Notes under the pieces: model-generated
What the model saw: the letters and a program-made list of their open reading frames with translations, nothing else
Databases searched by the model: none
What the model was told of the DNA's origin: nothing
Assembly: GCA_031285965.1 (NCBI GenBank)
Contig: JAITVD010000033.1
Coordinates: 1 to 64,000 of the forward strand
Length of the DNA stretch: 64,000 nt
Direction: 5' to 3'
Source of the DNA: Azoarcus sp.
GTDB taxonomy: Bacteria > Pseudomonadota > Gammaproteobacteria > Burkholderiales > Rhodocyclaceae
Made by a program: the position numbers and the translations under genes
Shown here: in pieces, positions 1 through 64,000 of the stretch
How positions within the stretch are numbered: the stretch's first letter is position 1
Layout of the letters: every line of letters starts with the position of its first letter

Positions 1-3000
1 GAATACCGGGGTAAAGGTGAGCAGGGCTTCGGGATAGCGGGCGGAGATTTCCCGCAGCCTCATCCCGGCGCGTTTGCGCTCGATCTGCCGCACAAGGGCG
101 GAAACTTCGGGAAGGATGCTGTTCGTGCGGAAAGGCCGCCGGGCGAGCAGCCGCGCGGGAATAGCCTGCACGGCACATCTGCGCACATCGAGTGCGCTTT
201 CCCGAAAGTCCGAAACAGCCCTGTCCTGCGCGGCGGCATCAAAATCTTCCATGCCGCAGGCCGTCAGGCGCTCTTGCAGCGAAGCCTGAACCAGCCCCCG
301 GCGCATGACCGTTTCGGCCTCGCCCAGAGGAAATGCCCGACGCGCCAGTTTATCCGCGAGATCGACGCCCCCCGCCAGCCCGATGGCGCGAAGCTCCTTG
401 TGCAGCATGGCGCGGCGCTGCAACTGCAACAGCCCCGTGCCCGCCAAATCGCTTTCCCAGCGAGGCTGGGACTCATCCCACACATCCAGCCAGTTCCGTC
501 CGCCCAGCCATTGCCCGACGTTGTGCTCGGTCGCGCCAATGACATTGAGCCAGCGCAGCCACGCCGCCTCGATTTCCTTCAGCGTTCCGATTTCCCGCGC
601 GTCCTTGGGTTCCAGCGCCTTCAGCCACGCTACCGGCGCGTTCCGTTCCAGCCAAACGGCATTTTGCGACAAACTGATGGCGGCATCGAGTTCCTCCAGC
701 GCATGCGGGCGGTGCGCGCCCCAATTGGCGGGCAGAATCAGCCCGACGATGGCTGCCGCGTGGGTTCTCAATTCGGCGACCTGGGTACGGATATGCTGCG
801 CGCTTTGCAAAATGGACAGCAGATTGCCGCCTTCGAGGCTGACGCCGTCCCCGACGAGCGGCCCGATCGCCATGCGCAGGGGCCTGCGCCGGAATTCGGC
901 AAAGAACGACGCTTTTTCCAGGCCGGTTGCGCGGATCGTCCAGTCGTTGAGCATCGGGGAGTCAGTCAGCCCCGGCACGAGCGTTGAGAGCACCGCCTGA
1001 TTGGTATCGAGAAAAAATTCCAGCTTTTCCCGCAGCGCGGCAACGGCGCTCCGCCAGCCGGGGCGGTCAATATCGCGGAAATACGCTTTGCTCGGCAAAA
1101 GCCCAAGTTGGTTTGCCGCTACGCATTCATTGAGGGCTGCCAGCATCTTGCCGGGTTTCAGTTCTCTGAACGCATCCGGCCAGCCGCGCCCCAGTCCCTT
1201 TATTTGCTTACGCGCCGTGGCAAGCGCCTCAAGGGCGCTGGTCAAGGTCGTAAAGGTCAGGTTTTCTACGCTGTCCAGCCCAAGAAGCAGCCAATGCTCA
1301 TGCTCCGAGCCACCGATTTTCTGGATGGTCTGAACCGCTTTCCCCAGCGCCTCCGACATGGCTTGGACATCAACTTTCCCAATGTGGTTTGGATCGAGTT
1401 CCCATCCGGGGCCATCCCCCAGACGCGCCATTTCATCGTAGGCCGACCACAGGGAAAACCCGGCAACGTTGGGCGCGTGCAGGCGTTCGGAGTAATCGCG
1501 CAAGGCAGCGACCGTGCCCGCGTATTTGTCGGAAGCCGCTTTCCATGTTTTTTCGTTGGCATCCGCCACCGCCCGCATGGAGCGTTTCAACTGTTGGCGG
1601 ATGTCGTTCATGCTCATCTGAGAGCCATACGCTTTCAGCGTGAAATCCTTCAGCCCGATGAACTCCAGCCGCTGGCTTACGGTTTCGAGCGCCGCTTCTT
1701 TCCCGGAAACAAAGAGCACGCGCTTGCCCATCTCCAGCCCATGCGCGATGAGGTTGACAATGGTCTGCGATTTACCAGAACCCGGAGCGCCTTCCAGAAC
1801 AAAAGATTTTCCATCCAGCGCCGCCGCTATGGCGGCCATCTGCGAGCCGTCGGCGACCAGCGGAAGGGAGAGGTTTTCCTCCGCAAAGGATGCGCTATCG
1901 GGCGGCGCTTGGCCGACATCCCCCTCGAAACGGTCGATGAGGCTGCGGACGACGGGGTTTTCCATGAAAACAGGCCAGTTCCTGTCCATGTCTTTCCAGA
2001 TATGGAACTTGTCGTAGTCCAGAATGGCAAGGCTGGCGTTTTCCTCGATGTGCCACGTAAATTGAGCCACGAGGAGGCTTTGGCGCATTTTTTCGCATGC
2101 CGCGCCCAGCACGCTCGCCGTGAGGTCAAAAGCGGGGCTGTCCAAGCCGTCGAGCGTCAGCCCATGCACAACGCGAAGCCATTCGATCAGGCAGGCATTG
2201 GGCTGCGCCGTCTCATCGCCAACAAGGGAAAGCCCCAGGACGCTACCAGACGCCTCCCCTGCTCCTATCGACACGGGAAGCAGGAACAGGGGCGATCTCG
2301 CCTCCTTGCCCCGAGCGCCCGGATGAACCAGCGTGCCGAGCGCGAGGTACAGGTGATGGCTGCCCGTTTCCTCTTCCAGCGTTCTGGACAAGCGCCTCAT
2401 GCTGCGCAAACGCGCCGCCGTCTGGACAGGCTCCAGACCCTCAAACGCAACGGCGCATCCGGTGTTCCTGTACAAGCCATCCAGCGTCTCGCCCAGTTTG
2501 TGCCCGCTGACATTCAGTTCGAGCACCTTTCGGGCACGCGACAGGTCAAGCAGGGGATTGCTCAAGTCAAAATCGAACAGCGACTGTTTCCATTGCTGGA
2601 TGCGGGCAGGCGTGTCATCTTTGCCCCGTTCGGGCGCGATGGCGGCGGGTTCCGCGTCGGCGGGCTTCTCGGCGAAAAGTTCACTGGCGGCAGGTTCCGC
2701 CGCGACGCTTTCCGGCGTGCCGGAAGAAACGGGCGCAACACTTTCAGCGGCAACGGGCGCTGCCGTTTCTTCCTGCGCCTCCTCCGGCAAAGGGATTTCG
2801 TCCCGAGAGGCTTCAGCGGGAGAAGGTGCCTCCTCCGTTGCCGCTTCCTCATTCGGCGGAAGAAGCTCATCCCGCTCATCTTTTTGCAAAGGCGCGGGAT
2901 GAATGCCTTCCCGGCGGCACTGCGAAATGACGACCGCCGCTTTCAGTTCGTTGGGAAGGCTCTGAACGTAGTTGATGGCCTTTTTCGTTGCCCCGCTGAA

Positions 3001-4011
3001 ACTCAGCGGACGCTTGCCCTGCCCGATTGCGCCAAGCTCCACCGGAATGATGGCTTTTGCCGAAACGAGCTTGGCGATGACAGCGCCTTGGTCAATAACC
3101 GCTTCTTCCAGAAAATCAAAGCCTTCCCCGCTGCCAAGCGCCAGCGAGTATTCCAGTTCGGCAACGGCGATGAAGGCGGGAAAGGCGCGGGATGCCGTAA
3201 AAATTATGATGGGATGAAGCCCCGCTGCCTCGCAGCACGCCGCATAGGTAACGGATAGCTCGATGCAGTCGCCGAAACGCTGGTCGAGCACCTGCCCCGC
3301 CGTCTTGAGCTTTTGCCCCACGGCCTCAAACGATGCCGGAGAGCCGCCGCAGACGATTTCCTCTTCGCGCACCGACAGGTAAATCGCCTCGGCAATGAGC
3401 TTTGCCCGCGCAATGCTGGTTTTGTAGCCGTCCAGATCGCCCCGACCGGTTTTCTGGAGCATCAGTTCCGATGCCAATCGGAGGATTTTCGTGACGGCCT
3501 TGCTTTGGGGCTGCACGAAAACGGCAATGGACTGCCACGCGCCAGGCAGCTTGAGGAATTCGCCGGACGCGCCGATTTCGACCGTCGTCGCCAGCGAGAC
3601 TTCGCTTTTATCTTCGCCGCCAGCCTGCTTTTCCTGTTCTTCCGCCTGGAGCGGATGCACGGTGACAGACAATGTGCCAAGCGCCGATTCGTTCCGCCCG
3701 TCGATCAGGCCGTCAAATTCCGAGAAGCGCCCGTTGCCATTAAAATGGATTGAGCCGCCGGAAGGCAGGCTTTTTTCTTCCCGGCAGGCAAACCAGTGCT
3801 GCGCGTCGCTCTCCACCGCCAATCCGGCAGAAAGCTCGATGCCCGGCAAATCCCTGCCGGTTTCGTTATGCACGGTAATTGCCCGGATGAACGGCAAGCG
3901 GCTGGCAAGCAGCGAGGCATTGATCCGCCGTTGGAATTCGACCTGTAACCGAATTCCAGAGGCCGCATGATCCAAAACTTCGTACACCGCGCTTCTGTTT
4001 TCGCCAGACAC
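1..4011 (-). CDS. DUF4011-type superfamily 1 helicase, 5' part (C-terminus off the window)
   Basis: A single minus-strand frame is open from a GTG at 4011 to the window edge (about 1337 codons). The start has a strong AAGGAGG ribosome site. About residues 240-280 look like a transglutaminase-like fold (GDC at 247-249), but the usual GHAF histidine position reads SRAF (Arg275). An Ala/Glu/Pro-rich linker (about 380-460) leads to the DUF4011 signature (WKQSLFDFDLSNPLLDLSRA, about 471-490). A Walker A loop GAPGSGKS sits at 741-748. Known relatives are very large ATPases of the COG1112/DNA2 type, often ending in a DUF3320 or Vsr-like nuclease region; those parts would lie beyond the edge. Some relatives are linked to defence, but nothing beside it here proves that. 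It is divergent from apt. Confidence 0.85.
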   Translation of the reverse strand, partial: MSGENRSAVYEVLDHAASGIRLQVEFQRRINASLLASRLPFIRAITVHNETGRDLPGIELSAGLAVESDAQHWFACREEKSLPSGGSIHFNGNGRFSEFDGLIDGRNESALGTLSVTVHPLQAEEQEKQAGGEDKSEVSLATTVEIGASGEFLKLPGAWQSIAVFVQPQSKAVTKILRLASELMLQKTGRGDLDGYKTSIARAKLIAEAIYLSVREEEIVCGGSPASFEAVGQKLKTAGQVLDQRFGDCIELSVTYAACCEAAGLHPIIIFTASRAFPAFIAVAELEYSLALGSGEGFDFLEEAVIDQGAVIAKLVSAKAIIPVELGAIGQGKRPLSFSGATKKAINYVQSLPNELKAAVVISQCRREGIHPAPLQKDERDELLPPNEEAATEEAPSPAEASRDEIPLPEEAQEETAAPVAAESVAPVSSGTPESVAAEPAASELFAEKPADAEPAAIAPERGKDDTPARIQQWKQSLFDFDLSNPLLDLSRARKVLELNVSGHKLGETLDGLYRNTGCAVAFEGLEPVQTAARLRSMRRLSRTLEEETGSHHLYLALGTLVHPGARGKEARSPLFLLPVSIGAGEASGSVLGLSLVGDETAQPNACLIEWLRVVHGLTLDGLDSPAFDLTASVLGAACEKMRQSLLVAQFTWHIEENASLAILDYDKFHIWKDMDRNWPVFMENPVVRSLIDRFEGDVGQAPPDSASFAEENLSLPLVADGSQMAAIAAALDGKSFVLEGAPGSGKSQTIVNLIAHGLEMGKRVLFVSGKEAALETVSQRLEFIGLKDFTLKAYGSQMSMNDIRQQLKRSMRAVADANEKTWKAASDKYAGTVAALRDYSERLHAPNVAGFSLWSAYDEMARLGDGPGWELDPNHIGKVDVQAMSEALGKAVQTIQKIGGSEHEHWLLLGLDSVENLTFTTLTSALEALATARKQIKGLGRGWPDAFRELKPGKMLAALNECVAANQLGLLPSKAYFRDIDRPGWRSAVAALREKLEFFLDTNQAVLSTLVPGLTDSPMLNDWTIRATGLEKASFFAEFRRRPLRMAIGPLVGDGVSLEGGNLLSILQSAQHIRTQVAELRTHAAAIVGLILPANWGAHRPHALEELDAAISLSQNAVWLERNAPVAWLKALEPKDAREIGTLKEIEAAWLRWLNVIGATEHNVGQWLGGRNWLDVWDESQPRWESDLAGTGLLQLQRRAMLHKELRAIGLAGGVDLADKLARRAFPLGEAETVMRRGLVQASLQERLTACGMEDFDAAAQDRAVSDFRESALDVRRCAVQAIPARLLARRPFRTNSILPEVSALVRQIERKRAGMRLREISARYPEALLTFTPVF

Positions 4012-4209
4012 GCTGCCTCCTTGAAAACGGAGCCTGTTCCCCAAACTGGCATCCGCCGATTATATTCCAGACGGGAGATAAATGCCCGGTCACGGAATCA
4101 CGGCAATCTCCGTATTTCCGTGATCTATTTCACACCAACAGGCTGGCTCGTTCTTTTCCGGGCTATACTTTTGTGATCTCAGATTTTGAATGCTCCCGCC
4201 AACCAACCC

Positions 4210-4746
4210 ATGCCAATCAAATCAAGAATTCGTACTGTTGCCGATTTTCCAAAGCAAGGCGTCGTTTTCCGTGACATTACCTCCCTGCTGAAAGATGCCA
4301 CGGGCTTTCGCATTACCATGCACAAACTGGTCAATCGCTATAGCGGCAAAAAAATACATAAAGTCGCCGCCGTTGAATCTCGCGGCTTTATCGTCGGCGC
4401 GCCGCTTGCCTACGCTTTGGGGGCAGGTTTCGTGCCAATTTGCAGGCAAGGCGAATTGCCCGCAGAAACCATCTGGCAGGATTGCGAATCCAAAGGCGAA
4501 TTCAGCCCAAGCCGCGTTGAAATGCGCGCTGACGCGGTATCAAAGGGCGAGCGCATTTTGTTCATCGACGACCTGCTCGCCACGGGCGCAACCAGCGAAG
4601 CCGCATGCGCGTTGCTGCGCAAGGCGGGCGCGGAAATCCTCGAATGCGCCTTTATCGCCGAAATGCTCGCGCTCGCGGGGCGTGTGCGGCTGCAAAAACA
4701 GGGGCTTAAAGTCTTTGCGCTGACAGGGCTTGGAGACGACGCTTAA
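4210..4746 (+). CDS. apt: Adenine phosphoribosyltransferase
   Basis: Salvages adenine by condensing it with PRPP to AMP and pyrophosphate in the cytoplasm. The PRPP-binding loop ILFIDDLLATGATSEAA, the ESRGF segment and the hood region RQGELPAETIW are all present, and the length is close to the E. coli enzyme. Start choice is uncertain. A TTG at 4186 gives eight more residues, but a TATACT -10-like box at 4164-4169 leaves almost no leader for it, so I prefer the ATG at 4210. Neither start has a clear Shine-Dalgarno. The gene is divergent from the DUF4011 gene and convergent with flgJ. Confidence 0.9.
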   Translation: MPIKSRIRTVADFPKQGVVFRDITSLLKDATGFRITMHKLVNRYSGKKIHKVAAVESRGFIVGAPLAYALGAGFVPICRQGELPAETIWQDCESKGEFSPSRVEMRADAVSKGERILFIDDLLATGATSEAACALLRKAGAEILECAFIAEMLALAGRVRLQKQGLKVFALTGLGDDA

Positions 4747-4781
4747 TGCCGTCTGCGATTGCGCACCGTTTTGCGCGGAAA

Positions 4782-5717
4782 TCACGCCGCCATCACCAGC
4801 GCGTTTTTCAGCGTATTGCCGCCGATGATGCGCACGAGCTTGTCGGCATAGGCGGGGTCAGTGGCATAGCCCGCGCTCTTAAGCCCTTGCGCGAATCCGG
4901 CGGCATCATTGCTGCCAACCACTTTCGCGTAGCGCGGGCTTTCGGTCAGGAGCTTTGCGTAATCGGCAAAAGCCTCGCCCCATGAACCATAGGAACGGAA
5001 CGCCGCCTTGCGGGTTTGCCAGCCTCCTTCCTCAAATTCAGAAACGGACTTTTTCGCGGTGGTCGCGCCGTGCCAGTTTGACCCCGCCTTGATATTGAAC
5101 AGGTTGTAGCTCGGCGAGCCGTCCGCGTTCTTTAGCTGTTTCGCGCCCCAGCCCGTTTCCAGCGCCGCTTGCGCCACCATGAAGTGCGCGGGGATGCCGG
5201 TGGCTTGGCTGGCGGCTTGGGCATGAGGCCAAATGCTGGTGACGAATTCGCGCACGTGCTCCGGCACTTGCTTGCTGCCTTTGCGAGCGGCGGCGATTGT
5301 TTCGCTGATTTTCGAGGACTGCGCGGCAGATTCGGCAACCGAAGGCTGCGAAATCGGTTTGGACGGAGCCGCCGTGCTTTGCGGGTTCGAGATGAACGCC
5401 GCCCCGCTGCTTTTCCCGCCGCCCAACTGGCGGAAAAGCGCGTCTGCCAAGCCGATTCCTCTGGATTGCGCCAAATCGCTCGCCAGTTGGCGGTCATGCA
5501 GCTCTTGCACGAACTTTGTCTGCTCGCTGTCGAAAATGCCTTTGACAGGCGCGGCATCGCGCATGGATTTCAGCATCATTTGCAGGAACATGGATTCAAT
5601 CTGCTTGGACGCGCCGCGCAGGGATTCATCGGAATTGCCTCCCGTTTTCGCAAGATGCTTCAGGTCGTTCATCGAGCGCGGGTCCAGCGTGTTCAGGGAA
5701 GCGTTTCTGTTCAGCAT
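4782..5717 (-). CDS. flgJ: Flagellar rod-capping protein / peptidoglycan hydrolase FlgJ
   Basis: Caps the growing flagellar rod in the periplasm and cuts peptidoglycan to let it pass. About residues 25-110 form the rod-binding domain (ASKQIESMFLQMMLKSMRDA). A Ser/Ala-rich linker follows, then a glucosaminidase-type muramidase from about 155, with the catalytic-Glu motif AAQAALETGWG and the SYNLFNIKAG and SPRYAKV segments. This is the two-domain form typical of beta- and gammaproteobacteria (311 aa). It is the last gene of flgBCDEFGHIJ and starts 15 bases after flgI ends. Confidence 0.95.
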   Translation of the reverse strand: MLNRNASLNTLDPRSMNDLKHLAKTGGNSDESLRGASKQIESMFLQMMLKSMRDAAPVKGIFDSEQTKFVQELHDRQLASDLAQSRGIGLADALFRQLGGGKSSGAAFISNPQSTAAPSKPISQPSVAESAAQSSKISETIAAARKGSKQVPEHVREFVTSIWPHAQAASQATGIPAHFMVAQAALETGWGAKQLKNADGSPSYNLFNIKAGSNWHGATTAKKSVSEFEEGGWQTRKAAFRSYGSWGEAFADYAKLLTESPRYAKVVGSNDAAGFAQGLKSAGYATDPAYADKLVRIIGGNTLKNALVMAA

Positions 5718-5732
5718 GGCTTGCTCCCGCCT

Positions 5733-6887
5733 TTAGATGATTTCGAGTTCCGCGCGCAGCGCCCCGGAGGCTTTCATCGCCTGAAGGATGCTGACGAGGT
5801 CGGGCGGTTTCGCGCCTATCGCGTTGAGCGCCTTGACCACGTCGGCCAGATTCGCGCTGCCCCGGACATTCATGACCGTGCCGCCGTCCTGATTGATGCT
5901 GATTTGCGGCGTGTTGGTCACAACGGTCGTGCCTAAGGAAACGGGCGGGGGCTGGCTGACGCGGGTGTTCATGTCTATCGTCACCGTGAGGTTGCCGTGA
6001 GCCACCGCGCAGTTTTCGATGGTGACGTTGCGGTTCATCACAATCGAGCCGGTGCGGGCATTCACGACCACCCTCGCGCCGTGCCTCGGCCCGGCAACTT
6101 CGATGTTCTCGATTTGCCCGAGAAAGGCGACCCGTTCCGAAAGCTGCGCCGGAGCAAGCACCTGAATGCTGCGCCCGTCGAGCGCCTGCGCCGAATTAGG
6201 CGCGACTTTGTTGATAGCGGCGGCCACGCGGTTCGCCGTGTTGAAATCGGTTTCTTTCAGTTCAACGGTCACGCTCGCGCCTTCGCCCACCATCGCCGGA
6301 ACGGCGCGTTCCACCGTCGCGCCGCTGGGAATGCGACCCGCCAGCAGATGGTTGATGGTCTGCTGCGCCCCGCCCGCCTGCGCGCCCGCCCCGATGACAG
6401 CGACATTTCCCTGCGCGATGGCGTAGATTTGCCCGTCGATGCCCTTGAGCGGCGTCATGACCAGCGTGCCGCCTTTCAGGCTTTTTGCGTTGCCGATGGA
6501 GGAGACGGTGACATCTATCCGCTGGCCGGGGCGAACATAGGCGGGCAGTTCCGCCGTCACGATGACGGCGGCCACGTTTTTGAGCTGCAAATTGCTGCCC
6601 GGCGGCAGCGTGACGCCCAAATTGCCCAGCATGTTGATGATGCTCTGAACGGTGAAAGGAGTTTGGGTGGTCTGGTCGCCAGAGCCGTCCAGCCCGGTGA
6701 CAAGCCCGTAGCCGACAAGCTGGTTGTCGCGCATGCCGCCAATGGTGGCGATGTCCTTGATGCGCTCGGCTTGCGCGTTCGCGGATAAACACATGGCAAA
6801 AACAACAGCCAGCGCCCGCCAGAACGTTCGCATCGAAAAATGCGCCGCCCGCATCAGCTTCTGGACGTGAAACTTGCGCGTTGCCAT
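5733..6887 (-). CDS. flgI: Flagellar P-ring protein FlgI
   Basis: Forms the P-ring around the rod in the peptidoglycan layer. The 384-residue product has an N-terminal signal peptide ending near ANAQA, followed by the family hallmark RIKDIATIGGMRDNQLVGYG and GLDGSGDQT. The ATG at 6887 has a GGGGAGGG ribosome site seven bases upstream. Two internal Met codons (6851, 6830) would give a shorter signal peptide and cannot be ruled out. It lies between flgH and flgJ in the rod/ring operon. Confidence 0.95.
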   Translation of the reverse strand: MATRKFHVQKLMRAAHFSMRTFWRALAVVFAMCLSANAQAERIKDIATIGGMRDNQLVGYGLVTGLDGSGDQTTQTPFTVQSIINMLGNLGVTLPPGSNLQLKNVAAVIVTAELPAYVRPGQRIDVTVSSIGNAKSLKGGTLVMTPLKGIDGQIYAIAQGNVAVIGAGAQAGGAQQTINHLLAGRIPSGATVERAVPAMVGEGASVTVELKETDFNTANRVAAAINKVAPNSAQALDGRSIQVLAPAQLSERVAFLGQIENIEVAGPRHGARVVVNARTGSIVMNRNVTIENCAVAHGNLTVTIDMNTRVSQPPPVSLGTTVVTNTPQISINQDGGTVMNVRGSANLADVVKALNAIGAKPPDLVSILQAMKASGALRAELEII

Positions 6888-6901
6888 GATGCCCTCCCCG
6901 G

Positions 6902-7606
6902 TCAGAACGGGTTGATGATGTTGAAGAAACGTTGCAGCCAGCCCATGTTGTTGGCCTCCTCGGTAAAGCCGCTGCCACGGTATTCGATTCGCGCATCGGC
7001 CACCTGCGTCGACTGCACGGTGTTGGAGGCCGTCACGTTGTTGGGATTGACCACGCCCGAGAAGCGGATGAACTCGTTGCCCTGATTGATGGTCAGCATT
7101 TTTTCGCCCGACACCAACAGGTTGCCGTTGGCCAGCTCATCAATCACCGTCACGGTGATGGTTCCGCTGAAAGCGTTATTGGCCGCCGCCGCGCCTTTGC
7201 CTTCAAACGTGGAACTTGTTTCAGCTTCCGCGCTCAATCCCGCCAAGCCGGAAAGCGGCAGCTTGTTGCTGGCCGCCGAAAGCCCGCCGCCGAAGCTGGA
7301 GGCGCGGTTCGCGCTGGCATTGGCGTTCTTCTGCGCGGAAGTCCGCTCAACGAGGTTGATAGTGATGATGTCGCCAATGCTGCGGGCGCGGCGGTCTTCC
7401 AGCAAGGAATGGTTCAGCCCCGGCTGCCAGATCGCGCCGTTGGCAACCCGCGCCCCGCCGCCCGTAATGGGGCGGGCGGACATGGGCTGATGCACGGAGG
7501 TGGGCGGCGTGGGCTGTATCTGGGCGCAAGCGGAGACGAGCGCAAGAACGACTATCGCCACGAAGGTGGTGGCAAGGGCGGAGGCGGCGCGGGCGATAAA
7601 GTTCAT
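6902..7606 (-). CDS. flgH: Flagellar L-ring lipoprotein FlgH
   Basis: Forms the outer-membrane L-ring. The N-terminus has a hydrophobic signal and a lipobox (LALVSAC, modified Cys near residue 27). The mature part carries family segments including [20 protein letters not shown] and [13 protein letters not shown]. At 234 residues it is the usual size. It sits 12 bases after flgG and 14 bases before flgI in the operon. Confidence 0.95.
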
Positions 7607-7618
7607 GATGCGGCTCTT

Positions 7619-8401
7619 TCAGATTTGCGTCAGTCGGCCAAGCATCTGGTCAGACGTGCTGATGACACGCGAATTCATCTCATAGGCGCGCTGCGTGATA
7701 ATCATGCTCACCAGTTCTTCCGCCACATTGACGTTGGAAACTTCCACGTAACGCTGGTTGATGACCCCGGCGGCATTCGTACCCGCCTGCTGCGGCGTCG
7801 CCACGCCGGAAGAGGCCGTTTCCGTGAAAAGGTTTTCGGAAATGGCCTGCAAGCCGCCCGGATTGATGAACATCGCCACTTGGATGGTTCCAATCTGTAT
7901 CGGCGCGGCAGCGCCCGGCTGCGTGACCGTGACCACGCCGTCCTTGCCGATGGTGATTGAAGTCGCGTCGGCGGGAATGTTGATGTTGTCCGCCAGCGGA
8001 TAGCCGCTTGCCGTCACCATGTTGCCTTGGTTGTCGCGGTCGAACGAGCCGTCCCGCGTGTAGGCGGTCGTGCCGTCCGGCAGGGTAATCATGAAAAATC
8101 CCTCGCCCTGAATCATCACGTCGAGGTCGCCGCCGGTCTGCTGCGGCGAGCCTTGGGTAAAGATGCGCTCGGTCGCTACGGTTCTGACCCCCGAACCCAT
8201 CTGCAAGCCGCTGGCAATCTGCGTCTGCTGCGTCGACTGCGCGCCGGGCTGGCGAACCATCTGGTAGAGCAAGTCTTCAAAAACCGGACGCTGGCGCTTG
8301 AAGCCGTTCGTCGACACATTGGCGAGGTTGTTGGAAATCACGTCCAGCGAGGTCTGTTGGGCATCCAGCCCCGTGCGGGCTGTCCAGAGCGAGCGGATCA
8401 T
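7619..8401 (-). CDS. flgG: Flagellar distal rod protein FlgG
   Basis: Builds the distal rod. The product has 260 residues, the standard length. It has the N-terminal rod/hook motif [20 protein letters not shown] with [13 protein letters not shown], and the C-terminal rod motif ([21 protein letters not shown]). Both helices form the coiled-coil D0 region shared by axial proteins. It is the sixth gene of the operon, after flgF. Confidence 0.96.
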
Positions 8402-8434
8402 GGCTGCAAATCCTTTTGTCTAGTCATCGTCATC

Positions 8435-9160
8435 TCAGCGCGGCGCAATCACCTGCGTCGCGGAGCGGTCGTTTTCCTGCGCGTTGGTCATCATGCGCAT
8501 CTGCATTTCAAACTGGCGGGAGAGCGAAATCATCAGCACCACCTGCTCGGCAACATTGACGTTGCTGGTTTCCAGATAGCCGCCCGCCACTTGCCCCAAT
8601 TCATCCGCAGGCGCAGGCAAGCCGTTTTGCTGGCGAAAAAAGCCGTCCTCGCCGCGCACCAAATCAGCTTCGGGCGGATTTACGATTTTCAGCCGCGCCA
8701 CTTCGTTGGTGATGCCCTCCTGGATGGCGGAAATCGTGCCGTCCGTGCCAATCACAATCACGCTGTCGGGCGGAATCGTGATGGGCCCGCCATCGCTCAG
8801 CACTGGCAAGCCCGCGTGGGTTTGCAGTAAGCCGTTCTCAGTCACTTCCATCGAGCCGTTGCGGGTATACGCCTCGCCGCTCGCCGTCTGCACCGCCAGC
8901 CAGCCTTTGCCTTTTACCGCCACATCGAGCGGGCTGCCGGTGTATTTCAGCGAGCCTGGCGTGAAATCCGTGCCGATGCTCGCGTCGACCACAAAGGAGC
9001 GCGTGCGGTAGGCTTGGGTCTGCACCTCCACCGCCCGCATCCGGTGCATCTCGGTGCGAAAGCCCGTGGCATCGGCATTGGCGAGGTTGTGGGCCACCGC
9101 CGCTTGTTGCCCGAGGGTGCTTTTCGCGCCGGTCATTGCCGTGTAAATCACGCGATCCAT
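8435..9160 (-). CDS. flgF: Flagellar proximal rod protein FlgF
   Basis: Proximal rod subunit of 241 residues. The N-terminus MDRVIYTAMTGAKSTLGQQA and AHNLANADATGFRTE, and the C-terminal segment TSNVNVAEQVVLMISLSRQFE, are the paired axial-protein signatures. It differs from FlgG in the usual FlgF way: a shorter central part and a Met-rich end. It is spaced 33 bases from flgG and 37 bases from flgE. Confidence 0.95.
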   Translation of the reverse strand: MDRVIYTAMTGAKSTLGQQAAVAHNLANADATGFRTEMHRMRAVEVQTQAYRTRSFVVDASIGTDFTPGSLKYTGSPLDVAVKGKGWLAVQTASGEAYTRNGSMEVTENGLLQTHAGLPVLSDGGPITIPPDSVIVIGTDGTISAIQEGITNEVARLKIVNPPEADLVRGEDGFFRQQNGLPAPADELGQVAGGYLETSNVNVAEQVVLMISLSRQFEMQMRMMTNAQENDRSATQVIAPR

Positions 9161-9197
9161 TTTGTCGTCCTTTGTGCCTAACGGTTCGCCTCACGCC

Positions 9198-10451
9198 TCA
9201 GCGCAGGTTCACCAGCGTTTGCATAATCTGGTCTTGCGTGCGGATGGTCTGCGCGTTCGCCTGATAGTTGCGCTGCTGGATAATCATGTTCACCAGTTCT
9301 TGCGTGAGATCGACGTTCGATTCCTCAACCTGCCCGCCGGAAATCAGCCCGTTCAGCCCCGAGCGGGGACGGCCTACGATGGGCGGCCCGGAATCGGGCG
9401 ACTCAATCCATAGGTTGTCCCCGACCGAAGCCAGCCCTTGGTTGCTGCGGAAGGTGGCCAGCACCACTTGCCCGAGGTCTTTAACCTGCCCGTTCGTGTA
9501 GCGCCCTTGGATGATGCCGTCCTGGCTGACGACCAGCCCCGCAATCCGCCCGACCGTATAGCCGTCCTGCCCGTGGTCGGTGACGGCGGATTTCGCGCCG
9601 AACTGGTTCAGGTTGGTCAGGTCGATGGCAATGTTCAGATTCGCCGCGCTGTTGGTCAGCGGGGCAGTGTAAGCCATCGTCACAGGCGTCGTGGTCGGCA
9701 TCCCGTACTGGTCAAAAGCCAGAGCCGTTGGCGTTACCGAAAGTGTTGTCGCATCACCGTCAAGCTGTGCGTATGCCTCCCACGTTCCCGGAGCGGTTTT
9801 CACAAAATAAATCTCCAGTGAATGCGGACCGCCAAGGCTGTCATAGACGGGGACGGTGTGCATGAGTTCGTAGGAATTCATGTCTGTCGGGCTAAACGGT
9901 GTCGTGGTCTGGTTCGGCGGCGGACTGCCGGGATGGTAAGCATCCGCATTCAGATTGCCCGAACGAATATCCACTTCGGTCGTCGCTTTCGGAGCGGCAT
10001 CTTCCTGCGACACGAAAAGCGGCTCGACGATGCCGCCGGACGGCGGGATATTGCCGTTCGCGTCCGCCCGGATGCCCATCACCCTTTCGCCCAGCGGCGT
10101 GATGATGAAGCCGTCCTTGTTAATGTCGAACTGGCCGTTGCGGCTGTAGGCCGTCGAGCCGTCGAACCGCTGGATGACGTAAAAGCCGTCGCCGATGATG
10201 GCCATGTCCAGCGGGTTGCTGGTCGTGGTCGGCGTGCCGTCGATGAAACTTTGATAGACCGCCGTAATTTTGCTGCCGTAGCCCACCTGAATGCCGGAAC
10301 TGATGCCGGTCTGCGCGCCGGCGTAAATATCGGCAAAAATAGCGTGGGCGGATTTATAGCCGACGGTGCTGCTATTGGCGATGTTGTTGGAAATAACGTC
10401 GAGGGCGCGGGAGGAAGTATTAAGCCCGCTCAAGCCTTGTGAGAATCCCAT
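9198..10451 (-). CDS. flgE: Flagellar hook protein FlgE
   Basis: Main hook subunit, polymerised under the FlgD cap. It has 417 residues. The N-terminal motif MGFSQGLSGLNTSSRALDVI plus NNIANSSTVGYKS and the C-terminal ESNVDLTQELVNMIIQQRNY are the D0 helices; the middle carries the hook-specific FlgE D2-like part. It lies 15 bases after flgD. The central region is slightly less GC-rich than its neighbours (around 9.7-9.9 kb), as is common for surface-exposed hook domains. Confidence 0.96.
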   Translation of the reverse strand: MGFSQGLSGLNTSSRALDVISNNIANSSTVGYKSAHAIFADIYAGAQTGISSGIQVGYGSKITAVYQSFIDGTPTTTSNPLDMAIIGDGFYVIQRFDGSTAYSRNGQFDINKDGFIITPLGERVMGIRADANGNIPPSGGIVEPLFVSQEDAAPKATTEVDIRSGNLNADAYHPGSPPPNQTTTPFSPTDMNSYELMHTVPVYDSLGGPHSLEIYFVKTAPGTWEAYAQLDGDATTLSVTPTALAFDQYGMPTTTPVTMAYTAPLTNSAANLNIAIDLTNLNQFGAKSAVTDHGQDGYTVGRIAGLVVSQDGIIQGRYTNGQVKDLGQVVLATFRSNQGLASVGDNLWIESPDSGPPIVGRPRSGLNGLISGGQVEESNVDLTQELVNMIIQQRNYQANAQTIRTQDQIMQTLVNLR

Positions 10452-10466
10452 GATTTTTCTCCAGCC

Positions 10467-11129
10467 TCAAAGAACCTGTCTGATGTCGTCAAGTTTGAAA
10501 ATGCCTAATGAGCCAACCTGCAAGTCAGCGCCGTTCGGCCCGCGCACCACGCTCGTCACCGGGCCAAACTCCAAGGGGCCGACGGCAACGGGCTTGCCGT
10601 CCAGGCTGGCCGAGACCGTCACGGAATACATGCCTTGCGCGGCATCGCTGCCGTCGGATGCCTTGCCGTCCCACACATAGTTATGGCTGCCCGCTTCCAC
10701 GTCGTCGAATTCAAGGCTCGCCACCACTTGACCCGTCGCGTCCTGAATCGTCACCGTCACTTTGTCGGCGGGCATATTGAGTTCAAAGCCGCCAATCGCG
10801 CCCGATTCGGTCAGCCCAAGCCCCTTGCCTTCCACCAGCACGCCATGCCCGATGAGCGCCGTGCTGTCCGAAAGCGCCTGGGATTCCGTCAGCGATTGCA
10901 CCAGCTTGTAGAGCCGCTCAATGCCATCGACCGTGCTCATCTGCGCAAGCTGCATGGTCAGATCCGAGTTTTCCAGCGGATTCATCGGGTCTTGGTTGCG
11001 AAGCTGCGTGGTCAGCAGCGTCAGGAAACGGTTCTGCTCATCCTCCATTGCCGTTGTCGCTTTGGCCGCAGTGCTGCGAGCCAGCCCGGACAGGATGCTG
11101 CTCACCGTGCTTTCTGTGTTGACGCTCAT
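10467..11129 (-). CDS. flgD: Flagellar hook-capping protein FlgD
   Basis: Scaffold that caps the growing hook. The N-terminal signature QNRFLTLLTTQLRNQDPMNP and SDLTMQLAQMSTVDGIERL is clear. About residues 115-195 form the FlgD Ig-like/Tudor region with YVWDGKASDGSDA. The size (220 aa) is normal. It sits between flgC and flgE. Confidence 0.95.
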   Translation of the reverse strand: MSVNTESTVSSILSGLARSTAAKATTAMEDEQNRFLTLLTTQLRNQDPMNPLENSDLTMQLAQMSTVDGIERLYKLVQSLTESQALSDSTALIGHGVLVEGKGLGLTESGAIGGFELNMPADKVTVTIQDATGQVVASLEFDDVEAGSHNYVWDGKASDGSDAAQGMYSVTVSASLDGKPVAVGPLEFGPVTSVVRGPNGADLQVGSLGIFKLDDIRQVL

Positions 11130-11173
11130 TTTTCGTACTCCTGCTTTAACCGGCAGGTTTGCCGGTCAGGCCA

Positions 11174-11590
11174 TCATTGACCTATCTGCAAGGTACGCTG
11201 TAGCAAGGTTCGTGCCGTGTTCATGATTTCGGCGTTCGTCTGATACGAACGCGAGGCGGAAATCATGTTGACCATCTCTTCCACCACGTTGACGTTAGGC
11301 ATCTCGACATAGCCTTCGGCATTGGCGGCGGGATTGCCCGGCTCATAGACGAGCCGCAGCGGCGCGGTGCTCTGAACAACCTGCGTGACCGCCACGCTGT
11401 TCGACGCCGCCCCCGCCCCCGGCAATTGCCGGGCGGCAAAAACAACCTGCTTGGCGCGATAAGGCTGACCGTTCTCGGACGTGACGCTGTCGGCGTTCGC
11501 CAGATTGGAGGCGGTCGCGTTCAGGCGCATCGACTGCGCCGTGAGCGCCGACCCGGCGATGCTAAACACATTGAACATATTGCCGTCCAT
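11174..11590 (-). CDS. flgC: Flagellar proximal rod protein FlgC
   Basis: Proximal rod subunit of 138 residues. Family marks are [32 protein letters not shown] and the C-terminal [20 protein letters not shown]. The start could be the ATG at 11590 or, four codons on, the ATG at 11578 (MFNVF), which is the more usual N-terminus of the family. It follows flgB by 68 bases. Confidence 0.95.
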
Positions 11591-11658
11591 TGCCCGTCTC
11601 CCAAATGATGCCTTTCAACGGCGGACGGCAGGCGCGGCGGCCCGCGCCGCCCGCGCGC

Positions 11659-12069
11659 TTACTGGCCGGTGATGGCCGTCTGCATCGAACGCAGCAGGCC
11701 GTTGATGAAAGTGATGCTGGCTTCGTAATGCACCGTGTTTTCGGCAAACGCGGCGCGTTCCATATCCATGTCCACGGTATTGCCGTCCACCGCCGACTGC
11801 CATTCAGCGCGGTAGCGCGTGAAGGCTTCCGGCGAGAACTCGACCTTGCCGCCCAGATGCCGCGCATGGGTCTTTGCCAGCGGCGGCGACATCCCCAGCC
11901 GACCGCGCCCCAGCGCCGCGTCCAGCGCGTCGCGGAACACGACATCCCGCGCTTTGTAGTTCGGCGTATCGGCATTGGCGATGTTCGATGCCAACAACTG
12001 TTGCCGATACGCCTGAAGATTCAGCGCCGTCTGATGTACCTTGAGGTTCTCGTCGAGCAGGGTTTTCAT
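11659..12069 (-). CDS. flgB: Flagellar proximal rod protein FlgB
   Basis: First gene of the rod/hook operon, 136 residues. Marks are LNLQAYRQQLLASNIANADT and PNYKARDVVF at the N-terminus and a C-terminal axial helix (SITFINGLLRSMQTAI). A longer reading frame begins at 12198, but the ATG at 12069 is preceded by AGGAGA at six bases and lies just downstream of the sigma-54 promoter at 12092-12107. That promoter would leave only about a dozen leader bases, so the long start is unlikely. Confidence 0.94.
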   Translation of the reverse strand: MKTLLDENLKVHQTALNLQAYRQQLLASNIANADTPNYKARDVVFRDALDAALGRGRLGMSPPLAKTHARHLGGKVEFSPEAFTRYRAEWQSAVDGNTVDMDMERAAFAENTVHYEASITFINGLLRSMQTAITGQ

Positions 12070-12091
12070 GGTCTCTCCTGTGAGCTTGCCA

Positions 12092-12107
12092 AGCAGTTTT
12101 TGTGCCA
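12092..12107 (-). promoter_or_regulatory. Sigma-54 (RpoN) promoter of flgBCDEFGHIJ
   Basis: Read on the minus strand the site is TGGCACAAAAACTGCT. It has the -24 GG and -12 GC pairs with exact consensus spacing (TGGCACGN4TTGCW). The predicted start of transcription is near 12082, about 12 bases before the flgB ATG. This implies control by a sigma-54 activator of the FleQ/FlrC type. Confidence 0.85.
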
Positions 12108-12360
12108 GCTTATGCAAAGATAAAAACGTTTTCGATTTCGAGACTAAGCTAGTTTTTTTGAAGTTGTTACGTAGATAAGGCTGGTAAACCCGCGCCATTT
12201 ATTGAAATTTGAAAAAAGCGCGTTTCAATCTGCCTACTTTTTCTCACACCGTAAAAGAAAGTGCCGCACGGCGGCTCCCGCTCGTTTGCGGCAAAAGGCA
12301 AGGCTTGCCATCATTCATTTGCCGTGCTGCAATGTCCCCATGCTCGACAGGAAAATCAAA

Positions 12361-13062
12361 ATGACTGGCCGCCCGCTTTCAAGCCCCGCCGTAATTGCCG
12401 CCCTCGCCCTGTTCTTTGCCGCGCCCGTTGCCGTTGCGCAGCAGCCTTCCGCACCGGTCGAGGCAGCGGCGCGCGCGCTCATCGAAGAAAAAACGCGGGG
12501 GCTTTCGAGCGAAACCCATATCGAAATCAGCCCGCTCGACCCCGGCAACCGTTTGCCGCCCTGCGACGCGCCCGCCGCTTTCCTGTCCGGCTCCGCCCGC
12601 GCGTGGGGCGCGTTCAGTATTGGCGTGCGCTGCGAATTTCCGGCGGCGTGGACGGTCTATCTTCAAGCGCGAGTGAACGTCATCGACGATTACCTCGTTG
12701 CCGCCCGACCACTGTCTGCCGGACAAATCATCGGCCCGGCAGACCTCGAACATCGGCGCGGCGACATTGCCGCCCTGCCCGATGACCTGCTCACCGATGC
12801 CAGCCAGGCGATTGGGCGACCTGCCAAGCGGTCGCTCGCGCAGGGAACCGCTCTCCAAACCCGGATGCTGCGCGTCTTGGAAACCGTGCGCCGGGGCAGC
12901 ACAGTCACCGTTTTCAGCCAAGGCGAAGCCTTCCGTGTTTCCAACGCCGGACGCGCCCTCAATTCCGCCGCGCCGGGGGAAGCCGTCCGGGTGCGCTTGC
13001 CAAATAACCAAGTCGTCACCGGCACGGCGCTCCACGATGGCACGGTAGAAATCAACCCATAG
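12361..13062 (+). CDS. flgA: Flagellar P-ring assembly chaperone FlgA
   Basis: Periplasmic chaperone for FlgI assembly. An N-terminal signal peptide ends near AAPVAVA. The rest carries the SAF-like region (VAARPLSAGQIIGPADLE) and the C-terminal segment with GEAVRVRLPNNQVVTGTA. I chose the ATG at 12361 because AGGAA lies seven bases upstream and it begins directly at the signal peptide; an in-frame ATG at 12340 adds seven residues. It is divergent from flgB and followed by flgM. Confidence 0.93.
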   Translation: MTGRPLSSPAVIAALALFFAAPVAVAQQPSAPVEAAARALIEEKTRGLSSETHIEISPLDPGNRLPPCDAPAAFLSGSARAWGAFSIGVRCEFPAAWTVYLQARVNVIDDYLVAARPLSAGQIIGPADLEHRRGDIAALPDDLLTDASQAIGRPAKRSLAQGTALQTRMLRVLETVRRGSTVTVFSQGEAFRVSNAGRALNSAAPGEAVRVRLPNNQVVTGTALHDGTVEINP

Positions 13063-13127
13063 TTCGCGTCCGCGCCACGCGGCAAACATTGCCAAGGTTT
13101 GCCGCCGGTAATTTTTCAAAAAACTGC

Positions 13128-13154
13128 TAAAGTTCCGCGTAACAATGCCGTAGC
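13128..13154 (+). promoter_or_regulatory. Sigma-28 (FliA) promoter of flgM
   Basis: TAAAGTTC, 11 bases, then GCCGTAGC matches the sigma-28 consensus TAAAGTTT-N11-GCCGATAA with exact spacing. It lies about 35 bases before the flgM ATG. It would let flgM, the anti-sigma-28 gene, be made from the promoter class that its product shuts off. Confidence 0.8.
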
Positions 13155-13188
13155 AAGCACTAAGAGCTTTTCTATTCGGAGCACCACA

Positions 13189-13488
13189 ATGAAAGTCGAA
13201 AGCCTAAGCAAGCCTCTCGGCCCGACTGCCGCCTCTGAGCCACGCCTGCGCCCGAGCGCCGCGCCCATATCGAACAGCGGGGAACGTGTGCAGTTATCGC
13301 CGATTGCCTCGACCCTGCAAAAAGCCGAGGCGGCTCTCGCGGAAACGCCAACGGTCGACCGCGCCCGCGTTGAGGAAATCAAGCAAGCCATCCGTGAAGG
13401 CCATTTCAAGATTGACGCCAACCGCATCGCGGACGGCCTGATTGCGGAAGTGCAGCAAATGTTCGACTCACAAGCCGGTCGCGGCTAG
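13189..13488 (+). CDS. flgM: Anti-sigma-28 factor FlgM
   Basis: Binds and inhibits FliA until it is exported through the completed hook. The 99-residue product has a disordered N-terminal half (Pro/Ser/Ala-rich) and the conserved sigma-binding half: VQLSPIAS, then VDRARVEEIKQAIREGHFKI and ANRIADGLI. The ATG at 13189 has GGAG eight bases upstream; the frame is open further upstream but that part overlaps the sigma-28 promoter. A strong terminator follows at 13521. Confidence 0.95.
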   Translation: MKVESLSKPLGPTAASEPRLRPSAAPISNSGERVQLSPIASTLQKAEAALAETPTVDRARVEEIKQAIREGHFKIDANRIADGLIAEVQQMFDSQAGRG

Positions 13489-13520
13489 TTAGTTATCGAC
13501 ACACCGCGTCCGGTGGCGAG

Positions 13521-13560
13521 GGCGGGGGCTGCGAGCCAATAACGCAGCCCCCGCCTTTTT
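13521..13560 (+). terminator. Rho-independent terminator after flgM
   Basis: A 13-base-pair GC-rich stem (GGCGGGGGCTGCG, 13521-13533, with 13543-13555) is followed directly by five T. It separates flgM from flgN, which has its own sigma-54 promoter just downstream. Confidence 0.92.
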
Positions 13561-13584
13561 ACGTCTGGCGGCAACAAAAAAACA

Positions 13585-13600
13585 TGGCACAAAAAATGCT
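13585..13600 (+). promoter_or_regulatory. Sigma-54 promoter of flgN
   Basis: TGGCACAAAAAATGCT carries the -24 GG and -12 GC elements with exact spacing. It lies between the flgM terminator and the flgN ATG (13640), giving a leader of about 28 bases. Confidence 0.85.
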
Positions 13601-13639
13601 GGGTCTGTTTGTCCCAACCCCTATTTCAAAAAAACAGCC

Positions 13640-14119
13640 ATGAACGCTCCCGCCCCCCAAGAACTCCAGCGCATCGCCCTTTTGCTCGAAGCCGAATCCA
13701 GCCAGCTTAAGAAATTCATTGACCTGCTTGAACGCGAAGAAGCCATCCTCGTTTCCGGGAATACGGATGCCCTGCTCCCAATTACCAAAGAAAAAGACGA
13801 ACGCTATCGGCAATTGCAGCAACTCCACGACGACCGCTCGATGCTGGCTTCCCGCTACCGCCGTGGCAGGGGCGACACCGCAATGCGCAGCCTCTTTGCC
13901 GACATGCCCAAGGCGCTTGCCCGATGGGATGAAGTGCTCAGCCTTGCCGCCCACGCGAAAGAACGCAACCACGTGAACGGCCAGCTCATCACCCGCCACA
14001 TGCAGCACAACCAAGCCGCCCTTTCTGTGCTGCTCTCCGCCGCCGACCACCCGCAGTTCTACGACGCGGGCGGCCACTCCCGCCCAAGCGGCGGAGGCCG
14101 GATGCTCGGCAGCGCGTGA
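13640..14119 (+). CDS. flgN: Flagellar export chaperone FlgN
   Basis: Cytoplasmic chaperone for the hook-filament junction proteins FlgK and FlgL. The 159-residue product is largely helical: a long N-terminal helix (ELQRIALLLEAESSQLKKFI, LLEREEAIL), a KEKDERYRQLQQL segment and the tail RHMQHNQAALSVL. Sequence conservation in this family is low; the call rests on size, helical pattern and position after flgM. No clear Shine-Dalgarno is visible. Confidence 0.88.
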   Translation: MNAPAPQELQRIALLLEAESSQLKKFIDLLEREEAILVSGNTDALLPITKEKDERYRQLQQLHDDRSMLASRYRRGRGDTAMRSLFADMPKALARWDEVLSLAAHAKERNHVNGQLITRHMQHNQAALSVLLSAADHPQFYDAGGHSRPSGGGRMLGSA

Positions 14120-14214
14120 GCGGTTGGCGCTTGGGCTGTTTGCCCGATGCCATTCACATTCCTTTGTGCCTGATACAATGAGTTGTGCGTATAGCGTGCT
14201 TTTAGGAGGCAACT

Positions 14215-14445
14215 ATGCACAAACGGATGACCATCACCCTTGATGAGAGCGTCTATGAGGGTCTTTACCGGACGGTCGGCAAGCGCCGTATGAGCCAGTT
14301 CATTGAAGACCTGCTGCGCCCGCACGTCGTGGGTACGTCACTTGATGACGGCTACGGGGCGATGGCGGCGGACAAAACCCGTGAGGCCGAGGCGGCGGAG
14401 TGGCGCAACGTGCTCGCCGGAAATATGGCCGATGCTGTGCGGTGA
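14215..14445 (+). CDS. mazE: MazE/PemI-like ribbon-helix-helix antitoxin
   Basis: A 76-residue protein with an N-terminal ribbon-helix-helix (RMTITLDESVYEGLYRTVGK, then MSQFIEDLLRPHV) and an acidic tail for toxin binding. A perfect AGGAGG stands before the ATG; a weak promoter (TTCACA at 14153, TACAAT at 14174) is possible. The stop codon overlaps the start of a MazF-like reading frame at 14432, the classical antitoxin-toxin coupling. That toxin gene is interrupted, so the antitoxin appears intact but without an active partner here. Confidence 0.85.
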   Translation: MHKRMTITLDESVYEGLYRTVGKRRMSQFIEDLLRPHVVGTSLDDGYGAMAADKTREAEAAEWRNVLAGNMADAVR

Positions 14446-14520
14446 AGTGTGGTGGGTCGAGTTCGCCCCGTCAGTCGGCAGCGAGATATGCAAGACGCGC
14501 CCTGCCATCATCCTGAGCAA

Positions 14521-15254
14521 TAGAGGAGAATCCCCTGTGAGAAAGCCTTTATCTTGTTTGGCATTGCTGGTTGCTGTTATGGCAAACAGCGAGTCTAGTT
14601 TTTTCTCAATAGCTTTTGCGGCGGATAGCGCACCAGAATTAGCGGCAAATGCGCCGCAATGGCGGGAACAAAAGCAGGATGCGGCAAGTTTCGCCTCTGA
14701 CTGGCTGACATATCTGGATAACGGGCAGTATGCCAGTGCCGTAGCCAGCTACACGGTTGACGGCAATCGGGCGGAATTGAAAAAACGCCTGCAATCCATA
14801 CGCGGCGGTATTGGCACGTTGTCTTCACGCAGCTATGTCGAGGCAACCGTATTCGCTGCGGCCTCCGACGATTCGGAACATAAAATCAGAGTAGTCTTTG
14901 TTACAAAATTTTCAGGTAAAACAGTAGCGGAAACCGTAGAGGTTCTCTTATGGCATAAACCGCCTGTTGTGCTTGTATATACGATTGATGAAAATCTTCC
15001 ACAAATTGAACAAAAACATCAGTGGTAGTCAATGAGGCTAAATGATAACCGGAGCGTCATGCTTGAAGGTATGAAATAACCCATTCTTTGCAAGCGCCCG
15101 CGCCTTTGGCGATTTCGCCCTATGGCCGAAATCGTCCAGAACTGACCGCTGTAACCCTGAAAAAATGCGGGTATCAGAGCGGGTAAAATAATTTCAAAAA
15201 CATTTTTTATACTGTAAATTCAGCATATTAGACTAATTTCTGCGCCCCGAGCAA
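14521..15254 (+). mobile_element. 734-bp insert within mazF (unclassified)
   Basis: The segment is bounded by direct repeats GAGCAA (14515-14520 and 15249-15254). It is more AT-rich than its surroundings and contains one gene (14537-15028) plus about 225 noncoding bases. The noncoding part holds an inverted repeat (GGCGATTTCG at 15108 with CGAAATCGTCC at 15127). I see no transposase and no clear terminal inverted repeats. Exact excision restores the mazF frame, so insertion with a six-base target duplication is the simplest reading. Confidence 0.7.
14537..15028 (+). CDS. Secreted DUF4019-like protein
   Basis: A GTG at 14537 follows a GAGGAGA ribosome site by seven bases. The product (163 aa) has a signal peptide (CLALLVAVMANSES to about AFAADS) and a mature part resembling DUF4019: DWLTYLDNGQYASAV, RLQSIRGGIGTLSSRSYVEA and VVFVTKFSGKTVAETVEVL. 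The biochemical function of DUF4019 is unknown. The gene lies wholly inside the insert splitting mazF. The frame is open upstream into the mazF N-terminal piece, so a hybrid protein could be made, but the internal start is far better supported. Confidence 0.75.
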   Translation: MRKPLSCLALLVAVMANSESSFFSIAFAADSAPELAANAPQWREQKQDAASFASDWLTYLDNGQYASAVASYTVDGNRAELKKRLQSIRGGIGTLSSRSYVEATVFAAASDDSEHKIRVVFVTKFSGKTVAETVEVLLWHKPPVVLVYTIDENLPQIEQKHQW

Positions 15255-15528
15255 CAACGCAGCAAACTGGAACTTGGCGCGGGTGGGGGTTGTACCCATG
15301 ACCAGCAACACGGAACGAACCTATCCCGGCGAAGCCGTCGTCACAGTCGGTAGCCAGCAAAGCAAGGCAATGGCCGATCAGATCATGGCAGCCGACAAAA
15401 CCCGCCTTGCCGTACTGCCCAAGACGAACATGCGGGCGGTCGAAGAAACCATCAAGGTGCATCTGCCACTGCCGCTGTCGCGATTCGCTGAAACTTCCGT
15501 CTTTCAGAACTGCGCGGGGCAATGGGAT

Positions 15529-17424
15529 TTACCCCGCGCCAAGGAGAACAGCCAGCCGATAAGTCAGGAACGCCGCCAGATACGCCAGCCCAAACAAATA
15601 CCCCGCCATAATCAGCGGAACTTTCCAGCCCCCTGTTTCACGCTTGACGGCGCCCAGCGTCGCAAAGCAATGCGGCGCAAAAACGAACCATGCCAGCATC
15701 GCCAGCGCCGTCGCCAAAGACCATGAACCGATAAGGTGGTCTTTCAGCACCCGCTCCGCCGCCTCTTCGTCGTCCGCCTCGGCGGAAAGGGAATACACCG
15801 TCCCCAGCGAACTGATGACCGCCTCACGCGCCGCCATCGTCGGAATCAGCGCCGCGCTGATCTGCCAATTGAAGCCAATAGGCTCGAAAACAGGCGAAAT
15901 GGCTTTGCCTATCTGTCCGGCAAAACTGTATTCGATTGCGGGTTTGTCGGCATTTTCCGGCGCTGCCGGATAGCTGGACAAAAACCAAATCAGCACGGTT
16001 GAAATCAGGATGATGCCGCCCACGCGCTGGACGAAAACTTTCGCCCGCTGCCACAGCCCGATGGCGACGTTGCGCACGGTCGGCAGGTGATAGACGGGCA
16101 GCTCCATCATCAACGGGCGCAGCAAGCGCCCCACAGCGGTAAAACGTTTGAGCAGCCAAGCCTTGAGCATGCCGCCGAATATGCCCGCAAGATAAAGCGC
16201 GAACAGTACCAACCCCTGCAACTGGAACATGCCGAGTACTTCCCGCTGCGGAATGAAGGCTCCGATTAGCAGGGCATAGACAGGCAGCCTCGCCGAGCAG
16301 GTCATCAGCGGCACAATCAGGATTGTGACCAATCGGTCACGCGGATGCCCAATCGTGCGCGTCGCCATGATGCCGGGAATGGCGCAGGCAAAGCCCGAGA
16401 GCAGCGGAATGAACGAGCGCCCGGACAGGCCAACGCTCCCCATCAGGCGGTCGAGCAAAAAGGCGGCGCGGGGCAGATAGCCCGATTCTTCCAGAACGAG
16501 GATGAAGAAAAAGAGAATCAGGATTTGCGGCAGAAACACCAGCACCGCGCCCGCTCCGGCAATGATGCCGTCGACGAGCAGGCTCTTCACCCAACCATCG
16601 GCAAGATGGCTGCCCGCCAGTTCACCCAATCCGGCAAAGGCATCCTCGATCCAGCCCATCGGCGCTTCAGCCCACGAAAATACCGCCTGGAAAACCAGAA
16701 ACAGCAGGGTCGCCAGCAGGAACGGGCCCAACACGGGATGCAGCGTGAAACGGTCGATGCGGTCGCTCACCGTGTGCGGAATGATTTCGTCGAGGTCGAG
16801 TTTTTGCAGAATGCTGCGCACGGCGGCATGGTCGCCCTGCCCGTCCGCCTGAACGCCTCCCGTTTTGGGCGGGACGGCAGCTTTCCACACGCTTGGGCTG
16901 TCCAGCTTCGCCAGCAGCGAGGCAATGCCGTCCTTCTGCACCGCGACCGTGCTGACGACCGGCATGCCCAGTTCAGCAGCCAGCGCGTCAGGCTCGATGC
17001 GAAAGCCGCGCTTTTCGGCGAGGTCAGCCATGTTGAGCGCCACGATGCAGGGCAAGCCCAGCCGCTTGATGGCCAGCGCCAGCCGCAGGCTGCGCCGCAG
17101 GTTGGCGGCATCGACAACGCAAACGACGAGATCGGGGCGCTTCTCGCCCGCCGACTGCCCCATGAGGACATCGCAGGTCACGCGCTCATCGGGCGAGGAC
17201 GGATAAAGGCTGTACGCACCGGGCAGATCGAGCACACGCACCGACTTGCCGGACGGCGTCACGAATCTTCCTTCCTTACGCTCGACCGTCACGCCCGCAT
17301 AGTTGGCGACTTTCTGCCTGCTGCCGGTCAAGAGGTTGAAGAGCGCCGTTTTGCCGCAGTTGGGATTGCCGACCAGCGCCATCAGCGGCCCGCCCGGAAC
17401 AAGATGGACGACGGCCTGATTCAT
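15529..17424 (-). CDS. feoB: Ferrous iron transporter FeoB
   Basis: Inner-membrane Fe(II) permease with an N-terminal G domain. G motifs are GNPNCGKTALFN, DLPGAYSL and ALNMADL; a gate/membrane region follows with repeated Gate domains (RSFIPLLSGFACAIPGIMA, PTMAAREAVISSLG). The product has 631 residues, a shortened C-terminus compared with the 770-residue E. coli protein, as in many betaproteobacteria. It overlaps feoA by four bases (ATGA). Its 3' end meets the split mazF. Confidence 0.96.
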   Translation of the reverse strand: MNQAVVHLVPGGPLMALVGNPNCGKTALFNLLTGSRQKVANYAGVTVERKEGRFVTPSGKSVRVLDLPGAYSLYPSSPDERVTCDVLMGQSAGEKRPDLVVCVVDAANLRRSLRLALAIKRLGLPCIVALNMADLAEKRGFRIEPDALAAELGMPVVSTVAVQKDGIASLLAKLDSPSVWKAAVPPKTGGVQADGQGDHAAVRSILQKLDLDEIIPHTVSDRIDRFTLHPVLGPFLLATLLFLVFQAVFSWAEAPMGWIEDAFAGLGELAGSHLADGWVKSLLVDGIIAGAGAVLVFLPQILILFFFILVLEESGYLPRAAFLLDRLMGSVGLSGRSFIPLLSGFACAIPGIMATRTIGHPRDRLVTILIVPLMTCSARLPVYALLIGAFIPQREVLGMFQLQGLVLFALYLAGIFGGMLKAWLLKRFTAVGRLLRPLMMELPVYHLPTVRNVAIGLWQRAKVFVQRVGGIILISTVLIWFLSSYPAAPENADKPAIEYSFAGQIGKAISPVFEPIGFNWQISAALIPTMAAREAVISSLGTVYSLSAEADDEEAAERVLKDHLIGSWSLATALAMLAWFVFAPHCFATLGAVKRETGGWKVPLIMAGYLFGLAYLAAFLTYRLAVLLGAG

Positions 17425-17747
17425 GCCACGTTACCTTTCAAAATGGGCTGCTCGGATTGAACAGGCATCGACAGCGCAAAGCGATCTATCGGCACAACGC
17501 TGACGCACGCCGCCTCAGCGCAGCGCAGGGCAAAGGTCGACTGCCCGACGCGCACCACCAGCGGGTCGCCGCCCGGCACGGCTTTCGCCATCAGGCGCAC
17601 CTGCTCCCCGGCACTGAACCCGATTTCATCCAGCCAACGCTGCCATTCCGGCAACTGCGCGGGCGCTTCGACCCGCACCACCGCCAGAACTTCGCCAACC
17701 GCCGCCCGATCCAGCGTCGAGCACATCTCCAGATTCAGATTATTCAT
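17421..17747 (-). CDS. feoA: Ferrous iron transport protein FeoA
   Basis: Small cytoplasmic SH3-like protein needed for FeoB activity. The 108-residue product carries LPEWQRWLDEIGFSAGEQVR and GGDPLVVRVGQSTFALRCAE, the two conserved beta-barrel parts. The ATG at 17747 is used; an in-frame TTG seven codons upstream is less likely. Its stop overlaps the feoB start (ATGA). The tail after about residue 90 (VPIDRF, SEQPI) is a nonconserved extension. Confidence 0.9.
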   Translation of the reverse strand: MNNLNLEMCSTLDRAAVGEVLAVVRVEAPAQLPEWQRWLDEIGFSAGEQVRLMAKAVPGGDPLVVRVGQSTFALRCAEAACVSVVPIDRFALSMPVQSEQPILKGNVA

Positions 17748-17771
17748 GCCAAACCAACCCTCGATCAAAAT

Positions 17772-18569
17772 TCAGAACCGCCAAGTCACGCCCGCCACCA
17801 CGCTGCTTGTCGTTGGTTTCGGATTTCCGCTGCCCAACGTTCGGATAAAGCCCGCCGCCAGTTCAAGGTTTTCAGCCGGAGCAAAAATAACGCCGATTTC
17901 GCCGTACTTTGCGCGGGAAGTCTCCCCATTAGAACGGTACTGGTCAAAGCCCACATCCAATGCCAGCTTCCAGCGTTCGGAAATATCCCAGATAGGTGCT
18001 ACGGAAAAATGCCTGTTGGTGGAGTCATTCTCTGGATGGCGGCAACGATCACGCCCCATCCCCGCATTGAAATGTACCGAACCGAATGATACATCCTGAC
18101 TGAGAATGATTGTCAATGCGCCAGACGTTTTACCGACCCCAAAACCCTCTTCCTCACGCTGCTGGCTCACGGGGAGCACCACTTCCGGTTTGAGAGCCAA
18201 GCTCGTGCCGGAATCTCCGCTGTCAAAAAACCGCCATTTCAAGCCGAACACCGCGTTGCTGAAACCGCTGGCGCTTTCGCCGGAAGCCCGGATGCGCCCA
18301 TAGGCCACGCCGCCATAAATGTCCAGTGTTTCCGCCAACCCGTAGGTATACGTCGCCGGCACGAAATCTGCCCGCTCAACCGCCCCGTCCGAGCGGGTAC
18401 GGTCATGGCTATACGAAAATTCAAGCTGATGCCCGCCAGAACCCTGCGTACCCGTATCGTCGGTAATCAAAGGCTGCAAAGCCATGCTGGCGGGCGAAAA
18501 CGCGGAAAACATGGCAAACAGCGCAAAGGAAGAGACCAATCTAGAAGGTCTAAAAAGCGGATGTTGCAT
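17772..18569 (-). CDS. Outer-membrane beta-barrel protein of the iron operon
   Basis: A 265-residue protein with a signal peptide (SRLVSSFALFAMFSAFSPAS, cleavage near ASMA) followed by alternating amphipathic strands ending in VVAGVTWRF, the terminal aromatic typical of outer-membrane barrels. It resembles the MetA-pathway phenol-degradation/transporter-like barrel family; the substrate is unknown. The ATG at 18569 has AAGGA seven bases upstream. It is the first gene of the operon with feoA (24 bases on) and lies behind a Fur-like box, which suggests an iron-related role. Confidence 0.8.
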   Translation of the reverse strand: MQHPLFRPSRLVSSFALFAMFSAFSPASMALQPLITDDTGTQGSGGHQLEFSYSHDRTRSDGAVERADFVPATYTYGLAETLDIYGGVAYGRIRASGESASGFSNAVFGLKWRFFDSGDSGTSLALKPEVVLPVSQQREEEGFGVGKTSGALTIILSQDVSFGSVHFNAGMGRDRCRHPENDSTNRHFSVAPIWDISERWKLALDVGFDQYRSNGETSRAKYGEIGVIFAPAENLELAAGFIRTLGSGNPKPTTSSVVAGVTWRF

Positions 18570-18587
18570 TTGATAATCCTTGTTAAG

Positions 18588-18606
18588 AATAAGAAACGTT
18601 CTTATT
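18588..18606 (-). promoter_or_regulatory. Second Fur-like inverted repeat near the operon start
   Basis: AATAAGAA, three central bases, TTCTTATT form an inverted repeat just upstream of the first gene (start 18569). It is about 20 bases from the better Fur-like box. It could be a second Fur site or part of the promoter; the match to the Fur consensus is weaker. Confidence 0.45.
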
Positions 18607-18612
18607 ATAAGT

Positions 18613-18627
18613 TGAGAATAATTCTCA
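18613..18627 (-). promoter_or_regulatory. Fur-like box upstream of the feo operon
   Basis: TGAGAATAATTCTCA is a perfect 7-1-7 palindrome close to the Fur consensus (tgATAATnATTATCa), centred about 50 bases before the first gene. Its position fits iron repression of the barrel protein, feoA and feoB. It is also near the divergent methyltransferase gene (18708). Confidence 0.7.
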
Positions 18628-18707
18628 TTGCAAGAAAATTTGTATGGCTTGCAAATCATTCCGGCAGAGCACCCATGCCAGCTATCATGATGAAGTGATT
18701 CAAGCCG

Positions 18708-19493
18708 ATGCCATTCGAGCAAACGATGACAAGCCATTTCAAGCATTCATGGAAAGCCCTGCCCAGCAGCTTCAAGGCTTTGCTGTCCCAGCTTTGCGGC
18801 TGGGCTGCGATTTGGCTGATCGGGCAATTGGGGCTGCTGCCAGATGGCATCTGGTTTCTGGCATTGACCCAAGGCATTACCGCAACGGCTGCGGCGGCAA
18901 TGCTGCAAAGTGCGCGATGGTGGCTGCCGATTCACTTCACTTTCACGCCGCTCGTCTTTGTCGCCCACGCGCTTGAAGTCCCGCCCGGCTTATGGCTGGC
19001 GGTATTCATCGCCTTCGCGCTGGTCTACTGGAGCAGTTACCGCACTCAAGTGCCGCTATTTCTCAGCAATCGGCAAACCGCCCGCGCCGTAGCCGGACTG
19101 CTGCCGCCCGGCTCTATCGAAGTGCTCGACGCGGGCGCAGGCATCGGCTCGTTCCTTGCCGCTTTCGCGCAGCAACGCGGGGATGCTCGCCTGACCGGCA
19201 TCGAAAGCGCCCCCGCGCCTTTCGCGCTGGCACGCCTACGAACGCGGAAGCACCCCGCAACGACGATTATTCTGGGAGATTTTTTCGCCCGAAGCTGGGC
19301 GGGATACGACCTCGTCTACGCCTTCCTCTCCCCCGCGCCGATGCCCGAGGTCTGGGACAAAGCACGGCGCGAGATGAAACCGGGGAGCCTTCTCGTCAGC
19401 AACAGTTTCGGAATTCCCGGCGTGGAGCCAAACCGGATCATCGAAGTCGCGGATCGGCGGCGGACGCGCTTATTTGTTTTCGTTATTCCTTAA
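18708..19493 (+). CDS. Membrane-anchored class I SAM-dependent methyltransferase
   Basis: About residues 25-115 contain three or four hydrophobic segments (ALLSQLCGWAAIWLIGQLGL, then one around MLQSARWWLPIHFTFTPLVF, then LWLAVFIAFALVYW). From about 135 a Rossmann methyltransferase follows: SAM loop VLDAGAGIGSFLA, acidic residue in GIESA, then YDLVYAFLSP. The substrate is unknown. The start may be 18708 or 18726 (MTSHF); neither has a strong ribosome site. It is divergent from the iron operon across the Fur-like box. Confidence 0.75.
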   Translation: MPFEQTMTSHFKHSWKALPSSFKALLSQLCGWAAIWLIGQLGLLPDGIWFLALTQGITATAAAAMLQSARWWLPIHFTFTPLVFVAHALEVPPGLWLAVFIAFALVYWSSYRTQVPLFLSNRQTARAVAGLLPPGSIEVLDAGAGIGSFLAAFAQQRGDARLTGIESAPAPFALARLRTRKHPATTIILGDFFARSWAGYDLVYAFLSPAPMPEVWDKARREMKPGSLLVSNSFGIPGVEPNRIIEVADRRRTRLFVFVIP

Positions 19494-19517
19494 AGCGCCA
19501 TCGGCGGGCATGAGCCA

Positions 19518-19546
19518 AAAAAAAGGCGCGAAATCAATTTCGCGTC
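19518..19546 (-). terminator. Rho-independent terminator overlapping the end of the 19534-20103 gene
   Basis: On the minus strand GGACGCGAAAT and ATTTCGCGCC pair across a two-base loop and run into eight T. The stop codon of the upstream gene lies inside the stem. Confidence 0.85.
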
Positions 19547-20103
19547 CTATGCAGGATGGCTCCCAGCGACCGCCGTTTGTTCTCCCCCGTCAAATATTCC
19601 TTCACGGGAGAAGAGTCCATGCCGCCGCGACGGTCAATTTCCCGGCAGACAGCATCGTCTTTTTTGAGCCTGCCTTGCTGCTTCAAGACAAAACTTTTTC
19701 CAACCAGCGCCCTCAGTACCTCTGCTTGCACGCAAGGAGAGTCATCTATGCCGAAAAGACTGGCGACATCATCATAGGCAGCAACAGCGTCATCGAGCAT
19801 GCCATGCTGCTTCAGGTCATCGCCTCTTTCGACGAGCGTCCGTGCAAACTCCAGCCGCTTGGTAGGAGAACAGTCTTCGGGCAGGCAGCCGACATTTCCA
19901 TGGACAGTGGCTTTTTCAGCAAAAACCTTATTCAGCCTGCCAGCGGCGGCGGGGGAAAACCTCAATTCCCCTGTTGCCTGTTCAGGCGAAACAACCGCTG
20001 CCCTATTCAATTTGTCGCCCACAAAAGAAACTACCAGCAGCATGACGCTACCGACCACCACAGGGAGAATCTTGCGCAAACTCACACTGACCTCTGCCAA
20101 CAC
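19534..20103 (-). CDS. Hypothetical membrane-anchored protein
   Basis: No family recognised. The 189-residue product has one N-terminal membrane segment (ILPVVVGSVMLLVVSFVG), then a soluble part with two cysteines (CLPEDC) and a helical, TPR-like stretch (KRLEFARTLVERGDDLKQHG, DDAVAAYDDVASLFG, VLRALVGKSFVLKQQGRL). This looks like a signal-anchored protein facing the periplasm. The terminator inside its stop codon supports it as a real gene. A GTG at about 20085 could be an alternative start. Confidence 0.65.
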   Translation of the reverse strand: MLAEVSVSLRKILPVVVGSVMLLVVSFVGDKLNRAAVVSPEQATGELRFSPAAAGRLNKVFAEKATVHGNVGCLPEDCSPTKRLEFARTLVERGDDLKQHGMLDDAVAAYDDVASLFGIDDSPCVQAEVLRALVGKSFVLKQQGRLKKDDAVCREIDRRGGMDSSPVKEYLTGENKRRSLGAILHRTRN

Positions 20104-20229
20104 GTTTAACGGTGCTGAAGTTTACGGATGTAAATTCCCTTTCAAAAGTTGTGGTTTTCCGTAATGCGCCCGTTTTTTTGTGGCAGCCATCACATCTTCA
20201 TGAAAACTTCATCCCTCGGGCGGCGGGCT

Positions 20230-21594
20230 TCATCCGAACCTCGGCAGCTTCGCCAGAGATTTCTCCACTTCTTCCGCGGGATACTCGTAATCTTCCAGAT
20301 CCCCGGAGAAGTACCGCTCGAACGAGGTCATGTCGAAATGCCCGTGGCCGGTGAGGTTGAAGAGAATGACCTTTTCCTCTCCGGTTTCCTTGCATTTCAG
20401 CGCCTCGTCGATGGCCACGCGGATGGCGTGGCAGGACTCGGGCGCGGGGATGATGCCTTCAAGGCGCGCAAACTGAACGCCCGCGTCGAAGGTCGCCAAC
20501 TGCGGCACGGCGACGGCTTCGATCAGCCCCGCCGCGTGAAGCTGCGACACGTGCTGCGAAGCGCCGTGATAGCGCAGCCCGCCCGCGTGGATGCCAGCAG
20601 GCACGAAATCATGGCCCAGCGTGTACATCTTCATCATAGGCGTGAAGCCAGAGGCATCGCCAAAGTCATAGGTATAGCGCCCTTTGGTGAGGCTGGGGCA
20701 GGAACAGGGTTCCACGGCAACCGTCCGAAGGTTCGCTGCGCGTTTGTCCCCCGCCGCCTTGTCGCCCAGAAACGGGAAAGCGATGCCGCCCAGGCTGGAG
20801 CCGCCGCCGCAGGGGCCGATGACCACGTCCGGGTAAAGGCCGATTTTGTCGAACTGCTTTTTCGCTTCCAAGCCGATGATGCTCTGGTGCATCACCACAT
20901 GGTTTAAGACGGAACCCAGCGCGTAATTGGTGTCGGCACGTCCCGCCGCCTCTTCCACGGCCTCGGAAATGGCGATGCCCAGCGACCCTGCCGTGTCCGG
21001 CATCTCGGCTAGTATCTTTCGCCCGCATTCGGTCATCTGGGACGGGCTGGAAAAAACTTCCGCGCCCCAAGTCTGCATCATCATCCGCCGATACGGCTTC
21101 TGGTCGTAGCTGACCCGAACCATGTAGATGCGCACTTCCAACCCGAACATCTGCCCCGCCAGCGCGAGCGACGCGCCCCACTGCCCCGCGCCCGTTTCCG
21201 TCGTCAGCCGCCGGATGCCTGCCTCGCGGTTGTAATACGCCTGCGGCACAGCGGAATTGGGCTTGTGCGAACCAGCGGGCGAGACGCCTTCGTATTTGAA
21301 GAAAATCTTCGCGGGTGTCCCAAGGGCTTCTTCCAACCGCACCGCCCGCACCAGCGGCGCGGGACGCCAGAGGCGGAAAATCTCGCGCACTTCATGCGGA
21401 ATTTCAATCCAGCGTTCCAGGCTCATTTCCTGCTCGACAATCGCGGGCGGGAAAATAGCGCCAAGCTGCTCGGGCCGCGCCACGGAGCCATCCGCCATGA
21501 GCGGCGGCGCGGGCGGCGAAGGCAGGTCGGCGGCGATGTTGTACCAATGCGTCGGGATTTCGTGGGCTTCGAGCAGGATGCGGGTGGATTCCAT
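20230..21594 (-). CDS. TrpB2-type tryptophan synthase beta-like protein
   Basis: PLP-dependent enzyme of the TrpB2 group, which joins indole and serine (or phosphoserine) to tryptophan. The PLP lysine lies in SPAGSHKPNSAVPQAYY, with ETGAGQWGASLALA and the phosphate loop GPCGGGSSLGG. At 454 residues and with the extra N-terminal region (STRILLEAHEIPTHWYNIAA), it is the long TrpB2 form, not the short trpA-partnered TrpB. No trpA is adjacent, as is usual for TrpB2. The ATG at 21594 has TTTGGAA upstream; a TTG four codons earlier is weaker. Confidence 0.93.
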   Translation of the reverse strand: MESTRILLEAHEIPTHWYNIAADLPSPPAPPLMADGSVARPEQLGAIFPPAIVEQEMSLERWIEIPHEVREIFRLWRPAPLVRAVRLEEALGTPAKIFFKYEGVSPAGSHKPNSAVPQAYYNREAGIRRLTTETGAGQWGASLALAGQMFGLEVRIYMVRVSYDQKPYRRMMMQTWGAEVFSSPSQMTECGRKILAEMPDTAGSLGIAISEAVEEAAGRADTNYALGSVLNHVVMHQSIIGLEAKKQFDKIGLYPDVVIGPCGGGSSLGGIAFPFLGDKAAGDKRAANLRTVAVEPCSCPSLTKGRYTYDFGDASGFTPMMKMYTLGHDFVPAGIHAGGLRYHGASQHVSQLHAAGLIEAVAVPQLATFDAGVQFARLEGIIPAPESCHAIRVAIDEALKCKETGEEKVILFNLTGHGHFDMTSFERYFSGDLEDYEYPAEEVEKSLAKLPRFG

Positions 21595-22060
21595 GAGAGG
21601 TTCCAAAGAGACAATTCTGAAAAACCGCTATTTTCCACGCACGAACGGAGTTTCGTCGAGAGCAAAGGGAAAAAAAGCTCAAAGCGGCAAGCCCCCTCCC
21701 GATACCTGCGTCACAAAGCAGCACCCCAAAAAACAAAAGAGCCTGTCCTCCCACTACCGCCTCGCCGAAGAGCGTTCCAACGGATCAAGACCGCGCCCGC
21801 GACGCGCTGGGAGCGTTCATGGACATCACGGGTGGAAACACGGGCAGCACACTCGTTTCCACTACCGTCGACAGATCTGCACTGCCTAATTCTTAGGCAG
21901 TGAGCTATAAATAGCTTGCGCACGCAGCAAAGTTCTTTAACCACCAAATATCGCGTACGCTTACACAATGACAGGATTGGAACGGATTAGTCGCCCTTAG
22001 CCATATTTTTTGGGACAGCGGTGCAAAATTTTTTTAGCTGTTCCCCGGTATCCACAGGCC
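21595..22060. other. Noncoding stretch between trpB2 and the tRNA-Pro terminator
   Basis: No reading frame here looks like a protein. It contains a small hairpin (CTGCCTAATTCTTAGGCAG at about 21882-21900) and an AT-rich second half. I looked for a copy of the tRNA 3' end that would mark an integration site and saw none. Confidence 0.5.
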
Positions 22061-22112
22061 CGTAAAAAAACAAAAAGCCATTGTAAAAACAATGGCTTTT
22101 TGTTTTTTTACG
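22061..22112. terminator. Bidirectional terminator, perfect 23-bp inverted repeat
   Basis: Positions 22061-22083 and 22090-22112 are exact inverted copies around a six-base loop (TAAAAA). The core stem is AAAAAGCCATTG with CAATGGCTTTTT, flanked by further A- and T-tracts on each side. It can terminate transcription from both strands, including the tRNA-Pro gene just upstream on the minus strand. Confidence 0.9.
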
Positions 22113-22123
22113 AGATATATGAT

Positions 22124-22200
22124 TGGTCGGGGAAAGAGGATTCGAACCTCCGGCCCCTGCGTCCCGAACGCAGTGCTCTACCAGGCTGAGCTATTCCCCG
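22124..22200 (-). tRNA. tRNA-Pro (anticodon CGG)
   Basis: The minus strand folds as a 77-base cloverleaf. The acceptor CGGGGAA pairs with TTCCCCG, the D arm is GCTC/GAGC, the anticodon stem CTGCG/CGCAG encloses TTCGGGA (anticodon CGG, reads CCG), and the T loop is TTCGAAT. The CCA end is encoded at 22124-22126. Confidence 0.97.
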
Positions 22201-22226
22201 AAAATTTTTGACCAGCCCAAAGCTGG

Positions 22227-23195
22227 TCAAAAGCACCTTGCTACGGCGAAGTCTGACAATTCTAGCAAGGCATCTTTGAAAATGGAAGCAGGGAGCGGCT
22301 GAAGCGCCGCGATTGCCATGTCGGCTTCGGCTCGGGCATGTTTTCGCGTGAAATCCAGCGCCTGAGTGGACTGGATGGCTGTAAACACGGCGGAAAAGTC
22401 TTCCCGCCCGCCATTTTCGATGGCGCGGCGCACGAGCGCGATTTGTTCGGGTGAACCGTGCTGCACGACGTGGATAAGCGGCAAAGTGGGCTTGCCCTCC
22501 GCCAAGTCGTCGCCGAGGTGCTTTCCGGTTTCGGCCTCGTCGCCGGAGTAGTCGAGCACGTCGTCGATAATCTGGAAAGCCGTGCCAAGGTGCATACCAA
22601 AATCCGCCAAAGCCTGTTCGATTTCCGGGGATGTTTCAGCGAGGATAGCGCCAAGCTGCGCGGCGGCTTCAAACAGTTTGGCGGTCTTGCAGCGGATGAC
22701 CTGCAAATAACCGTCGACGGTCACGTCGGCATCGTGGCAGTTGAGCAGTTGCAGCACTTCGCCTTCGGCAATGACGTTGGTGGCTTCGGCAAGCACCCGC
22801 ATCACGCGCATGGTGTCAAGGCTCACCATCATCTGGAAGGCGCGTGAATAGAGAAAGTCCCCGACGAGCACTGAAGCGGCGTTGCCGAACAGGGCGTTGG
22901 CGGTTTTGTTGCCCCGCCGCAGGTCGGATTCGTCGACAACATCGTCGTGCAGCAGGGTGGAGGTGTGGATGAATTCGACGACCGCCGCCAATTCATAGTG
23001 ACCGCGCCCCCGATAGCCGAGCGCATTGGCGGAGAGAAGCACCAGCGCGGGGCGCAGGCGCTTGCCGCCGCTATGGATGATGTACTCGGCAACCTGGCGA
23101 ATCAGAACGACATCGGAATGAAGCCTCTCGCGGATGAGCGCATCCACTGCGTTCATGTCTGCGGCAACAGGTGCGAGTATCTCTAGTACGGACAA
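22227..23195 (-). CDS. ispB: Octaprenyl diphosphate synthase (trans-polyprenyl synthase)
   Basis: Extends farnesyl diphosphate with isopentenyl units to make the quinone side chain. The two Asp-rich Mg-binding motifs are present: DDVVDESDLRRG (with GGKRLRPALV before it) and FQIIDDVLDYSGD. The bulky or small residue before the first motif that sets chain length cannot be used for an exact number by eye. It has 322 residues, as in E. coli IspB. It is upstream of tRNA-Pro on the same strand. Confidence 0.94.
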   Translation of the reverse strand: MSVLEILAPVAADMNAVDALIRERLHSDVVLIRQVAEYIIHSGGKRLRPALVLLSANALGYRGRGHYELAAVVEFIHTSTLLHDDVVDESDLRRGNKTANALFGNAASVLVGDFLYSRAFQMMVSLDTMRVMRVLAEATNVIAEGEVLQLLNCHDADVTVDGYLQVIRCKTAKLFEAAAQLGAILAETSPEIEQALADFGMHLGTAFQIIDDVLDYSGDEAETGKHLGDDLAEGKPTLPLIHVVQHGSPEQIALVRRAIENGGREDFSAVFTAIQSTQALDFTRKHARAEADMAIAALQPLPASIFKDALLELSDFAVARCF

Positions 23196-23308
23196 AATGG
23201 CGGCTCTCGTAAAACTTGCCGATGGTACTTAGGCTCCCTAAACGGGTCAAGGCGCGGCGCGTCATCGCGGGCAGGTTTTATCGGATGCGCGATGCGGGCG
23301 GCGGCGGA

Positions 23309-23350
23309 TGCCAAACGGCCAAGGAGGCAAAGCTCCCTGACCGTTTGGCA
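23309..23350 (-). terminator. Stem-loop after the solute-binding protein gene
   Basis: A ten-base perfect inverted repeat TGCCAAACGG (23309-23318) and CCGTTTGGCA (23341-23350) encloses a smaller stem (GGAG/CTCC). There is no T tract, so it may act as a Rho-dependent or mRNA-stabilising structure. Confidence 0.6.
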
Positions 23351-23401
23351 GCATCCCGCTTCGGCGTGGGCGCGCCTGTTTCCGCGCCCTGCCCTGCTTT
23401 T

Positions 23402-24742
23402 TTACTTTTTCTTGCCCGAGGAAAGACGCGCAACGGCGCTATCCAGTGCTGCCTTGGCGCTCTTGTGGTTAGCCCACACCGCGCCAAGCTCCTCGTCGAT
23501 GACGCGGCGCGTGGCTTCGCGCTCAATCAAAGGCTGGACGGATGAATTGGCCGTCACGGGCCTGTTGGACAATTGCTTGATGGCGACCTTGATGTTTTCC
23601 AGCTCATCGCCAAGAAGCGTGCTTTCCGAGGCGAAAATTCCGGCTTTGTTCAAGGGCAGATAACCGGCGTCACGCTGCCAAATGACTTGGTTTTCAGGTT
23701 GCAGCCAGAATTTGACGAAATTTGCGACAGCCTTGTTTTCGACGGATTTCTTGCCTGCCGCAACCCAAAGCGACGCGCCGTCGGCCAAGGTGTTCTGCGG
23801 CGCGCCGGGGGCATCATCCACGTAGGGCAAGCGGGTCACGCCCACGTCGAACCCCGTGCTGTGATGGGGGTGGAATTCGGCCCAGCTATCGGAGGGGCCG
23901 ATGAATACCGCGCATTCGCCTTTGATGAAACGCCCCTCGCTTTCAGCGCGGTCATTGAAGAATTTCAGCAGATCGGCGCGCGCCCAGCTTGCCATGAGCG
24001 AGATGTACTTGACATGGAACAGGCCGTTGAAGCTGGGCTGCTTGCCGCTCAGCACAGGAACGTTGTTCCATGCCGAATTGTTTTCGATCAGCACGCGGCC
24101 CGGCTCGACCATCGTAAGCGGGCATCCGCCGTATCCGTTCGCCGCCACTTTGCTGAGGACACCTTGCAAGTCGGACCATGTCGTGACGGGGGGATTTTCC
24201 GTACTGACGCCCGCCCGCTTGAGGGCGGCGCGGTTGAAATAGAGCACGGGGGTATTCAGGGCCACTGGCAGCGCCAGCAGTTGCCCTCTCGCGCTGACGG
24301 GTTTTTTCGTCAGCATCGCCGCAGGTTTGACGGTTTGCAGCGCCACGCCCGCTTCTTTCATGAGCGCGTGAAGCGGCTTGTAGCGCGTTTTGCCCGAAAG
24401 GAAGGCTTCTTCGTCCGCGCCGCCGAGAATCATCATGTGCGGCGGTTTGGCGGCTTGCCAGTTGCTCTCGACGAGCGTTACCTGGGCGTTCTGGCTTTGT
24501 TCGTTGAAACGCTTGACCAAGTCTTGCAGCGCCTTGGAACGCGACGGAGGCAGGTTTTGGGAAAGCTCAATTTGCAGGGGGCCAGCGGGCTGGGCAGCCT
24601 TGGCTTTAGCGGCCTTGGCTGCCGCAGGAGCCTTGGCTTTTTTCGCTTGGGCAGCGGCGGGCATCGCCAGCGTGGCCAGCATGACGGCTCCAATGGCGCA
24701 AACCATGCCACGGCAGCCGATACCTTGAATGAATGTGCTCAT
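23402..24742 (-). CDS. ABC transporter extracellular solute-binding protein (sugar type)
   Basis: Periplasmic binding protein of family 1, the sugar/glycerol-phosphate class (UgpB-like). It has a signal peptide (MVCAIGAVMLATLAMPAAAQ) and then an unusual Ala/Lys-rich linker (about 33-52). The mature lobes contain LQDLVKRFNEQSQNAQVTLV, PVALNTPVLYFNRAALKRAG and GECAVFIGPSDSW. No permease or ATPase gene is adjacent, so the cognate transporter is unknown. It has 446 residues. Confidence 0.85.
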   Translation of the reverse strand: MSTFIQGIGCRGMVCAIGAVMLATLAMPAAAQAKKAKAPAAAKAAKAKAAQPAGPLQIELSQNLPPSRSKALQDLVKRFNEQSQNAQVTLVESNWQAAKPPHMMILGGADEEAFLSGKTRYKPLHALMKEAGVALQTVKPAAMLTKKPVSARGQLLALPVALNTPVLYFNRAALKRAGVSTENPPVTTWSDLQGVLSKVAANGYGGCPLTMVEPGRVLIENNSAWNNVPVLSGKQPSFNGLFHVKYISLMASWARADLLKFFNDRAESEGRFIKGECAVFIGPSDSWAEFHPHHSTGFDVGVTRLPYVDDAPGAPQNTLADGASLWVAAGKKSVENKAVANFVKFWLQPENQVIWQRDAGYLPLNKAGIFASESTLLGDELENIKVAIKQLSNRPVTANSSVQPLIEREATRRVIDEELGAVWANHKSAKAALDSAVARLSSGKKK

Positions 24743-24976
24743 GAATGCTCCTGAAATAGTCTCGCAAAAAAAAGCGAAGGGCGATTATAGGCGGGCAAAT
24801 GATCGGCATTCAAAATAACGCACAATGGATGCGGCATTTGTTGCCTATCCGCACTTCATCGCCGCGATGCCATGAATAAAGTCAAAAATGACGCATTATT
24901 GTGCCCATCAGGGGGTCAAGTTCTGGTATGTGTTTGCCGTAAACGAATACGGATCCACTTTTGCTGCCATCCGTCC

Positions 24977-25342
24977 ATGCGCAAAACCATTTACTTCGCC
25001 CTCGTTGCCACGTTGCCGCTCCTGTCCGCATGCGACAGGCTTGCCGACACGCTCGAATTGCCGAATCCGGTCAAAGAGGCCGCCGACGCGGAAGCCATTG
25101 GTAGCGCCTGTCGCCAGACAGGGCGATCCATTGAGGATTGCTACACGCTGAACCCCGACGCGCAGAAAGCCTCTGTTTTTACGGGCTGGAAGTCGATGAA
25201 CGACTACATGATGGAGCACAGCCTCAAGGAAGTGCCGTCGGTGGTGGCGCGTAACGAACCGAACCCGCCCGCCGCCGCCCCGCAGCCGCCGCCGCAAATC
25301 CTGATTCCACCCGCCCCGCCGCCGCAAGTCGCCGCGCATTGA
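24977..25342 (+). CDS. Small lipoprotein with Pro-rich tail
   Basis: A 121-residue protein. The N-terminus MRKTIYFALVATLPLLSAC is a signal peptide with lipobox LLSAC, so it is exported and lipid-anchored. The middle has two Cys (GSACRQTGRSIEDCY), and the C-terminal third is a Pro/Ala-rich tail (repeats of PPP). No known family is recognised, although the central part resembles small cell-envelope lipoproteins found upstream of RhlE. The longer frame from 24872 lacks a signal peptide at its start, so the ATG at 24977 is chosen. Confidence 0.75.
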   Translation: MRKTIYFALVATLPLLSACDRLADTLELPNPVKEAADAEAIGSACRQTGRSIEDCYTLNPDAQKASVFTGWKSMNDYMMEHSLKEVPSVVARNEPNPPAAAPQPPPQILIPPAPPPQVAAH

Positions 25343-25395
25343 GCCGCCACGGCGCGGTTTTCCCTTTTCCACAAAGCGGGAGAGGGGCGCGGGTG

Positions 25396-25401
25396 TATAA
25401 T
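25396..25401 (+). promoter_or_regulatory. Probable -10 element of rhlE
   Basis: TATAAT matches the sigma-70 -10 consensus exactly. I see no good -35. The leader of about 75 bases contains a small hairpin (CGCTG and CAGCG at about 25403-25420). Confidence 0.4.
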
Positions 25402-25479
25402 CGCTGCTTTTTAATCAGCGACTTGTTATCGCCATTCGCCCGAAGCCAGCGCGGGTGTTTGCCCTGAACAACAATAACC

Positions 25480-26907
25480 ATGAGTTTTGCCGATCTCGGC
25501 CTTATCCCGGAACTTCTTCAGGCTGTCGCCGACGCGGGCTACACTGAACCCACCCCAATCCAGCAACAAGCCATTCCCATCATCCTCGGCGGGCTGGATG
25601 TGATGGGAGGCGCACAGACCGGCACGGGCAAAACAGCAGGATTCACCCTGCCGCTGTTGCAGCGCCTTGCCCGTCACGCCAATACCAGCGCCTCGCCCGC
25701 CCGGCATCCTGTTCGCGCATTGATTCTTGCCCCAACCCGCGAATTGGCGATGCAGGTTTTCGAGTCCGTCACAGGGTATGGCCGACATTTGAGCCTTCGC
25801 GCCACCTGCATCTACGGCGGTGTCGACATGAACGCGCAAATGCAGGAATTGCGTCGTGGCGTTGAGGTCGTCATCGCCACGCCGGGCCGGCTGCTTGACC
25901 ATGTCCAGCAAAAAACCGTCCATTTCTCGCAGGTTGAAGTGCTGGTGCTGGATGAGGCTGACCGAATGCTCGATATGGGATTCATCCCGGACATCCGCCG
26001 CATTCTGGAACTGCTGCCTGCGAATCGGCAGAGCCTCCTTTTTTCCGCCACCTTTTCGGAAGAAATCCGCAAGCTCGCTGACCGGATGCTGAAAAACCCG
26101 AAACTGATTGAAGTGGCTCGCCGCAACACGGTCTCGGAAACCATCACCCATGTGGTGCATCCGGTGAGCGCGGGGATGAAGCGCAACCTGCTTGCCCACT
26201 TGCTGCGCCACCAGCCGGACACGCAAATGCTGGTGTTCGTCGACACGAAAATCGGCTGCGGGCGGCTGGCGCATTTCCTCACGCGCAGCGGCATTTCCGC
26301 AGATGCCATCCACGGGGACAAAAGCCAGCAGCAACGCACCGAAACGCTGGAAGCGTTCAAAGCGGGGCATTTGCGCGTTTTGGTCGCCACAGATGTTGCC
26401 GCCAGAGGGCTGGACATCGACGATTTGCCCTGCGTCATCAATTTTGAGTTGCCGCACACCGCCGAGGATTACATCCACCGCATTGGCCGCACGGGACGGG
26501 CGGGCAACAAGGGACGCGCCGTTTCATTGGTCAGCCCCGAAGAAAAGCACTGGCTCGCGGAAATCCAGAAACTCATCAAATTCGAGATCCCGCGTGAGAC
26601 TGTTCCCGGCTTCGACCCGGAACCCGAGACTTCCGAGGCAGATGCCGAGCCGCGCCGCCGCACGAGCCGCAGCGCGGAAGCCCGTGCCGGACGCGAAGGC
26701 GGCGGCAAAAGCGCAAAACGCGGACATTCCCCGCGACACAATACGCCCTCCCCCATGACCGCCGCCGACGGTTTCGATTTTTCCAAGCCCTATGAGCCTG
26801 CCGCCAGCCTCATCCCACAGCAAAAGGCTCCGCCCGCGCGCGCCGATCAGCCCACCAAGCCCCAGCGCCCGCTAGCGGCCCTGCTTGGCGGCCTGGGCAA
26901 AAAATAA
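25480..26907 (+). CDS. rhlE: DEAD-box RNA helicase RhlE
   Basis: ATP-dependent RNA helicase involved in ribosome assembly and RNA turnover. Motifs in order: Q motif (PTPIQQQAIP), Walker A AQTGTGKT, PTRELAMQV, TPGRLLD, DEADRMLDMGF, SAT, ATDVAARGLDI and HRIGRTGRAG. The C-terminal tail (about 380-475) is rich in Arg, Lys and Pro, as in the RhlE group. It has 475 residues. Confidence 0.93.
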   Translation: MSFADLGLIPELLQAVADAGYTEPTPIQQQAIPIILGGLDVMGGAQTGTGKTAGFTLPLLQRLARHANTSASPARHPVRALILAPTRELAMQVFESVTGYGRHLSLRATCIYGGVDMNAQMQELRRGVEVVIATPGRLLDHVQQKTVHFSQVEVLVLDEADRMLDMGFIPDIRRILELLPANRQSLLFSATFSEEIRKLADRMLKNPKLIEVARRNTVSETITHVVHPVSAGMKRNLLAHLLRHQPDTQMLVFVDTKIGCGRLAHFLTRSGISADAIHGDKSQQQRTETLEAFKAGHLRVLVATDVAARGLDIDDLPCVINFELPHTAEDYIHRIGRTGRAGNKGRAVSLVSPEEKHWLAEIQKLIKFEIPRETVPGFDPEPETSEADAEPRRRTSRSAEARAGREGGGKSAKRGHSPRHNTPSPMTAADGFDFSKPYEPAASLIPQQKAPPARADQPTKPQRPLAALLGGLGKK

Positions 26908-27065
26908 GTGCGTCCGCGCAGCCAAAACGCAAATAACCGCCGTCTTGCCCCTGCTATTCGCCCGTTCCATATTGGTCGCGGCGAGTAAGCTGGCGCACGG
27001 TGTTTTCATAAAACCACCCCGCTCCGTCCTTCACGCGCCGACATAACCCGACCGGACAGCCTGGC

Positions 27066-28286
27066 ATGCAGCCACCGATGAAATCCGCTCCGCCATCGCG
27101 GAACGAACACGGCGAAGAGTTATTCATTCCTGACTTCTCGGAAGGCGCGGAAGTCGGGGTTTACCTCGCCCTGCTCGAACTCATCGACGAAGGGCTGCTC
27201 ATTACCGGCGACGAAAATATCATCGACGCCAACAGCGCCGCCTGCCGCTTGCTAGGCCGCAGCTACCGCCAGCTTGCCGGACAGCCGCTGGCCGACCTGT
27301 TCGCGGATGGCCATGCGTTTCTTGAGGCGCGCGAAAGGCTGCTGATTCGGGGCGAGGCGCGTGGCACGCTCCGGCTTGTCCTGCCCGACGGGCGCGGACA
27401 TGATTTTCCCTACATTGCCGCGCCCCGGCTGCGCCCCGGCATACATGCCATCGTTCTTGGCTACGAACGGCTGTCCGCCGAACCCACGCCGACGGCTTGT
27501 CCATTGGCGCTCCATTTTCAGCCGCAAGTCGACGCGCGCAACGGCAAGCTCTACGCGGGCGAAGCCCTGCTGCACTGGCAGCCGCCCGGACAGGATTCGC
27601 GCACATTCGACCAAATCGAAGCCGCCATTGCCGCCGTCGACACGGCACGCGCCGCCCGCTCCCGAAAAAAAAGGAATGCCGTCAGCCCTGTCGGGAGCGA
27701 GGAAATGGAACTCGACGCTTGGGCGCTTTCCGTCATCTGCCGCGCCGCCGCCACTTGGCCGCACCTCCTTGGACATGCCCCGGTCGTCAGCATCAACATT
27801 TCAGCCAGCCAGCTTCCCGGCGGCGGCTTGCCCAAACGAATCCGCGCGGCGCTCGCCATGAGCCGCCTCGACCCGCGCAGTTTGGAACTATCCATCGACG
27901 CCGCCGCGCTTTCGCTGCATGAATCCGACCTCGCGCCCACGCTGCGGGCGCTGGCTGAGATGCGCGTCCGGCTGGCGCTCGACAATTTTGGGCGCGATCC
28001 GGTCTCCGTCGCGCAACTGAGCCGCTACCGTTTCAGCGTGCTCAAGCTCGACGCAAACCTTGCCGCGCAGATTGGCCGCAACGACGGGGATACGGCGCTC
28101 ATCGAAGCCATCGCCCAGATGTGCGCCCCGCTCGGCATCCGCGTCATGGCGCGGGGCGTAACCCGTCGGGCGCAGCAAGATTTTCTGCTCGCGCTGGGAT
28201 GCGACCTGCAACAAGGCCCGTTCATTGGCACGGCACAGGAAGAACACGTTTTTGCGGGTTTTCTGTCGGAGCGGCTTTTTTGCTAG
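27066..28286 (+). CDS. PAS domain plus degenerate EAL domain protein
   Basis: About residues 30-140 form a PAS domain (LIDEGLLITGDENIIDANSA). From about 150 an EAL fold follows, with GEALLHW and SINISASQL. Several residues needed to cut c-di-GMP are missing. The usual ELEITE position reads LELSIDAAAL, DDFG reads DNFG, and the EGVET loop reads ARGVTRR. QGPFIG replaces QGYLF. It is probably not an active phosphodiesterase; it may bind c-di-GMP or a partner protein. No membrane segment is present. It sits between rhlE and a nucleoside kinase gene. Confidence 0.85.
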   Translation: MQPPMKSAPPSRNEHGEELFIPDFSEGAEVGVYLALLELIDEGLLITGDENIIDANSAACRLLGRSYRQLAGQPLADLFADGHAFLEARERLLIRGEARGTLRLVLPDGRGHDFPYIAAPRLRPGIHAIVLGYERLSAEPTPTACPLALHFQPQVDARNGKLYAGEALLHWQPPGQDSRTFDQIEAAIAAVDTARAARSRKKRNAVSPVGSEEMELDAWALSVICRAAATWPHLLGHAPVVSINISASQLPGGGLPKRIRAALAMSRLDPRSLELSIDAAALSLHESDLAPTLRALAEMRVRLALDNFGRDPVSVAQLSRYRFSVLKLDANLAAQIGRNDGDTALIEAIAQMCAPLGIRVMARGVTRRAQQDFLLALGCDLQQGPFIGTAQEEHVFAGFLSERLFC

Positions 28287-28345
28287 CATCACCACTTCAT
28301 CCATTCTTCATCTTTGCCTGATTACGGCGCGAATCCACGACCACA

Positions 28346-28993
28346 ATGCTCGAAAAAGTACGCCATATCGCCGTAGAAGGCCCCATCGGCGCGGGAAAAA
28401 CTTCACTGGCGCGGCGCTTGGCCGCTTACCTTCCATCCGCCAAGCCAGTTTTTGAACAACCGCACGACAACCCCTTTCTCGCCCGTTTCTACCAAAATCC
28501 CGAACGCTGGGCTTTGCCAGCGCAGCTTCATTTCCTTTTTCAGCGGTTCGAGCAGCTCAAGGCGCTGAACGGCGAAGATGAAAAAGAGTGCCAGTACATC
28601 GTCACCGACTTCATGCTGGAACGCGACCCGCTGTTTGCCAAATGCAACCTGCCGCCGGACGAGCTGGCGCTGTACGAAAAAATCTACGCCGCCATGAAGC
28701 CGCCTGCGCTGCCCGCGCCCGATTTGGTCATCTATCTGCAAGCGCCAGTCTCATCGCTGGCGGCGCGTGTCTATAAGCGCGGCGTTGATGCCGAGCGCCG
28801 CATTACCGAAACCTATCTTGAAAAAGTCGCCAAGCACTACGCCGATTTCTTTTTCAGATACGAAGCCTCGCCGCTGTTCGCCGTTGACTCCACCGCGCTC
28901 AACCCGGTCGACAGCGACAGCGATTTCATGCTTTTGGTCGAACGGCTCAAAGAGATGCGAGGGCATCGGGAATTCTTTGGGTACGCCGACTGA
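28346..28993 (+). CDS. Deoxynucleoside kinase
   Basis: Phosphorylates deoxynucleosides (deoxyadenosine/deoxyguanosine type) for salvage. It has the P-loop GPIGAGKTSLARRL, the ERDPLFAK segment that carries the DRS-like substrate motif, and a LID with KRGVDAERRI. The 215 residues match the dGK/dCK family found in many betaproteobacteria, where it is often near folK and panB; those genes are not here. It precedes the aldo-keto reductase by 20 bases. Confidence 0.85.
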   Translation: MLEKVRHIAVEGPIGAGKTSLARRLAAYLPSAKPVFEQPHDNPFLARFYQNPERWALPAQLHFLFQRFEQLKALNGEDEKECQYIVTDFMLERDPLFAKCNLPPDELALYEKIYAAMKPPALPAPDLVIYLQAPVSSLAARVYKRGVDAERRITETYLEKVAKHYADFFFRYEASPLFAVDSTALNPVDSDSDFMLLVERLKEMRGHREFFGYAD

Positions 28994-29013
28994 AAACCGA
29001 TAAGGAGAACGCC

Positions 29014-29841
29014 ATGACGCAAACCACCTTGACCCTGAACGACGGCATGCAGATTCCGCAGCTTGGATTCGGCACTTGGCAGACCCCGGAAGAAAAGGCC
29101 GCCGCCGCCGTGGCTGCCGCGCTGGCTGCGGGCTACAGGCTCATCGACACGGCCTCCGCCTACGGAAACGAGACGGGCGTCGGCGAAGGCATCCGCCGCT
29201 CGGGCGTGCCGCGTGAAAAAATATTCGTGACCACCAAGCTATGGAACAGCGACCAAGGCTTTGACGAAACGCTCCGCGCCTGCGAAGAAAGCCTGCAACG
29301 GCTGCGGCTCGACGCGGTCGACCTCTACCTGATTCATTGGCCGATGCCGCGCATGGAACGCTACCTCGATAGCTGGCGCGCCCTGATCGCGCTGAAAAAC
29401 GAAGGGCGCGTGCGCTCGATTGGCGTCTCCAATTTCCAGATTTCCCATCTACAGCACCTTCTAGATGAAACCGGTGTCGTTCCGTCGGTCAACCAAATCG
29501 AACTGCACCCCTTTTTCCAGCAACGGGAACTGCGCGCCTTTCACGCCAAGCACGGCATTGCCACCGAATCTTGGAGCCCGCTCGGGCAAGGCGCGGCGCT
29601 GCGAAACGACCGGGTTCTGCGCATCGCGCAAAAGCACCAGAAAACCTCCGCGCAAGTCGTATTGCGCTGGCATATCGACAACGGCCTCATCACGATTCCG
29701 AAATCGGTCACGCCAGCGCGTATCAACGAAAACTCCCGCGTTTTCGATTTCAGCCTCGACGCCGAAGATATTGCCCTGCTGGACGTTCTCGACAGCCCTA
29801 AAGGCCGCATCGGCCCTGACCCGGACACGGCGGATTTTTAG
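29014..29841 (+). CDS. Aldo-keto reductase
   Basis: NADPH-dependent carbonyl reductase of the AKR5/2,5-diketo-D-gluconate reductase type. The catalytic tetrad is visible: Asp in YRLIDTASAYGNE, Tyr in the same motif, Lys in TTKLW and His in LIHWP. The NADPH site (IPKSVTPARINENSRVFDF) is present. It has 275 residues with a clear AAGGAG ribosome site. The in vivo substrate is unknown. It lies in a short operon with the deoxynucleoside kinase. Confidence 0.9.
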   Translation: MTQTTLTLNDGMQIPQLGFGTWQTPEEKAAAAVAAALAAGYRLIDTASAYGNETGVGEGIRRSGVPREKIFVTTKLWNSDQGFDETLRACEESLQRLRLDAVDLYLIHWPMPRMERYLDSWRALIALKNEGRVRSIGVSNFQISHLQHLLDETGVVPSVNQIELHPFFQQRELRAFHAKHGIATESWSPLGQGAALRNDRVLRIAQKHQKTSAQVVLRWHIDNGLITIPKSVTPARINENSRVFDFSLDAEDIALLDVLDSPKGRIGPDPDTADF

Positions 29842-29858
29842 GGACAGGAACGATTTCT

Positions 29859-29880
29859 GGCTCCGCTAACGGGCGGAGCC
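29859..29880. terminator. Convergent stem-loop between aldo-keto reductase and receiver gene
   Basis: GGCTCCGC (29859-29866) pairs with GCGGAGCC (29873-29880). It lies between two convergent genes, but neither strand has a good T run, so termination efficiency is uncertain. Confidence 0.55.
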
Positions 29881-29910
29881 AAAATTTGGCGACCAAACAG
29901 CGCGTTTCCC

Positions 29911-30714
29911 TTACCTTCGCAATGCGCGGGTGATTTCGTGCCGGATGGTGCGCTGGTCGAACGGCTTGTCGCAGATTGCCGAAACGCCCGCTTTCTCGAC
30001 TGCGGCAAGGCGTCCTAGATTGTTCTCGCTGGTCAGCATCAAAATCGGAACTTCCGTCTGCCAGCTTTGCGTGCGGATGTATTCGATCAGGGCGCGGCCA
30101 TCCATCTCGGGCATGTTGTAGTCCGTCAGCACGATGTCGAACATCGTGTCAGCCAGCATTGTCACCGCGTCCTTTCCGTTTTCCGCCTCGAAAATGTGCT
30201 TGATTCCCATGTCTTCGAGCAGATGGCGGACGTAATTGCGCGACATAACGCTGTCATCGACCAGCAGCACTTTCAGGTTTTCCGGTTCCTCATCCTCGCC
30301 GAGTTCCAGTTCTTCGGGAGGGGAAGCGTTTTCGAGAACGGAAACGAGCGCCCGCTGCATCTGTTCAGGCGTAAAAGGCTTTTCGATGATGCAGCACGCG
30401 CCGGACTGGCGCACCGGATCGAGCACTTGCGGGCGGGTTTCGCTGGAAATCAGGATGAACGGAACCCTCTCCAGCGCAGCATCGTCGCGCATGGCGGCGA
30501 CCAATTCCGTGCCGCTCATATCCGGTAGATAAAAGGCGCTGACAACGGCATCGGGCGGCTTGGCGCGCATTTCGGAAAGCGCCTCGCCCGCGCCGCTGAA
30601 ATGGCGCATCTGGGATACGCCTAGCTGATCGAGCATATGCGTGACCAGTTGGGTTTGCATGGACGAAGGCTCTACCAGATAAACCGTCAGGCTGTCGAAA
30701 GATATGGAAGCCAT
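29911..30714 (-). CDS. Double-receiver response regulator (pseudo-REC plus REC)
   Basis: A 267-residue protein with two CheY-like domains and no output domain. The second (about 145-265) is canonical: VLLVDDS, phospho-accepting Asp in LTDYNMPEMDG, MLTSEN and CDKPF. The first (about 5-125) has LVEPS instead of the acidic pair, and Ala at the phosphorylation site (VVSAFYLPDMSG), but keeps Ser in ISSET and Lys in EKPF; it is a pseudo-receiver. The ATG at 30714 has a GGAGA upstream; a longer frame to 31173 is unsupported. It may act in chemotaxis-like or phosphorelay signalling. Confidence 0.85.
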   Translation of the reverse strand: MASISFDSLTVYLVEPSSMQTQLVTHMLDQLGVSQMRHFSGAGEALSEMRAKPPDAVVSAFYLPDMSGTELVAAMRDDAALERVPFILISSETRPQVLDPVRQSGACCIIEKPFTPEQMQRALVSVLENASPPEELELGEDEEPENLKVLLVDDSVMSRNYVRHLLEDMGIKHIFEAENGKDAVTMLADTMFDIVLTDYNMPEMDGRALIEYIRTQSWQTEVPILMLTSENNLGRLAAVEKAGVSAICDKPFDQRTIRHEITRALRR

Positions 30715-30871
30715 TGCGCTGCTCTCCGCCGGGTAGTATGAATACATTCTAGTGGCGAAAACGGGGGCGCAGACGTGGAGTAATCCGTCATTTGCGCATT
30801 TTTGGCATACCGCCCAAAAATTGAATGGCGTATAAACCATGCCTGCCTGAGGGGCATTCACGTAGAATCGC

Positions 30872-32155
30872 ATGGATATTCCCATTCCCATTTGCTGCCC
30901 ATTCAATATCTGTTTGCCCATGCCTCTCCCCTGCCCCGTGCGCACCCGCTTTTTCGACACCGCCCTAAATGAACAGGCGGCTTTGCAGACCATCCGCCGC
31001 GACCTCCACGCCCATCCCGAAACGGCTTTCCGCGAAACGCGCACGGCAGATGTGATTGCGCGCGAATTGGCGGCGCTTGGCATCGAAACACATCGCGGCA
31101 TCGGAAAAACCGGCGTGGTCGGGGTATTGTGGGCGGGCAATGGCGGGCGGGCAATCGGCTTGCGGGCGGACATGGACGCGCTGCCAATTCATGAAGCCAA
31201 CGATTTTGCCCATCGCTCCGCGCTGGATGGCTGCATGCACGCATGCGGGCATGACGGCCACGTCACGATGCTGCTGGGCGCGGCAAGGCTGCTGGCCGCT
31301 TCGCGGGATTTCGATGGAACCGTGTATTTGATTTTCCAGCCTGCGGAAGAAAGCCAAGGCGGCTCGAAAGCCATGATAGAAGATGGGCTTTTTGAGCGGT
31401 TTCCGATGGACGCGGTGTACGGACTGCACAACTGGCCGGGGCTGCCCGCCGGACATTTTGCCGTACATGCCGGGGCGGTCATGGCGGGAACGGACCGTTT
31501 CGACATCCGCATCCGGGGCATCGGCGGACATGCCGCCATGCCGCACCTGACAGCCGACCCTATCCATGCCGGGGCGGCGCTGGTACAGGCCGTGCAGAGC
31601 GTGGTGTCGCGCTCGCTCGACCCTTTTGACGCGGCAGTGGTTTCCGTGACCTGCTTCCATTCGGGCGATGTCTATAACGTCATCCCCGCCCAAGCGGAAT
31701 TGTCCGGGACTTTGCGCAGCTTTTCCCAGAACGTGCGGCAAAGGGCTTTTTCCCGCCTCGCCGAACTGTGCGCGGGGCTGGCCGCCGCTTTGGGCGTAGA
31801 AATTGATTTTTTCCCGCGTGACGGCAACTACCCGCCCACCATCAATACCGCTGCGGAAGCCATGAACTGCCAGCAAGCCGCTGCGGCGGTCATGGGGCGC
31901 GAGCGGGTGCGCACCGACGAGCGCCCCAGCATGGGCGCCGAAGATTTCTCTTTCTATCTTCAGCACAAACCCGGCGCTTACATCTGGATTGGCAACGGCA
32001 CGGCGGAAGAGGCCGGGACGAATTGCGGCGCGGGGCTGCACAATCCTGCCTATGATTTCAACGATGGCATTCTGCCTTTTGGGGCGGCGTACTGGGCGGA
32101 GCTTGTCCATCATGCCTTGGGGCAGGCCGCGCCCAACATGGTTGGCGATAAATGA
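30872..32155 (+). CDS. M20-family amidohydrolase (hippurate hydrolase-like)
   Basis: Metal-dependent hydrolase that cleaves N-acyl amino acids or related amides in the cytoplasm. Zinc-site motifs are present: GLRADMDALPI, HACGHDGH, and QPAEESQGG; the dimerisation domain is in the middle (RGIGGHAAMP). C-terminal MGAEDFSFYL is the final metal-ligand region. Substrate not inferable. The start could be 30872 or 30920 (MPLPCPV); neither has a strong ribosome site. The stop overlaps rmuC by four bases (ATGA). Confidence 0.88.
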   Translation: MDIPIPICCPFNICLPMPLPCPVRTRFFDTALNEQAALQTIRRDLHAHPETAFRETRTADVIARELAALGIETHRGIGKTGVVGVLWAGNGGRAIGLRADMDALPIHEANDFAHRSALDGCMHACGHDGHVTMLLGAARLLAASRDFDGTVYLIFQPAEESQGGSKAMIEDGLFERFPMDAVYGLHNWPGLPAGHFAVHAGAVMAGTDRFDIRIRGIGGHAAMPHLTADPIHAGAALVQAVQSVVSRSLDPFDAAVVSVTCFHSGDVYNVIPAQAELSGTLRSFSQNVRQRAFSRLAELCAGLAAALGVEIDFFPRDGNYPPTINTAAEAMNCQQAAAAVMGRERVRTDERPSMGAEDFSFYLQHKPGAYIWIGNGTAEEAGTNCGAGLHNPAYDFNDGILPFGAAYWAELVHHALGQAAPNMVGDK

Positions 32156-33351
32156 TGACTGACTTGCCGCAATTTTCCACGCTGCTTTTTCTTCTGCTCG
32201 CGGGGCTTGCCCTGCTGCTTGGCATTGCCGCCGCGCTGATCTGGCAGACCGCCACAGCGAGCCGCCGCGAACGCCTTTTGCTGGAGACGCTGGAACGCGG
32301 CGCACTTGACCAGCACCGGGAACTGCTGCGGGATTTGCACGACAGGATGGAACGGCAGACAGACCGCATCGGGGAGCACGCCCGCGCCGACCGCGAATTG
32401 CTCCAGAGCGGCCTGACGGCCAGTTCGATGCAGTTGTCCCGCGCCATCGACACCCTCACGAGCAGCGTGGAAGGCCGCTTGCAGACGCTCTCCGGGCATG
32501 TCAACACCCGTCTCGATGAGGGCTTGCGCAAAACAAACGACACCTTCGCCAACGTCATGGCGCGGCTGGCGACGATAGACGAAGCGCAGAAAAAAATCGA
32601 CGGGCTGGCCTCCAGCGTCGTGAGCCTTCAGGAAATTCTGGGGGACAAACGCGCCCGTGGCGCGTTTGGCGAAGTGCAGCTTGAAGCCCTAGTGCGCAAC
32701 GCATTGCCGCCGGATGCCTTTGCCTTTCAGGCGACGCTGCCCAACGGCAGCCGTGCCGATTGCCTGCTCGACCTGCCCCAGCCCACGGGCAAAGTTGCCA
32801 TCGATGCCAAGTTCCCGCTCGAAAACTACAACCGGATGTTCGACCCATCGCTGGCGCAAGCCGACCGCAAGGCCGCGCAGGCCGCCTTCCGCGCCGACGT
32901 GCGCCGCCACATCGACGCCATTGCCGACAAATACATCCTGCCCGGCGTCACGGCGGAGGGCGCAGTGATGTTCCTGCCCGCCGAAGCGGTTTTTGCCGAA
33001 CTGCACGCCTCGCACCCCGAAATCATTGCCCACGCGCAAGCGCGGCGGATATGGATTGTTTCGCCCACCACCCTGATGGCGGTGCTCAACACGGCGCGGG
33101 CGGTGCTCAAAGACGTTGAGACCCGCCGCCAGATTCACATCATCCAAGAAGAACTGGGGCGGCTGGCAAAGGATTTCGGGCGCTTCAACGACCGCATGGA
33201 CGCGCTGTCCCGCCATATCGGGCTGGTGAGCAAAGACGTGGAAGAAGTCCACATCTCCAGCCGCAAAATCAGCGCCCGTTTCCAGCGCATCGAGTCAGCA
33301 CGGCTCGACGAAGCGGGCGGGGAAGAAGCGGACGCGCAGCAATTATCTTGA
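32152..33351 (+). CDS. rmuC: DNA recombination protein RmuC
   Basis: A 399-residue protein limiting inversion-type rearrangements, of the PD-(D/E)XK nuclease-like RmuC family. One N-terminal membrane segment (LLFLLLAGLALLLGIAAAL) is followed by a coiled coil (about 40-150). The conserved domain holds LGDKRARGAFGEVQLE, VAIDAKFPLENY and FLPAEAVFAELHASHPEI, then IWIVSPTTLMAVLNTAR. It is translationally coupled to the M20 gene through ATGA. Confidence 0.93.
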   Translation: MMTDLPQFSTLLFLLLAGLALLLGIAAALIWQTATASRRERLLLETLERGALDQHRELLRDLHDRMERQTDRIGEHARADRELLQSGLTASSMQLSRAIDTLTSSVEGRLQTLSGHVNTRLDEGLRKTNDTFANVMARLATIDEAQKKIDGLASSVVSLQEILGDKRARGAFGEVQLEALVRNALPPDAFAFQATLPNGSRADCLLDLPQPTGKVAIDAKFPLENYNRMFDPSLAQADRKAAQAAFRADVRRHIDAIADKYILPGVTAEGAVMFLPAEAVFAELHASHPEIIAHAQARRIWIVSPTTLMAVLNTARAVLKDVETRRQIHIIQEELGRLAKDFGRFNDRMDALSRHIGLVSKDVEEVHISSRKISARFQRIESARLDEAGGEEADAQQLS

Positions 33352-33432
33352 GCCAGCGGGGTTTTGCCTCGCGCTCCCCGCCTGCGCTGGCGTGCGGGAA
33401 GCCCGCTTCGCAATCCCTAAAAAATAAACCAG

Positions 33433-33472
33433 CCACCCGGTTTCGCTGAAACAAAATACCGAAACCGGATGG
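33433..33472 (-). terminator. Terminator shared by brnA-like gene and rmuC
   Basis: CCGGTTTCG (33437-33445) pairs with CGAAACCGG (33460-33468), extended by three outer pairs. On the minus strand it is followed within a few bases by TTTATTTTTT, so it serves the antitoxin gene. It can also fold on plus after rmuC. Confidence 0.75.
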
Positions 33473-33497
33473 CCCGCGAGGGAAAACGCGCTTTCCG

Positions 33498-33686
33498 TTA
33501 TTCGTTTGGGGTTTGTTCCTTCAGCCACTCACGCATGATCTGGTTGATCCGCGTCTGCCAGCCCTTGCCTGTGGCCCGAAGGCTTTCGAGCACGTCGATG
33601 TCCATTCGCAACGAAACCATCTGCTTTACGGGGCGCTCATAGGGAGGACGCCCTCTGCGGTTTTTGATTTCAACAACTTCTGGCAT
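33498..33686 (-). CDS. brnA: BrnA-like antitoxin (orphan)
   Basis: A 62-residue protein ending in the BrnA/ribbon-helix-helix signature VSLRMDIDVLESLRATGKGW then QTRINQIMREWL. In known systems brnT, the RNase toxin, lies just upstream of brnA. Here no BrnT reading frame is visible in the 400 bases upstream, so it appears to be an orphan. The basic, Pro-rich N-terminus (RRGRPPYERPVKQ) is normal. Confidence 0.8.
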   Translation of the reverse strand: MPEVVEIKNRRGRPPYERPVKQMVSLRMDIDVLESLRATGKGWQTRINQIMREWLKEQTPNE

Positions 33687-34103
33687 GGTTACAACTCCCT
33701 TCTGCTATTGCTACCAAGGTTTATGGTGCTGCTATCCCAAAAGCGGGAGGTGTTGCTTTTGTGTCAATACTCGTGAAGATTCCCCTTGATTATACTGATA
33801 GTTTCAGTACAAGAACGAAACTCCTTCTATCTTCTTGTTTCGGGAAACTTTTTGGCTATTCGTATAAACCGCCTCTCCCCAGTACAGCGGCAGCTTTGCC
33901 ATAACTCGCCCATTGCGTATTTTTCACCGTTTTTACAGGCATTTCAGCCAAGAAATAAACACTTTCAGCACTCGCCGAAGCCGCGCCGGATGTGTTCGGA
34001 TAAACCGAAAGCCCCAACCGCTTCGGAGCGCGGCATCGCCTTAGCGCACAGGACAACGCCTCCAGGCTCCTCAGCCGTCCTTAAAAAAATCGGGAACAAA
34101 CCT
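33687..34103. other. Noncoding stretch upstream of the brnA-like gene
   Basis: I see no protein-like frame here: a 182-codon plus-strand frame from 33786 is mostly antisense to the chemoreceptor gene. The first half is AT-rich and could hold the antitoxin promoter. No brnT toxin remains were recognised. Confidence 0.5.
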
Positions 34104-35198
34104 CTAAGGCGCTTTCTGTATCAGCAAGCTATCCAGTATCAAGCCCACCTCGACGGATGCCGCCTCCATCGAATGCAGCGCGTCCCGCATGCTCTCGGAA
34201 TCGCCCTGCTGCGCCGCTTCCAGGGCGATTTTGGCGCAGTCGTGCACCTTGGCATGCGGCACATCAAGCGAGCGGAACCGGGGATGCTGCCCAAAAACCC
34301 TCTTGCCCTGCCCTTCGTCGCACCAAACGCCTAAACGGCATTGCTTGTGGTTCTTGAGGATTCCGGGGTCGATCTCCGAAATGCCGGCCAGCATTTTGTA
34401 GACGCCGAGCTTGAACATTTGATGGTCGAACTTGACCGTCTCCATGAAACTTTCAATGGCCTGATCGCCAATCACCTGAGCCATCATCTCAACCAGTTCG
34501 GCCAATTTGATGATTGTGTCGCTGGTCTCCCTGGTGCCTTTCTGGCGAACCTTGGCAAACTCGGCAGCCTCATTGGCCTGCACTTTCGTGTTTGCCGAAG
34601 CCGTCCCAATCGCCGAAACCAAGGTGGAAATCTCCTGCGTCCCTTGCGCCGTTCTTTCGGCCAGCTTACGCACTTCGTCGGCCACCACGGCAAAGCCCCG
34701 CCCGGATTCGCCCGCCCTGGCCGCCTCGATTGCGGCATTCAGCGCCAGCAAGTTTGTTTGGTCGGCAATCTCGCGGATTAGGGAAACAAAGCCCGAGACT
34801 TCGTTGGTTTTCTCGGCCAGATTATCCATCGCCGCCGCAATCGAGAGCTGGTTGTTGGTCACTTTGGCAAAAGCCTCGACCATCTCATCGAGCGCGCGGC
34901 GGGATTCCCCGAGCTTAGAGACCGCATCCTTGGTTTCTTTATATCTTTCGTCCAGCGTCGACGAAAATTCGATGAACTTTCCCCTCACAACGTCGATGCT
35001 GTTGATTGTCTCGCCAAAGGGCGGCAGATAGGAGTTCCGCCGGGTGCGCTTATCCTCCATCGAGGCATGGTATTCCTCAAAGTGGGCCAGTTCGTCTTTG
35101 GCGTCTTGCGTCCACTGCTTGAGCAGCTCGATTTCCTGACGAGCCGACTGGAGTTCCAGCTCCTTTTCCCGCAATCGTTTATTTGCACCGAAAAGCAT
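34104..35198 (-). CDS. Soluble methyl-accepting chemotaxis protein with CZB domain
   Basis: A 364-residue cytosolic chemoreceptor: no signal peptide, membrane segment or HAMP domain. An N-terminal coiled coil ([17 protein letters not shown]) leads to the signalling hairpin (about 130-230) with the conserved tip [20 protein letters not shown] and [22 protein letters not shown]-terminal zinc-binding CZB domain follows: His in [14 protein letters not shown], then [12 protein letters not shown] and HAKVHDCA. The ATG at 35198 has GAGGG upstream, better than the ATG at 35210. It lies between two antitoxin-like genes and near the flagellin cluster. Confidence 0.93.
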
Positions 35199-35705
35199 GA
35201 TGACCCTCATTTTTTTGATGATAGAAGCATCGGCGAGCCATTCGGCATGCCGATGGCGGGCGCTTTCTCTAGTGTCTAGAGGTTAATAATTGCTAGGACA
35301 ATCGCAAGACACTAAGAATGACAATTAGGAGGAACAGACCGTTCAGCGTGAAATAGTGTGCTATGCCCTTCCTGTTGGCGCGGCGGATTCGCTTGCCTGT
35401 CGCGGGCCAATCAACCTTGCCTAAACAGGCAAGTCATATGGCATGAGGCACGATTCGTGGGCGGGTTCTGCCCCGGTTTCGCGGGCATTCAGCCAAGCCC
35501 CGAAGCCATCCCCAAAACCAGATAAGAAACCCTCGGGCGCTTTTGCCGAAACGCCGCCGAATGCGGCATAGGCACGTTTCCGAGTGCGCCATATTTCACC
35601 AAAACGCAGATTACAGGCTGGATTCGCGCCCCAAGCTCACGGAACATACTCAACTGTCCGCGCAAGCTGCCGTAAACAAAAGGGAATTCATATGGAGTCC
35701 CTGCA
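35199..35705. other. Intergenic region with inverted repeats
   Basis: No gene is recognised in this 507-base stretch. It holds TAGTGTCT (35270-35277) inverted as AGACACTA (35307-35314), a hairpin CTTGCCT-AAAC-AGGCAAG (35416-35433) and an AGGAGG not followed by a convincing frame. It may carry the chemoreceptor promoter and decayed sequence upstream of the HigA-like fragment. No HigB toxin is visible. Confidence 0.5.
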
Positions 35706-35939
35706 ATGAACATCAAACCCATCCATAGCAAAGCCGATTACAACGCCGCCTTGGCTCGCGTCGACGCGTTATTGGAAGCCATGCCCGGTTCTCTGGACGC
35801 GGATTCCCTGAACGCGGACGAACTGGAAGTGCTCGCGGTGCTCATCGACCACTATGAAGGGAACATCGACCAAATCGGCTTGATGGAACCCGACCCCATC
35901 GGGGCGCTGGCCTGCTTCATGGAACAGCACGGGCTGTAG
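35706..35939 (+). CDS. HigA-like antitoxin N-terminal domain, helix-turn-helix missing
   Basis: A 77-residue protein matching the N-terminal part of COG5499 antitoxins: MNIKPIHSKADYNAALARVD, ADELEVLAVLIDHYE, then DPIGALACFMEQHGL. Full-length members continue directly with a DNA-binding helix-turn-helix of about 50 residues (TRKDL...), and this copy stops right before it. No HigB toxin is found upstream, where it normally lies. It is either a truncated remnant or a free toxin-binding domain. Confidence 0.7.
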   Translation: MNIKPIHSKADYNAALARVDALLEAMPGSLDADSLNADELEVLAVLIDHYEGNIDQIGLMEPDPIGALACFMEQHGL

Positions 35940-35982
35940 GCGGCGAACCGCCCGGCCCGAAACCGCTGCTGAACGAAACCCG

Positions 35983-36255
35983 CTACTGAAGAACCGCTTC
36001 CGCGCCAGACGCGGAAGGCGGCTTTTCGCCGTACCGCTGATAGATGTGCTCGACGAGCGCCGCCAGATTGGCGAGCGTGCGTTCAATCTCGGCGCGGTCT
36101 TTCGGGCAAGCGGGCGGCAAATGCCCCAGCCGGTCGACGAGCGCGCTCATGCGATGGGCGGCGTCTTCCCAGCTTTTTTCCGCGAAAAGCGGCTCAAGAT
36201 TGGCGATTTCCTGCGCAACCGACTGATACGAAACGGATTCAACGCGAGCCTTCAT
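35983..36255 (-). CDS. fliT: Small flagellar chaperone FliT-like
   Basis: A 90-residue helical protein at the FliT position right after fliS in a fliD-fliS-fliT order. FliT binds FliD and keeps it unassembled before export. Helices such as SVAQEIANLEPLFAEKSWED and LANLAALVEHIYQRYGEK fit. The ATG at 36255 has GGAG seven bases upstream; a longer frame from 36342 would overlap fliS. The family is poorly conserved, so the call is positional. Confidence 0.7.
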   Translation of the reverse strand: MKARVESVSYQSVAQEIANLEPLFAEKSWEDAAHRMSALVDRLGHLPPACPKDRAEIERTLANLAALVEHIYQRYGEKPPSASGAEAVLQ

Positions 36256-36298
36256 GGACTTGCTCCAAAAGCCCCGCCACTTAAAACCTAAAGCGAGG

Positions 36299-36703
36299 TC
36301 ATTTCTTCTGTTTGTCGGGGTCGATCTGCGCCCAAGCGCCATGAATTTCGCTAAGCAGCGAAAGCACTTCCTTCATGGCGGGGATGTCGTTTTTCATGTT
36401 CGCCCACAGCAGCCTTGAGACCATGTAGTCATACAGCGCCGCGAGCCGTGCCGCCAGTTCGCCGCCCTGCCCCATGTCCAAGCTCACTTTCAACCCGTTG
36501 CCGATGATGTCGATGGCTTTGGAAAGGTTTGCGCCGCGTTCCGCGATGTTGCCCTGTTCCGCATGCACCCTCGCGACGTTGATCGCCGTCTCAGCGCCCT
36601 CGAACAGCAGCACGATCAGCCTGTGCGGGCTGGCCGTGCTGATGTCTGAAGCGTGTCCCCAATCCGCGTAAGTCTTGGCGGGGCTTTCATATCTTCCAAA
36701 CAT
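36299..36703 (-). CDS. fliS: Flagellin export chaperone FliS
   Basis: Cytoplasmic flagellin chaperone of 134 residues. Marks include DISTASPHRLIVLLFEGAET, GNIAERGANLSKAIDIIGNG and YDYMVSRLLWANMKND. It lies 30 bases after fliD. Confidence 0.94.
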   Translation of the reverse strand: MFGRYESPAKTYADWGHASDISTASPHRLIVLLFEGAETAINVARVHAEQGNIAERGANLSKAIDIIGNGLKVSLDMGQGGELAARLAALYDYMVSRLLWANMKNDIPAMKEVLSLLSEIHGAWAQIDPDKQKK

Positions 36704-36733
36704 GTTCTCTCTCCGCCGTCATGGACGGCATCA

Positions 36734-38056
36734 TCATGTTGTTCTGATGGAAGCGAGTTGCTGCGCAAGATAGTTGCTCGTCGAATTCATCCTCGATACC
36801 AAAGTATCGAGCGCGCTGAACTGCTTGCGGTAACGCGCCTCCACCGCCTCCAGCCGCATCGTCATGGTTTCCTGCCGCTTTTCCAGATTGCGGATGCTGC
36901 TCCGCATGCTGTCCTGCGCCAACTGAACTTCGCCGCCTGTGCCCGCGAGCTTGTCCAGTCCGCTATTGAAGCGGTTCCCGATTTCGGCGGTAAAGTTGGC
37001 GACCATATTCGGGTCTTGGGTAATCGCCTCCTTGAGCTTGTCGTTATCGAGCGAAAGCGTGCCGTCCTTCTGGAAGCTGATGCCCAGCTTGGAAAGCGTC
37101 AAGCCATCGCCGTTGCTGTCCTGAAGGCTGCTGCTCGGCTCGAAGGCGAGGTTGCGCAGCGTGGTCTCCGCGTCCCGCAAGAGGCGATTGCCGTTGAGCG
37201 CCCCCGCCGCTTTCGTTTCACTGTCATAGGAACCAAGCGATTTGACGGTGCTGACAACGTCATTGAACGCCTTGACGAAAGACTCCAGATTTTTCTGGAG
37301 CTTGTCGCCGTAATCCGCTTCTACCGACACGGTCGTGGGCGCGGTCGTCGTGGCTTTCAACTGGAGCGACACGCCCGTCACAGCGTCCTTCACGGTATTG
37401 GAGGCGCTGGTGATGGAAATGCCGTCGATTTTCAGTTCCGCGTTCTGCGCCGCCTGCACTTGGGTTGCCGTGCCTGACACGCCCGCGCCGCTCACGGTAA
37501 AGGCGTTTTCCGCGCCTTCCGCGCCGGTCAGAATCAATTGCTGCCCGCTGCTGCCATTGACGACGGTGGCCGTCACGCCCTTGCCCGCCTGATTGATGGC
37601 GTTGGCAACCGCGTTCAGCCCCGTGCCCGAGGGCGTGACCGAAAAATTCTTTGTGGTGTCGCCAAAGGTGAATTCAATTGCGCCGCCATTGAAGCTGCTG
37701 GCGTCGAACCGGGTTTTCTGGCCCTGCGCAAGCTGGGTCACTTCCAGGTTGTAGCTGCCGGAGCGAGCGCCCGCGCCAACGGTGACGGAAGCCGCCTTGT
37801 CATCGGAAACCGTTCCCTTGAAAGTGCCGAACTTATCCAGCGCGGACTGCAATACGTCCGGCTTCAGCGCCTTGCTTGCCGTTTGCAGCGCCGACAGCTT
37901 GCTTGCCAACGTGCCCATCGCCGAAATCTTCGTATTGAAGGAACTCACCTGGCTTTGCAGCTTGGCGAGAGGCTGCCTCTCGACAGTCATGAGTTTCGTG
38001 ACCAAACCTTCCAGGTCCAGCCCCGAACCTGCGCCCAGCGAAGTAACGGTTGCCAT
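36734..38056 (-). CDS. fliD: Flagellar filament cap protein FliD
   Basis: Caps the filament tip and helps flagellin polymerise. It has 440 residues: the N-terminal SLGAGSGLDLEGLVTKLMTV, a central FliD domain (VEADYGDKLQKNLESFVKAF) and a C-terminal coiled helix ending YLAQQLASIRTT. An AGGAGG-like site precedes the ATG. It is in the operon flaG-fliD-fliS-fliT. Confidence 0.95.
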   Translation of the reverse strand: MATVTSLGAGSGLDLEGLVTKLMTVERQPLAKLQSQVSSFNTKISAMGTLASKLSALQTASKALKPDVLQSALDKFGTFKGTVSDDKAASVTVGAGARSGSYNLEVTQLAQGQKTRFDASSFNGGAIEFTFGDTTKNFSVTPSGTGLNAVANAINQAGKGVTATVVNGSSGQQLILTGAEGAENAFTVSGAGVSGTATQVQAAQNAELKIDGISITSASNTVKDAVTGVSLQLKATTTAPTTVSVEADYGDKLQKNLESFVKAFNDVVSTVKSLGSYDSETKAAGALNGNRLLRDAETTLRNLAFEPSSSLQDSNGDGLTLSKLGISFQKDGTLSLDNDKLKEAITQDPNMVANFTAEIGNRFNSGLDKLAGTGGEVQLAQDSMRSSIRNLEKRQETMTMRLEAVEARYRKQFSALDTLVSRMNSTSNYLAQQLASIRTT

Positions 38057-38098
38057 GATGTTGCCTCCTTCAAATTCAAACGCGCACGACAGATGCGC

Positions 38099-38533
38099 TC
38101 ATGCTTCCTGTTCCACAATTAGCCCCGCGACCTTGTCGAGCGCCTTGGTCAGCGCCAGCACGTCCTCGGAGGGAATCTGCTTGATGACTTCATCTGTTTC
38201 GTTATCCATGATCTTGACCACGATTCTGCCCAGATCTTCGTCTATCGAGAACTCCAAAGAAGTCACATAAGGACGGATAAAGTTATTCAGCTTTTCCACG
38301 CTTTCCCGCACTGCCTGCTCCAGCTTTTCCGCCTGCGCGGCGCTGCCGGGATTCGTCGCTTCCTGTCCGCGACCGACGGCGCGCGCCTCATCGGCGGCTT
38401 GGGAGGACTGCTGTGCGGGCAGTCCGGCCATTTCGGCAAACTGGGGCGTGGAAGATCGCGGCGATGCCTGCGACGTGGCGCGGCCAGACAGCCCGATGCC
38501 CGCAGCGGCGTTAGTGATGGCATTGATTTCCAC
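38099..38533 (-). CDS. flaG: Flagellar protein FlaG
   Basis: A 144-residue FlaG-family protein with the typical C-terminal part (about 80-144): LNNFIRPYVTSLEFSIDEDL, GRIVVKIMDNETDEVIKQIP and ALTKALDKVAGL. FlaG affects filament length in several species; the first 70 residues are low-complexity and not conserved. It lies between fliC and fliD. Confidence 0.9.
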   Translation of the reverse strand: MEINAITNAAAGIGLSGRATSQASPRSSTPQFAEMAGLPAQQSSQAADEARAVGRGQEATNPGSAAQAEKLEQAVRESVEKLNNFIRPYVTSLEFSIDEDLGRIVVKIMDNETDEVIKQIPSEDVLALTKALDKVAGLIVEQEA

Positions 38534-38561
38534 GATTCAGCCCTCTTTATGTGTGGCTTGA

Positions 38562-38590
38562 GGGAACGCCGGCCACTGGCCAGCGTCCCC
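38562..38590 (-). terminator. Strong stem-loop between fliC-1 and flaG
   Basis: GGGACGCTGGCC pairs with GGCCGGCGTTCCC (minus strand, two mismatches) around a three-base loop. There is no T run. It may protect the flagellin mRNA from 3' decay or reduce readthrough into flaG-fliD. Confidence 0.6.
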
Positions 38591-38619
38591 CCTGTTACAA
38601 CCGTTTGCCGCGCAGAGCG

Positions 38620-39438
38620 TTATCGCAAGAGCGACAGCACGTTCTGCGGCAGGGCGTTTGCCTGCGACAACATGGCAACGCCAGCCTGTTGCAGCACTTG
38701 CGAACGCGCCAGCTTGGCGGTTTCAGACGCGTAGTCCGCGTCCATGATTCGGCCACGCGCCGCTTCGGTGTTTTCATGCGCCGCCGAAAGCTGATTGAGC
38801 ACGCCCTCAAAACGGTTCTGAATCGCGCCCAGGGAAGCGCGGTTGCTGTTGATGTCGTTAATCAAAGTGTCGAGGGAACTCATGGCGGAGAGTGCCGCGC
38901 CGCCCGTGGAGCCGCTCACCGCCATCGCGCCGATGGACACCACACCGATTTTGACACCGATCTGCGATTCGCCGGTGGTGGTCGCGCCAACCTGGAAATT
39001 GACCGCAGCCGAGAACGTGCCGTCGAGCAGTTTTTGACCGTTGAAATTGGTGGCGCTGATAACGCGGTTGATTTCGCTCGCCAGTTGCTGGAATTCAGTA
39101 TCCAGCGCGCCACGGTTGGTGGAGTCATATTGGCCAGACGCCGCCTGCACGGCCAGCTCGCGCATCCGCTGGAGGTGCTCGCCAATCACGTTCATGCCCG
39201 CTTCCGCCGTTTTCGCCAGGGAAAGGCCGTCGTTGGCGTTGCGCATCGCTACCGTCATGCCGCGCGCTTGCGCGTTCATTTTTTCCGCCACGGCCAGACC
39301 GGCGGCATCGTCGGCGGAGCTATTGACGCGAAGGCCAGAGGAGAGCCGCTGGAGGGACGTGCTCAGAGCGCCTTGCGAAGTATTCATGTTGCGCTGGGCA
39401 TTGAGCGACGAGACATTGGTGTTGATGACTTGTGCCAT
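38620..39438 (-). CDS. fliC: Flagellin (distal copy)
   Basis: A short 272-residue flagellin made almost only of the D0/D1 helices: N-terminal INTNVSSLNAQRNMNTSQGA and SSGLRVNSSADDAAGLAVAE, C-terminal ENTEAARGRIMDADYASETA and QANALPQNVLSLLR. It is collinear and the same length as the second flagellin (39751-40569). The two differ mainly in the central part. No sigma-54 site is found in the 312 bases upstream. Confidence 0.96.
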   Translation of the reverse strand: MAQVINTNVSSLNAQRNMNTSQGALSTSLQRLSSGLRVNSSADDAAGLAVAEKMNAQARGMTVAMRNANDGLSLAKTAEAGMNVIGEHLQRMRELAVQAASGQYDSTNRGALDTEFQQLASEINRVISATNFNGQKLLDGTFSAAVNFQVGATTTGESQIGVKIGVVSIGAMAVSGSTGGAALSAMSSLDTLINDINSNRASLGAIQNRFEGVLNQLSAAHENTEAARGRIMDADYASETAKLARSQVLQQAGVAMLSQANALPQNVLSLLR

Positions 39439-39680
39439 TTTTTATCTCCTTGAGGTTAGGGACTTCATCGAGCAAGACGCAGGATTGTCGGCGAGAGCCT
39501 GAGACGTTATCCGTTGCTCGTCTGCTTGTTTGCGATAACGGCGGGATATTGGATTTCTGAATGAGCACGGCGGCATTCCGTCAATTTTTCTGCGTCGGGC
39601 GTGAAATTTTCACGGTCTGCTTTGCCTTGCTCCCTGCTCCCCCTCCCGGCGGGAGAGGGAATTTCTGTCGCCCGCCCGCC
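39439..39680. other. Region upstream of the distal flagellin
   Basis: It contains no credible gene. A weak sigma-28-like arrangement on the minus strand (CAAA, 14 bases, ACGGATAA at about 39510-39535) is possible. A GC-rich palindrome (CTCCC-GGC-GGGAG at about 39643-39655) lies in a stretch resembling common short intergenic repeats. A ribosome site (AGGAGA) precedes the gene. Confidence 0.4.
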
Positions 39681-39721
39681 TAAAACAAAAGTGCGCCCCG
39701 GCAAAAACCGCGATGGCGCAC
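39681..39721 (-). terminator. Rho-independent terminator after the proximal flagellin
   Basis: On the minus strand GTGCGCC (39715-39721) pairs with GGCGCAC (39691-39697) and runs into TTTTGTTTTA. It lies 30 bases after the proximal flagellin stop and separates the two flagellin genes. Confidence 0.8.
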
Positions 39722-39750
39722 AAAGGAGGAAGAACATGGCTTTTTATCAA

Positions 39751-40569
39751 TTACTGCAACAGCGACAGCACGTTCTGCGGCAAGGCGTTTGCCTGTGCCA
39801 GCATGGCCACGCCCGCCTGCTGGAGCACCTGCGCCCGCGCCAGCTTCGCGGTTTCGGTGGCGTAGTCCGCGTCCATAATCCGCATCCGCGCCCCTTCCGT
39901 GGATTCCCGCGAGGCCGCCAGTTGGTCGAGCACGCCCTCAAAGCGGTTCTGGATAGCGCCCAGCGAAGCGCGGTTGTTGTTGATGTTGTTGATGGCCACA
40001 TCAATCGCGGAAATCTCGCTGAGCGCGTTAGCCCCGTCTGCCCCTGTGATGGCGAGAGTGCCTACGGAAACCGGGGCAATTTCCACCAGAATCTGCGATT
40101 CCGGGGTCGAGTTGGGGCCGACCTGAAAATTCACCCCGGCGGAGAACGTGCCGTCCAGCAGTTGTTGGCCGTTGAAATTGGTGGCGCTGATGACGCGGTC
40201 TATTTCGCTCTTCAATTCCTGATATTCGGTGTCCAGCGCGCTGCGGTTGTCGGCATCCCATTGCCCGGAAGCCGCCTGCACCGCCAGCTCGCGCATCCGC
40301 TGCAAATGGCTGCCGATGACATTCATCCCCGCCTCGGCCACCTGCGCCAGCGAGATGCCGTCGTTCGCGTTGCGCATCGCCACCGTCATGCCCCGCGCCT
40401 GCGCGTTCATTTTTTCCGCCACCGCCAATCCGGCGGCATCGTCCTTGGAACTATTCACCCGCAGGCCGGAAGAGAGCCTTTGCAGCGACGTAAACAAGGA
40501 TGTCTGCGACAAATCCAGATTTCGCTGCGCATTGAGCGACGAGATATTGGTATTGATGATTTGCGGCAT
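39751..40569 (-). CDS. fliC: Flagellin (proximal copy, sigma-54 promoter)
   Basis: A 272-residue flagellin with the D0/D1 termini INTNISSLNAQRNLDLSQTS, SSGLRVNSSKDDAAGLAVAE and TEGARMRIMDADYATETAKL. The central part (GPNSTPESQILVEIAPVS) differs from the other copy. The ATG at 40569 follows AGGAGA; a longer frame is noise. A perfect sigma-54 promoter lies at 40663-40678, and a terminator follows the gene. Confidence 0.96.
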   Translation of the reverse strand: MPQIINTNISSLNAQRNLDLSQTSLFTSLQRLSSGLRVNSSKDDAAGLAVAEKMNAQARGMTVAMRNANDGISLAQVAEAGMNVIGSHLQRMRELAVQAASGQWDADNRSALDTEYQELKSEIDRVISATNFNGQQLLDGTFSAGVNFQVGPNSTPESQILVEIAPVSVGTLAITGADGANALSEISAIDVAINNINNNRASLGAIQNRFEGVLDQLAASRESTEGARMRIMDADYATETAKLARAQVLQQAGVAMLAQANALPQNVLSLLQ

Positions 40570-40662
40570 TTCTTCTCTCCTTTGGAGGTTATTGGCGTTT
40601 CCCCGCGTGCGCCTCGCCACTTGGCGGATGAAACGGCTACGCAACGCCCTCGGAGAGCATCT

Positions 40663-40678
40663 AGCATTTAACGTGCCA
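40663..40678 (-). promoter_or_regulatory. Sigma-54 promoter of the proximal flagellin
   Basis: Minus-strand TGGCACGTTAAATGCT fits the -24/-12 consensus (TGGCACGN4TTGCW) at nearly every position. The predicted start is near 40651, giving a leader of about 80 bases. Flagellin under sigma-54 is unusual where sigma-28 normally drives it. Confidence 0.88.
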
Positions 40679-40851
40679 GATTTTATTTTTCCCGCATCCT
40701 CTTTCCCATCCAAGCGGAATAGCGGAAAAAGCGGGCGGCGAAGCGAATATGAATTTGAAAGAAATGCCCCGCTATTCCCCGCCTATTCCCCTCTTAGCCC
40801 ATCGCGCACCGCCCATATCCTTATTGAATTGCCATCCGCAGATGCCGCCGC

Positions 40852-43275
40852 ATGTCCCTCAAACAGAAACACTTGCTCGGCAAAGCGCAGCGCGCGCTAA
40901 ACGCCAAAGACTATCCGCTCGCGGGCGCGCTGTTCGAGGAAGCCGCCACCCTTTCGCCAGCGGCGCATCAGGCATGGTTCGGGCTGGGCGAAGTCGCGCA
41001 GGGCATCGGGCAGCAAGACACCGCCGCCACTTTTTTCGGCCACGCGGCTGAATTGCAGCCGGAAAACGCCCGCTACCGCCTGAAATTCGGCGAGGCGCTC
41101 GCCCTGCTCGGGCAAATTCCCGAAGCCCTCCAGCAGCTTGCCGCCGCCCGGCAGCGAGCGGGCAAAAACGAGGGCTTCCTATGCGGCTTGTCCGGCGCAT
41201 ACGTGAAAGCGGGCAACTGGCAGCACGCCCGCCAAGTGCTTGAAGATGTCGTCCGCCTGCCCCGCCCGCTGGCCGCGCATTACTGCCTGCTGGGGCTGGC
41301 CTGCCAGCGCCTCGGCGAACTCGATGACGCGCTGAAAGCCTTCGGCAAGGCCACGAAACTTGACCCGCGCTATCCCGATTCATGGCTCTCGCTCGGGCAT
41401 CTGCATATTGAGAAAAACGAAAAAGACAACGCCGCCGCCTGCCTGAAAAAACTTCAGGCGCTCTCGCCAACGGTAAGCAGCACGTTTGACCTGGCGGGCG
41501 AAATCGCGTGGATGCGGGGCGACACCCGCGAAGCGGCAAATTTTTTCCGCCAAGCGGCAGATTCTGCCCCCGATGACCGCGCCATTCAGGCGAAGCTCGC
41601 CGGAACCCTCATCATGTGCGGCGAAGCCCTTGCCGCCATTGACGCAATGGAGCGCGCGCACGCGCTGGGCATTTCCGAGGACTGGATACTCGAAAAGCTC
41701 GGCGCGATGTTTGCCGTCAAGCACTGGACGCCGATGGCGCGTGAAAACCTTGAAATGGCGGTTGAGCGCAACCCGGACAACCTGAGCGCGTGGAACACCC
41801 TGCTCATCGTCTACGCCAAAGACGGGGAAAGCGAAAAGGTGCGCAAAGCGGCGGACAGCATCCTCCAGAAAGAGCCGGACAACATCTACGCGCTGATGAA
41901 CCTGGCCACCTGGCACAACGACCAAGGGCGGCACGACGAGGCGCTGGAACTGCTCGCCCGCGCCAGAAAGAAAGACCCTTTCGCCCCAGGGGGCTACACC
42001 AAGGCGCTTTGGACAATGGTGTCCGCCTCATCGGTCAGCGCGGCGGACATTCTCCAGTTAGCGCGGGATTACGACGAGCACGTTTTCCGTCCCCTGTTCC
42101 GGGGCAACAATTTTGCCGCCCGCAACCGCGACGCCGAACGGCGGCTGCGCGTCGGCTGGCTCTCCTCCGACCTGCGCCACCATCCGGTTGCCGCCTTCAT
42201 CCAGCCTTTCCTTGAGCATATCGACCCGGAAAAGCTGGAAACCTTCATCTATTACAACTTCTCCGAAGAAGATGCCATCAGCGCCCAAATCAAGGCTTGC
42301 GCCCGGCAATGGCGCGTTGTCAACGGCATCGGCGATGACGGGCTGGCGGATTTGATTGAAGGCGACGAAATCGACATCCTCATCGACCTGAACGGCTACA
42401 CCGACGGAAGCCGCAGCAACGTCATCGCCCGCAAGCCCGCGCCCATTCAGGCCACTTGGCTCGGCTTTCCCGGAACCAGCGGCATGTCCACGATGGATTA
42501 CATCTTCGTGCCGCCCGACCCCGTGCTGGAAAAACCGGACTGGAGCCAAGAAACCCCGTGGCCGCTGCCGGACTGCTACGGCGCGCGCGCCGACATCAGC
42601 AGCGCCGCCATCCTGCCGGGATTGCCCTGCGAGCGCGACTCCGCCCCCTTCACCTTCGCTTGCTTCAACCACTTTCGCAAAGCGAGCGTCAAAACCATCG
42701 AGCTATGGAGCCGCATCCTTGTCCGCTGCCCGCACGCCCGCCTGATTCTCGTCGCCCTTGGCGGGCGGGACGACGAAACCCTTCGCTACTTTTCCAGCCA
42801 GTTCGAGCGCCACGGCGTCAATCCCGCGCAGCTTGAATTCCGGGGCTATGTCGCCAAGCAAAAATATTACGAAAGCCACAACGAAATCGACCTCGGGCTA
42901 GACCCTTTCCCCTACAACGGCGGCACGACTGGCTACGACTCCATCTGGATGGGCGTGCCATTCGTCACTTGGCCCGGCGAGCACCTTTCCGCCCGCATGG
43001 GCAAGGCGATTCTGGAAAACGTCGGGCTGCGTGAACTGGTCGCCCAAAGCGCCGACGATTACGTAAACATCGCCGTCGCGCTGGCGAACGACCACGAACG
43101 GCTCAAGCGCCTGCGCGAGAACCTGCGCGAGCGCATGCTCGCCAGCCCGCTGCTGGACGGCAAGCGCATGGCGCACAGCCTGGAAAACGCTTTCCGCGAA
43201 ATGTGGCGGCGCTGGTGCGCTGCCACACAGGCAGCAGGAGAAGGAAATGTTCGGCCCGCAAGCTCTGGCGTTTAA
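40852..43275 (+). CDS. TPR plus GT41 O-GlcNAc-transferase-like protein
   Basis: An 807-residue cytosolic enzyme that moves a sugar from a nucleotide sugar to Ser/Thr. Residues about 5-370 form a TPR superhelix (repeats such as AHQAWFGLGEVAQGIGQQDT). The GT41 (SPINDLY/OGT) catalytic part follows from about 420: RVGWLSSDLRHHPVAAFIQP (catalytic-type His), FACFNHFRKASVKTIELWSR (Lys), and GGTTGYDSIWMGVPFVTWPG. The final uridine-site segment is intact. It is divergent from the flagellin gene by 283 bases and heads the cassette, so flagellin is a likely acceptor. Confidence 0.93.
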   Translation: MSLKQKHLLGKAQRALNAKDYPLAGALFEEAATLSPAAHQAWFGLGEVAQGIGQQDTAATFFGHAAELQPENARYRLKFGEALALLGQIPEALQQLAAARQRAGKNEGFLCGLSGAYVKAGNWQHARQVLEDVVRLPRPLAAHYCLLGLACQRLGELDDALKAFGKATKLDPRYPDSWLSLGHLHIEKNEKDNAAACLKKLQALSPTVSSTFDLAGEIAWMRGDTREAANFFRQAADSAPDDRAIQAKLAGTLIMCGEALAAIDAMERAHALGISEDWILEKLGAMFAVKHWTPMARENLEMAVERNPDNLSAWNTLLIVYAKDGESEKVRKAADSILQKEPDNIYALMNLATWHNDQGRHDEALELLARARKKDPFAPGGYTKALWTMVSASSVSAADILQLARDYDEHVFRPLFRGNNFAARNRDAERRLRVGWLSSDLRHHPVAAFIQPFLEHIDPEKLETFIYYNFSEEDAISAQIKACARQWRVVNGIGDDGLADLIEGDEIDILIDLNGYTDGSRSNVIARKPAPIQATWLGFPGTSGMSTMDYIFVPPDPVLEKPDWSQETPWPLPDCYGARADISSAAILPGLPCERDSAPFTFACFNHFRKASVKTIELWSRILVRCPHARLILVALGGRDDETLRYFSSQFERHGVNPAQLEFRGYVAKQKYYESHNEIDLGLDPFPYNGGTTGYDSIWMGVPFVTWPGEHLSARMGKAILENVGLRELVAQSADDYVNIAVALANDHERLKRLRENLRERMLASPLLDGKRMAHSLENAFREMWRRWCAATQAAGEGNVRPASSGV

Positions 43276-44179
43276 GTACTGCATCGGCAACGGCATGGAA
43301 CTGGGCGCGTCCCTGCACAATCCATTCTGCCTGCCCAACTGCCCGAACATCGCGCCCAGCGATGGCGTTCGCTCTTTGTACCCCCGTGATTTGGATGATT
43401 ACAAAGTCTATGTCGACGCACAGAAAAAAATTGGCTTTCCCCCAACAAAAGTCGACAAAATTGGAGATTTCCGCAATATCCCCGCCGAATCGGAAAGCCT
43501 CGATTTCATTATCAGTTCCCATGTCATAGAACATGAACCCAATCCTATCGCCGCTTTTCTTGAATCAGCGCGTGTCCTGAAAGAAGGCGGCATCTTTTTC
43601 TGTGTTTTCCCCAAAAGGACAGCAGAAAGGATATTCGATATTTTTCGTCCGCTCACACGGCTGGAAGAATTGATTGAAGCCTATCATCAAGACCGAACTA
43701 TTGATAAATATCTTATCTCTACGCCCAGTGCCGCAGAAAATCAGCGTCCGCATTATTACGTCTGTTCCCTCCAATCCATGCTCCAGCTTATCAATTGGGT
43801 CAATCGCCAAAAATTGGCCACGTTTTGCGTCATGGCGGTAGAAGAAACCGATAGCAAAATCGGCAACGGGCATACGGTTGTTTTAAGAAAAATGTCCTCC
43901 GCCTCCATGCAGGATGCCGACTACACTTTGTTTATTGAAAATTGCATCCGAAACAAACAATACGAAGAGGGACTGCTCGCCGCAAGAATGTCTCTTTCAT
44001 TTGATTTTTTTCAGCCAAGCATTTTGCAAGCCGCCGCCCTGCTTGCTCTGGAAACAGGAAATCCCATTGAAGCCAAAGAGTTTTACCGCCAATGCCTGTT
44101 GCAGGATGCAGAGTGCGAATCGCGCCGGCGGGAATTCTTTGAAATTTTCGGCGAACACTATACCAACCCGCTGCGTTGA
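43247..44179 (+). CDS. SAM-dependent methyltransferase with C-terminal helical region
   Basis: A 310-residue class I methyltransferase. The early SAM loop GMELGASLHNPF (16-27) and the DFIISSHVIEHEPNP motif (86-100), followed by VLKEGGIFFCVFP, are the clearest marks. After about 230 a TPR-like helical tail follows (ENCIRNKQYEEGLLAARM). It begins within the end of the GT41 gene (29-base overlap) and has an AGGAGAAGG ribosome site. The DNA is more AT-rich than its upstream neighbour. The acceptor is unknown; the cassette suggests a sugar or glycan. Confidence 0.85.
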   Translation: MFGPQALAFKYCIGNGMELGASLHNPFCLPNCPNIAPSDGVRSLYPRDLDDYKVYVDAQKKIGFPPTKVDKIGDFRNIPAESESLDFIISSHVIEHEPNPIAAFLESARVLKEGGIFFCVFPKRTAERIFDIFRPLTRLEELIEAYHQDRTIDKYLISTPSAAENQRPHYYVCSLQSMLQLINWVNRQKLATFCVMAVEETDSKIGNGHTVVLRKMSSASMQDADYTLFIENCIRNKQYEEGLLAARMSLSFDFFQPSILQAAALLALETGNPIEAKEFYRQCLLQDAECESRRREFFEIFGEHYTNPLR

Positions 44180-44197
44180 AACGAAAAGGAGCCAACA

Positions 44198-46786
44198 ATG
44201 GATGCCAATGACAAGAAAGACTGGAAAAAACAGGCTTATTTCGATATTTACAAAAATAATAAAGGTTTTTCCTGTTATAAATGGACACACTACCCGTTCG
44301 CGTATGACCAAATACTCGACCGTTACCTTGATTTAGAAAAACCTTTGCGCTTGCTTGAAATCGGTGTACAAAACGGCGGTTCGCTCGAAATATGGAAAAA
44401 ATACCTGCCGCCCGGCTCAGAAATTCATGGAATGGATATTAACCCCAAATGTTTGGAACTGGATTTCAGCGAAAATATTCATTTCCATCTGGGCAGTGCA
44501 GCAGATGAGTTTTTCGTACACAACCTGTTTTTCAACAAAAGTTTTGACATTATCATTGATGATGGTTCGCATCTATGCAGCGAAGTCATTGGTACTTTTC
44601 CACATCTTTTCAAAAAACTGAACCCCGGTGGGGTTTATATCATTGAGGATTTGCATACAAGCTATTGGGAAGAATTTGGAGGTAGACTTTACAGAGAAAA
44701 TTCTTCCATTGAATTTTTCAAAAAAATCATTGATGCAATCAATGCTTATCATATTCCGGCATACCAATTATCATCCAATGAGAAGCTCGCCTCGTTCCTG
44801 AAACGATATCGTCAAGAAATTGCCAGTATTTCATTTTTTGATTCCATTTGCGCCATCACTCGATTCGGAAAAACAAAATCCGTTCCATTTACTACCGTGG
44901 TAAGTGGCAATGTTTTCAAAGTAGCCGCTGAGGATACTTTCCAAAATAAGCTAAGCGATAAATTACAGGAGATAGAAACCGTCCGCCTCATGTATTCCAT
45001 CCCGGATACCCCGGCACTGACGGAAATAGACGGCGCAGCGAAAAAACCGGATAGTCTCGATTATGGAATCGAGGCTTTCGCCAAAGAAAATTTCAATGCC
45101 GCCATCGAATACCTTTCCGCCGCGATGGCCGAGAAGCCGGATGACCCGCTGCCTTGCGCGTACCTCGCCTTTATCTGCGCGCGCCAAGGGCTTGTGCGGG
45201 AGGCGCGGGATTTCATCGCCCAGTCCGCCCGAATCGCGCCGGAACGCGCAGACCTTGTCGCGGCGCTGGGCGAAACCTTTCTGAAATCCGGCAAGCCCTT
45301 AGATGCGGCGGAATATCTGCGGGAAGCCATACAGAGGCAGCCCGACCTGTTTGCGGCTTATCCGGCGTTCGCGCAAAGCCTGCATTTGGCAGGACAAAGC
45401 GAGGAAGCCGTTTCAGCCCTGCAAGCCGCCTGCCATCTGCCTTCAAATGCCCAGGCGGCTATCCGAAACACCTTGATGCAAATACTGGCGGAATGCGGCG
45501 ATGTGTCCGAATTCGCAAAACACGCGATGCGTTTTTCGCAAGGGCTGCCGGATGATTTGATGGCCGCCCGCTGCTTGGCGCGTTTCGATGAAAGCGGCGA
45601 GCAGTTCATCGAGGCGCTCTCCCGCGTTCAGGCTCGTCTGGAGAGCGTCATCCCGTCCGGCCCATGCCGCCCAAGCGCCGCGCCCAACGAATCCGGCCTG
45701 ATAAGAATCGCTTTCATGGTGGGCGACTTCACCTCGCCTCATCAATTCGAGCAGCTTTACGCGCTCTTCCGCTATTTGCCGCCGGAACGTTTCTTCACGC
45801 TCTTTATCACTGCCTGCTTCCATCCGCTCAAAGACGACATGCTCCAGAAGTGCTTCCTGCTCGCCGACACGAATCTGAATATCAGCGATGGCGACGACGA
45901 GGGCGCGATTGAAAAGCTCCGGGCGCTCGCGCCTGACATTCTGGTTGACATGAACGTTTGCGCCCCTTCCGGGCGGCTCGCTGTTTTTCTGGGCGCGTCC
46001 GTTGCCCACAAACTCATGTGGGGCGAAGCGCCCATTGCGCCCATCGCGCCGGATGTGCGCGTTCTGGCAGGCAAGCGCCTGTCCGTGGAAAACATGCTGC
46101 CCGCCGTGCCGCTGCCCGAAATCGGCGAAGTGTTCGACCTGCCGGAACGGCCATTGACGCATCGTGCTGCAAAGAAATGGGGCGAAGCGCCGGTGCTCGG
46201 CTGCCTTGTGCCCGCAGCGGGAATTGGGCGCAATGGCTGGCGGCTTTTTGCCGAGACTTTGCGCCAGCATCCCTCCGCGACGCTGGTCATCAATCTGGAA
46301 GAACTGGGCGAAGCGGCAGAAAGATTCATCGCCGCCCAATTCTCCGGCGCGGGCGTTGCCCCGGAACGGCTCGTATTCATCCAAGCCCGCACGGCGGAGG
46401 ACTATTGCCTGACTTGGCAGTCCATCGACCTTGGACTGATGCCGCCCGTCCATTTTGGCGGCCTTGCCCTGCCGTCCTGCCTGTGGATGGGCAGGCCGTG
46501 CCTCGTTCCCGATGCCATCCTGCCTTGGTCGCAGCGCCCCGCCGCGCTCCTGAAGGCGCTGGGCAAGGAAGAATGGATAGCGATGGGCGAGGCGCGTTTC
46601 ATAGACCTCGCCCGCCAGCTTGCCCCGCCGGACAAGCGGCTCGCCCCCGACCCGCTCTTGCGCGCGCGCATGAAGGCGCTGGGGCTGACCGACGCTAAAG
46701 CCTTCGCGCAAGGCTTCGCGGAGGCCATGACGGCTCTTTTCCAGAACGCGCCCGCCGCGCCTTTTGATGGGCAAAGCCAGCCATGA
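44198..46786 (+). CDS. Three-part fusion: sugar O-methyltransferase-like, TPR, degenerate GT41
   Basis: An 862-residue protein. Residues 1-200 match Mg-dependent sugar O-methyltransferases of the MycE/demethylmacrocin type: LLEIGVQNGGS (52-62), HGMDINP, IIDDGSH (119-125) and IIEDLHTSYWEEFGG. About 285-450 are TPR helices (AAIEYLSAAMAEKPDDPLPC). From about 500 the GT41 fold follows: IRIAFMVGDFTSPHQFEQLY, DILVDMNV, and GGLALPSCLWMGRPCLVPDA. The GT41 Lys position (PAAGIGRNGWRLF) has no Lys, so the transferase may be inactive or altered. A drop in GC in the first third marks the domain junction near 45050. It is preceded by AAAAGGAG and overlaps the next gene by four bases. Confidence 0.85.
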   Translation: MDANDKKDWKKQAYFDIYKNNKGFSCYKWTHYPFAYDQILDRYLDLEKPLRLLEIGVQNGGSLEIWKKYLPPGSEIHGMDINPKCLELDFSENIHFHLGSAADEFFVHNLFFNKSFDIIIDDGSHLCSEVIGTFPHLFKKLNPGGVYIIEDLHTSYWEEFGGRLYRENSSIEFFKKIIDAINAYHIPAYQLSSNEKLASFLKRYRQEIASISFFDSICAITRFGKTKSVPFTTVVSGNVFKVAAEDTFQNKLSDKLQEIETVRLMYSIPDTPALTEIDGAAKKPDSLDYGIEAFAKENFNAAIEYLSAAMAEKPDDPLPCAYLAFICARQGLVREARDFIAQSARIAPERADLVAALGETFLKSGKPLDAAEYLREAIQRQPDLFAAYPAFAQSLHLAGQSEEAVSALQAACHLPSNAQAAIRNTLMQILAECGDVSEFAKHAMRFSQGLPDDLMAARCLARFDESGEQFIEALSRVQARLESVIPSGPCRPSAAPNESGLIRIAFMVGDFTSPHQFEQLYALFRYLPPERFFTLFITACFHPLKDDMLQKCFLLADTNLNISDGDDEGAIEKLRALAPDILVDMNVCAPSGRLAVFLGASVAHKLMWGEAPIAPIAPDVRVLAGKRLSVENMLPAVPLPEIGEVFDLPERPLTHRAAKKWGEAPVLGCLVPAAGIGRNGWRLFAETLRQHPSATLVINLEELGEAAERFIAAQFSGAGVAPERLVFIQARTAEDYCLTWQSIDLGLMPPVHFGGLALPSCLWMGRPCLVPDAILPWSQRPAALLKALGKEEWIAMGEARFIDLARQLAPPDKRLAPDPLLRARMKALGLTDAKAFAQGFAEAMTALFQNAPAAPFDGQSQP

Positions 46787-47613
46787 GCGCCGTTTCTTTT
46801 TCCGTCATCGTTTGCAGCGTCGACCCGTGGAATTTCGCCCAGGTCGGCACGCACTATGAGCGCCTGCTCAAAGACGTTCCGCATGAAATCATCGGCATCC
46901 ACGATGCCCGCTCGCTCGCCGAGGGCTACAACCGGGGGCTGCGCCGCGCGCAGTGCGACATTGTGGTTTTCTCCCACGACGACGTTATTTTTCTGGATAG
47001 CCAGTTTGCGCAGAAAATCGCCACGCGGATGGATACGTGGGACATGCTCGGCTTTGCTGGGGCAACGCGCCTCATTTCCCCGGTCTGGTTCGCCGCCGTG
47101 GATTCCCTGCGCGGCGCGGTCTGCCACTGCTCGCGCCGCGAGTCCGACACTCTTTCCCTCTCGATTTACGGCTCGCCGGAGTGGCCCGTGGCGGGCGGCA
47201 TCAAAGTGCTGGACGGGCTGTGCCTCATTGCCCGGCATGAAGCCGCCACGGCAGTTGAGTTCGACAGCGAGACTTTCGACGGATGGCATCTTTACGATTG
47301 CGATTTCAGTTTCGCGGCTCACCTTGCCGAGTACAGAATCGGGGTCTGCTGCGACATCCCCTATATCCACGCCTCCACAAGCGTTCAGGGCGAAAACAGC
47401 CCTTTCAAGTCCGATGCTTACGCAAAATACGCGGAACGTTTCATCCTGAAATACGGTCAGCGGCACAAAATCGTCCCTTTCGACATGTCGTCCGCAATCG
47501 GCACGGGATGCTTGGTCAAGGACGACAAAAGCCTGACCGAGCTATGGACAGAAGCGGTGTTCCGCCGCGCCACATTGGCCATTGCCCGCCGCTATGCCGG
47601 GGAAACGCTATGA
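46783..47613 (+). CDS. Glycosyltransferase-like protein, first of tandem pair
   Basis: A 276-residue GT-A-like protein of the small 'glycosyltransferase-like family' type (PF13712-like). Marks are [40 protein letters not shown], the SHDDV acidic motif that fits a DXD metal site, and DGLCLIARHEA; the segment FDGWHLYDCDFSFAAHLAEY matches its paralogue downstream. It starts by ATGA overlap with the fusion gene. Donor and acceptor are unknown. Confidence 0.82.
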   Translation: MSAVSFSVIVCSVDPWNFAQVGTHYERLLKDVPHEIIGIHDARSLAEGYNRGLRRAQCDIVVFSHDDVIFLDSQFAQKIATRMDTWDMLGFAGATRLISPVWFAAVDSLRGAVCHCSRRESDTLSLSIYGSPEWPVAGGIKVLDGLCLIARHEAATAVEFDSETFDGWHLYDCDFSFAAHLAEYRIGVCCDIPYIHASTSVQGENSPFKSDAYAKYAERFILKYGQRHKIVPFDMSSAIGTGCLVKDDKSLTELWTEAVFRRATLAIARRYAGETL

Positions 47614-48440
47614 ACCTGCCAGAGCCGCCTTTTTTCTCCGTCATCGTTTGCAGCGTCAACCCTTGGAAATTCGCCCAGATTAACGCCTGCTATGAGGCGC
47701 TTCTGGCAAACGTTCCGCATGAAATCATCGCCATCCGCGACGCAAGCTCGCTGGCGGAGGGCTACAACCGGGGGCTGCGCCGCGCACGGGGCGACATCGT
47801 CATTTTTTCGCATGACGATATTCTGATTCTCGACCCGGATTTCGCCCAAAAAATCAGCCGCCGCATGCGGGATTTCGACATTCTGGGCTTTGCGGGCACG
47901 CGCCGCTGCACATCGCCATTCTGGTGGCATGCAGGCGTTCCGCTGGCTTCTGGCGCAATCGCAAGCATACGTTCCGTAGACAATGTCATAACCATCGTTA
48001 TGAGCACTTGGAATACAAGCCCTTGGCCCGTGGTCGACAACATTCAGGCCATTGACGGGCTTTGCATGATTGCCCGCCGGGACGCGGCGGAAGAAATCGG
48101 GTTCGACGAAAAAACCTTTGACGGTTTCCATCTCTATGACCTCGATTTCAGCTTTTCCGCGTATCTCGCGGGCAAGAAGCTGGGCGTGTGCTGCGACATT
48201 CCGGTCATCCACGCCTCGGAGGGCGACTTTGGCGAAACCCACGCGCGCTATGGGCGTCTCTTCACCGAAAAGTTCAGGGATGTCCTGCACGACGGCACAG
48301 ACAAATCCGCCGGGACGGCCTTAGCCATCCCCGACTACCGCGCCCTGCGCGAGATATGGCAGAAAGACATCTTCCGCCGCGCCCAGATTGCCCTTCAACG
48401 GCGGGGAATCAAACTCCCTGCCTCAAGCTCGCGGAAATGA
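47610..48440 (+). CDS. Glycosyltransferase-like protein, second of tandem pair
   Basis: A 276-residue paralogue of the preceding gene, collinear throughout: [76 protein letters not shown]. The regions between differ, which suggests duplication followed by change in specificity. It starts by ATGA overlap; its 3' end overlaps the convergent prfB by 32 bases and closes the cassette. Confidence 0.82.
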
Positions 48441-49513
48441 AATCGTCCAAATCGCCGTCCAGCACCGCTTGGGTGTTGCCGACTTCGTGATTCGTGCGCA
48501 AATCCTTGATCCGCGACTGGTCGAGCACATAAGAGCGAATCTGATGCCCCCAGCCGATGTCGGATTTGCTGTCCTCCAATTTCTGCTGTTCGGCTTGGCG
48601 CTTGCGCAGTTCCAGTTCATAGAGCCGCGCCCGCAGCATTTTCATGGCTTCGTCCTTGTTGCGGTGCTGCGAGCGGTCGTTCTGGCACTGCACGACGGTG
48701 TTGGTCGGCAAGTGGGTGATGCGCACCGCCGAATCGGTTTTGTTGATGTGCTGCCCGCCCGCGCCGGAAGCGCGGTAAGTGTCGATGCGCAAATCCGCTG
48801 GATTGATGTCGATTTCGATTGAATCATCGACTTCCGGGTAGACGAACACGGAACTGAAGCTCGTGTGCCGCCGGGCGTTGGAATCGAACGGGGATTTGCG
48901 CACCAGCCGATGGATGCCCGTTTCGGTGCGCAGATACCCATAGGCGTATTCGCCGTTGACCCGTATCGTGCAGTTCTTGATGCCCGCCACGTCCCCTTCG
49001 CTCTCTTCGAGCAATTCAACGGCAAAGCCTTTTTTTTCCGCGTAACGCAGATACATGCGCTCCAGCATCGACGCCCAGTCCTGCGCTTCGGTTCCGCCCG
49101 CGCCCGCCTGAATTTCGATGAAGCAGTTGGCGGGGTCCATCGGATGCGAGAACATGCGCTGGAATTCGAGCTTCTCAATGGTTTCCGCAAGCGCCTGAAG
49201 GTCGGCTTCTACGGCCTCGAAAGTGTCGTCATCCTCCTCGGCATGGGCGAGGTCAAACAGTTCCTTGAGATTTTGCGCGTCGCGGCGGGCATCCCCGAGG
49301 ACATGGACAACGTTCTCAAGCTGGCGTTTTTCGCGCCCTAATTCCTGCGCACGGGCAGCGTCGTTCCAGACGGCGGGGTCTTCAAGGGCGCGGTTGACTT
49401 CTTCTAGGCGGGTCGATTTTGTTTCGTAGTCAAAGATACCTCCGTAACGCGCGGGCGCGCGCCGCGAGGTCTTCAATGCGTTCGGCGATGGCGTTTTGGC
49501 GTTCTGCTTCCAT
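48409..49513 (-). CDS. prfB: Peptide chain release factor 2, with programmed frameshift
   Basis: Recognises UGA and UAA stop codons. The first 25 codons (from the ATG at 49513; [20 protein letters not shown]) end at CTT TGA C; a +1 shift there continues into the main frame [20 protein letters not shown]. Later marks are the SPF motif ([17 protein letters not shown]), which reads the stop codon, and the GGQ loop ([20 protein letters not shown]). The total is about 367 residues after the shift, matching RF2. No lysS neighbour is seen. It is convergent with the glycosyltransferase gene. Confidence 0.96.
49429..49444 (-). promoter_or_regulatory. prfB programmed +1 frameshift site
   Basis: CGGAGGTATCTTTGAC contains an internal Shine-Dalgarno-like GGAGG, then CTT, the in-frame UGA and C. 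RF2 shortage stalls ribosomes at UGA and favours the shift, giving autoregulation. Confidence 0.93.
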
Positions 49514-49594
49514 GATGGCGCTCGGGTGTGTCGTGTCGGAGAAGGCGCGTAGTATAGCGGCGAATCTCAGGAAGGACGCTGGAAGGATTTCAGG

Positions 49595-50188
49595 ATGGCT
49601 CGCCCGCCCGCACCAGATGAAATGGACACCCGCTTGCTGCGCGGCGCGATGCGAAAGCGCGCGCTGGCGGCGCGGGAAGCCGCCTCGCCAGCGGTTCGCG
49701 CCGCGTGGGAAGCCGCCATCCTGCGCCACCTCGACCAACTGATTGGAAAGCTCGCGCCCAAAACTTTGGCGTTCTGCTGGCCGCATCGAGCGGAAGCGGA
49801 TTGCCGGGAATGGGCAAAACGCTGGCTATCTGAGGACGCAAGCCGCGTCGTCGCCCTGCCCGTGGCGCTGGAACGCGACGCGCCGCTCATCTTCCGCCGC
49901 TGGACGGCGGAGGCAGAACTGGCGCTCGACCGATACGGCATTCCTTTTCCGGCACGGGGCGAGGAGGTCACGCCCGAGGCGGCGCTTGTGCCGCTCAACG
50001 CTTTCGACGCGCGGGGCTATCGGCTCGGCTACGGCGGCGGCTATTTCGACCGCACGCTTGCCGCAATGCAAATGGTGGCGGTCGGCATCGGTTTCGAGCT
50101 GGGGCGCGAACCCGACGTGCTGCCGCAGCCCCACGACAGAGCAATGGATTGGCTGGTGACAGAAGCCGGTATTTTCCCCGCCGCGTAA
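49595..50188 (+). CDS. fau: 5-formyltetrahydrofolate cyclo-ligase
   Basis: Converts 5-formyltetrahydrofolate to 5,10-methenyltetrahydrofolate using ATP. The family end motif LNAFDARGYRLGYGGGYFDR is clear, with YGIPFPARGEEVTPEAAL before it. At 197 residues it is the usual length. It is divergent from prfB (81 bases apart) and convergent with recC. Confidence 0.93.
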   Translation: MARPPAPDEMDTRLLRGAMRKRALAAREAASPAVRAAWEAAILRHLDQLIGKLAPKTLAFCWPHRAEADCREWAKRWLSEDASRVVALPVALERDAPLIFRRWTAEAELALDRYGIPFPARGEEVTPEAALVPLNAFDARGYRLGYGGGYFDRTLAAMQMVAVGIGFELGREPDVLPQPHDRAMDWLVTEAGIFPAA

Positions 50189-50206
50189 AAGGGAAGCATT
50201 TTTCCC

Positions 50207-53200
50207 TTATCCATTCAGCGCGGCATGTGCTCGAAAGCCTCCCAACACAGTTTCGACGTTTTCCCAGAATTCGTCATTAAGCGCCTCTTCCAGACATTGC
50301 CCGCGCAAGGCCAGCCGATAGGCATCGTCATTTTTTTCGGCAAATTTTTTGTGAAAATCGCTGCCGTTCCATTTTTCTTTCGCGGCTTGCCTGGCTTTCC
50401 CGCCGTCCGGGCTGGAAACGAATGCCCATGCCGATTTCGGGAAAAAGTGCAGCGGCTCCCGCAGTCCGGCGCGGTAAAGCCGCAGTATTTTTTCGAGACG
50501 CACCCGCGCATCGAGGCTGGGCAAGGGGTTCAGCACAAGCCCGCCGCTGCGCGTAAAGACGCGCGCGCGGCATTCCATTCCCGGCGGCGGCGCGGCGCAA
50601 AGCGCCAGATGGTCGAACCAAATTGAGAGCGCGTCGCCCGCGCGGAGTTCGCTGAGCGCATCGCATCGCTTGCCCTCTTCGTCATCGGCTTGTTTTTTAT
50701 TGGCGCGTTTGTTTTTGCTGCTTTTGTCCTCGCTGTAGCGCCAAGCCAGCAGCCCGTTTTCGCGCAACGCGCCAAACGCGCCGCGCAGTTCCCAGCGTTC
50801 GCTTTCAGCACCGGATTCGGAATCCAGCGCAAAAGCGAGCTTGATGGAATGCGCCGGGCGGCAGGGTTCGGCAAGCGCCGCGTTCACCCGGTCGGCAAAG
50901 CCGCGCAGCGCCGCCAGTTCCCCGCGCAACGCCCCTTCCCCCATGCTTCCGGCGGGATATTCGCCGCCCGCGCGGGCAAGGGAAAAAAGCGCCTCATCGT
51001 TAATCGGACTGGGCGCGGCGTTCCCTTTTTCCGTCAGCAAAGCGGGCAGCAGGCGATCCGCAAGCGCCCAAGTGGCTGCCCTGTTTGGGACGAGCGGCTC
51101 GACATCGGCGAGTTCTTCCTCGGCAACGGAAAAATCCAGCCCCAGGCGTTCGCGCAGCAAAAAGCGGCAAGGATTGCTGAAAAAACGCTTCATCTGGTTG
51201 AGTTCGACGCAGCGCCATTCCTCGCCCGGCGGCGGCAAGGGAGAGGTGAAAAATGGCTCAATGCCGCCCTCTTGCGCATCGCCGTCGCTTTCCTCTTCCC
51301 CGAACGAGCGGATTTCCCTGTGCGGGCGGTTTTCGGCGAACCGCTTTTGCCGCTCGTTGAGCGCATGGGCAAATTCGCCGCGAAAACTTTCGAGGCGTGA
51401 ATTTCTTTTTTCTTCCGCCACGAAATACTTGGGCGAAAAAGATTGCAGCGGATGCCGGACGATGAGCCGCTCGCGGGCTTTTTCAATCGAATCCGGCTGT
51501 TCCGGGCGCTCGGCGCAAGCGGCGGCAAGCGCGTCCAGCAAATCGCCCACCAGCACGGAAGGCAGCAATTCGGCGTTGTCCCGTGCGCTGCGCCCGACGC
51601 AGGACAGGTGCAGCGCGTCGCGGGCGGCCAGCGCCACATCCAGAAAAAGATTGCGCTCGTCGTCCCGCCGCTGGCGGTCGCCTTTTTGCGGAAAAGCCGC
51701 CATGAGGTCAAATTCGTCCGCCCGCCCGTGAGCGGGGAAAGCGTCGTTGTCCAAGCCGATGGCGCATACCACGCGGTAAGGCAAGCCGCGCAGGGCGGGC
51801 AAGGCGCTGAATGTCACCGCGCCCCCCGGCACGCTGCCGTGCATGAACCCGTCGAGCCGTTCAATTAGGGCTTGATGGACGATGTCGAGCGGCAAGGCGA
51901 CGCTGGTTTCCTGCCCGCCGCCCGCCATGTCATTCGCCAGCGCGTTGATGGTCTCCCGCACGGTGCGCATTTCTTCGGCGTGTTCCGGCGCGTCCCCAAC
52001 CAGCGCGGCAAGCGAACCAAGCAGCACGGTTCGCCAGCCTTCAGCGTCGTGCGACTTCAGCAATTCGGCACGCTGGCGGCTCAAAGCGCGGGCAACGCGC
52101 CAGAACACGCCCAGCGTCAATCCATTGCTGCCTTGCGGCGCATGGGGAACGCCCGTCTGTCCGGCAAAAAGCGCGTGGCTGGCGGCATCTCCCGCCGCCC
52201 AAGACAAAAACAGCCGCGCAAGCCCCGCCTCCACGGTATGCCCGCCGTCCGCGCCAGCGGCTCGCGCCTGTGGCGCGTCCAGCCCCCAATGAATGCCCGC
52301 GTCGGACATCCAGCCGCGCACCTCTTCCAGCGCCGCGCTGGAAAGCCCGAAATGCGCCGCCACCAAAGGCTGCTGCATGAGGTCGAATACCCGGCTCGCG
52401 GGCGCGTTGCCCGCCGCCAGCGCCAGCAGGTCATCGAGCGCGCGCGCCACGGGGTTTTCTTCCGTCCGCCCCCGCCCCGTGATGCGCCACGGAATATGCC
52501 GCTCTCGCGGCGCGGTGCCGAATACCGCCTCAATCAAAGGCGCATAGGCTGCCAAATCGGGCATGAGCACGACGATTTCGGACGGGCGCAAATCTGCCCG
52601 CTCCTTGAACAGCCCCAACAGGCGGTCGTGCAGCACTTCAAGTTCGCGAATGCACGAGTGGCACAGGTGCAGTTCAATGCTACGGTCATTTTCATCCAAA
52701 CGGACGCTGCCCGCTTCCAGTTCCCGCAAATCCAGAAAAGCGTTTTGCAGGCGAGCCAGCAAGTGGGAAGCGGCGTGTTCCGTGAATTGCGCGTTTTCCA
52801 GAACGGGATGCTCGCCTTCGAGCAGGGATTCAATCTGCGCTTGCGTCTGCTTGCCCCAATCCGCCAGCAAGCGGTTGCCCGTTTCATGGAAAGCGTCGCG
52901 TTTTTGCCGCGCAAGCCACGACAAGCGGCGGGCATCGACAATATCGAACCAGTATTCGCGGCAGGGATTGAGCGCATACAACCGCACATCCACAACGCGA
53001 GCGAGCGAGCGCAGCATCTCCAGATAAAGCGGCGGCACGCTCGGCAAGCAAAACACATCGACTGCGGCGGGCAAGCCGGCCCGCGCAAGCTCTGCGTCCT
53101 CCATCCGCGCCACGCGGCGCAGAAAGTTCATGAACGGCAACTGAAACGCCACCGACCCGCCATGCTGCCCGACGCGCCGCCACAATTCGGCTTGCCAGCC

Positions 53201-53692
53201 CTCGTCCTCGCGCAGGTTTTCTTCCTGTGTTCTCAGAACGGACTTGCCCTCGCCCCAGCTTTCAAGCCACATCGGGCGGTAGCACAGATAATGGTCGAAC
53301 AGCCGCGCCAGCCGTCCCGCCAATTCAAACCGCTGCCGCGCGTCCGCCCGTTCCAGATAACGCGCCAGCCGCGCATGTTTCCCCGTCCAGCCCTCCCCCA
53401 GCGCGGCGAAAATCCGCCAGATGAGCGCATCGGGCGCGTAAGGCGAAGCCGCCGGAACCTCCACGACGCGACCAATCTGCCGCCACAGCCATTGCGCCAG
53501 ATAATCAAAATCGACGCCCGCGCATATCCCGAAGCGATTCGCCATTGCCAGCTCGATATAGCGGCGCATCGCGCTTCCCGGAACAATGACCTGCCCCCGC
53601 GCAAACGGCCCCCGCAAACGCGCAAGCTCCCACCGCGCCAGCAAGGCTTCCAGCAGGTTTTCGGAACGGTTCGAGAAAAAGATGGAAAACAC
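50207..53692 (-). CDS. recC: Exodeoxyribonuclease V gamma subunit RecC
   Basis: A 1161-residue subunit that recognises Chi and holds the RecBCD helicase-nuclease. N-terminal FSNRSENLLEALLARWELAR and VPGSAMRRYIELAMANRFGI open the inactive helicase-like fold; the family segment YRVVCAIGLDNDAFPAHGRA is in the middle. No recB or recD follows within the window: the next gene downstream is fau on the opposite strand. It is divergent from the rhodanese lipoprotein. Confidence 0.92.
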   Translation of the reverse strand: MFSIFFSNRSENLLEALLARWELARLRGPFARGQVIVPGSAMRRYIELAMANRFGICAGVDFDYLAQWLWRQIGRVVEVPAASPYAPDALIWRIFAALGEGWTGKHARLARYLERADARQRFELAGRLARLFDHYLCYRPMWLESWGEGKSVLRTQEENLREDEGWQAELWRRVGQHGGSVAFQLPFMNFLRRVARMEDAELARAGLPAAVDVFCLPSVPPLYLEMLRSLARVVDVRLYALNPCREYWFDIVDARRLSWLARQKRDAFHETGNRLLADWGKQTQAQIESLLEGEHPVLENAQFTEHAASHLLARLQNAFLDLRELEAGSVRLDENDRSIELHLCHSCIRELEVLHDRLLGLFKERADLRPSEIVVLMPDLAAYAPLIEAVFGTAPRERHIPWRITGRGRTEENPVARALDDLLALAAGNAPASRVFDLMQQPLVAAHFGLSSAALEEVRGWMSDAGIHWGLDAPQARAAGADGGHTVEAGLARLFLSWAAGDAASHALFAGQTGVPHAPQGSNGLTLGVFWRVARALSRQRAELLKSHDAEGWRTVLLGSLAALVGDAPEHAEEMRTVRETINALANDMAGGGQETSVALPLDIVHQALIERLDGFMHGSVPGGAVTFSALPALRGLPYRVVCAIGLDNDAFPAHGRADEFDLMAAFPQKGDRQRRDDERNLFLDVALAARDALHLSCVGRSARDNAELLPSVLVGDLLDALAAACAERPEQPDSIEKARERLIVRHPLQSFSPKYFVAEEKRNSRLESFRGEFAHALNERQKRFAENRPHREIRSFGEEESDGDAQEGGIEPFFTSPLPPPGEEWRCVELNQMKRFFSNPCRFLLRERLGLDFSVAEEELADVEPLVPNRAATWALADRLLPALLTEKGNAAPSPINDEALFSLARAGGEYPAGSMGEGALRGELAALRGFADRVNAALAEPCRPAHSIKLAFALDSESGAESERWELRGAFGALRENGLLAWRYSEDKSSKNKRANKKQADDEEGKRCDALSELRAGDALSIWFDHLALCAAPPPGMECRARVFTRSGGLVLNPLPSLDARVRLEKILRLYRAGLREPLHFFPKSAWAFVSSPDGGKARQAAKEKWNGSDFHKKFAEKNDDAYRLALRGQCLEEALNDEFWENVETVLGGFRAHAALNG

Positions 53693-53785
53693 GGCAAAGA
53701 AAGGCAGTTCATCAAACTTCGTATAATGGCCGCGCGCGGCGGCGATGTCACCCTGCGCGGCACGTCATCACGGAGAAAAAACAAA

Positions 53786-54214
53786 TTGAAGAACCTGCTC
53801 ATTGCCCCGCTGGCTTGCCTGGCTTTGCTGGCCGTGTGCGACCACACGGAACCGCTTTCCGCAGGGAGTTCCCCCGCGCAAGCCAGCGTTGCGCCCATAG
53901 CGGAAACCCATAAAATTTCCGCCGCTGAGGCGCAAAAAATGATTTCGGAATCAAAAGATTACGTGCTCCTCGATGTGCGGACGGAAAAAGAGTACCGACA
54001 CAAACGCATCGACGGCGCTTATCTCATCCCGGACAACGAACTGAAAGACCGCGCCGCAACAGAATTGCCCGACAAGGACAAAGTGATACTGCTCTACTGC
54101 CGGAGCGGAAGAAGAAGCGCAAAAGCCGCCAAAACATTAGCCCGCATGGGCTACACAAACGTTTATGACTTCGGCGGAATCATAAACTGGCCGTTCGCCA
54201 CGGTCAGCGATTGA
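53786..54214 (+). CDS. Rhodanese-domain lipoprotein
   Basis: A 142-residue periplasmic sulfurtransferase-like protein. A TTG start at 53786 (GGAGA upstream) gives a signal peptide with lipobox LLAVC (KNLLIAPLACLALLAVC). The rhodanese domain has DVRTEKEYRHKRIDGAYLIP and the active-site loop LLYCRSGRRSAKAAKTL with catalytic Cys. Single rhodanese domains of this kind move sulfur or act as PspE-like proteins. An ATG at 53726 would remove the clean signal peptide. It is divergent from recC. Confidence 0.82.
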   Translation: MKNLLIAPLACLALLAVCDHTEPLSAGSSPAQASVAPIAETHKISAAEAQKMISESKDYVLLDVRTEKEYRHKRIDGAYLIPDNELKDRAATELPDKDKVILLYCRSGRRSAKAAKTLARMGYTNVYDFGGIINWPFATVSD

Positions 54215-54243
54215 GACAACCCGCTATGCCGTCCATTGGCCAG

Positions 54244-54797
54244 CTATGAAAACGCAGGATCCAAAATCTGATCCAGTAGCCGTGTCACACCGAATTGCCA
54301 AGCAGACAGATGCAGTCCGAAAACCGTCCGAAGCCGTGTGGTATTGAGACGTGAATTCAGGGAACGCACAGCGGGCGATGGCCAATCGCTTGAAAGGATA
54401 GATGCGATTTCTTTGACTTTGAGTGCCATGCCCCAGCGACGAGCTTAGTTAATAATAAAAATAGCATATTCATGCCAGTTCGTTTCGCCGCCAGCGCATA
54501 GTCGGTCGAGTAATACACGAGCCAGATGTTGCATGCAGCAGCTTCCTCCGCCAGTGCCTTTGGCGCTGCCTCGTTCACCTGATGCGCAAGTTCCGGCACA
54601 TTTTCAGCGCGGTCAAAGTCGGGCGACACCGCCGCCACCGTAGCGCGGATGCCTGCTATGTCAGTCAAGTCGCCAACAAACCCGCCTTCTCCCTCACAGT
54701 CTAAGGCAATGACATCGCCAAGCGACACCAGCGTGCGCTGCAACTCCCAGCCAGCTTGTTCGTTTTTGCTAAAAAATAGAATTACCATTTTTAACAA
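54244..54797 (-). pseudogene. rfbD: Decayed dTDP-4-dehydrorhamnose reductase gene
   Basis: The 5' part (from 54797) reads WELQRTLVSLGDVIALDCEG, VPELAHQVNEAAPKALAEEA and LVYYSTDY, the N-terminal half of RfbD, but the NAD-binding glycine motif is replaced by ILFFSKNEQAG. The 3' part (54244-54429, another frame) reads SPAVRSLNSRLNTTRLRTVF and GLHLSAWQFGVTRLL, the RfbD C-terminus. About 130 central residues are missing and the frame is shifted. RfbD makes dTDP-rhamnose, so this copy cannot work. No rfbA, rfbB or rfbC is seen. Confidence 0.8.
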
Positions 54798-55139
54798 GGC
54801 TCTAGATCATCAAGTCCTTGTTCTTTGACACAAAAAATTTGAGGTCAGTGAGAAGCTGCGGTAACGTCCAACTGTAGCGCCATTCACACGCCGTGAAGAT
54901 ATCGACGGGGAACATATTAGCGGGGCAAGTTCCCTACCTGCACCCGAAACGGCTTTAACCGATATTTAATCAGTAAAAAACTACCAGCCGAATTTTAGAT
55001 TTCTACCATTTTTCTACAGAAAAACTACCAAAAAATCCTCTAATCCGTCCGGTTTCTACGGCTACCCTACTCAGGTATCATGCTCGCAGCCAAGCCCATC
55101 TCCGAAATCATCCGCCAAGAAAGTATTTCAAGAAAAATG
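54798..55139. other. AT-rich region with 11-bp phased CTAC motifs
   Basis: CTAC occurs at 54981, 55003, 55014 and 55025 with 22- and 11-base spacing, then at 55056, 55062 and 55067. An ATG frame starts at about 55084 (MLAAKPISEIIRQESI) but runs into DNA antisense to dgt and is not recognised. The region lies between the rfbD remnant and the 3' end of dgt. Confidence 0.5.
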
Positions 55140-56282
55140 TCACAAATCATTCACCTCGTTTCTGCCACTCAGTCGCCTATGTTCTTTTGCCGCAAATCGG
55201 TCAGTCATTCCCGCGATGTAGTCGGCAACGGCGCGGGCTTTGTCGGAATCTGAAGCGGATTCGGCGTGGGTGCGGCGCGGCGGCGGGAGCAGGTTTGGGT
55301 TGTCCATGTAGGTCGTGAACAGGTCGGAGACGATGCGCCGCGCTGGGTCGGTCATGCGCAGCACGCGCTCGTGGCGGTAGAGGTTATTAAATAGGAAAGT
55401 TTTTAGCTCTCGCAGATTTTTGCGGGTTTCTTCGGAGTATCCGGCAAGCGTTTTAGCCGCATGTACGTCGCTGAGCGTTTCCACGCCCTCTTCCGTAATG
55501 CGGGCGCGTGTTTGGGCGATGAGATCGAGCGCCAAGGCATCGATCATGCGGCGGATAGTTTCGTGCACCAGCCGCCGCCCGCTTAGCCCCGGCCAGTGGG
55601 ATTCGGCGCTGCGCCGGCATTGGGCGAACACCGCTACGGCATCGAGTTGCTCAAGGGCAAGCAGTTCGGAGCGCAGACCGTCGTCGACATCATGGTTACA
55701 GTAGGCGAGTTCATCGGCGAGGTTAACAATCTGCGCTTCGAGCGAAGGCCGCGCATCTTCGATGAAGCGCCGCCCGAGTTCGCCGAGGGCGCGGGCGTTG
55801 TCCAGGGAACAGTGCTTGAGGATGCCTTCCCGCGTCTCGAACAGCAGATTGAGGCCATCAAAAGCGGCATAACGCTCTTCGAGCGTGTCGACGATGCGCA
55901 GCGATTGCAGGTTGTGTTCAAAGCCACCAAACGCTTTCATGCAGCCGTTCAGTTCGTCCTGTCCGGCATGGCCGAAGGGCGTGTGCCCAAGGTCGTGCGC
56001 CAAGGCGATGGCTTCCGCCAGTTCTTCGTTCAGCCCCAGCGCGCGGGCAATGGAGCGCGATAGCTGCGCCACTTCGAGGCTGTGGGTGAGGCGCGTGCGG
56101 AAAAGGTCGCCTTCGTGGTTGACGAAAACTTGCGTCTTGTATTCGAGGCGGCGGAAAGCCGTTGAATGGACGATTCGGTCGCGGTCGCGCTGGAATTCGC
56201 CCCGCTCGCTCGGCGGCGGCTCGGGATGCTGGCGGCCACGGGACACGGATTCGGTGACGGCGTAAGGGGCGAGTTTTTGCAT
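55140..56282 (-). CDS. dgt: Deoxyguanosinetriphosphate triphosphohydrolase-like protein
   Basis: HD-domain enzyme that splits dNTPs into deoxynucleoside and triphosphate. Metal-site marks are [40 protein letters not shown] and [14 protein letters not shown]. The 380 residues match the type 2 dGTPase-like family. It is the last gene of the aroK-aroB-dgt set, nine bases after aroB. Confidence 0.93.
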
Positions 56283-56291
56283 GGATTCCCT

Positions 56292-57374
56292 TTAACGGCA
56301 ACGCGCTTCGATGGCCGCGCTCATGTGGCTCATGGCGATGTCGCCTGTCATCACGGCTTTTCCGATGCCGCGCAGCAGCACGAGGCGCAGTTTTCCCGCT
56401 TCGACTTTTTTGTCGTGCATCATCCATTTCAGATAACGCGGCGCACCTAAATCCGGGCCAAACGCGGGCAAACCGGCACGTTCAAGCAGGCGTTCGATTC
56501 GCGCCACGTCATCGGCGCTTATCCAGCCAAGGCTGCGTGAGAGTTCCGCCGCCATCATCGTGCCTGCCGCGACGGCTTCACCGTGCAGCCATTGGCCGTA
56601 GCCCAGTCCGGTTTCAATGGCATGGCCGAAGGTATGCCCGAGATTGAGCAAGGCGCGTTCGCCCTGCTCTGTTTCGTCGGCGGCAACGACTTCCGCCTTG
56701 TTGCGGCAGGAACGCTCGATGGCGAACGCCAATGAATCTGCGTCGAGGCGGCGCAGGGCATCGATGTTCTGTTCCAGCCAATCGAAAAACGCAGCGTCGC
56801 GGATGAGACCGTATTTGATGACTTCGGCCAGCCCCGCCGAAAATTCCCGCGCGGGCAGCGTGGCAAGCGTCACGGTATCCGCCAGCACCAGGCGCGGCTG
56901 GTAGAAAGCGCCAATCATGTTCTTGCCAAGCGGATGGTTGATGGCGGTTTTTCCGCCGACCGAGGAGTCCACCTGCGCAAGCAGCGTGGTCGGTATCTGG
57001 ATGAAAGGCATCCCGCGCTGATAGCACGCGGCGGCGAAGCCGCCCATATCGCCAATGACGCCGCCGCCCAAGGCGATGAGCGTGGTTGAGCGTTCGCAAT
57101 GTTCGCGCAGCAGCGCGTCGAAAATCATGTTGAGCGTCTGCCCGTTTTTGTGCGCTTCGCCGTCGGGCAGGATGACGGGAACGATGTCCACGCCCACGCG
57201 GGCAAGCCCCGCGCTCAGGCGCTCAAGGTAGAGCGGCGCGACGACTTCGTTGGTCACAATGGCGGTTTTACGCGTGCGCAGATGGGGGGCGATGAGTTCC
57301 GCGTGCTCAAGCAGCCCGCTTCCGATGTGGATGGGGTAGCTGCGCAAGCCCAGATCGACCGTCAGGGTGTGCAT
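56292..57374 (-). CDS. aroB: 3-dehydroquinate synthase
   Basis: Second enzyme of the shikimate pathway: NAD-dependent conversion of DAHP to dehydroquinate. It has 360 residues with [59 protein letters not shown] and metal ligand regions [12 protein letters not shown]. The start overlaps the aroK end by 13 bases. Confidence 0.96.
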
Positions 57375-57898
57375 AGGGGGTTCCTGTCCGCGTATTCGGC
57401 AAGCGCCTTTTCAATCCGCGCCGCCATTGCCGCGCAGGAACCGCGCTCGCCATCGACGACGAGGTCGGCCACCGATCGATACAGGGGGTCGCGCTGGCCG
57501 TATAGCTCCTCAATGCGCTCACGCGGGTTTTCGACCTGAAGCAGCGGGCGGTTACGGTCGTGCCGGGTACGTTCCCAGAGCACGCTCGGCGGCACGTTCA
57601 GATAGATGACGGTTCCGTGCGCCGAGAGCAACGCGCAATTGGCGGGGTCGAGCACGATGCCGCCGCCAGTGGCAATAACAATGTCTTGTTCGGTGAGCAG
57701 TTCGGCCAGCATGCGCGATTCGCGGCGGCGGAAACCGGCCTCGCCCTCAATATCGAAGATGACCGGAACCGGCACACCCGTGCGCTCGATGAGTTCGTGG
57801 TCGCAGTCGGCAAAGCGCAGGTTCAAACGTTTGGCCAGCTCGCGCCCTACCGTCGTTTTGCCAGCCCCCATCATGCCAATCAGGATTAAGCGGGTCAC
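57362..57898 (-). CDS. aroK: Shikimate kinase
   Basis: Phosphorylates shikimate at the 3-OH with ATP. Marks are Walker [30 protein letters not shown] and [13 protein letters not shown] plus the RDRNRPLL-type lid ([10 protein letters not shown]). I use the GTG at 57898, giving 178 residues, because the longer frame (to 57964) reads through the terminator at 57925-57957. No strong ribosome site is seen. It overlaps aroB and lies downstream of pilQ. Confidence 0.92.
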
Positions 57899-57924
57899 TT
57901 GTGTTTTGTTGTGTTGTGGTGATG

Positions 57925-57957
57925 AAAAAAGGCGGCACCCCATCGGGACACCGCCTT
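57925..57957 (-). terminator. Terminator between pilQ and aroK
   Basis: On the minus strand AAGGCGG pairs with CCGCCTT around a loop and is followed by a run of six T. It starts 34 bases after pilQ ends and lies directly before the aroK start, so it may limit or attenuate readthrough into aroK-aroB-dgt. Confidence 0.85.
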
Positions 57958-57990
57958 GAATCATAGCAGCAGGAAGCGTCTGCCTGCGTC

Positions 57991-60219
57991 TCAGCGCATG
58001 GTCAGAGCCTCATCGACGATGCGCGGGGTCACGAAAATCAGCAGTTCCGTTTCTTCCTTCGTCTTGCTGTTTGAACGGAAGAGATGACCGATGACCGGAA
58101 TGTCGCCCAGCAGCGGGACTTTGTTTTCATTCGTGATTTCCTCGTCGGAGTAGATGCCGCCAATGACCACCGTGCCGCCGTTCTCAATCAGCACGTCGCT
58201 CTTGACGCTCTTGGTTTCAAGCGGCGGTTGGCTGATGTTGGTTCCGCCGATGGTGTAAATGGGGCGGTCTTTGTTCACTTGGATTGCCAGTTGCAGGCGG
58301 CCATCGGGCGTAATCTGCGGCTTCACCCTCAGCGCGAGCACCGCTTTTTTGAACGAAACGCTCGTCGCGCCGGAACTGGACGCTTCCTGATAGGGAATTT
58401 CGGTTCCCTGCTCAATCAGCGCCTCAACGTTGTTGGCAGTCAGGATACGCGGGCTGGAGATGGTTCGCGCCTTGCCGTCCGATTCCTGTGCTTGCAGTTC
58501 GATGTTCAGGAAACGGGTAAAGCTGTTGTTGACAATCGTCAGGCCCAGCGAACCGAAGATGTTCTCGATGTTCCGCCCGCTCCAAGCCGGGTTCATTGAC
58601 CCAGTTCCAGTTGGAAAATAGTATCCCCTGCTGGGGTCATAGGGGTCACCTGAACCGGCTTCTGTTGTCACGTTATCTTCTTTACCCGCGAGAGCGGTAT
58701 GCCCAAAACCGACTTTCCCGCCATGACCCAAGCTGGCCATTTTTGTGTTGCCCAAGCCCAGCTTCACGCCGAGGTCGCGCGCAAAGCCCTTGCTGGCCTC
58801 AACGATGCGGGCTTCGATGAGCACCTGCTTCGGCGCAACGTCGATTTCGGAGACGACCCGGCGCACGTCGGTGAGGCGCGAGCCTACGTCGGTCACAAAA
58901 ATCTTGTTGCTGCGGTCATCGACCACCACGCTGCCGCGCTTGGAGAGCACCGTCTGCCCCTTGGCTTGCAGGAAGCTGGTGATTTCCGTGGCGCGGTGGT
59001 AGTTAATCTGGAAGCTCTCGGTTTGCAGCGGTTCCAGTTCTTCCACCTGTGCGCGGGCTTCGTTAATCATCTTTTCGCGCGCCGCAAGCTCTTCGCCGGG
59101 AGCAATCCAGATGACGTTGCCGTTTTTGCGCATGTCCAAGCCTTTGGCCTGAAGGATGATGTCTAGCGCCTGGTCCCAAGGCACTTCCTTGAGCCGCAAG
59201 GTGATGCTGCCCTGCACAGAGTCGGATGTGACAATGTTGAAGTCGGTGAAGTCAGCAATGACCTGCAAGACCGAGCGCACATCGACATTCTGGAAGTTGA
59301 GCGAGAGCTTGTCGCCCGCGTAGCGGGTACGCACCCCTCCCCTTTGCACGAGCTTGTTGGGGTCTTCGGCCACCCGCTTGACTTCCAGCACGAACTGGTC
59401 GCCGCTCTGGTAGGCGTTGTGCTCCCACATTCCCGTTGGCGTGACGGTCAGCCGCACAGTGCTGCCCTGCTGCTCGGCGAGCATCTGCGTAATCGGCGTA
59501 CCAAAGTCGACGACATCGGAACGGCGGTGGAGGTTCTGCGGCAAGGCCGTATTGAGGAAACTCACCACCAATTTGCCGCCTTGCTGGCGCACATCGCTGC
59601 TCACGTTAGCGTTGGAGAGCTTGACGATGACCCTGCCCTCGCCCCGCTCGCCACGGCGGAAGTTGATGTCGTTGACGCTTGAACCCAAGGCGATTGGCAT
59701 GGGGACGACTGCCGCGCTGGCTACTGGTCTCGTCGCGGGCGCGGCGGCATGGGTCGCTGGCCTTGGCGCGTTGGCCGCGTTGCCTCCCTGTGTCAGGGCA
59801 ATGGTCAGCGTATTGCCGTCCACGCGGGTGTCGTAAGACAGGAGCCGTGACATGTTGAGCACCATGCGCGTGCGGTTGCCGACCTGAACGATGTTGACGC
59901 TGCGCAAATCGCCGCGCTCGACGCTTTGCACGCTCTGCCCGGTTTCATTGGCCACGCCGGGAAAGTCAAACGCGATTCGGGGCGGGTTGGCGACGGTGAA
60001 GCTGGCGGGCGTGGCCTTCAGCGGCGTTTTCGTGGTCAGCCGCACATAGAGCATGCCGCCATCGTCCGCCACATTGAGCGACTTGATGCTGTTGAGGCTC
60101 GCCGCGTCAATCACTTGCTCTTGAACGACGTTCCGCGTTTGGGGCTGCGCCTGCGCCGTGCCGAAGCACAGCCCTGCCATAGCCGCCATGAGAAATGACG
60201 CCATTTTTATTGCTTTCAT
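57991..60219 (-). CDS. pilQ: Type IV pilus secretin PilQ
   Basis: Outer-membrane secretin that lets the pilus exit. A signal peptide (MASFLMAAMAGLCFGTAQAQ) is followed by two AMIN domains (about 40-280), a short N0/STN domain (VDVRSVLQVIADFTDFNIVT), an N1 domain (about 405-480) and the secretin C-domain from about 490 (KQVLIEARIVEASKGFARDL, ...LLIFVTPRIVDEALTMR). It has 742 residues. Its start overlaps pilP by four bases (ATGA). Confidence 0.96.
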   Translation of the reverse strand: MKAIKMASFLMAAMAGLCFGTAQAQPQTRNVVQEQVIDAASLNSIKSLNVADDGGMLYVRLTTKTPLKATPASFTVANPPRIAFDFPGVANETGQSVQSVERGDLRSVNIVQVGNRTRMVLNMSRLLSYDTRVDGNTLTIALTQGGNAANAPRPATHAAAPATRPVASAAVVPMPIALGSSVNDINFRRGERGEGRVIVKLSNANVSSDVRQQGGKLVVSFLNTALPQNLHRRSDVVDFGTPITQMLAEQQGSTVRLTVTPTGMWEHNAYQSGDQFVLEVKRVAEDPNKLVQRGGVRTRYAGDKLSLNFQNVDVRSVLQVIADFTDFNIVTSDSVQGSITLRLKEVPWDQALDIILQAKGLDMRKNGNVIWIAPGEELAAREKMINEARAQVEELEPLQTESFQINYHRATEITSFLQAKGQTVLSKRGSVVVDDRSNKIFVTDVGSRLTDVRRVVSEIDVAPKQVLIEARIVEASKGFARDLGVKLGLGNTKMASLGHGGKVGFGHTALAGKEDNVTTEAGSGDPYDPSRGYYFPTGTGSMNPAWSGRNIENIFGSLGLTIVNNSFTRFLNIELQAQESDGKARTISSPRILTANNVEALIEQGTEIPYQEASSSGATSVSFKKAVLALRVKPQITPDGRLQLAIQVNKDRPIYTIGGTNISQPPLETKSVKSDVLIENGGTVVIGGIYSDEEITNENKVPLLGDIPVIGHLFRSNSKTKEETELLIFVTPRIVDEALTMR

Positions 60220-60752
60220 TTTCCTTCCTCCTGCTGCTCCTGCAATTGCATCGTAGTAACCCGTTCAACCCAACCATCATTCACATCTTCGACAAGCTCC
60301 TGTAATTCCAGAGAATCCTGATGGATACCGATGACCTTTCCGTAATTGCGGCCCATGAAGTTGCCGACATACACCTGATAGAGCGCCTTGTCGGCTTGAA
60401 TGAGGGCGTTGACCGCTTTGCCTTTGCCAAGCAGCCCAACCATTTTCAGAGACTCCAGCGGATAGGCTTCCAGCGGCTCGCGCTGCCTGTCCGGGTCTAG
60501 GCGCGGGTCATCCATGCGGCGCGTTTCGGGCTTGGACGGTTCGATGCGAACCACGTTGAACGGCTCCAGCCCTTCCACGGCAAGGTAATCGACGACAGGG
60601 AAAATCCTGATTTCCGGCAGCGGCTTGACCGCGCCTTTCATGCCGAAGGACTGCTCGCTCATCCAGTTCAGGATGTCTTCCTGCGGGCCGCTGTTGCAGC
60701 CGGACAGCAAGATGCCGCAGCCCGCCATCATCACAGCAAGCATGACTTTCAT
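60216..60752 (-). CDS. pilP: Type IV pilus assembly lipoprotein PilP
   Basis: Inner-membrane lipoprotein linking PilNO to PilQ. Signal peptide with lipobox LLSGC (MKVMLAVMMAGCGILLSGC), then a flexible part and a beta domain with ESLKMVGLLGKGKAVNALIQ and YQVYVGNFMGRNYGKVIGI. It has 178 residues and overlaps pilO and pilQ by four bases each. Confidence 0.95.
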   Translation of the reverse strand: MKVMLAVMMAGCGILLSGCNSGPQEDILNWMSEQSFGMKGAVKPLPEIRIFPVVDYLAVEGLEPFNVVRIEPSKPETRRMDDPRLDPDRQREPLEAYPLESLKMVGLLGKGKAVNALIQADKALYQVYVGNFMGRNYGKVIGIHQDSLELQELVEDVNDGWVERVTTMQLQEQQEEGK

Positions 60753-61435
60753 TTTTTCCCTCCCTGCTGCCTGTTCGTTTCCTCTTCATCGAGGTAGCGA
60801 TAGGTTTCCGCCGTCGCGTCCAGCTTCAGGCGGCCATCGTAGGCCACGGCGCCGGCCCGGCTGTCCCGGTTCCTGCCGCTGGCCTGAGCCGGGGCGGGCG
60901 CCGCCGTGAGCACCATGTTCTTAATCGTGACGATGCGCGGCATCTTGGCGACATCGCTGGCGAATTCGCCCAAGTCGTTGTAGCTGCCGGTCACGCTAAT
61001 CGACACCGGAACCGCCGCGTAGAATTCGCGGATGTCGTCCTTGGCGGGCTGGAACAGGTCGAATTGCAGCCCGCGCCCTACTCCGGCCTGGTTGATGTCC
61101 GAGAGCAGGGATTCCATTTCGGCCTTGCCCGGAAGCTGCTGGACGAGCGACTCGAACTGGCGGTTGATGTCCTCAAGCTGGCGCTTGTATTCGTCGAGGT
61201 TGACGGCCTGGCGCTTTTTGTCCAGCCAGCTATCGCGCAGCTTCAGTTCTTCCTGCTGCTTCTGTTCCAATTGGCTCCACTGGTCTGACCAGTCAAACCA
61301 CCAGCCCGCCGCCAGCACCAAGACCAGCGATACGATGTAAGCGGCAATCTTCGGCGCTTGCGGCCACGCGCCGGGGTCATTGAAATTCAGCCCTTGGAAA
61401 TCTTCTTGCAGGCGTTGAAAGTCGATGGCTTTCAT
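60749..61435 (-). CDS. pilO: Type IV pilus assembly protein PilO
   Basis: Inner-membrane protein of 228 residues: one N-terminal membrane segment (KIAAYIVSLVLVLAAGWWF), a coiled coil (about 60-120; KRQLEDINRQFESLVQQLPG) and a ferredoxin-like PilO domain (FYAAVPVSISVTGSYNDLGE). It pairs with PilN. It starts three bases after pilN ends. Confidence 0.95.
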   Translation of the reverse strand: MKAIDFQRLQEDFQGLNFNDPGAWPQAPKIAAYIVSLVLVLAAGWWFDWSDQWSQLEQKQQEELKLRDSWLDKKRQAVNLDEYKRQLEDINRQFESLVQQLPGKAEMESLLSDINQAGVGRGLQFDLFQPAKDDIREFYAAVPVSISVTGSYNDLGEFASDVAKMPRIVTIKNMVLTAAPAPAQASGRNRDSRAGAVAYDGRLKLDATAETYRYLDEEETNRQQGGKK

Positions 61436-61438
61436 TTC

Positions 61439-62032
61439 TTAGCCCTTCCCTGTCGTCGCGGCCTGGGCCGCTGTCTCGTCGTCTGGCGCGGCGGACTTCT
61501 CGATGTAGACATTGACCTCGAAGTTGTACACACGCCGGGTATTGAGCAGTTCCGCCACGCTCTTGACCACTTCCGAGTTTTCCAGCAGCGGCGATTCGTT
61601 CAGGCTGCTCATGAGAAGGGAGACGCGGGCGTTGGATTGCGCATAGCCTTTCAGGGTGATTTTGTTGCTGGATTGAGATACCGTCGTCATGAGAACGCCG
61701 GACGGTATCCGCGCAGCCAGCTCATTGAAAAGATGCACGGTTTCGGCCCGGTTGCTCTGCAAGGTCTCAATCACCTGCTTGCGCGCCATCAGACGGTTTA
61801 TCTGGCCGCGCAAATCCTTGATTTCGGCAATGGCGCGGTCGAGCGTCTCGATTTCGGTCTGGAAGAACCGATTCCGCGAGTCCTGCCGGTCGATGCTTCC
61901 CGCATTCACCATGTGCATCAGCAGCCAGATAGCGGCCCCGAGCGCAACCATTAAGCCAGTCAGCATGTAGAACTGCTGCCGCCGCTCTTTGCGTTTTTCT
62001 TCCCGGTGCGGAAGGAGATTGATACGAATCAT
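61439..62032 (-). CDS. pilN: Type IV pilus assembly protein PilN
   Basis: A 197-residue inner-membrane protein. The N-terminus MIRINLLPHREEKRKERRQQ carries the PilM-binding INLLP motif; one membrane segment (MLTGLMVALGAAIWLLMHMV) and a periplasmic domain follow. It overlaps pilM by four bases. Confidence 0.95.
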   Translation of the reverse strand: MIRINLLPHREEKRKERRQQFYMLTGLMVALGAAIWLLMHMVNAGSIDRQDSRNRFFQTEIETLDRAIAEIKDLRGQINRLMARKQVIETLQSNRAETVHLFNELAARIPSGVLMTTVSQSSNKITLKGYAQSNARVSLLMSSLNESPLLENSEVVKSVAELLNTRRVYNFEVNVYIEKSAAPDDETAAQAATTGKG

Positions 62033-63102
62033 TTGTCAAATCTCCGCATGGCCAAGCCGCACGCCACCATGAGCGAAGGCGCGTCGGCCAGCAGTTTTCC
62101 TGAACCCATCTTTGGGGGAACCAGCATGTCCGCGAAGGGATTGGCGATGCCGGTCTTGACTTGGGTGCGCTTGCCGATGGCCTCCGCCAGCATGGGCATG
62201 GTGGCGCAGCCCCCCGCCAGCACGAGGTAATCGACTTCGTTGTATTGCGTTGAAGTGAAGAAGAACTGCAAGGCGCGGGAGACTTCGAGCGCGATGTTTT
62301 CGATGAACGGCTGCAACACTTCGGCGGTGTAATCGTCCGGCAGGCTATTTGAACGCTTGGCGGCTTCGGCCTCGTCCATGCCCATGCCGTACTGGCGGGA
62401 AATATCCTTCGTAAGCTGCTGGCCGCCGAAGGACTGCTCGCGCATATAGACCCTTTGCCCATTGCGCAGGACGGTGAAGTTCGTTGTCACCGCGCCAATA
62501 TCCACCAGCGCCACCAGCTTGTCCGAAGTCGCGCCCGGCAATTGCCGCGCCACCAGTCCGAAAGCGGATTCGCCCGCCAGAACATCGACATCGACCACCA
62601 CGACCTTCAGCCCGCAGCTTTCCGCCACGCTGACGCGGTCTTCGATCTGTTCCTTGCGGGCGGCCACCACCATGACTTCCACTTCGTCAGGATTGCCCGC
62701 CGGGCCGATGACCTGAAAATCGAGATTCACTTCATCGAGCGAGAACGGAATGATTTGCGCGGCCTCGGATTCGACCTGTATTTCCATGTCCAGATCGCGC
62801 AAACCGGCAGGCAAGATAATTTTCTTTGAAAAGACCGAGGAGAGCGGCAGCGCGATGGCGGCATTCTTGGTTCCTGAGCCAAAGCGCCGCAATGCCCGCC
62901 GCAAGGAATCCGTTACGGCGTCGTGCTTGGCGATGTTGCCATCCACCACGGAATCGCTCGGAAGCGTTTCGACCACGTATCGCTCCAGACGCATCGCGCC
63001 TCGGTCGATGGAGGCAAGTTCCACCAGCTTGATTGACGAGGACGAAATGTCCAGCCCGACAAGCTGGCGTGACTTTGAGCCGAAGAGAGAAATGTCAGCC
63101 AC
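62029..63102 (-). CDS. pilM: Type IV pilus actin-like protein PilM
   Basis: Cytoplasmic actin-fold ATP-binding protein that binds the PilN INLLP motif. It has 357 residues: phosphate loop GLDISSSSIKLVEL, ALVDIGAVTTNFTVL and LVLAGGCATMPMLAEAI. The start is GTG at 63102 with AAGGA eight bases upstream. It is the first gene of the pilMNOPQ operon. Confidence 0.95.
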   Translation of the reverse strand: MADISLFGSKSRQLVGLDISSSSIKLVELASIDRGAMRLERYVVETLPSDSVVDGNIAKHDAVTDSLRRALRRFGSGTKNAAIALPLSSVFSKKIILPAGLRDLDMEIQVESEAAQIIPFSLDEVNLDFQVIGPAGNPDEVEVMVVAARKEQIEDRVSVAESCGLKVVVVDVDVLAGESAFGLVARQLPGATSDKLVALVDIGAVTTNFTVLRNGQRVYMREQSFGGQQLTKDISRQYGMGMDEAEAAKRSNSLPDDYTAEVLQPFIENIALEVSRALQFFFTSTQYNEVDYLVLAGGCATMPMLAEAIGKRTQVKTGIANPFADMLVPPKMGSGKLLADAPSLMVACGLAMRRFDK

Positions 63103-63407
63103 GAGAAAAATCCTTATTTTTCATCATGTTGCGAAATAAACCGGACTTTTTTTGCCCGATCTCTGGCACATGTGCCTTCCACTCTAGGAGGGCTTTAAGA
63201 AGTGACATAAGGAAAATTCCCCGCTGGCGTTTTGTTTCGGTGTCCGCCAGCCTCATCGCCGTGACCTTTTTATCGTTCCCGGTCAGCAACTTCCTGATGG
63301 GACTTCTTTGCAGCCTGCCCACTCGAAGTAACGGCAGCGAGCGGCGCAAATGAACCCTCTCCGTACCCGTATATAATGCGGTCTGTTCAATTTCACACGG
63401 ATTCACC
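63103..63407. other. Divergent promoter region of pilM and the penicillin-binding protein gene
   Basis: GGCACATGTGCC (63165-63176) is a perfect 12-base palindrome and could be an operator. A TATAAT at 63372-63377, with a weak -35 (ATGAAC at about 63350), fits a sigma-70 promoter for the rightward gene. No protein-like frame is seen. Confidence 0.55.
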
Positions 63408-64000
63408 ATGCGCTGGCTCTTCTATCCGTTCGTTGCGTTACTGGCTCTGGCAACGATTGGACTGGCTACGCTTGCCGTCATCTGCCTGCTGGCTTGGCCT
63501 AACCTGCCCGCCCTCGATGTCCTGATCGACTACAAGCCCCGCATCCCCATGCGCGTCTACACCGCCGACGGGCATCTCATCACCGAATTTGGCGAAGAGC
63601 GGCGGACAGTGGTCAGGATTCAAAACGTTCCCAACTATCTCCGGCTGGCGCTGCTCGCGGCGGAAGATGAGAATTTTTACGACCACATGGGAATTGACTT
63701 CATCGGCATCACGCGGGCGTTCATCAACAACCTGCGCACCGATTCGCGTGGCCAGGGCGGCTCCACCATCACCATGCAGGTGGCGCGTAATTTCTTCCTG
63801 ACGCGGGAAAGGTCTTACAACCGCAAGCTCTACGAAATCCTGCTGGCGCTCAAGATTGAGAACAACCTCACCAAAGACCAAATCCTTGAGCTATATATCA
63901 ACCAGATATTCCTTGGGCAGCGCGCCTATGGCTTTTCGGCTGCCGCCCGGATTTACTTTGGCAAGCCGCTGGACAAACTCACCCTTGCGGAAAACGCCAT
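63408..64000 (+). CDS. mrcA: Class A penicillin-binding protein (PBP1A), 5' end only
   Basis: Bifunctional peptidoglycan synthase cut by the window edge (198 codons present). One N-terminal membrane segment (FVALLALATIGLATLAVICL) is followed by the GT51 glycosyltransferase domain: VPNYLRLALLAAEDENFYDH with the catalytic Glu, GQGGSTITMQVARNFFLTRE and ILELYINQIFLGQRAYGFSA. Divergence from pilM is the common arrangement for this gene in proteobacteria. Confidence 0.92.
   Translation, partial: MRWLFYPFVALLALATIGLATLAVICLLAWPNLPALDVLIDYKPRIPMRVYTADGHLITEFGEERRTVVRIQNVPNYLRLALLAAEDENFYDHMGIDFIGITRAFINNLRTDSRGQGGSTITMQVARNFFLTRERSYNRKLYEILLALKIENNLTKDQILELYINQIFLGQRAYGFSAAARIYFGKPLDKLTLAENA

Follow-up and report, generated by a model that had tools for sequence, protein, structure and literature searches.

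A mazF toxin gene of Azoarcus sp. interrupted by a 734-bp insert that carries an integrase-type attachment-site repeat

How did a mazF toxin gene of Azoarcus sp. come to be cut in two, and what kind of DNA lies between its halves? The question is raised by the window, a stretch of 64,000 nucleotides from one contig, in which a 734-bp insert divides mazF at 14520/15255. All parts of this locus lie on the + strand. An intact mazE-like antitoxin gene encoding 76 aa (14215-14445) overlaps the start of mazF, the N-terminal piece of which (14432-14520, MLCGEVWWVEFAPSVGSEICKTRPAIILSN) aligns with residues 1-30 of MazF homologues. The C-terminal piece (15255-15477) begins NAANWNLARVGVVPMTSN and matched PF02452 in a profile search. 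The insert, counted with the second copy of a short direct repeat, occupies 14521-15254.

The direct repeat, GAGCAA, occurs once at each junction, at 14515-14520 on the left and 15249-15254 on the right. It is exactly 6 bp long, as the left copy is bordered by T on both sides and the right copy by C. When the repeat is set aside and the two MazF pieces are aligned with an uninterrupted paralogue in the same genome, one covers its residues 1-30 and the other starts at residue 31, with neither gap nor overlap, indicating that no mazF residues were lost at the junction. GAGCAA falls in the codons for the Ser-Asn pair conserved in MazF, where 29 of 76 intact homologues have the identical hexamer and the remainder still encode Ser-Asn. 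We estimate that an exact 6-bp match at both borders would arise by chance in about one insertion per thousand. An earlier, sequence-only reading had placed the mazF halves and the GAGCAA copies at these coordinates, had joined the halves into a continuous gene and had seen neither a transposase nor a terminal inverted repeat. The sequence and the ungapped alignments to the paralogue and other intact homologues agree with it on each point, and comparison of the insert ends with each other over 30, 50 and 80 bp gave scores like those of shuffled sequences. Its conclusion that an insertion into a once intact mazF disabled the toxin also stands, whereas its description of the insert as a small non-autonomous element with a six-base target duplication is not settled by these data; it had overlooked both a gene and an integrase-type repeat within the insert.

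Intact mazF homologues joining the two halves, on which that reading depended, were found readily. The paralogue (L007, contig C41) is an uninterrupted mazEF pair whose mazE is 79% identical to that of the window and whose MazF is 65% identical over the C-terminal piece. Intact pairs were also present on six plasmids, from Escherichia, Sulfuricystis, Azotobacter, Limnohabitans, Hydrogenophilus and Acidithiobacillus; the mazE homologues on plasmids are annotated 'addiction module antitoxin' and lie directly 5' of PemK/MazF genes, and a 14-bp overlap between mazE and mazF is common to the window and all six plasmid pairs. Of 90 surveyed loci that have this antitoxin, 76 had a full, ungapped mazF, four ran off a nearby contig end and the others were truncated or carried stops; the window was the only one with mazF split at the GAGCAA point.

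No continuous PemK-type open reading frame follows the MazE-type gene in the window. Besides the broken frame, the C-terminal piece lacks four residues (12 bp, near 15405) relative to the paralogue, and the stop codon present in the paralogue reads TCG (15478-15480). The N-terminal piece carries the changes R3C and R20C, of which the first affects a residue that is Arg in 76 of 76 intact homologues. The window mazF is thus a pseudogene of the MazF/PemK family that is still decaying and, judged from its sequence, it cannot make toxin because the gene is cut in two by the 734-bp segment. The dN/dS ratio relative to the paralogue was about 0.19 for mazE, and about 0.2 for mazE and both mazF pieces alike; therefore most of the divergence predates the loss of mazF function, and the interruption is a comparatively late event. 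The module sits in the flgN/feoB intergenic region, and no mazEF was found after flgN in the members of the genus that have the flgN neighbourhood, within the stretches examined, some of them short. The whole mazEF module is an islet. It resembles mazEF/pemIK type II toxin-antitoxin systems in gene order, gene overlap, a toxin of the PemK family and the presence of an intact paralogue, but differs in that the toxin gene is interrupted and decayed and the antitoxin alone remains. The retained MazE may still regulate its own promoter or cross-react with the intact paralogue.

Taken alone, the window locus is another inactivated toxin gene, and two genomes of the same genus, G006 and G019, have likewise lost the toxin and kept the antitoxin. 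At the G019 locus (L006, contig C71, 868-1100) a solitary mazE-like gene remains and mazF is gone immediately past the overlap. The G006 locus (L005, contig C10), from the same genus, is a second case of an antitoxin without an intact toxin, and there the 8-bp unit AACCTGCA is repeated in a long tandem array at about 1045-1180, 3' of mazE and its truncated mazF. An insertion in G006 at the same site as in the window was considered, since the BLAST alignment stops at GAGCAA, and was rejected: mazF continues for about 30 bp beyond that point, indicating an independent truncation.

The insert has a G+C content of 46.6%, compared with 59.3% for the window. One base into it lies a ribosome-binding-site-like sequence, AGAGGAG (14522-14528), and 16 bp into it a gene of 163 codons begins with GTG (14537-15028). 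The third-position G+C content of this gene is 0.445, against about 0.74 for its neighbours. Its product has a signal-peptide-like N-terminus and is probably secreted. The protein matched DUF4019 (PF13211) with E=2.6e-4 and 21.8 bits, below the curated cut-off of 26.5, while profile comparison by hhalign gave a probability of 93.9% (E=1.5e-7, 84 columns). The gene is thus predicted to encode a divergent DUF4019 protein, an assignment that falls below the Pfam cut-off alone and is clear by profile comparison. In addition to the N-terminus, it shares with DUF4019 proteins the aligned motifs WL..LD.G.Y and IRG..G and the later strands, but it is only about 25-30% identical to them and no close relative was found. 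No other sizeable open reading frame of the insert matched a family, and a single-sequence structure prediction of the protein reached a pLDDT of 37. DUF4019 is sparse, being present in 4 of 121 genomes of the host family and 34 of 399 in the order.

No relative of the protein was found in other genomes of the genus, nor by tblastn-type searches in genome contigs, viral contigs, plasmids and phages; a weak match in one member of the order (L008) is probably spurious. At the DNA level, matches in 60 relatives and in 399 family genomes did not go beyond 24-70 bp, and none was found in plasmids or phages. A 77% match in G017 (L002) extends over 67 bp only and is probably due to chance. A search for further copies in the genome, as suggested by the sequence-only reading, found none; the insert is single-copy. 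Composition, the sparse distribution of DUF4019 and the lack of protein relatives in the genus mark the insert as foreign DNA, by all appearances in its sequence. It is known from this genome only, a draft of 90 contigs that is 97.8% complete and probably metagenome-assembled.

No sigma-70-like promoter was found in 14000-15700, a weak negative; for this reason the DUF4019-like gene, which occupies the position of mazF, probably depends on the mazE promoter. The frame of the mazF N-terminal piece runs open into the DUF4019-like gene (14432-15028), which would happen by chance about once in three, and a fused MazF N-piece/DUF4019-like polypeptide is possible.

The tail of the insert bears GCGGGTATC-N3-GCGGGTA at 15167-15185, part of a 24-bp tandem repeat, AAAATGCGGGTATCAGAGCGGGTA (15162-15185), which searches of family genomes and IMG/VR identified as a kind that occurs where Arm-DNA-bind_3 tyrosine integrases have their attachment sites. 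The underlying pattern, GCGGGTATCnnnGCGGGTA, was matched by 64 IMG/VR contigs, although with its 16 fixed bases tens of chance matches are also expected in IMG/VR by our estimate. In 16 of the 64 (among them L165 and L169, which almost duplicate each other) the repeat precedes a tyrosine integrase and never varies in orientation; the distance, counted from the matched start, is 43-80 bp, or about 290 bp in two cases. Every contig with such an integrase shows the repeat. Both of the two integrases tested against Pfam contained the domains Arm-DNA-bind_3, Phage_int_M and Phage_integrase. Copies of the motif without an adjacent integrase were located ahead of trpG, nqrA and dinB, at 44-54 bp from the start codon, as expected for right ends adjoining host genes.

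One of these copies came from a DNA search of the insert against 399 family genomes, which returned a 24/24 match to 15162-15185 in another family member, G512. There the repeat (contig C216, 18568-18591; L159/L162) is flanked by an XRE-family gene and nqrA, the open reading frames listed nearby include no integrase, and this copy is a candidate integrase-less islet or scar. In L207 and L214 from IMG/VR and in L167 the repeat precedes dinB-like and trpG-like start codons by 44-54 bp, suggesting that the 5' ends of these genes are integration sites for this integrase family. Two copies in close succession before the integrase of L168 (12230-12540) suggest elements integrated in tandem.

The geometry of the right end could be compared with one complete element, the 13-kb L192, which has a 20-bp core repeat, CTTCCGTTTCAACGTTTGAG, at both ends. 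At the left end of L192 the motif stands between core and integrase, 117 bp inward of the core; at the right end a second copy, oriented like the first, is separated from the core by 53 bp. The order in the window is cargo gene, motif in the L192 orientation, a 63-bp spacer (15186-15248), GAGCAA and host gene. Because the repeat shares its orientation and has a similar spacing to the core as in L192, the right end of the insert looks like an attR half-site, and the right GAGCAA may be the crossover core of an integrase. Six bases are within the overlap length of tyrosine recombinases. GAGCAA is more likely such a core than a transposase target duplication. On the other hand, the direct repeat at the two ends of the insert is only 6 bp, compared with 20 bp in L192, no second copy of the arm repeat that would mark attL was found in the insert at its left end or elsewhere, and no integrase gene was found in the insert. 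The integrases detected in the same genome with an integron-integrase model are not of the Arm-DNA-bind_3 kind. With integrase and left arm missing, the insert must be either a mini-element, a derivative left by deletion, or an island end that was captured.

We therefore propose integrase-mediated recombination into mazF at GAGCAA as the best explanation, with a probability of about 0.5. A mazEF module would have entered the flgN/feoB intergenic region by horizontal transfer, and its mazF would then have been interrupted by a foreign segment consisting of a promoterless DUF4019-like gene and one attachment-site arm of a P4-type (Arm-DNA-bind_3) tyrosine integrase. The integrase would have recombined at a secondary site, with GAGCAA in the Ser-Asn codons serving as crossover overlap; such a crossover would leave exactly one copy at each end without a transposase or inverted repeats, and would give the attR-like order of element, arm repeats, 63 bp, core and host gene. 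A small unit may have been recombined by an enzyme supplied in trans, or the enzyme may have been lost with an internal deletion. With mazE intact, the DUF4019-like gene would now stand in the place of mazF, with transcription presumably starting at the mazE promoter. Secondary-site integration of integrase elements, for instance SGI1 and SXT, is established, and island integrases use imperfect secondary sites (PMC2297512).

Three other origins were weighed against this one. The end of an integrated island, comprising the DUF4019-like gene, the attR repeat and some host flank, could have been put into mazF by break repair or transformation, in which case GAGCAA would be a filled-in staggered break or microhomology, the repeat a passenger and the junctions unrelated to any integrase. 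Such illegitimate capture explains the absence of the left arm and of the integrase better than integrase action does, and fits a single-copy insert without inverted repeats and without relatives sharing its ends; but the repeat is oriented as expected for the right border between element and host, and the junction lies where a core is expected (63 against 53 bp), a spacing that would have to be coincidence. We regard capture as possible, if doubtful. Alternatively, a complete integrase element may have integrated at GAGCAA and then lost the left arm, the integrase and most of its cargo through an internal deletion ending near the left core. This would account for the missing parts while both cores were kept and for a right end like that of L192; it is nevertheless improbable: if the AGAGGAG/GTG start is original, only about one base separates the core from the point where the deletion must begin. 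The view of the sequence-only reading, a non-autonomous DDE transposon with a passenger gene and a 6-bp target duplication, agrees with the exact direct repeat and the absence of residual target loss. Yet transposons with inverted repeats were rejected by the end-to-end comparison, which was no better than shuffles at any of the three lengths, one copy in the genome and none in 399 family genomes give nothing to indicate a repeated, MITE-like element, and the insert carries a protein gene; we consider this origin very unlikely.

An integron gene cassette at a secondary site would share with the insert a single promoterless gene, a short leader and a non-coding tail. It is largely refuted, and we give it hardly any weight, since no integron integrase scored above the cut-off in the genome, the junctions show no GTT in cassette orientation, and the tail is not attC-like, folding little better than shuffled sequences (z -1.6). 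A self-splicing intron of group I or II was rejected as well, there being no Rfam match up to E=1. Between the broader classes, the insert probably belongs with integrating mobile elements, as a stray piece or miniature form of one, and not with transposons.

With islands and prophages of P4-type tyrosine integrases (PF13356, Phage_int_M, Phage_integrase) the insert shares the tandem attachment-site repeat, which it carries at its right end, the orientation of that repeat, a similar core distance at the right end and insertion beside or into a host gene. It differs from these islands in lacking an integrase and a left arm repeat and in size, as they are 10 kb or more with a core of about 20 bp and the insert is 734 bp with a 6-bp core. 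Like cis-mobilisable elements, which are flanked by attL and attR and integrase-less, the insert has no recombination genes of its own, and the documented recombination of SGI1 at sodB/purR and of SXT at pntB, at poorly matching sites, offers a likeness to its insertion; compared with all of these the insert is far smaller, no parent element was identified and its mobility is putative. We think it unlikely that P4-type integrases mobilise the 734-bp, single-gene unit in trans as a minicircle by way of its one-armed attachment site, which would make it a gene cassette dependent on the integrases of genomic islands and not on that of an integron.

As a gene disruption the window case is ordinary, though informative in its origin. 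Its useful part is the GCGGGTATC-N3-GCGGGTATC tandem repeat, which marks the places where a family of tyrosine integrases with an arm-binding domain has its attachment sites and can flag integrase-less islets or scars missed by ordinary annotation, such as the insert in the window and the copy upstream of nqrA in G512. If tiny one-armed units of this kind were mobile, the integrases of islands would serve to carry cassettes of one gene each.
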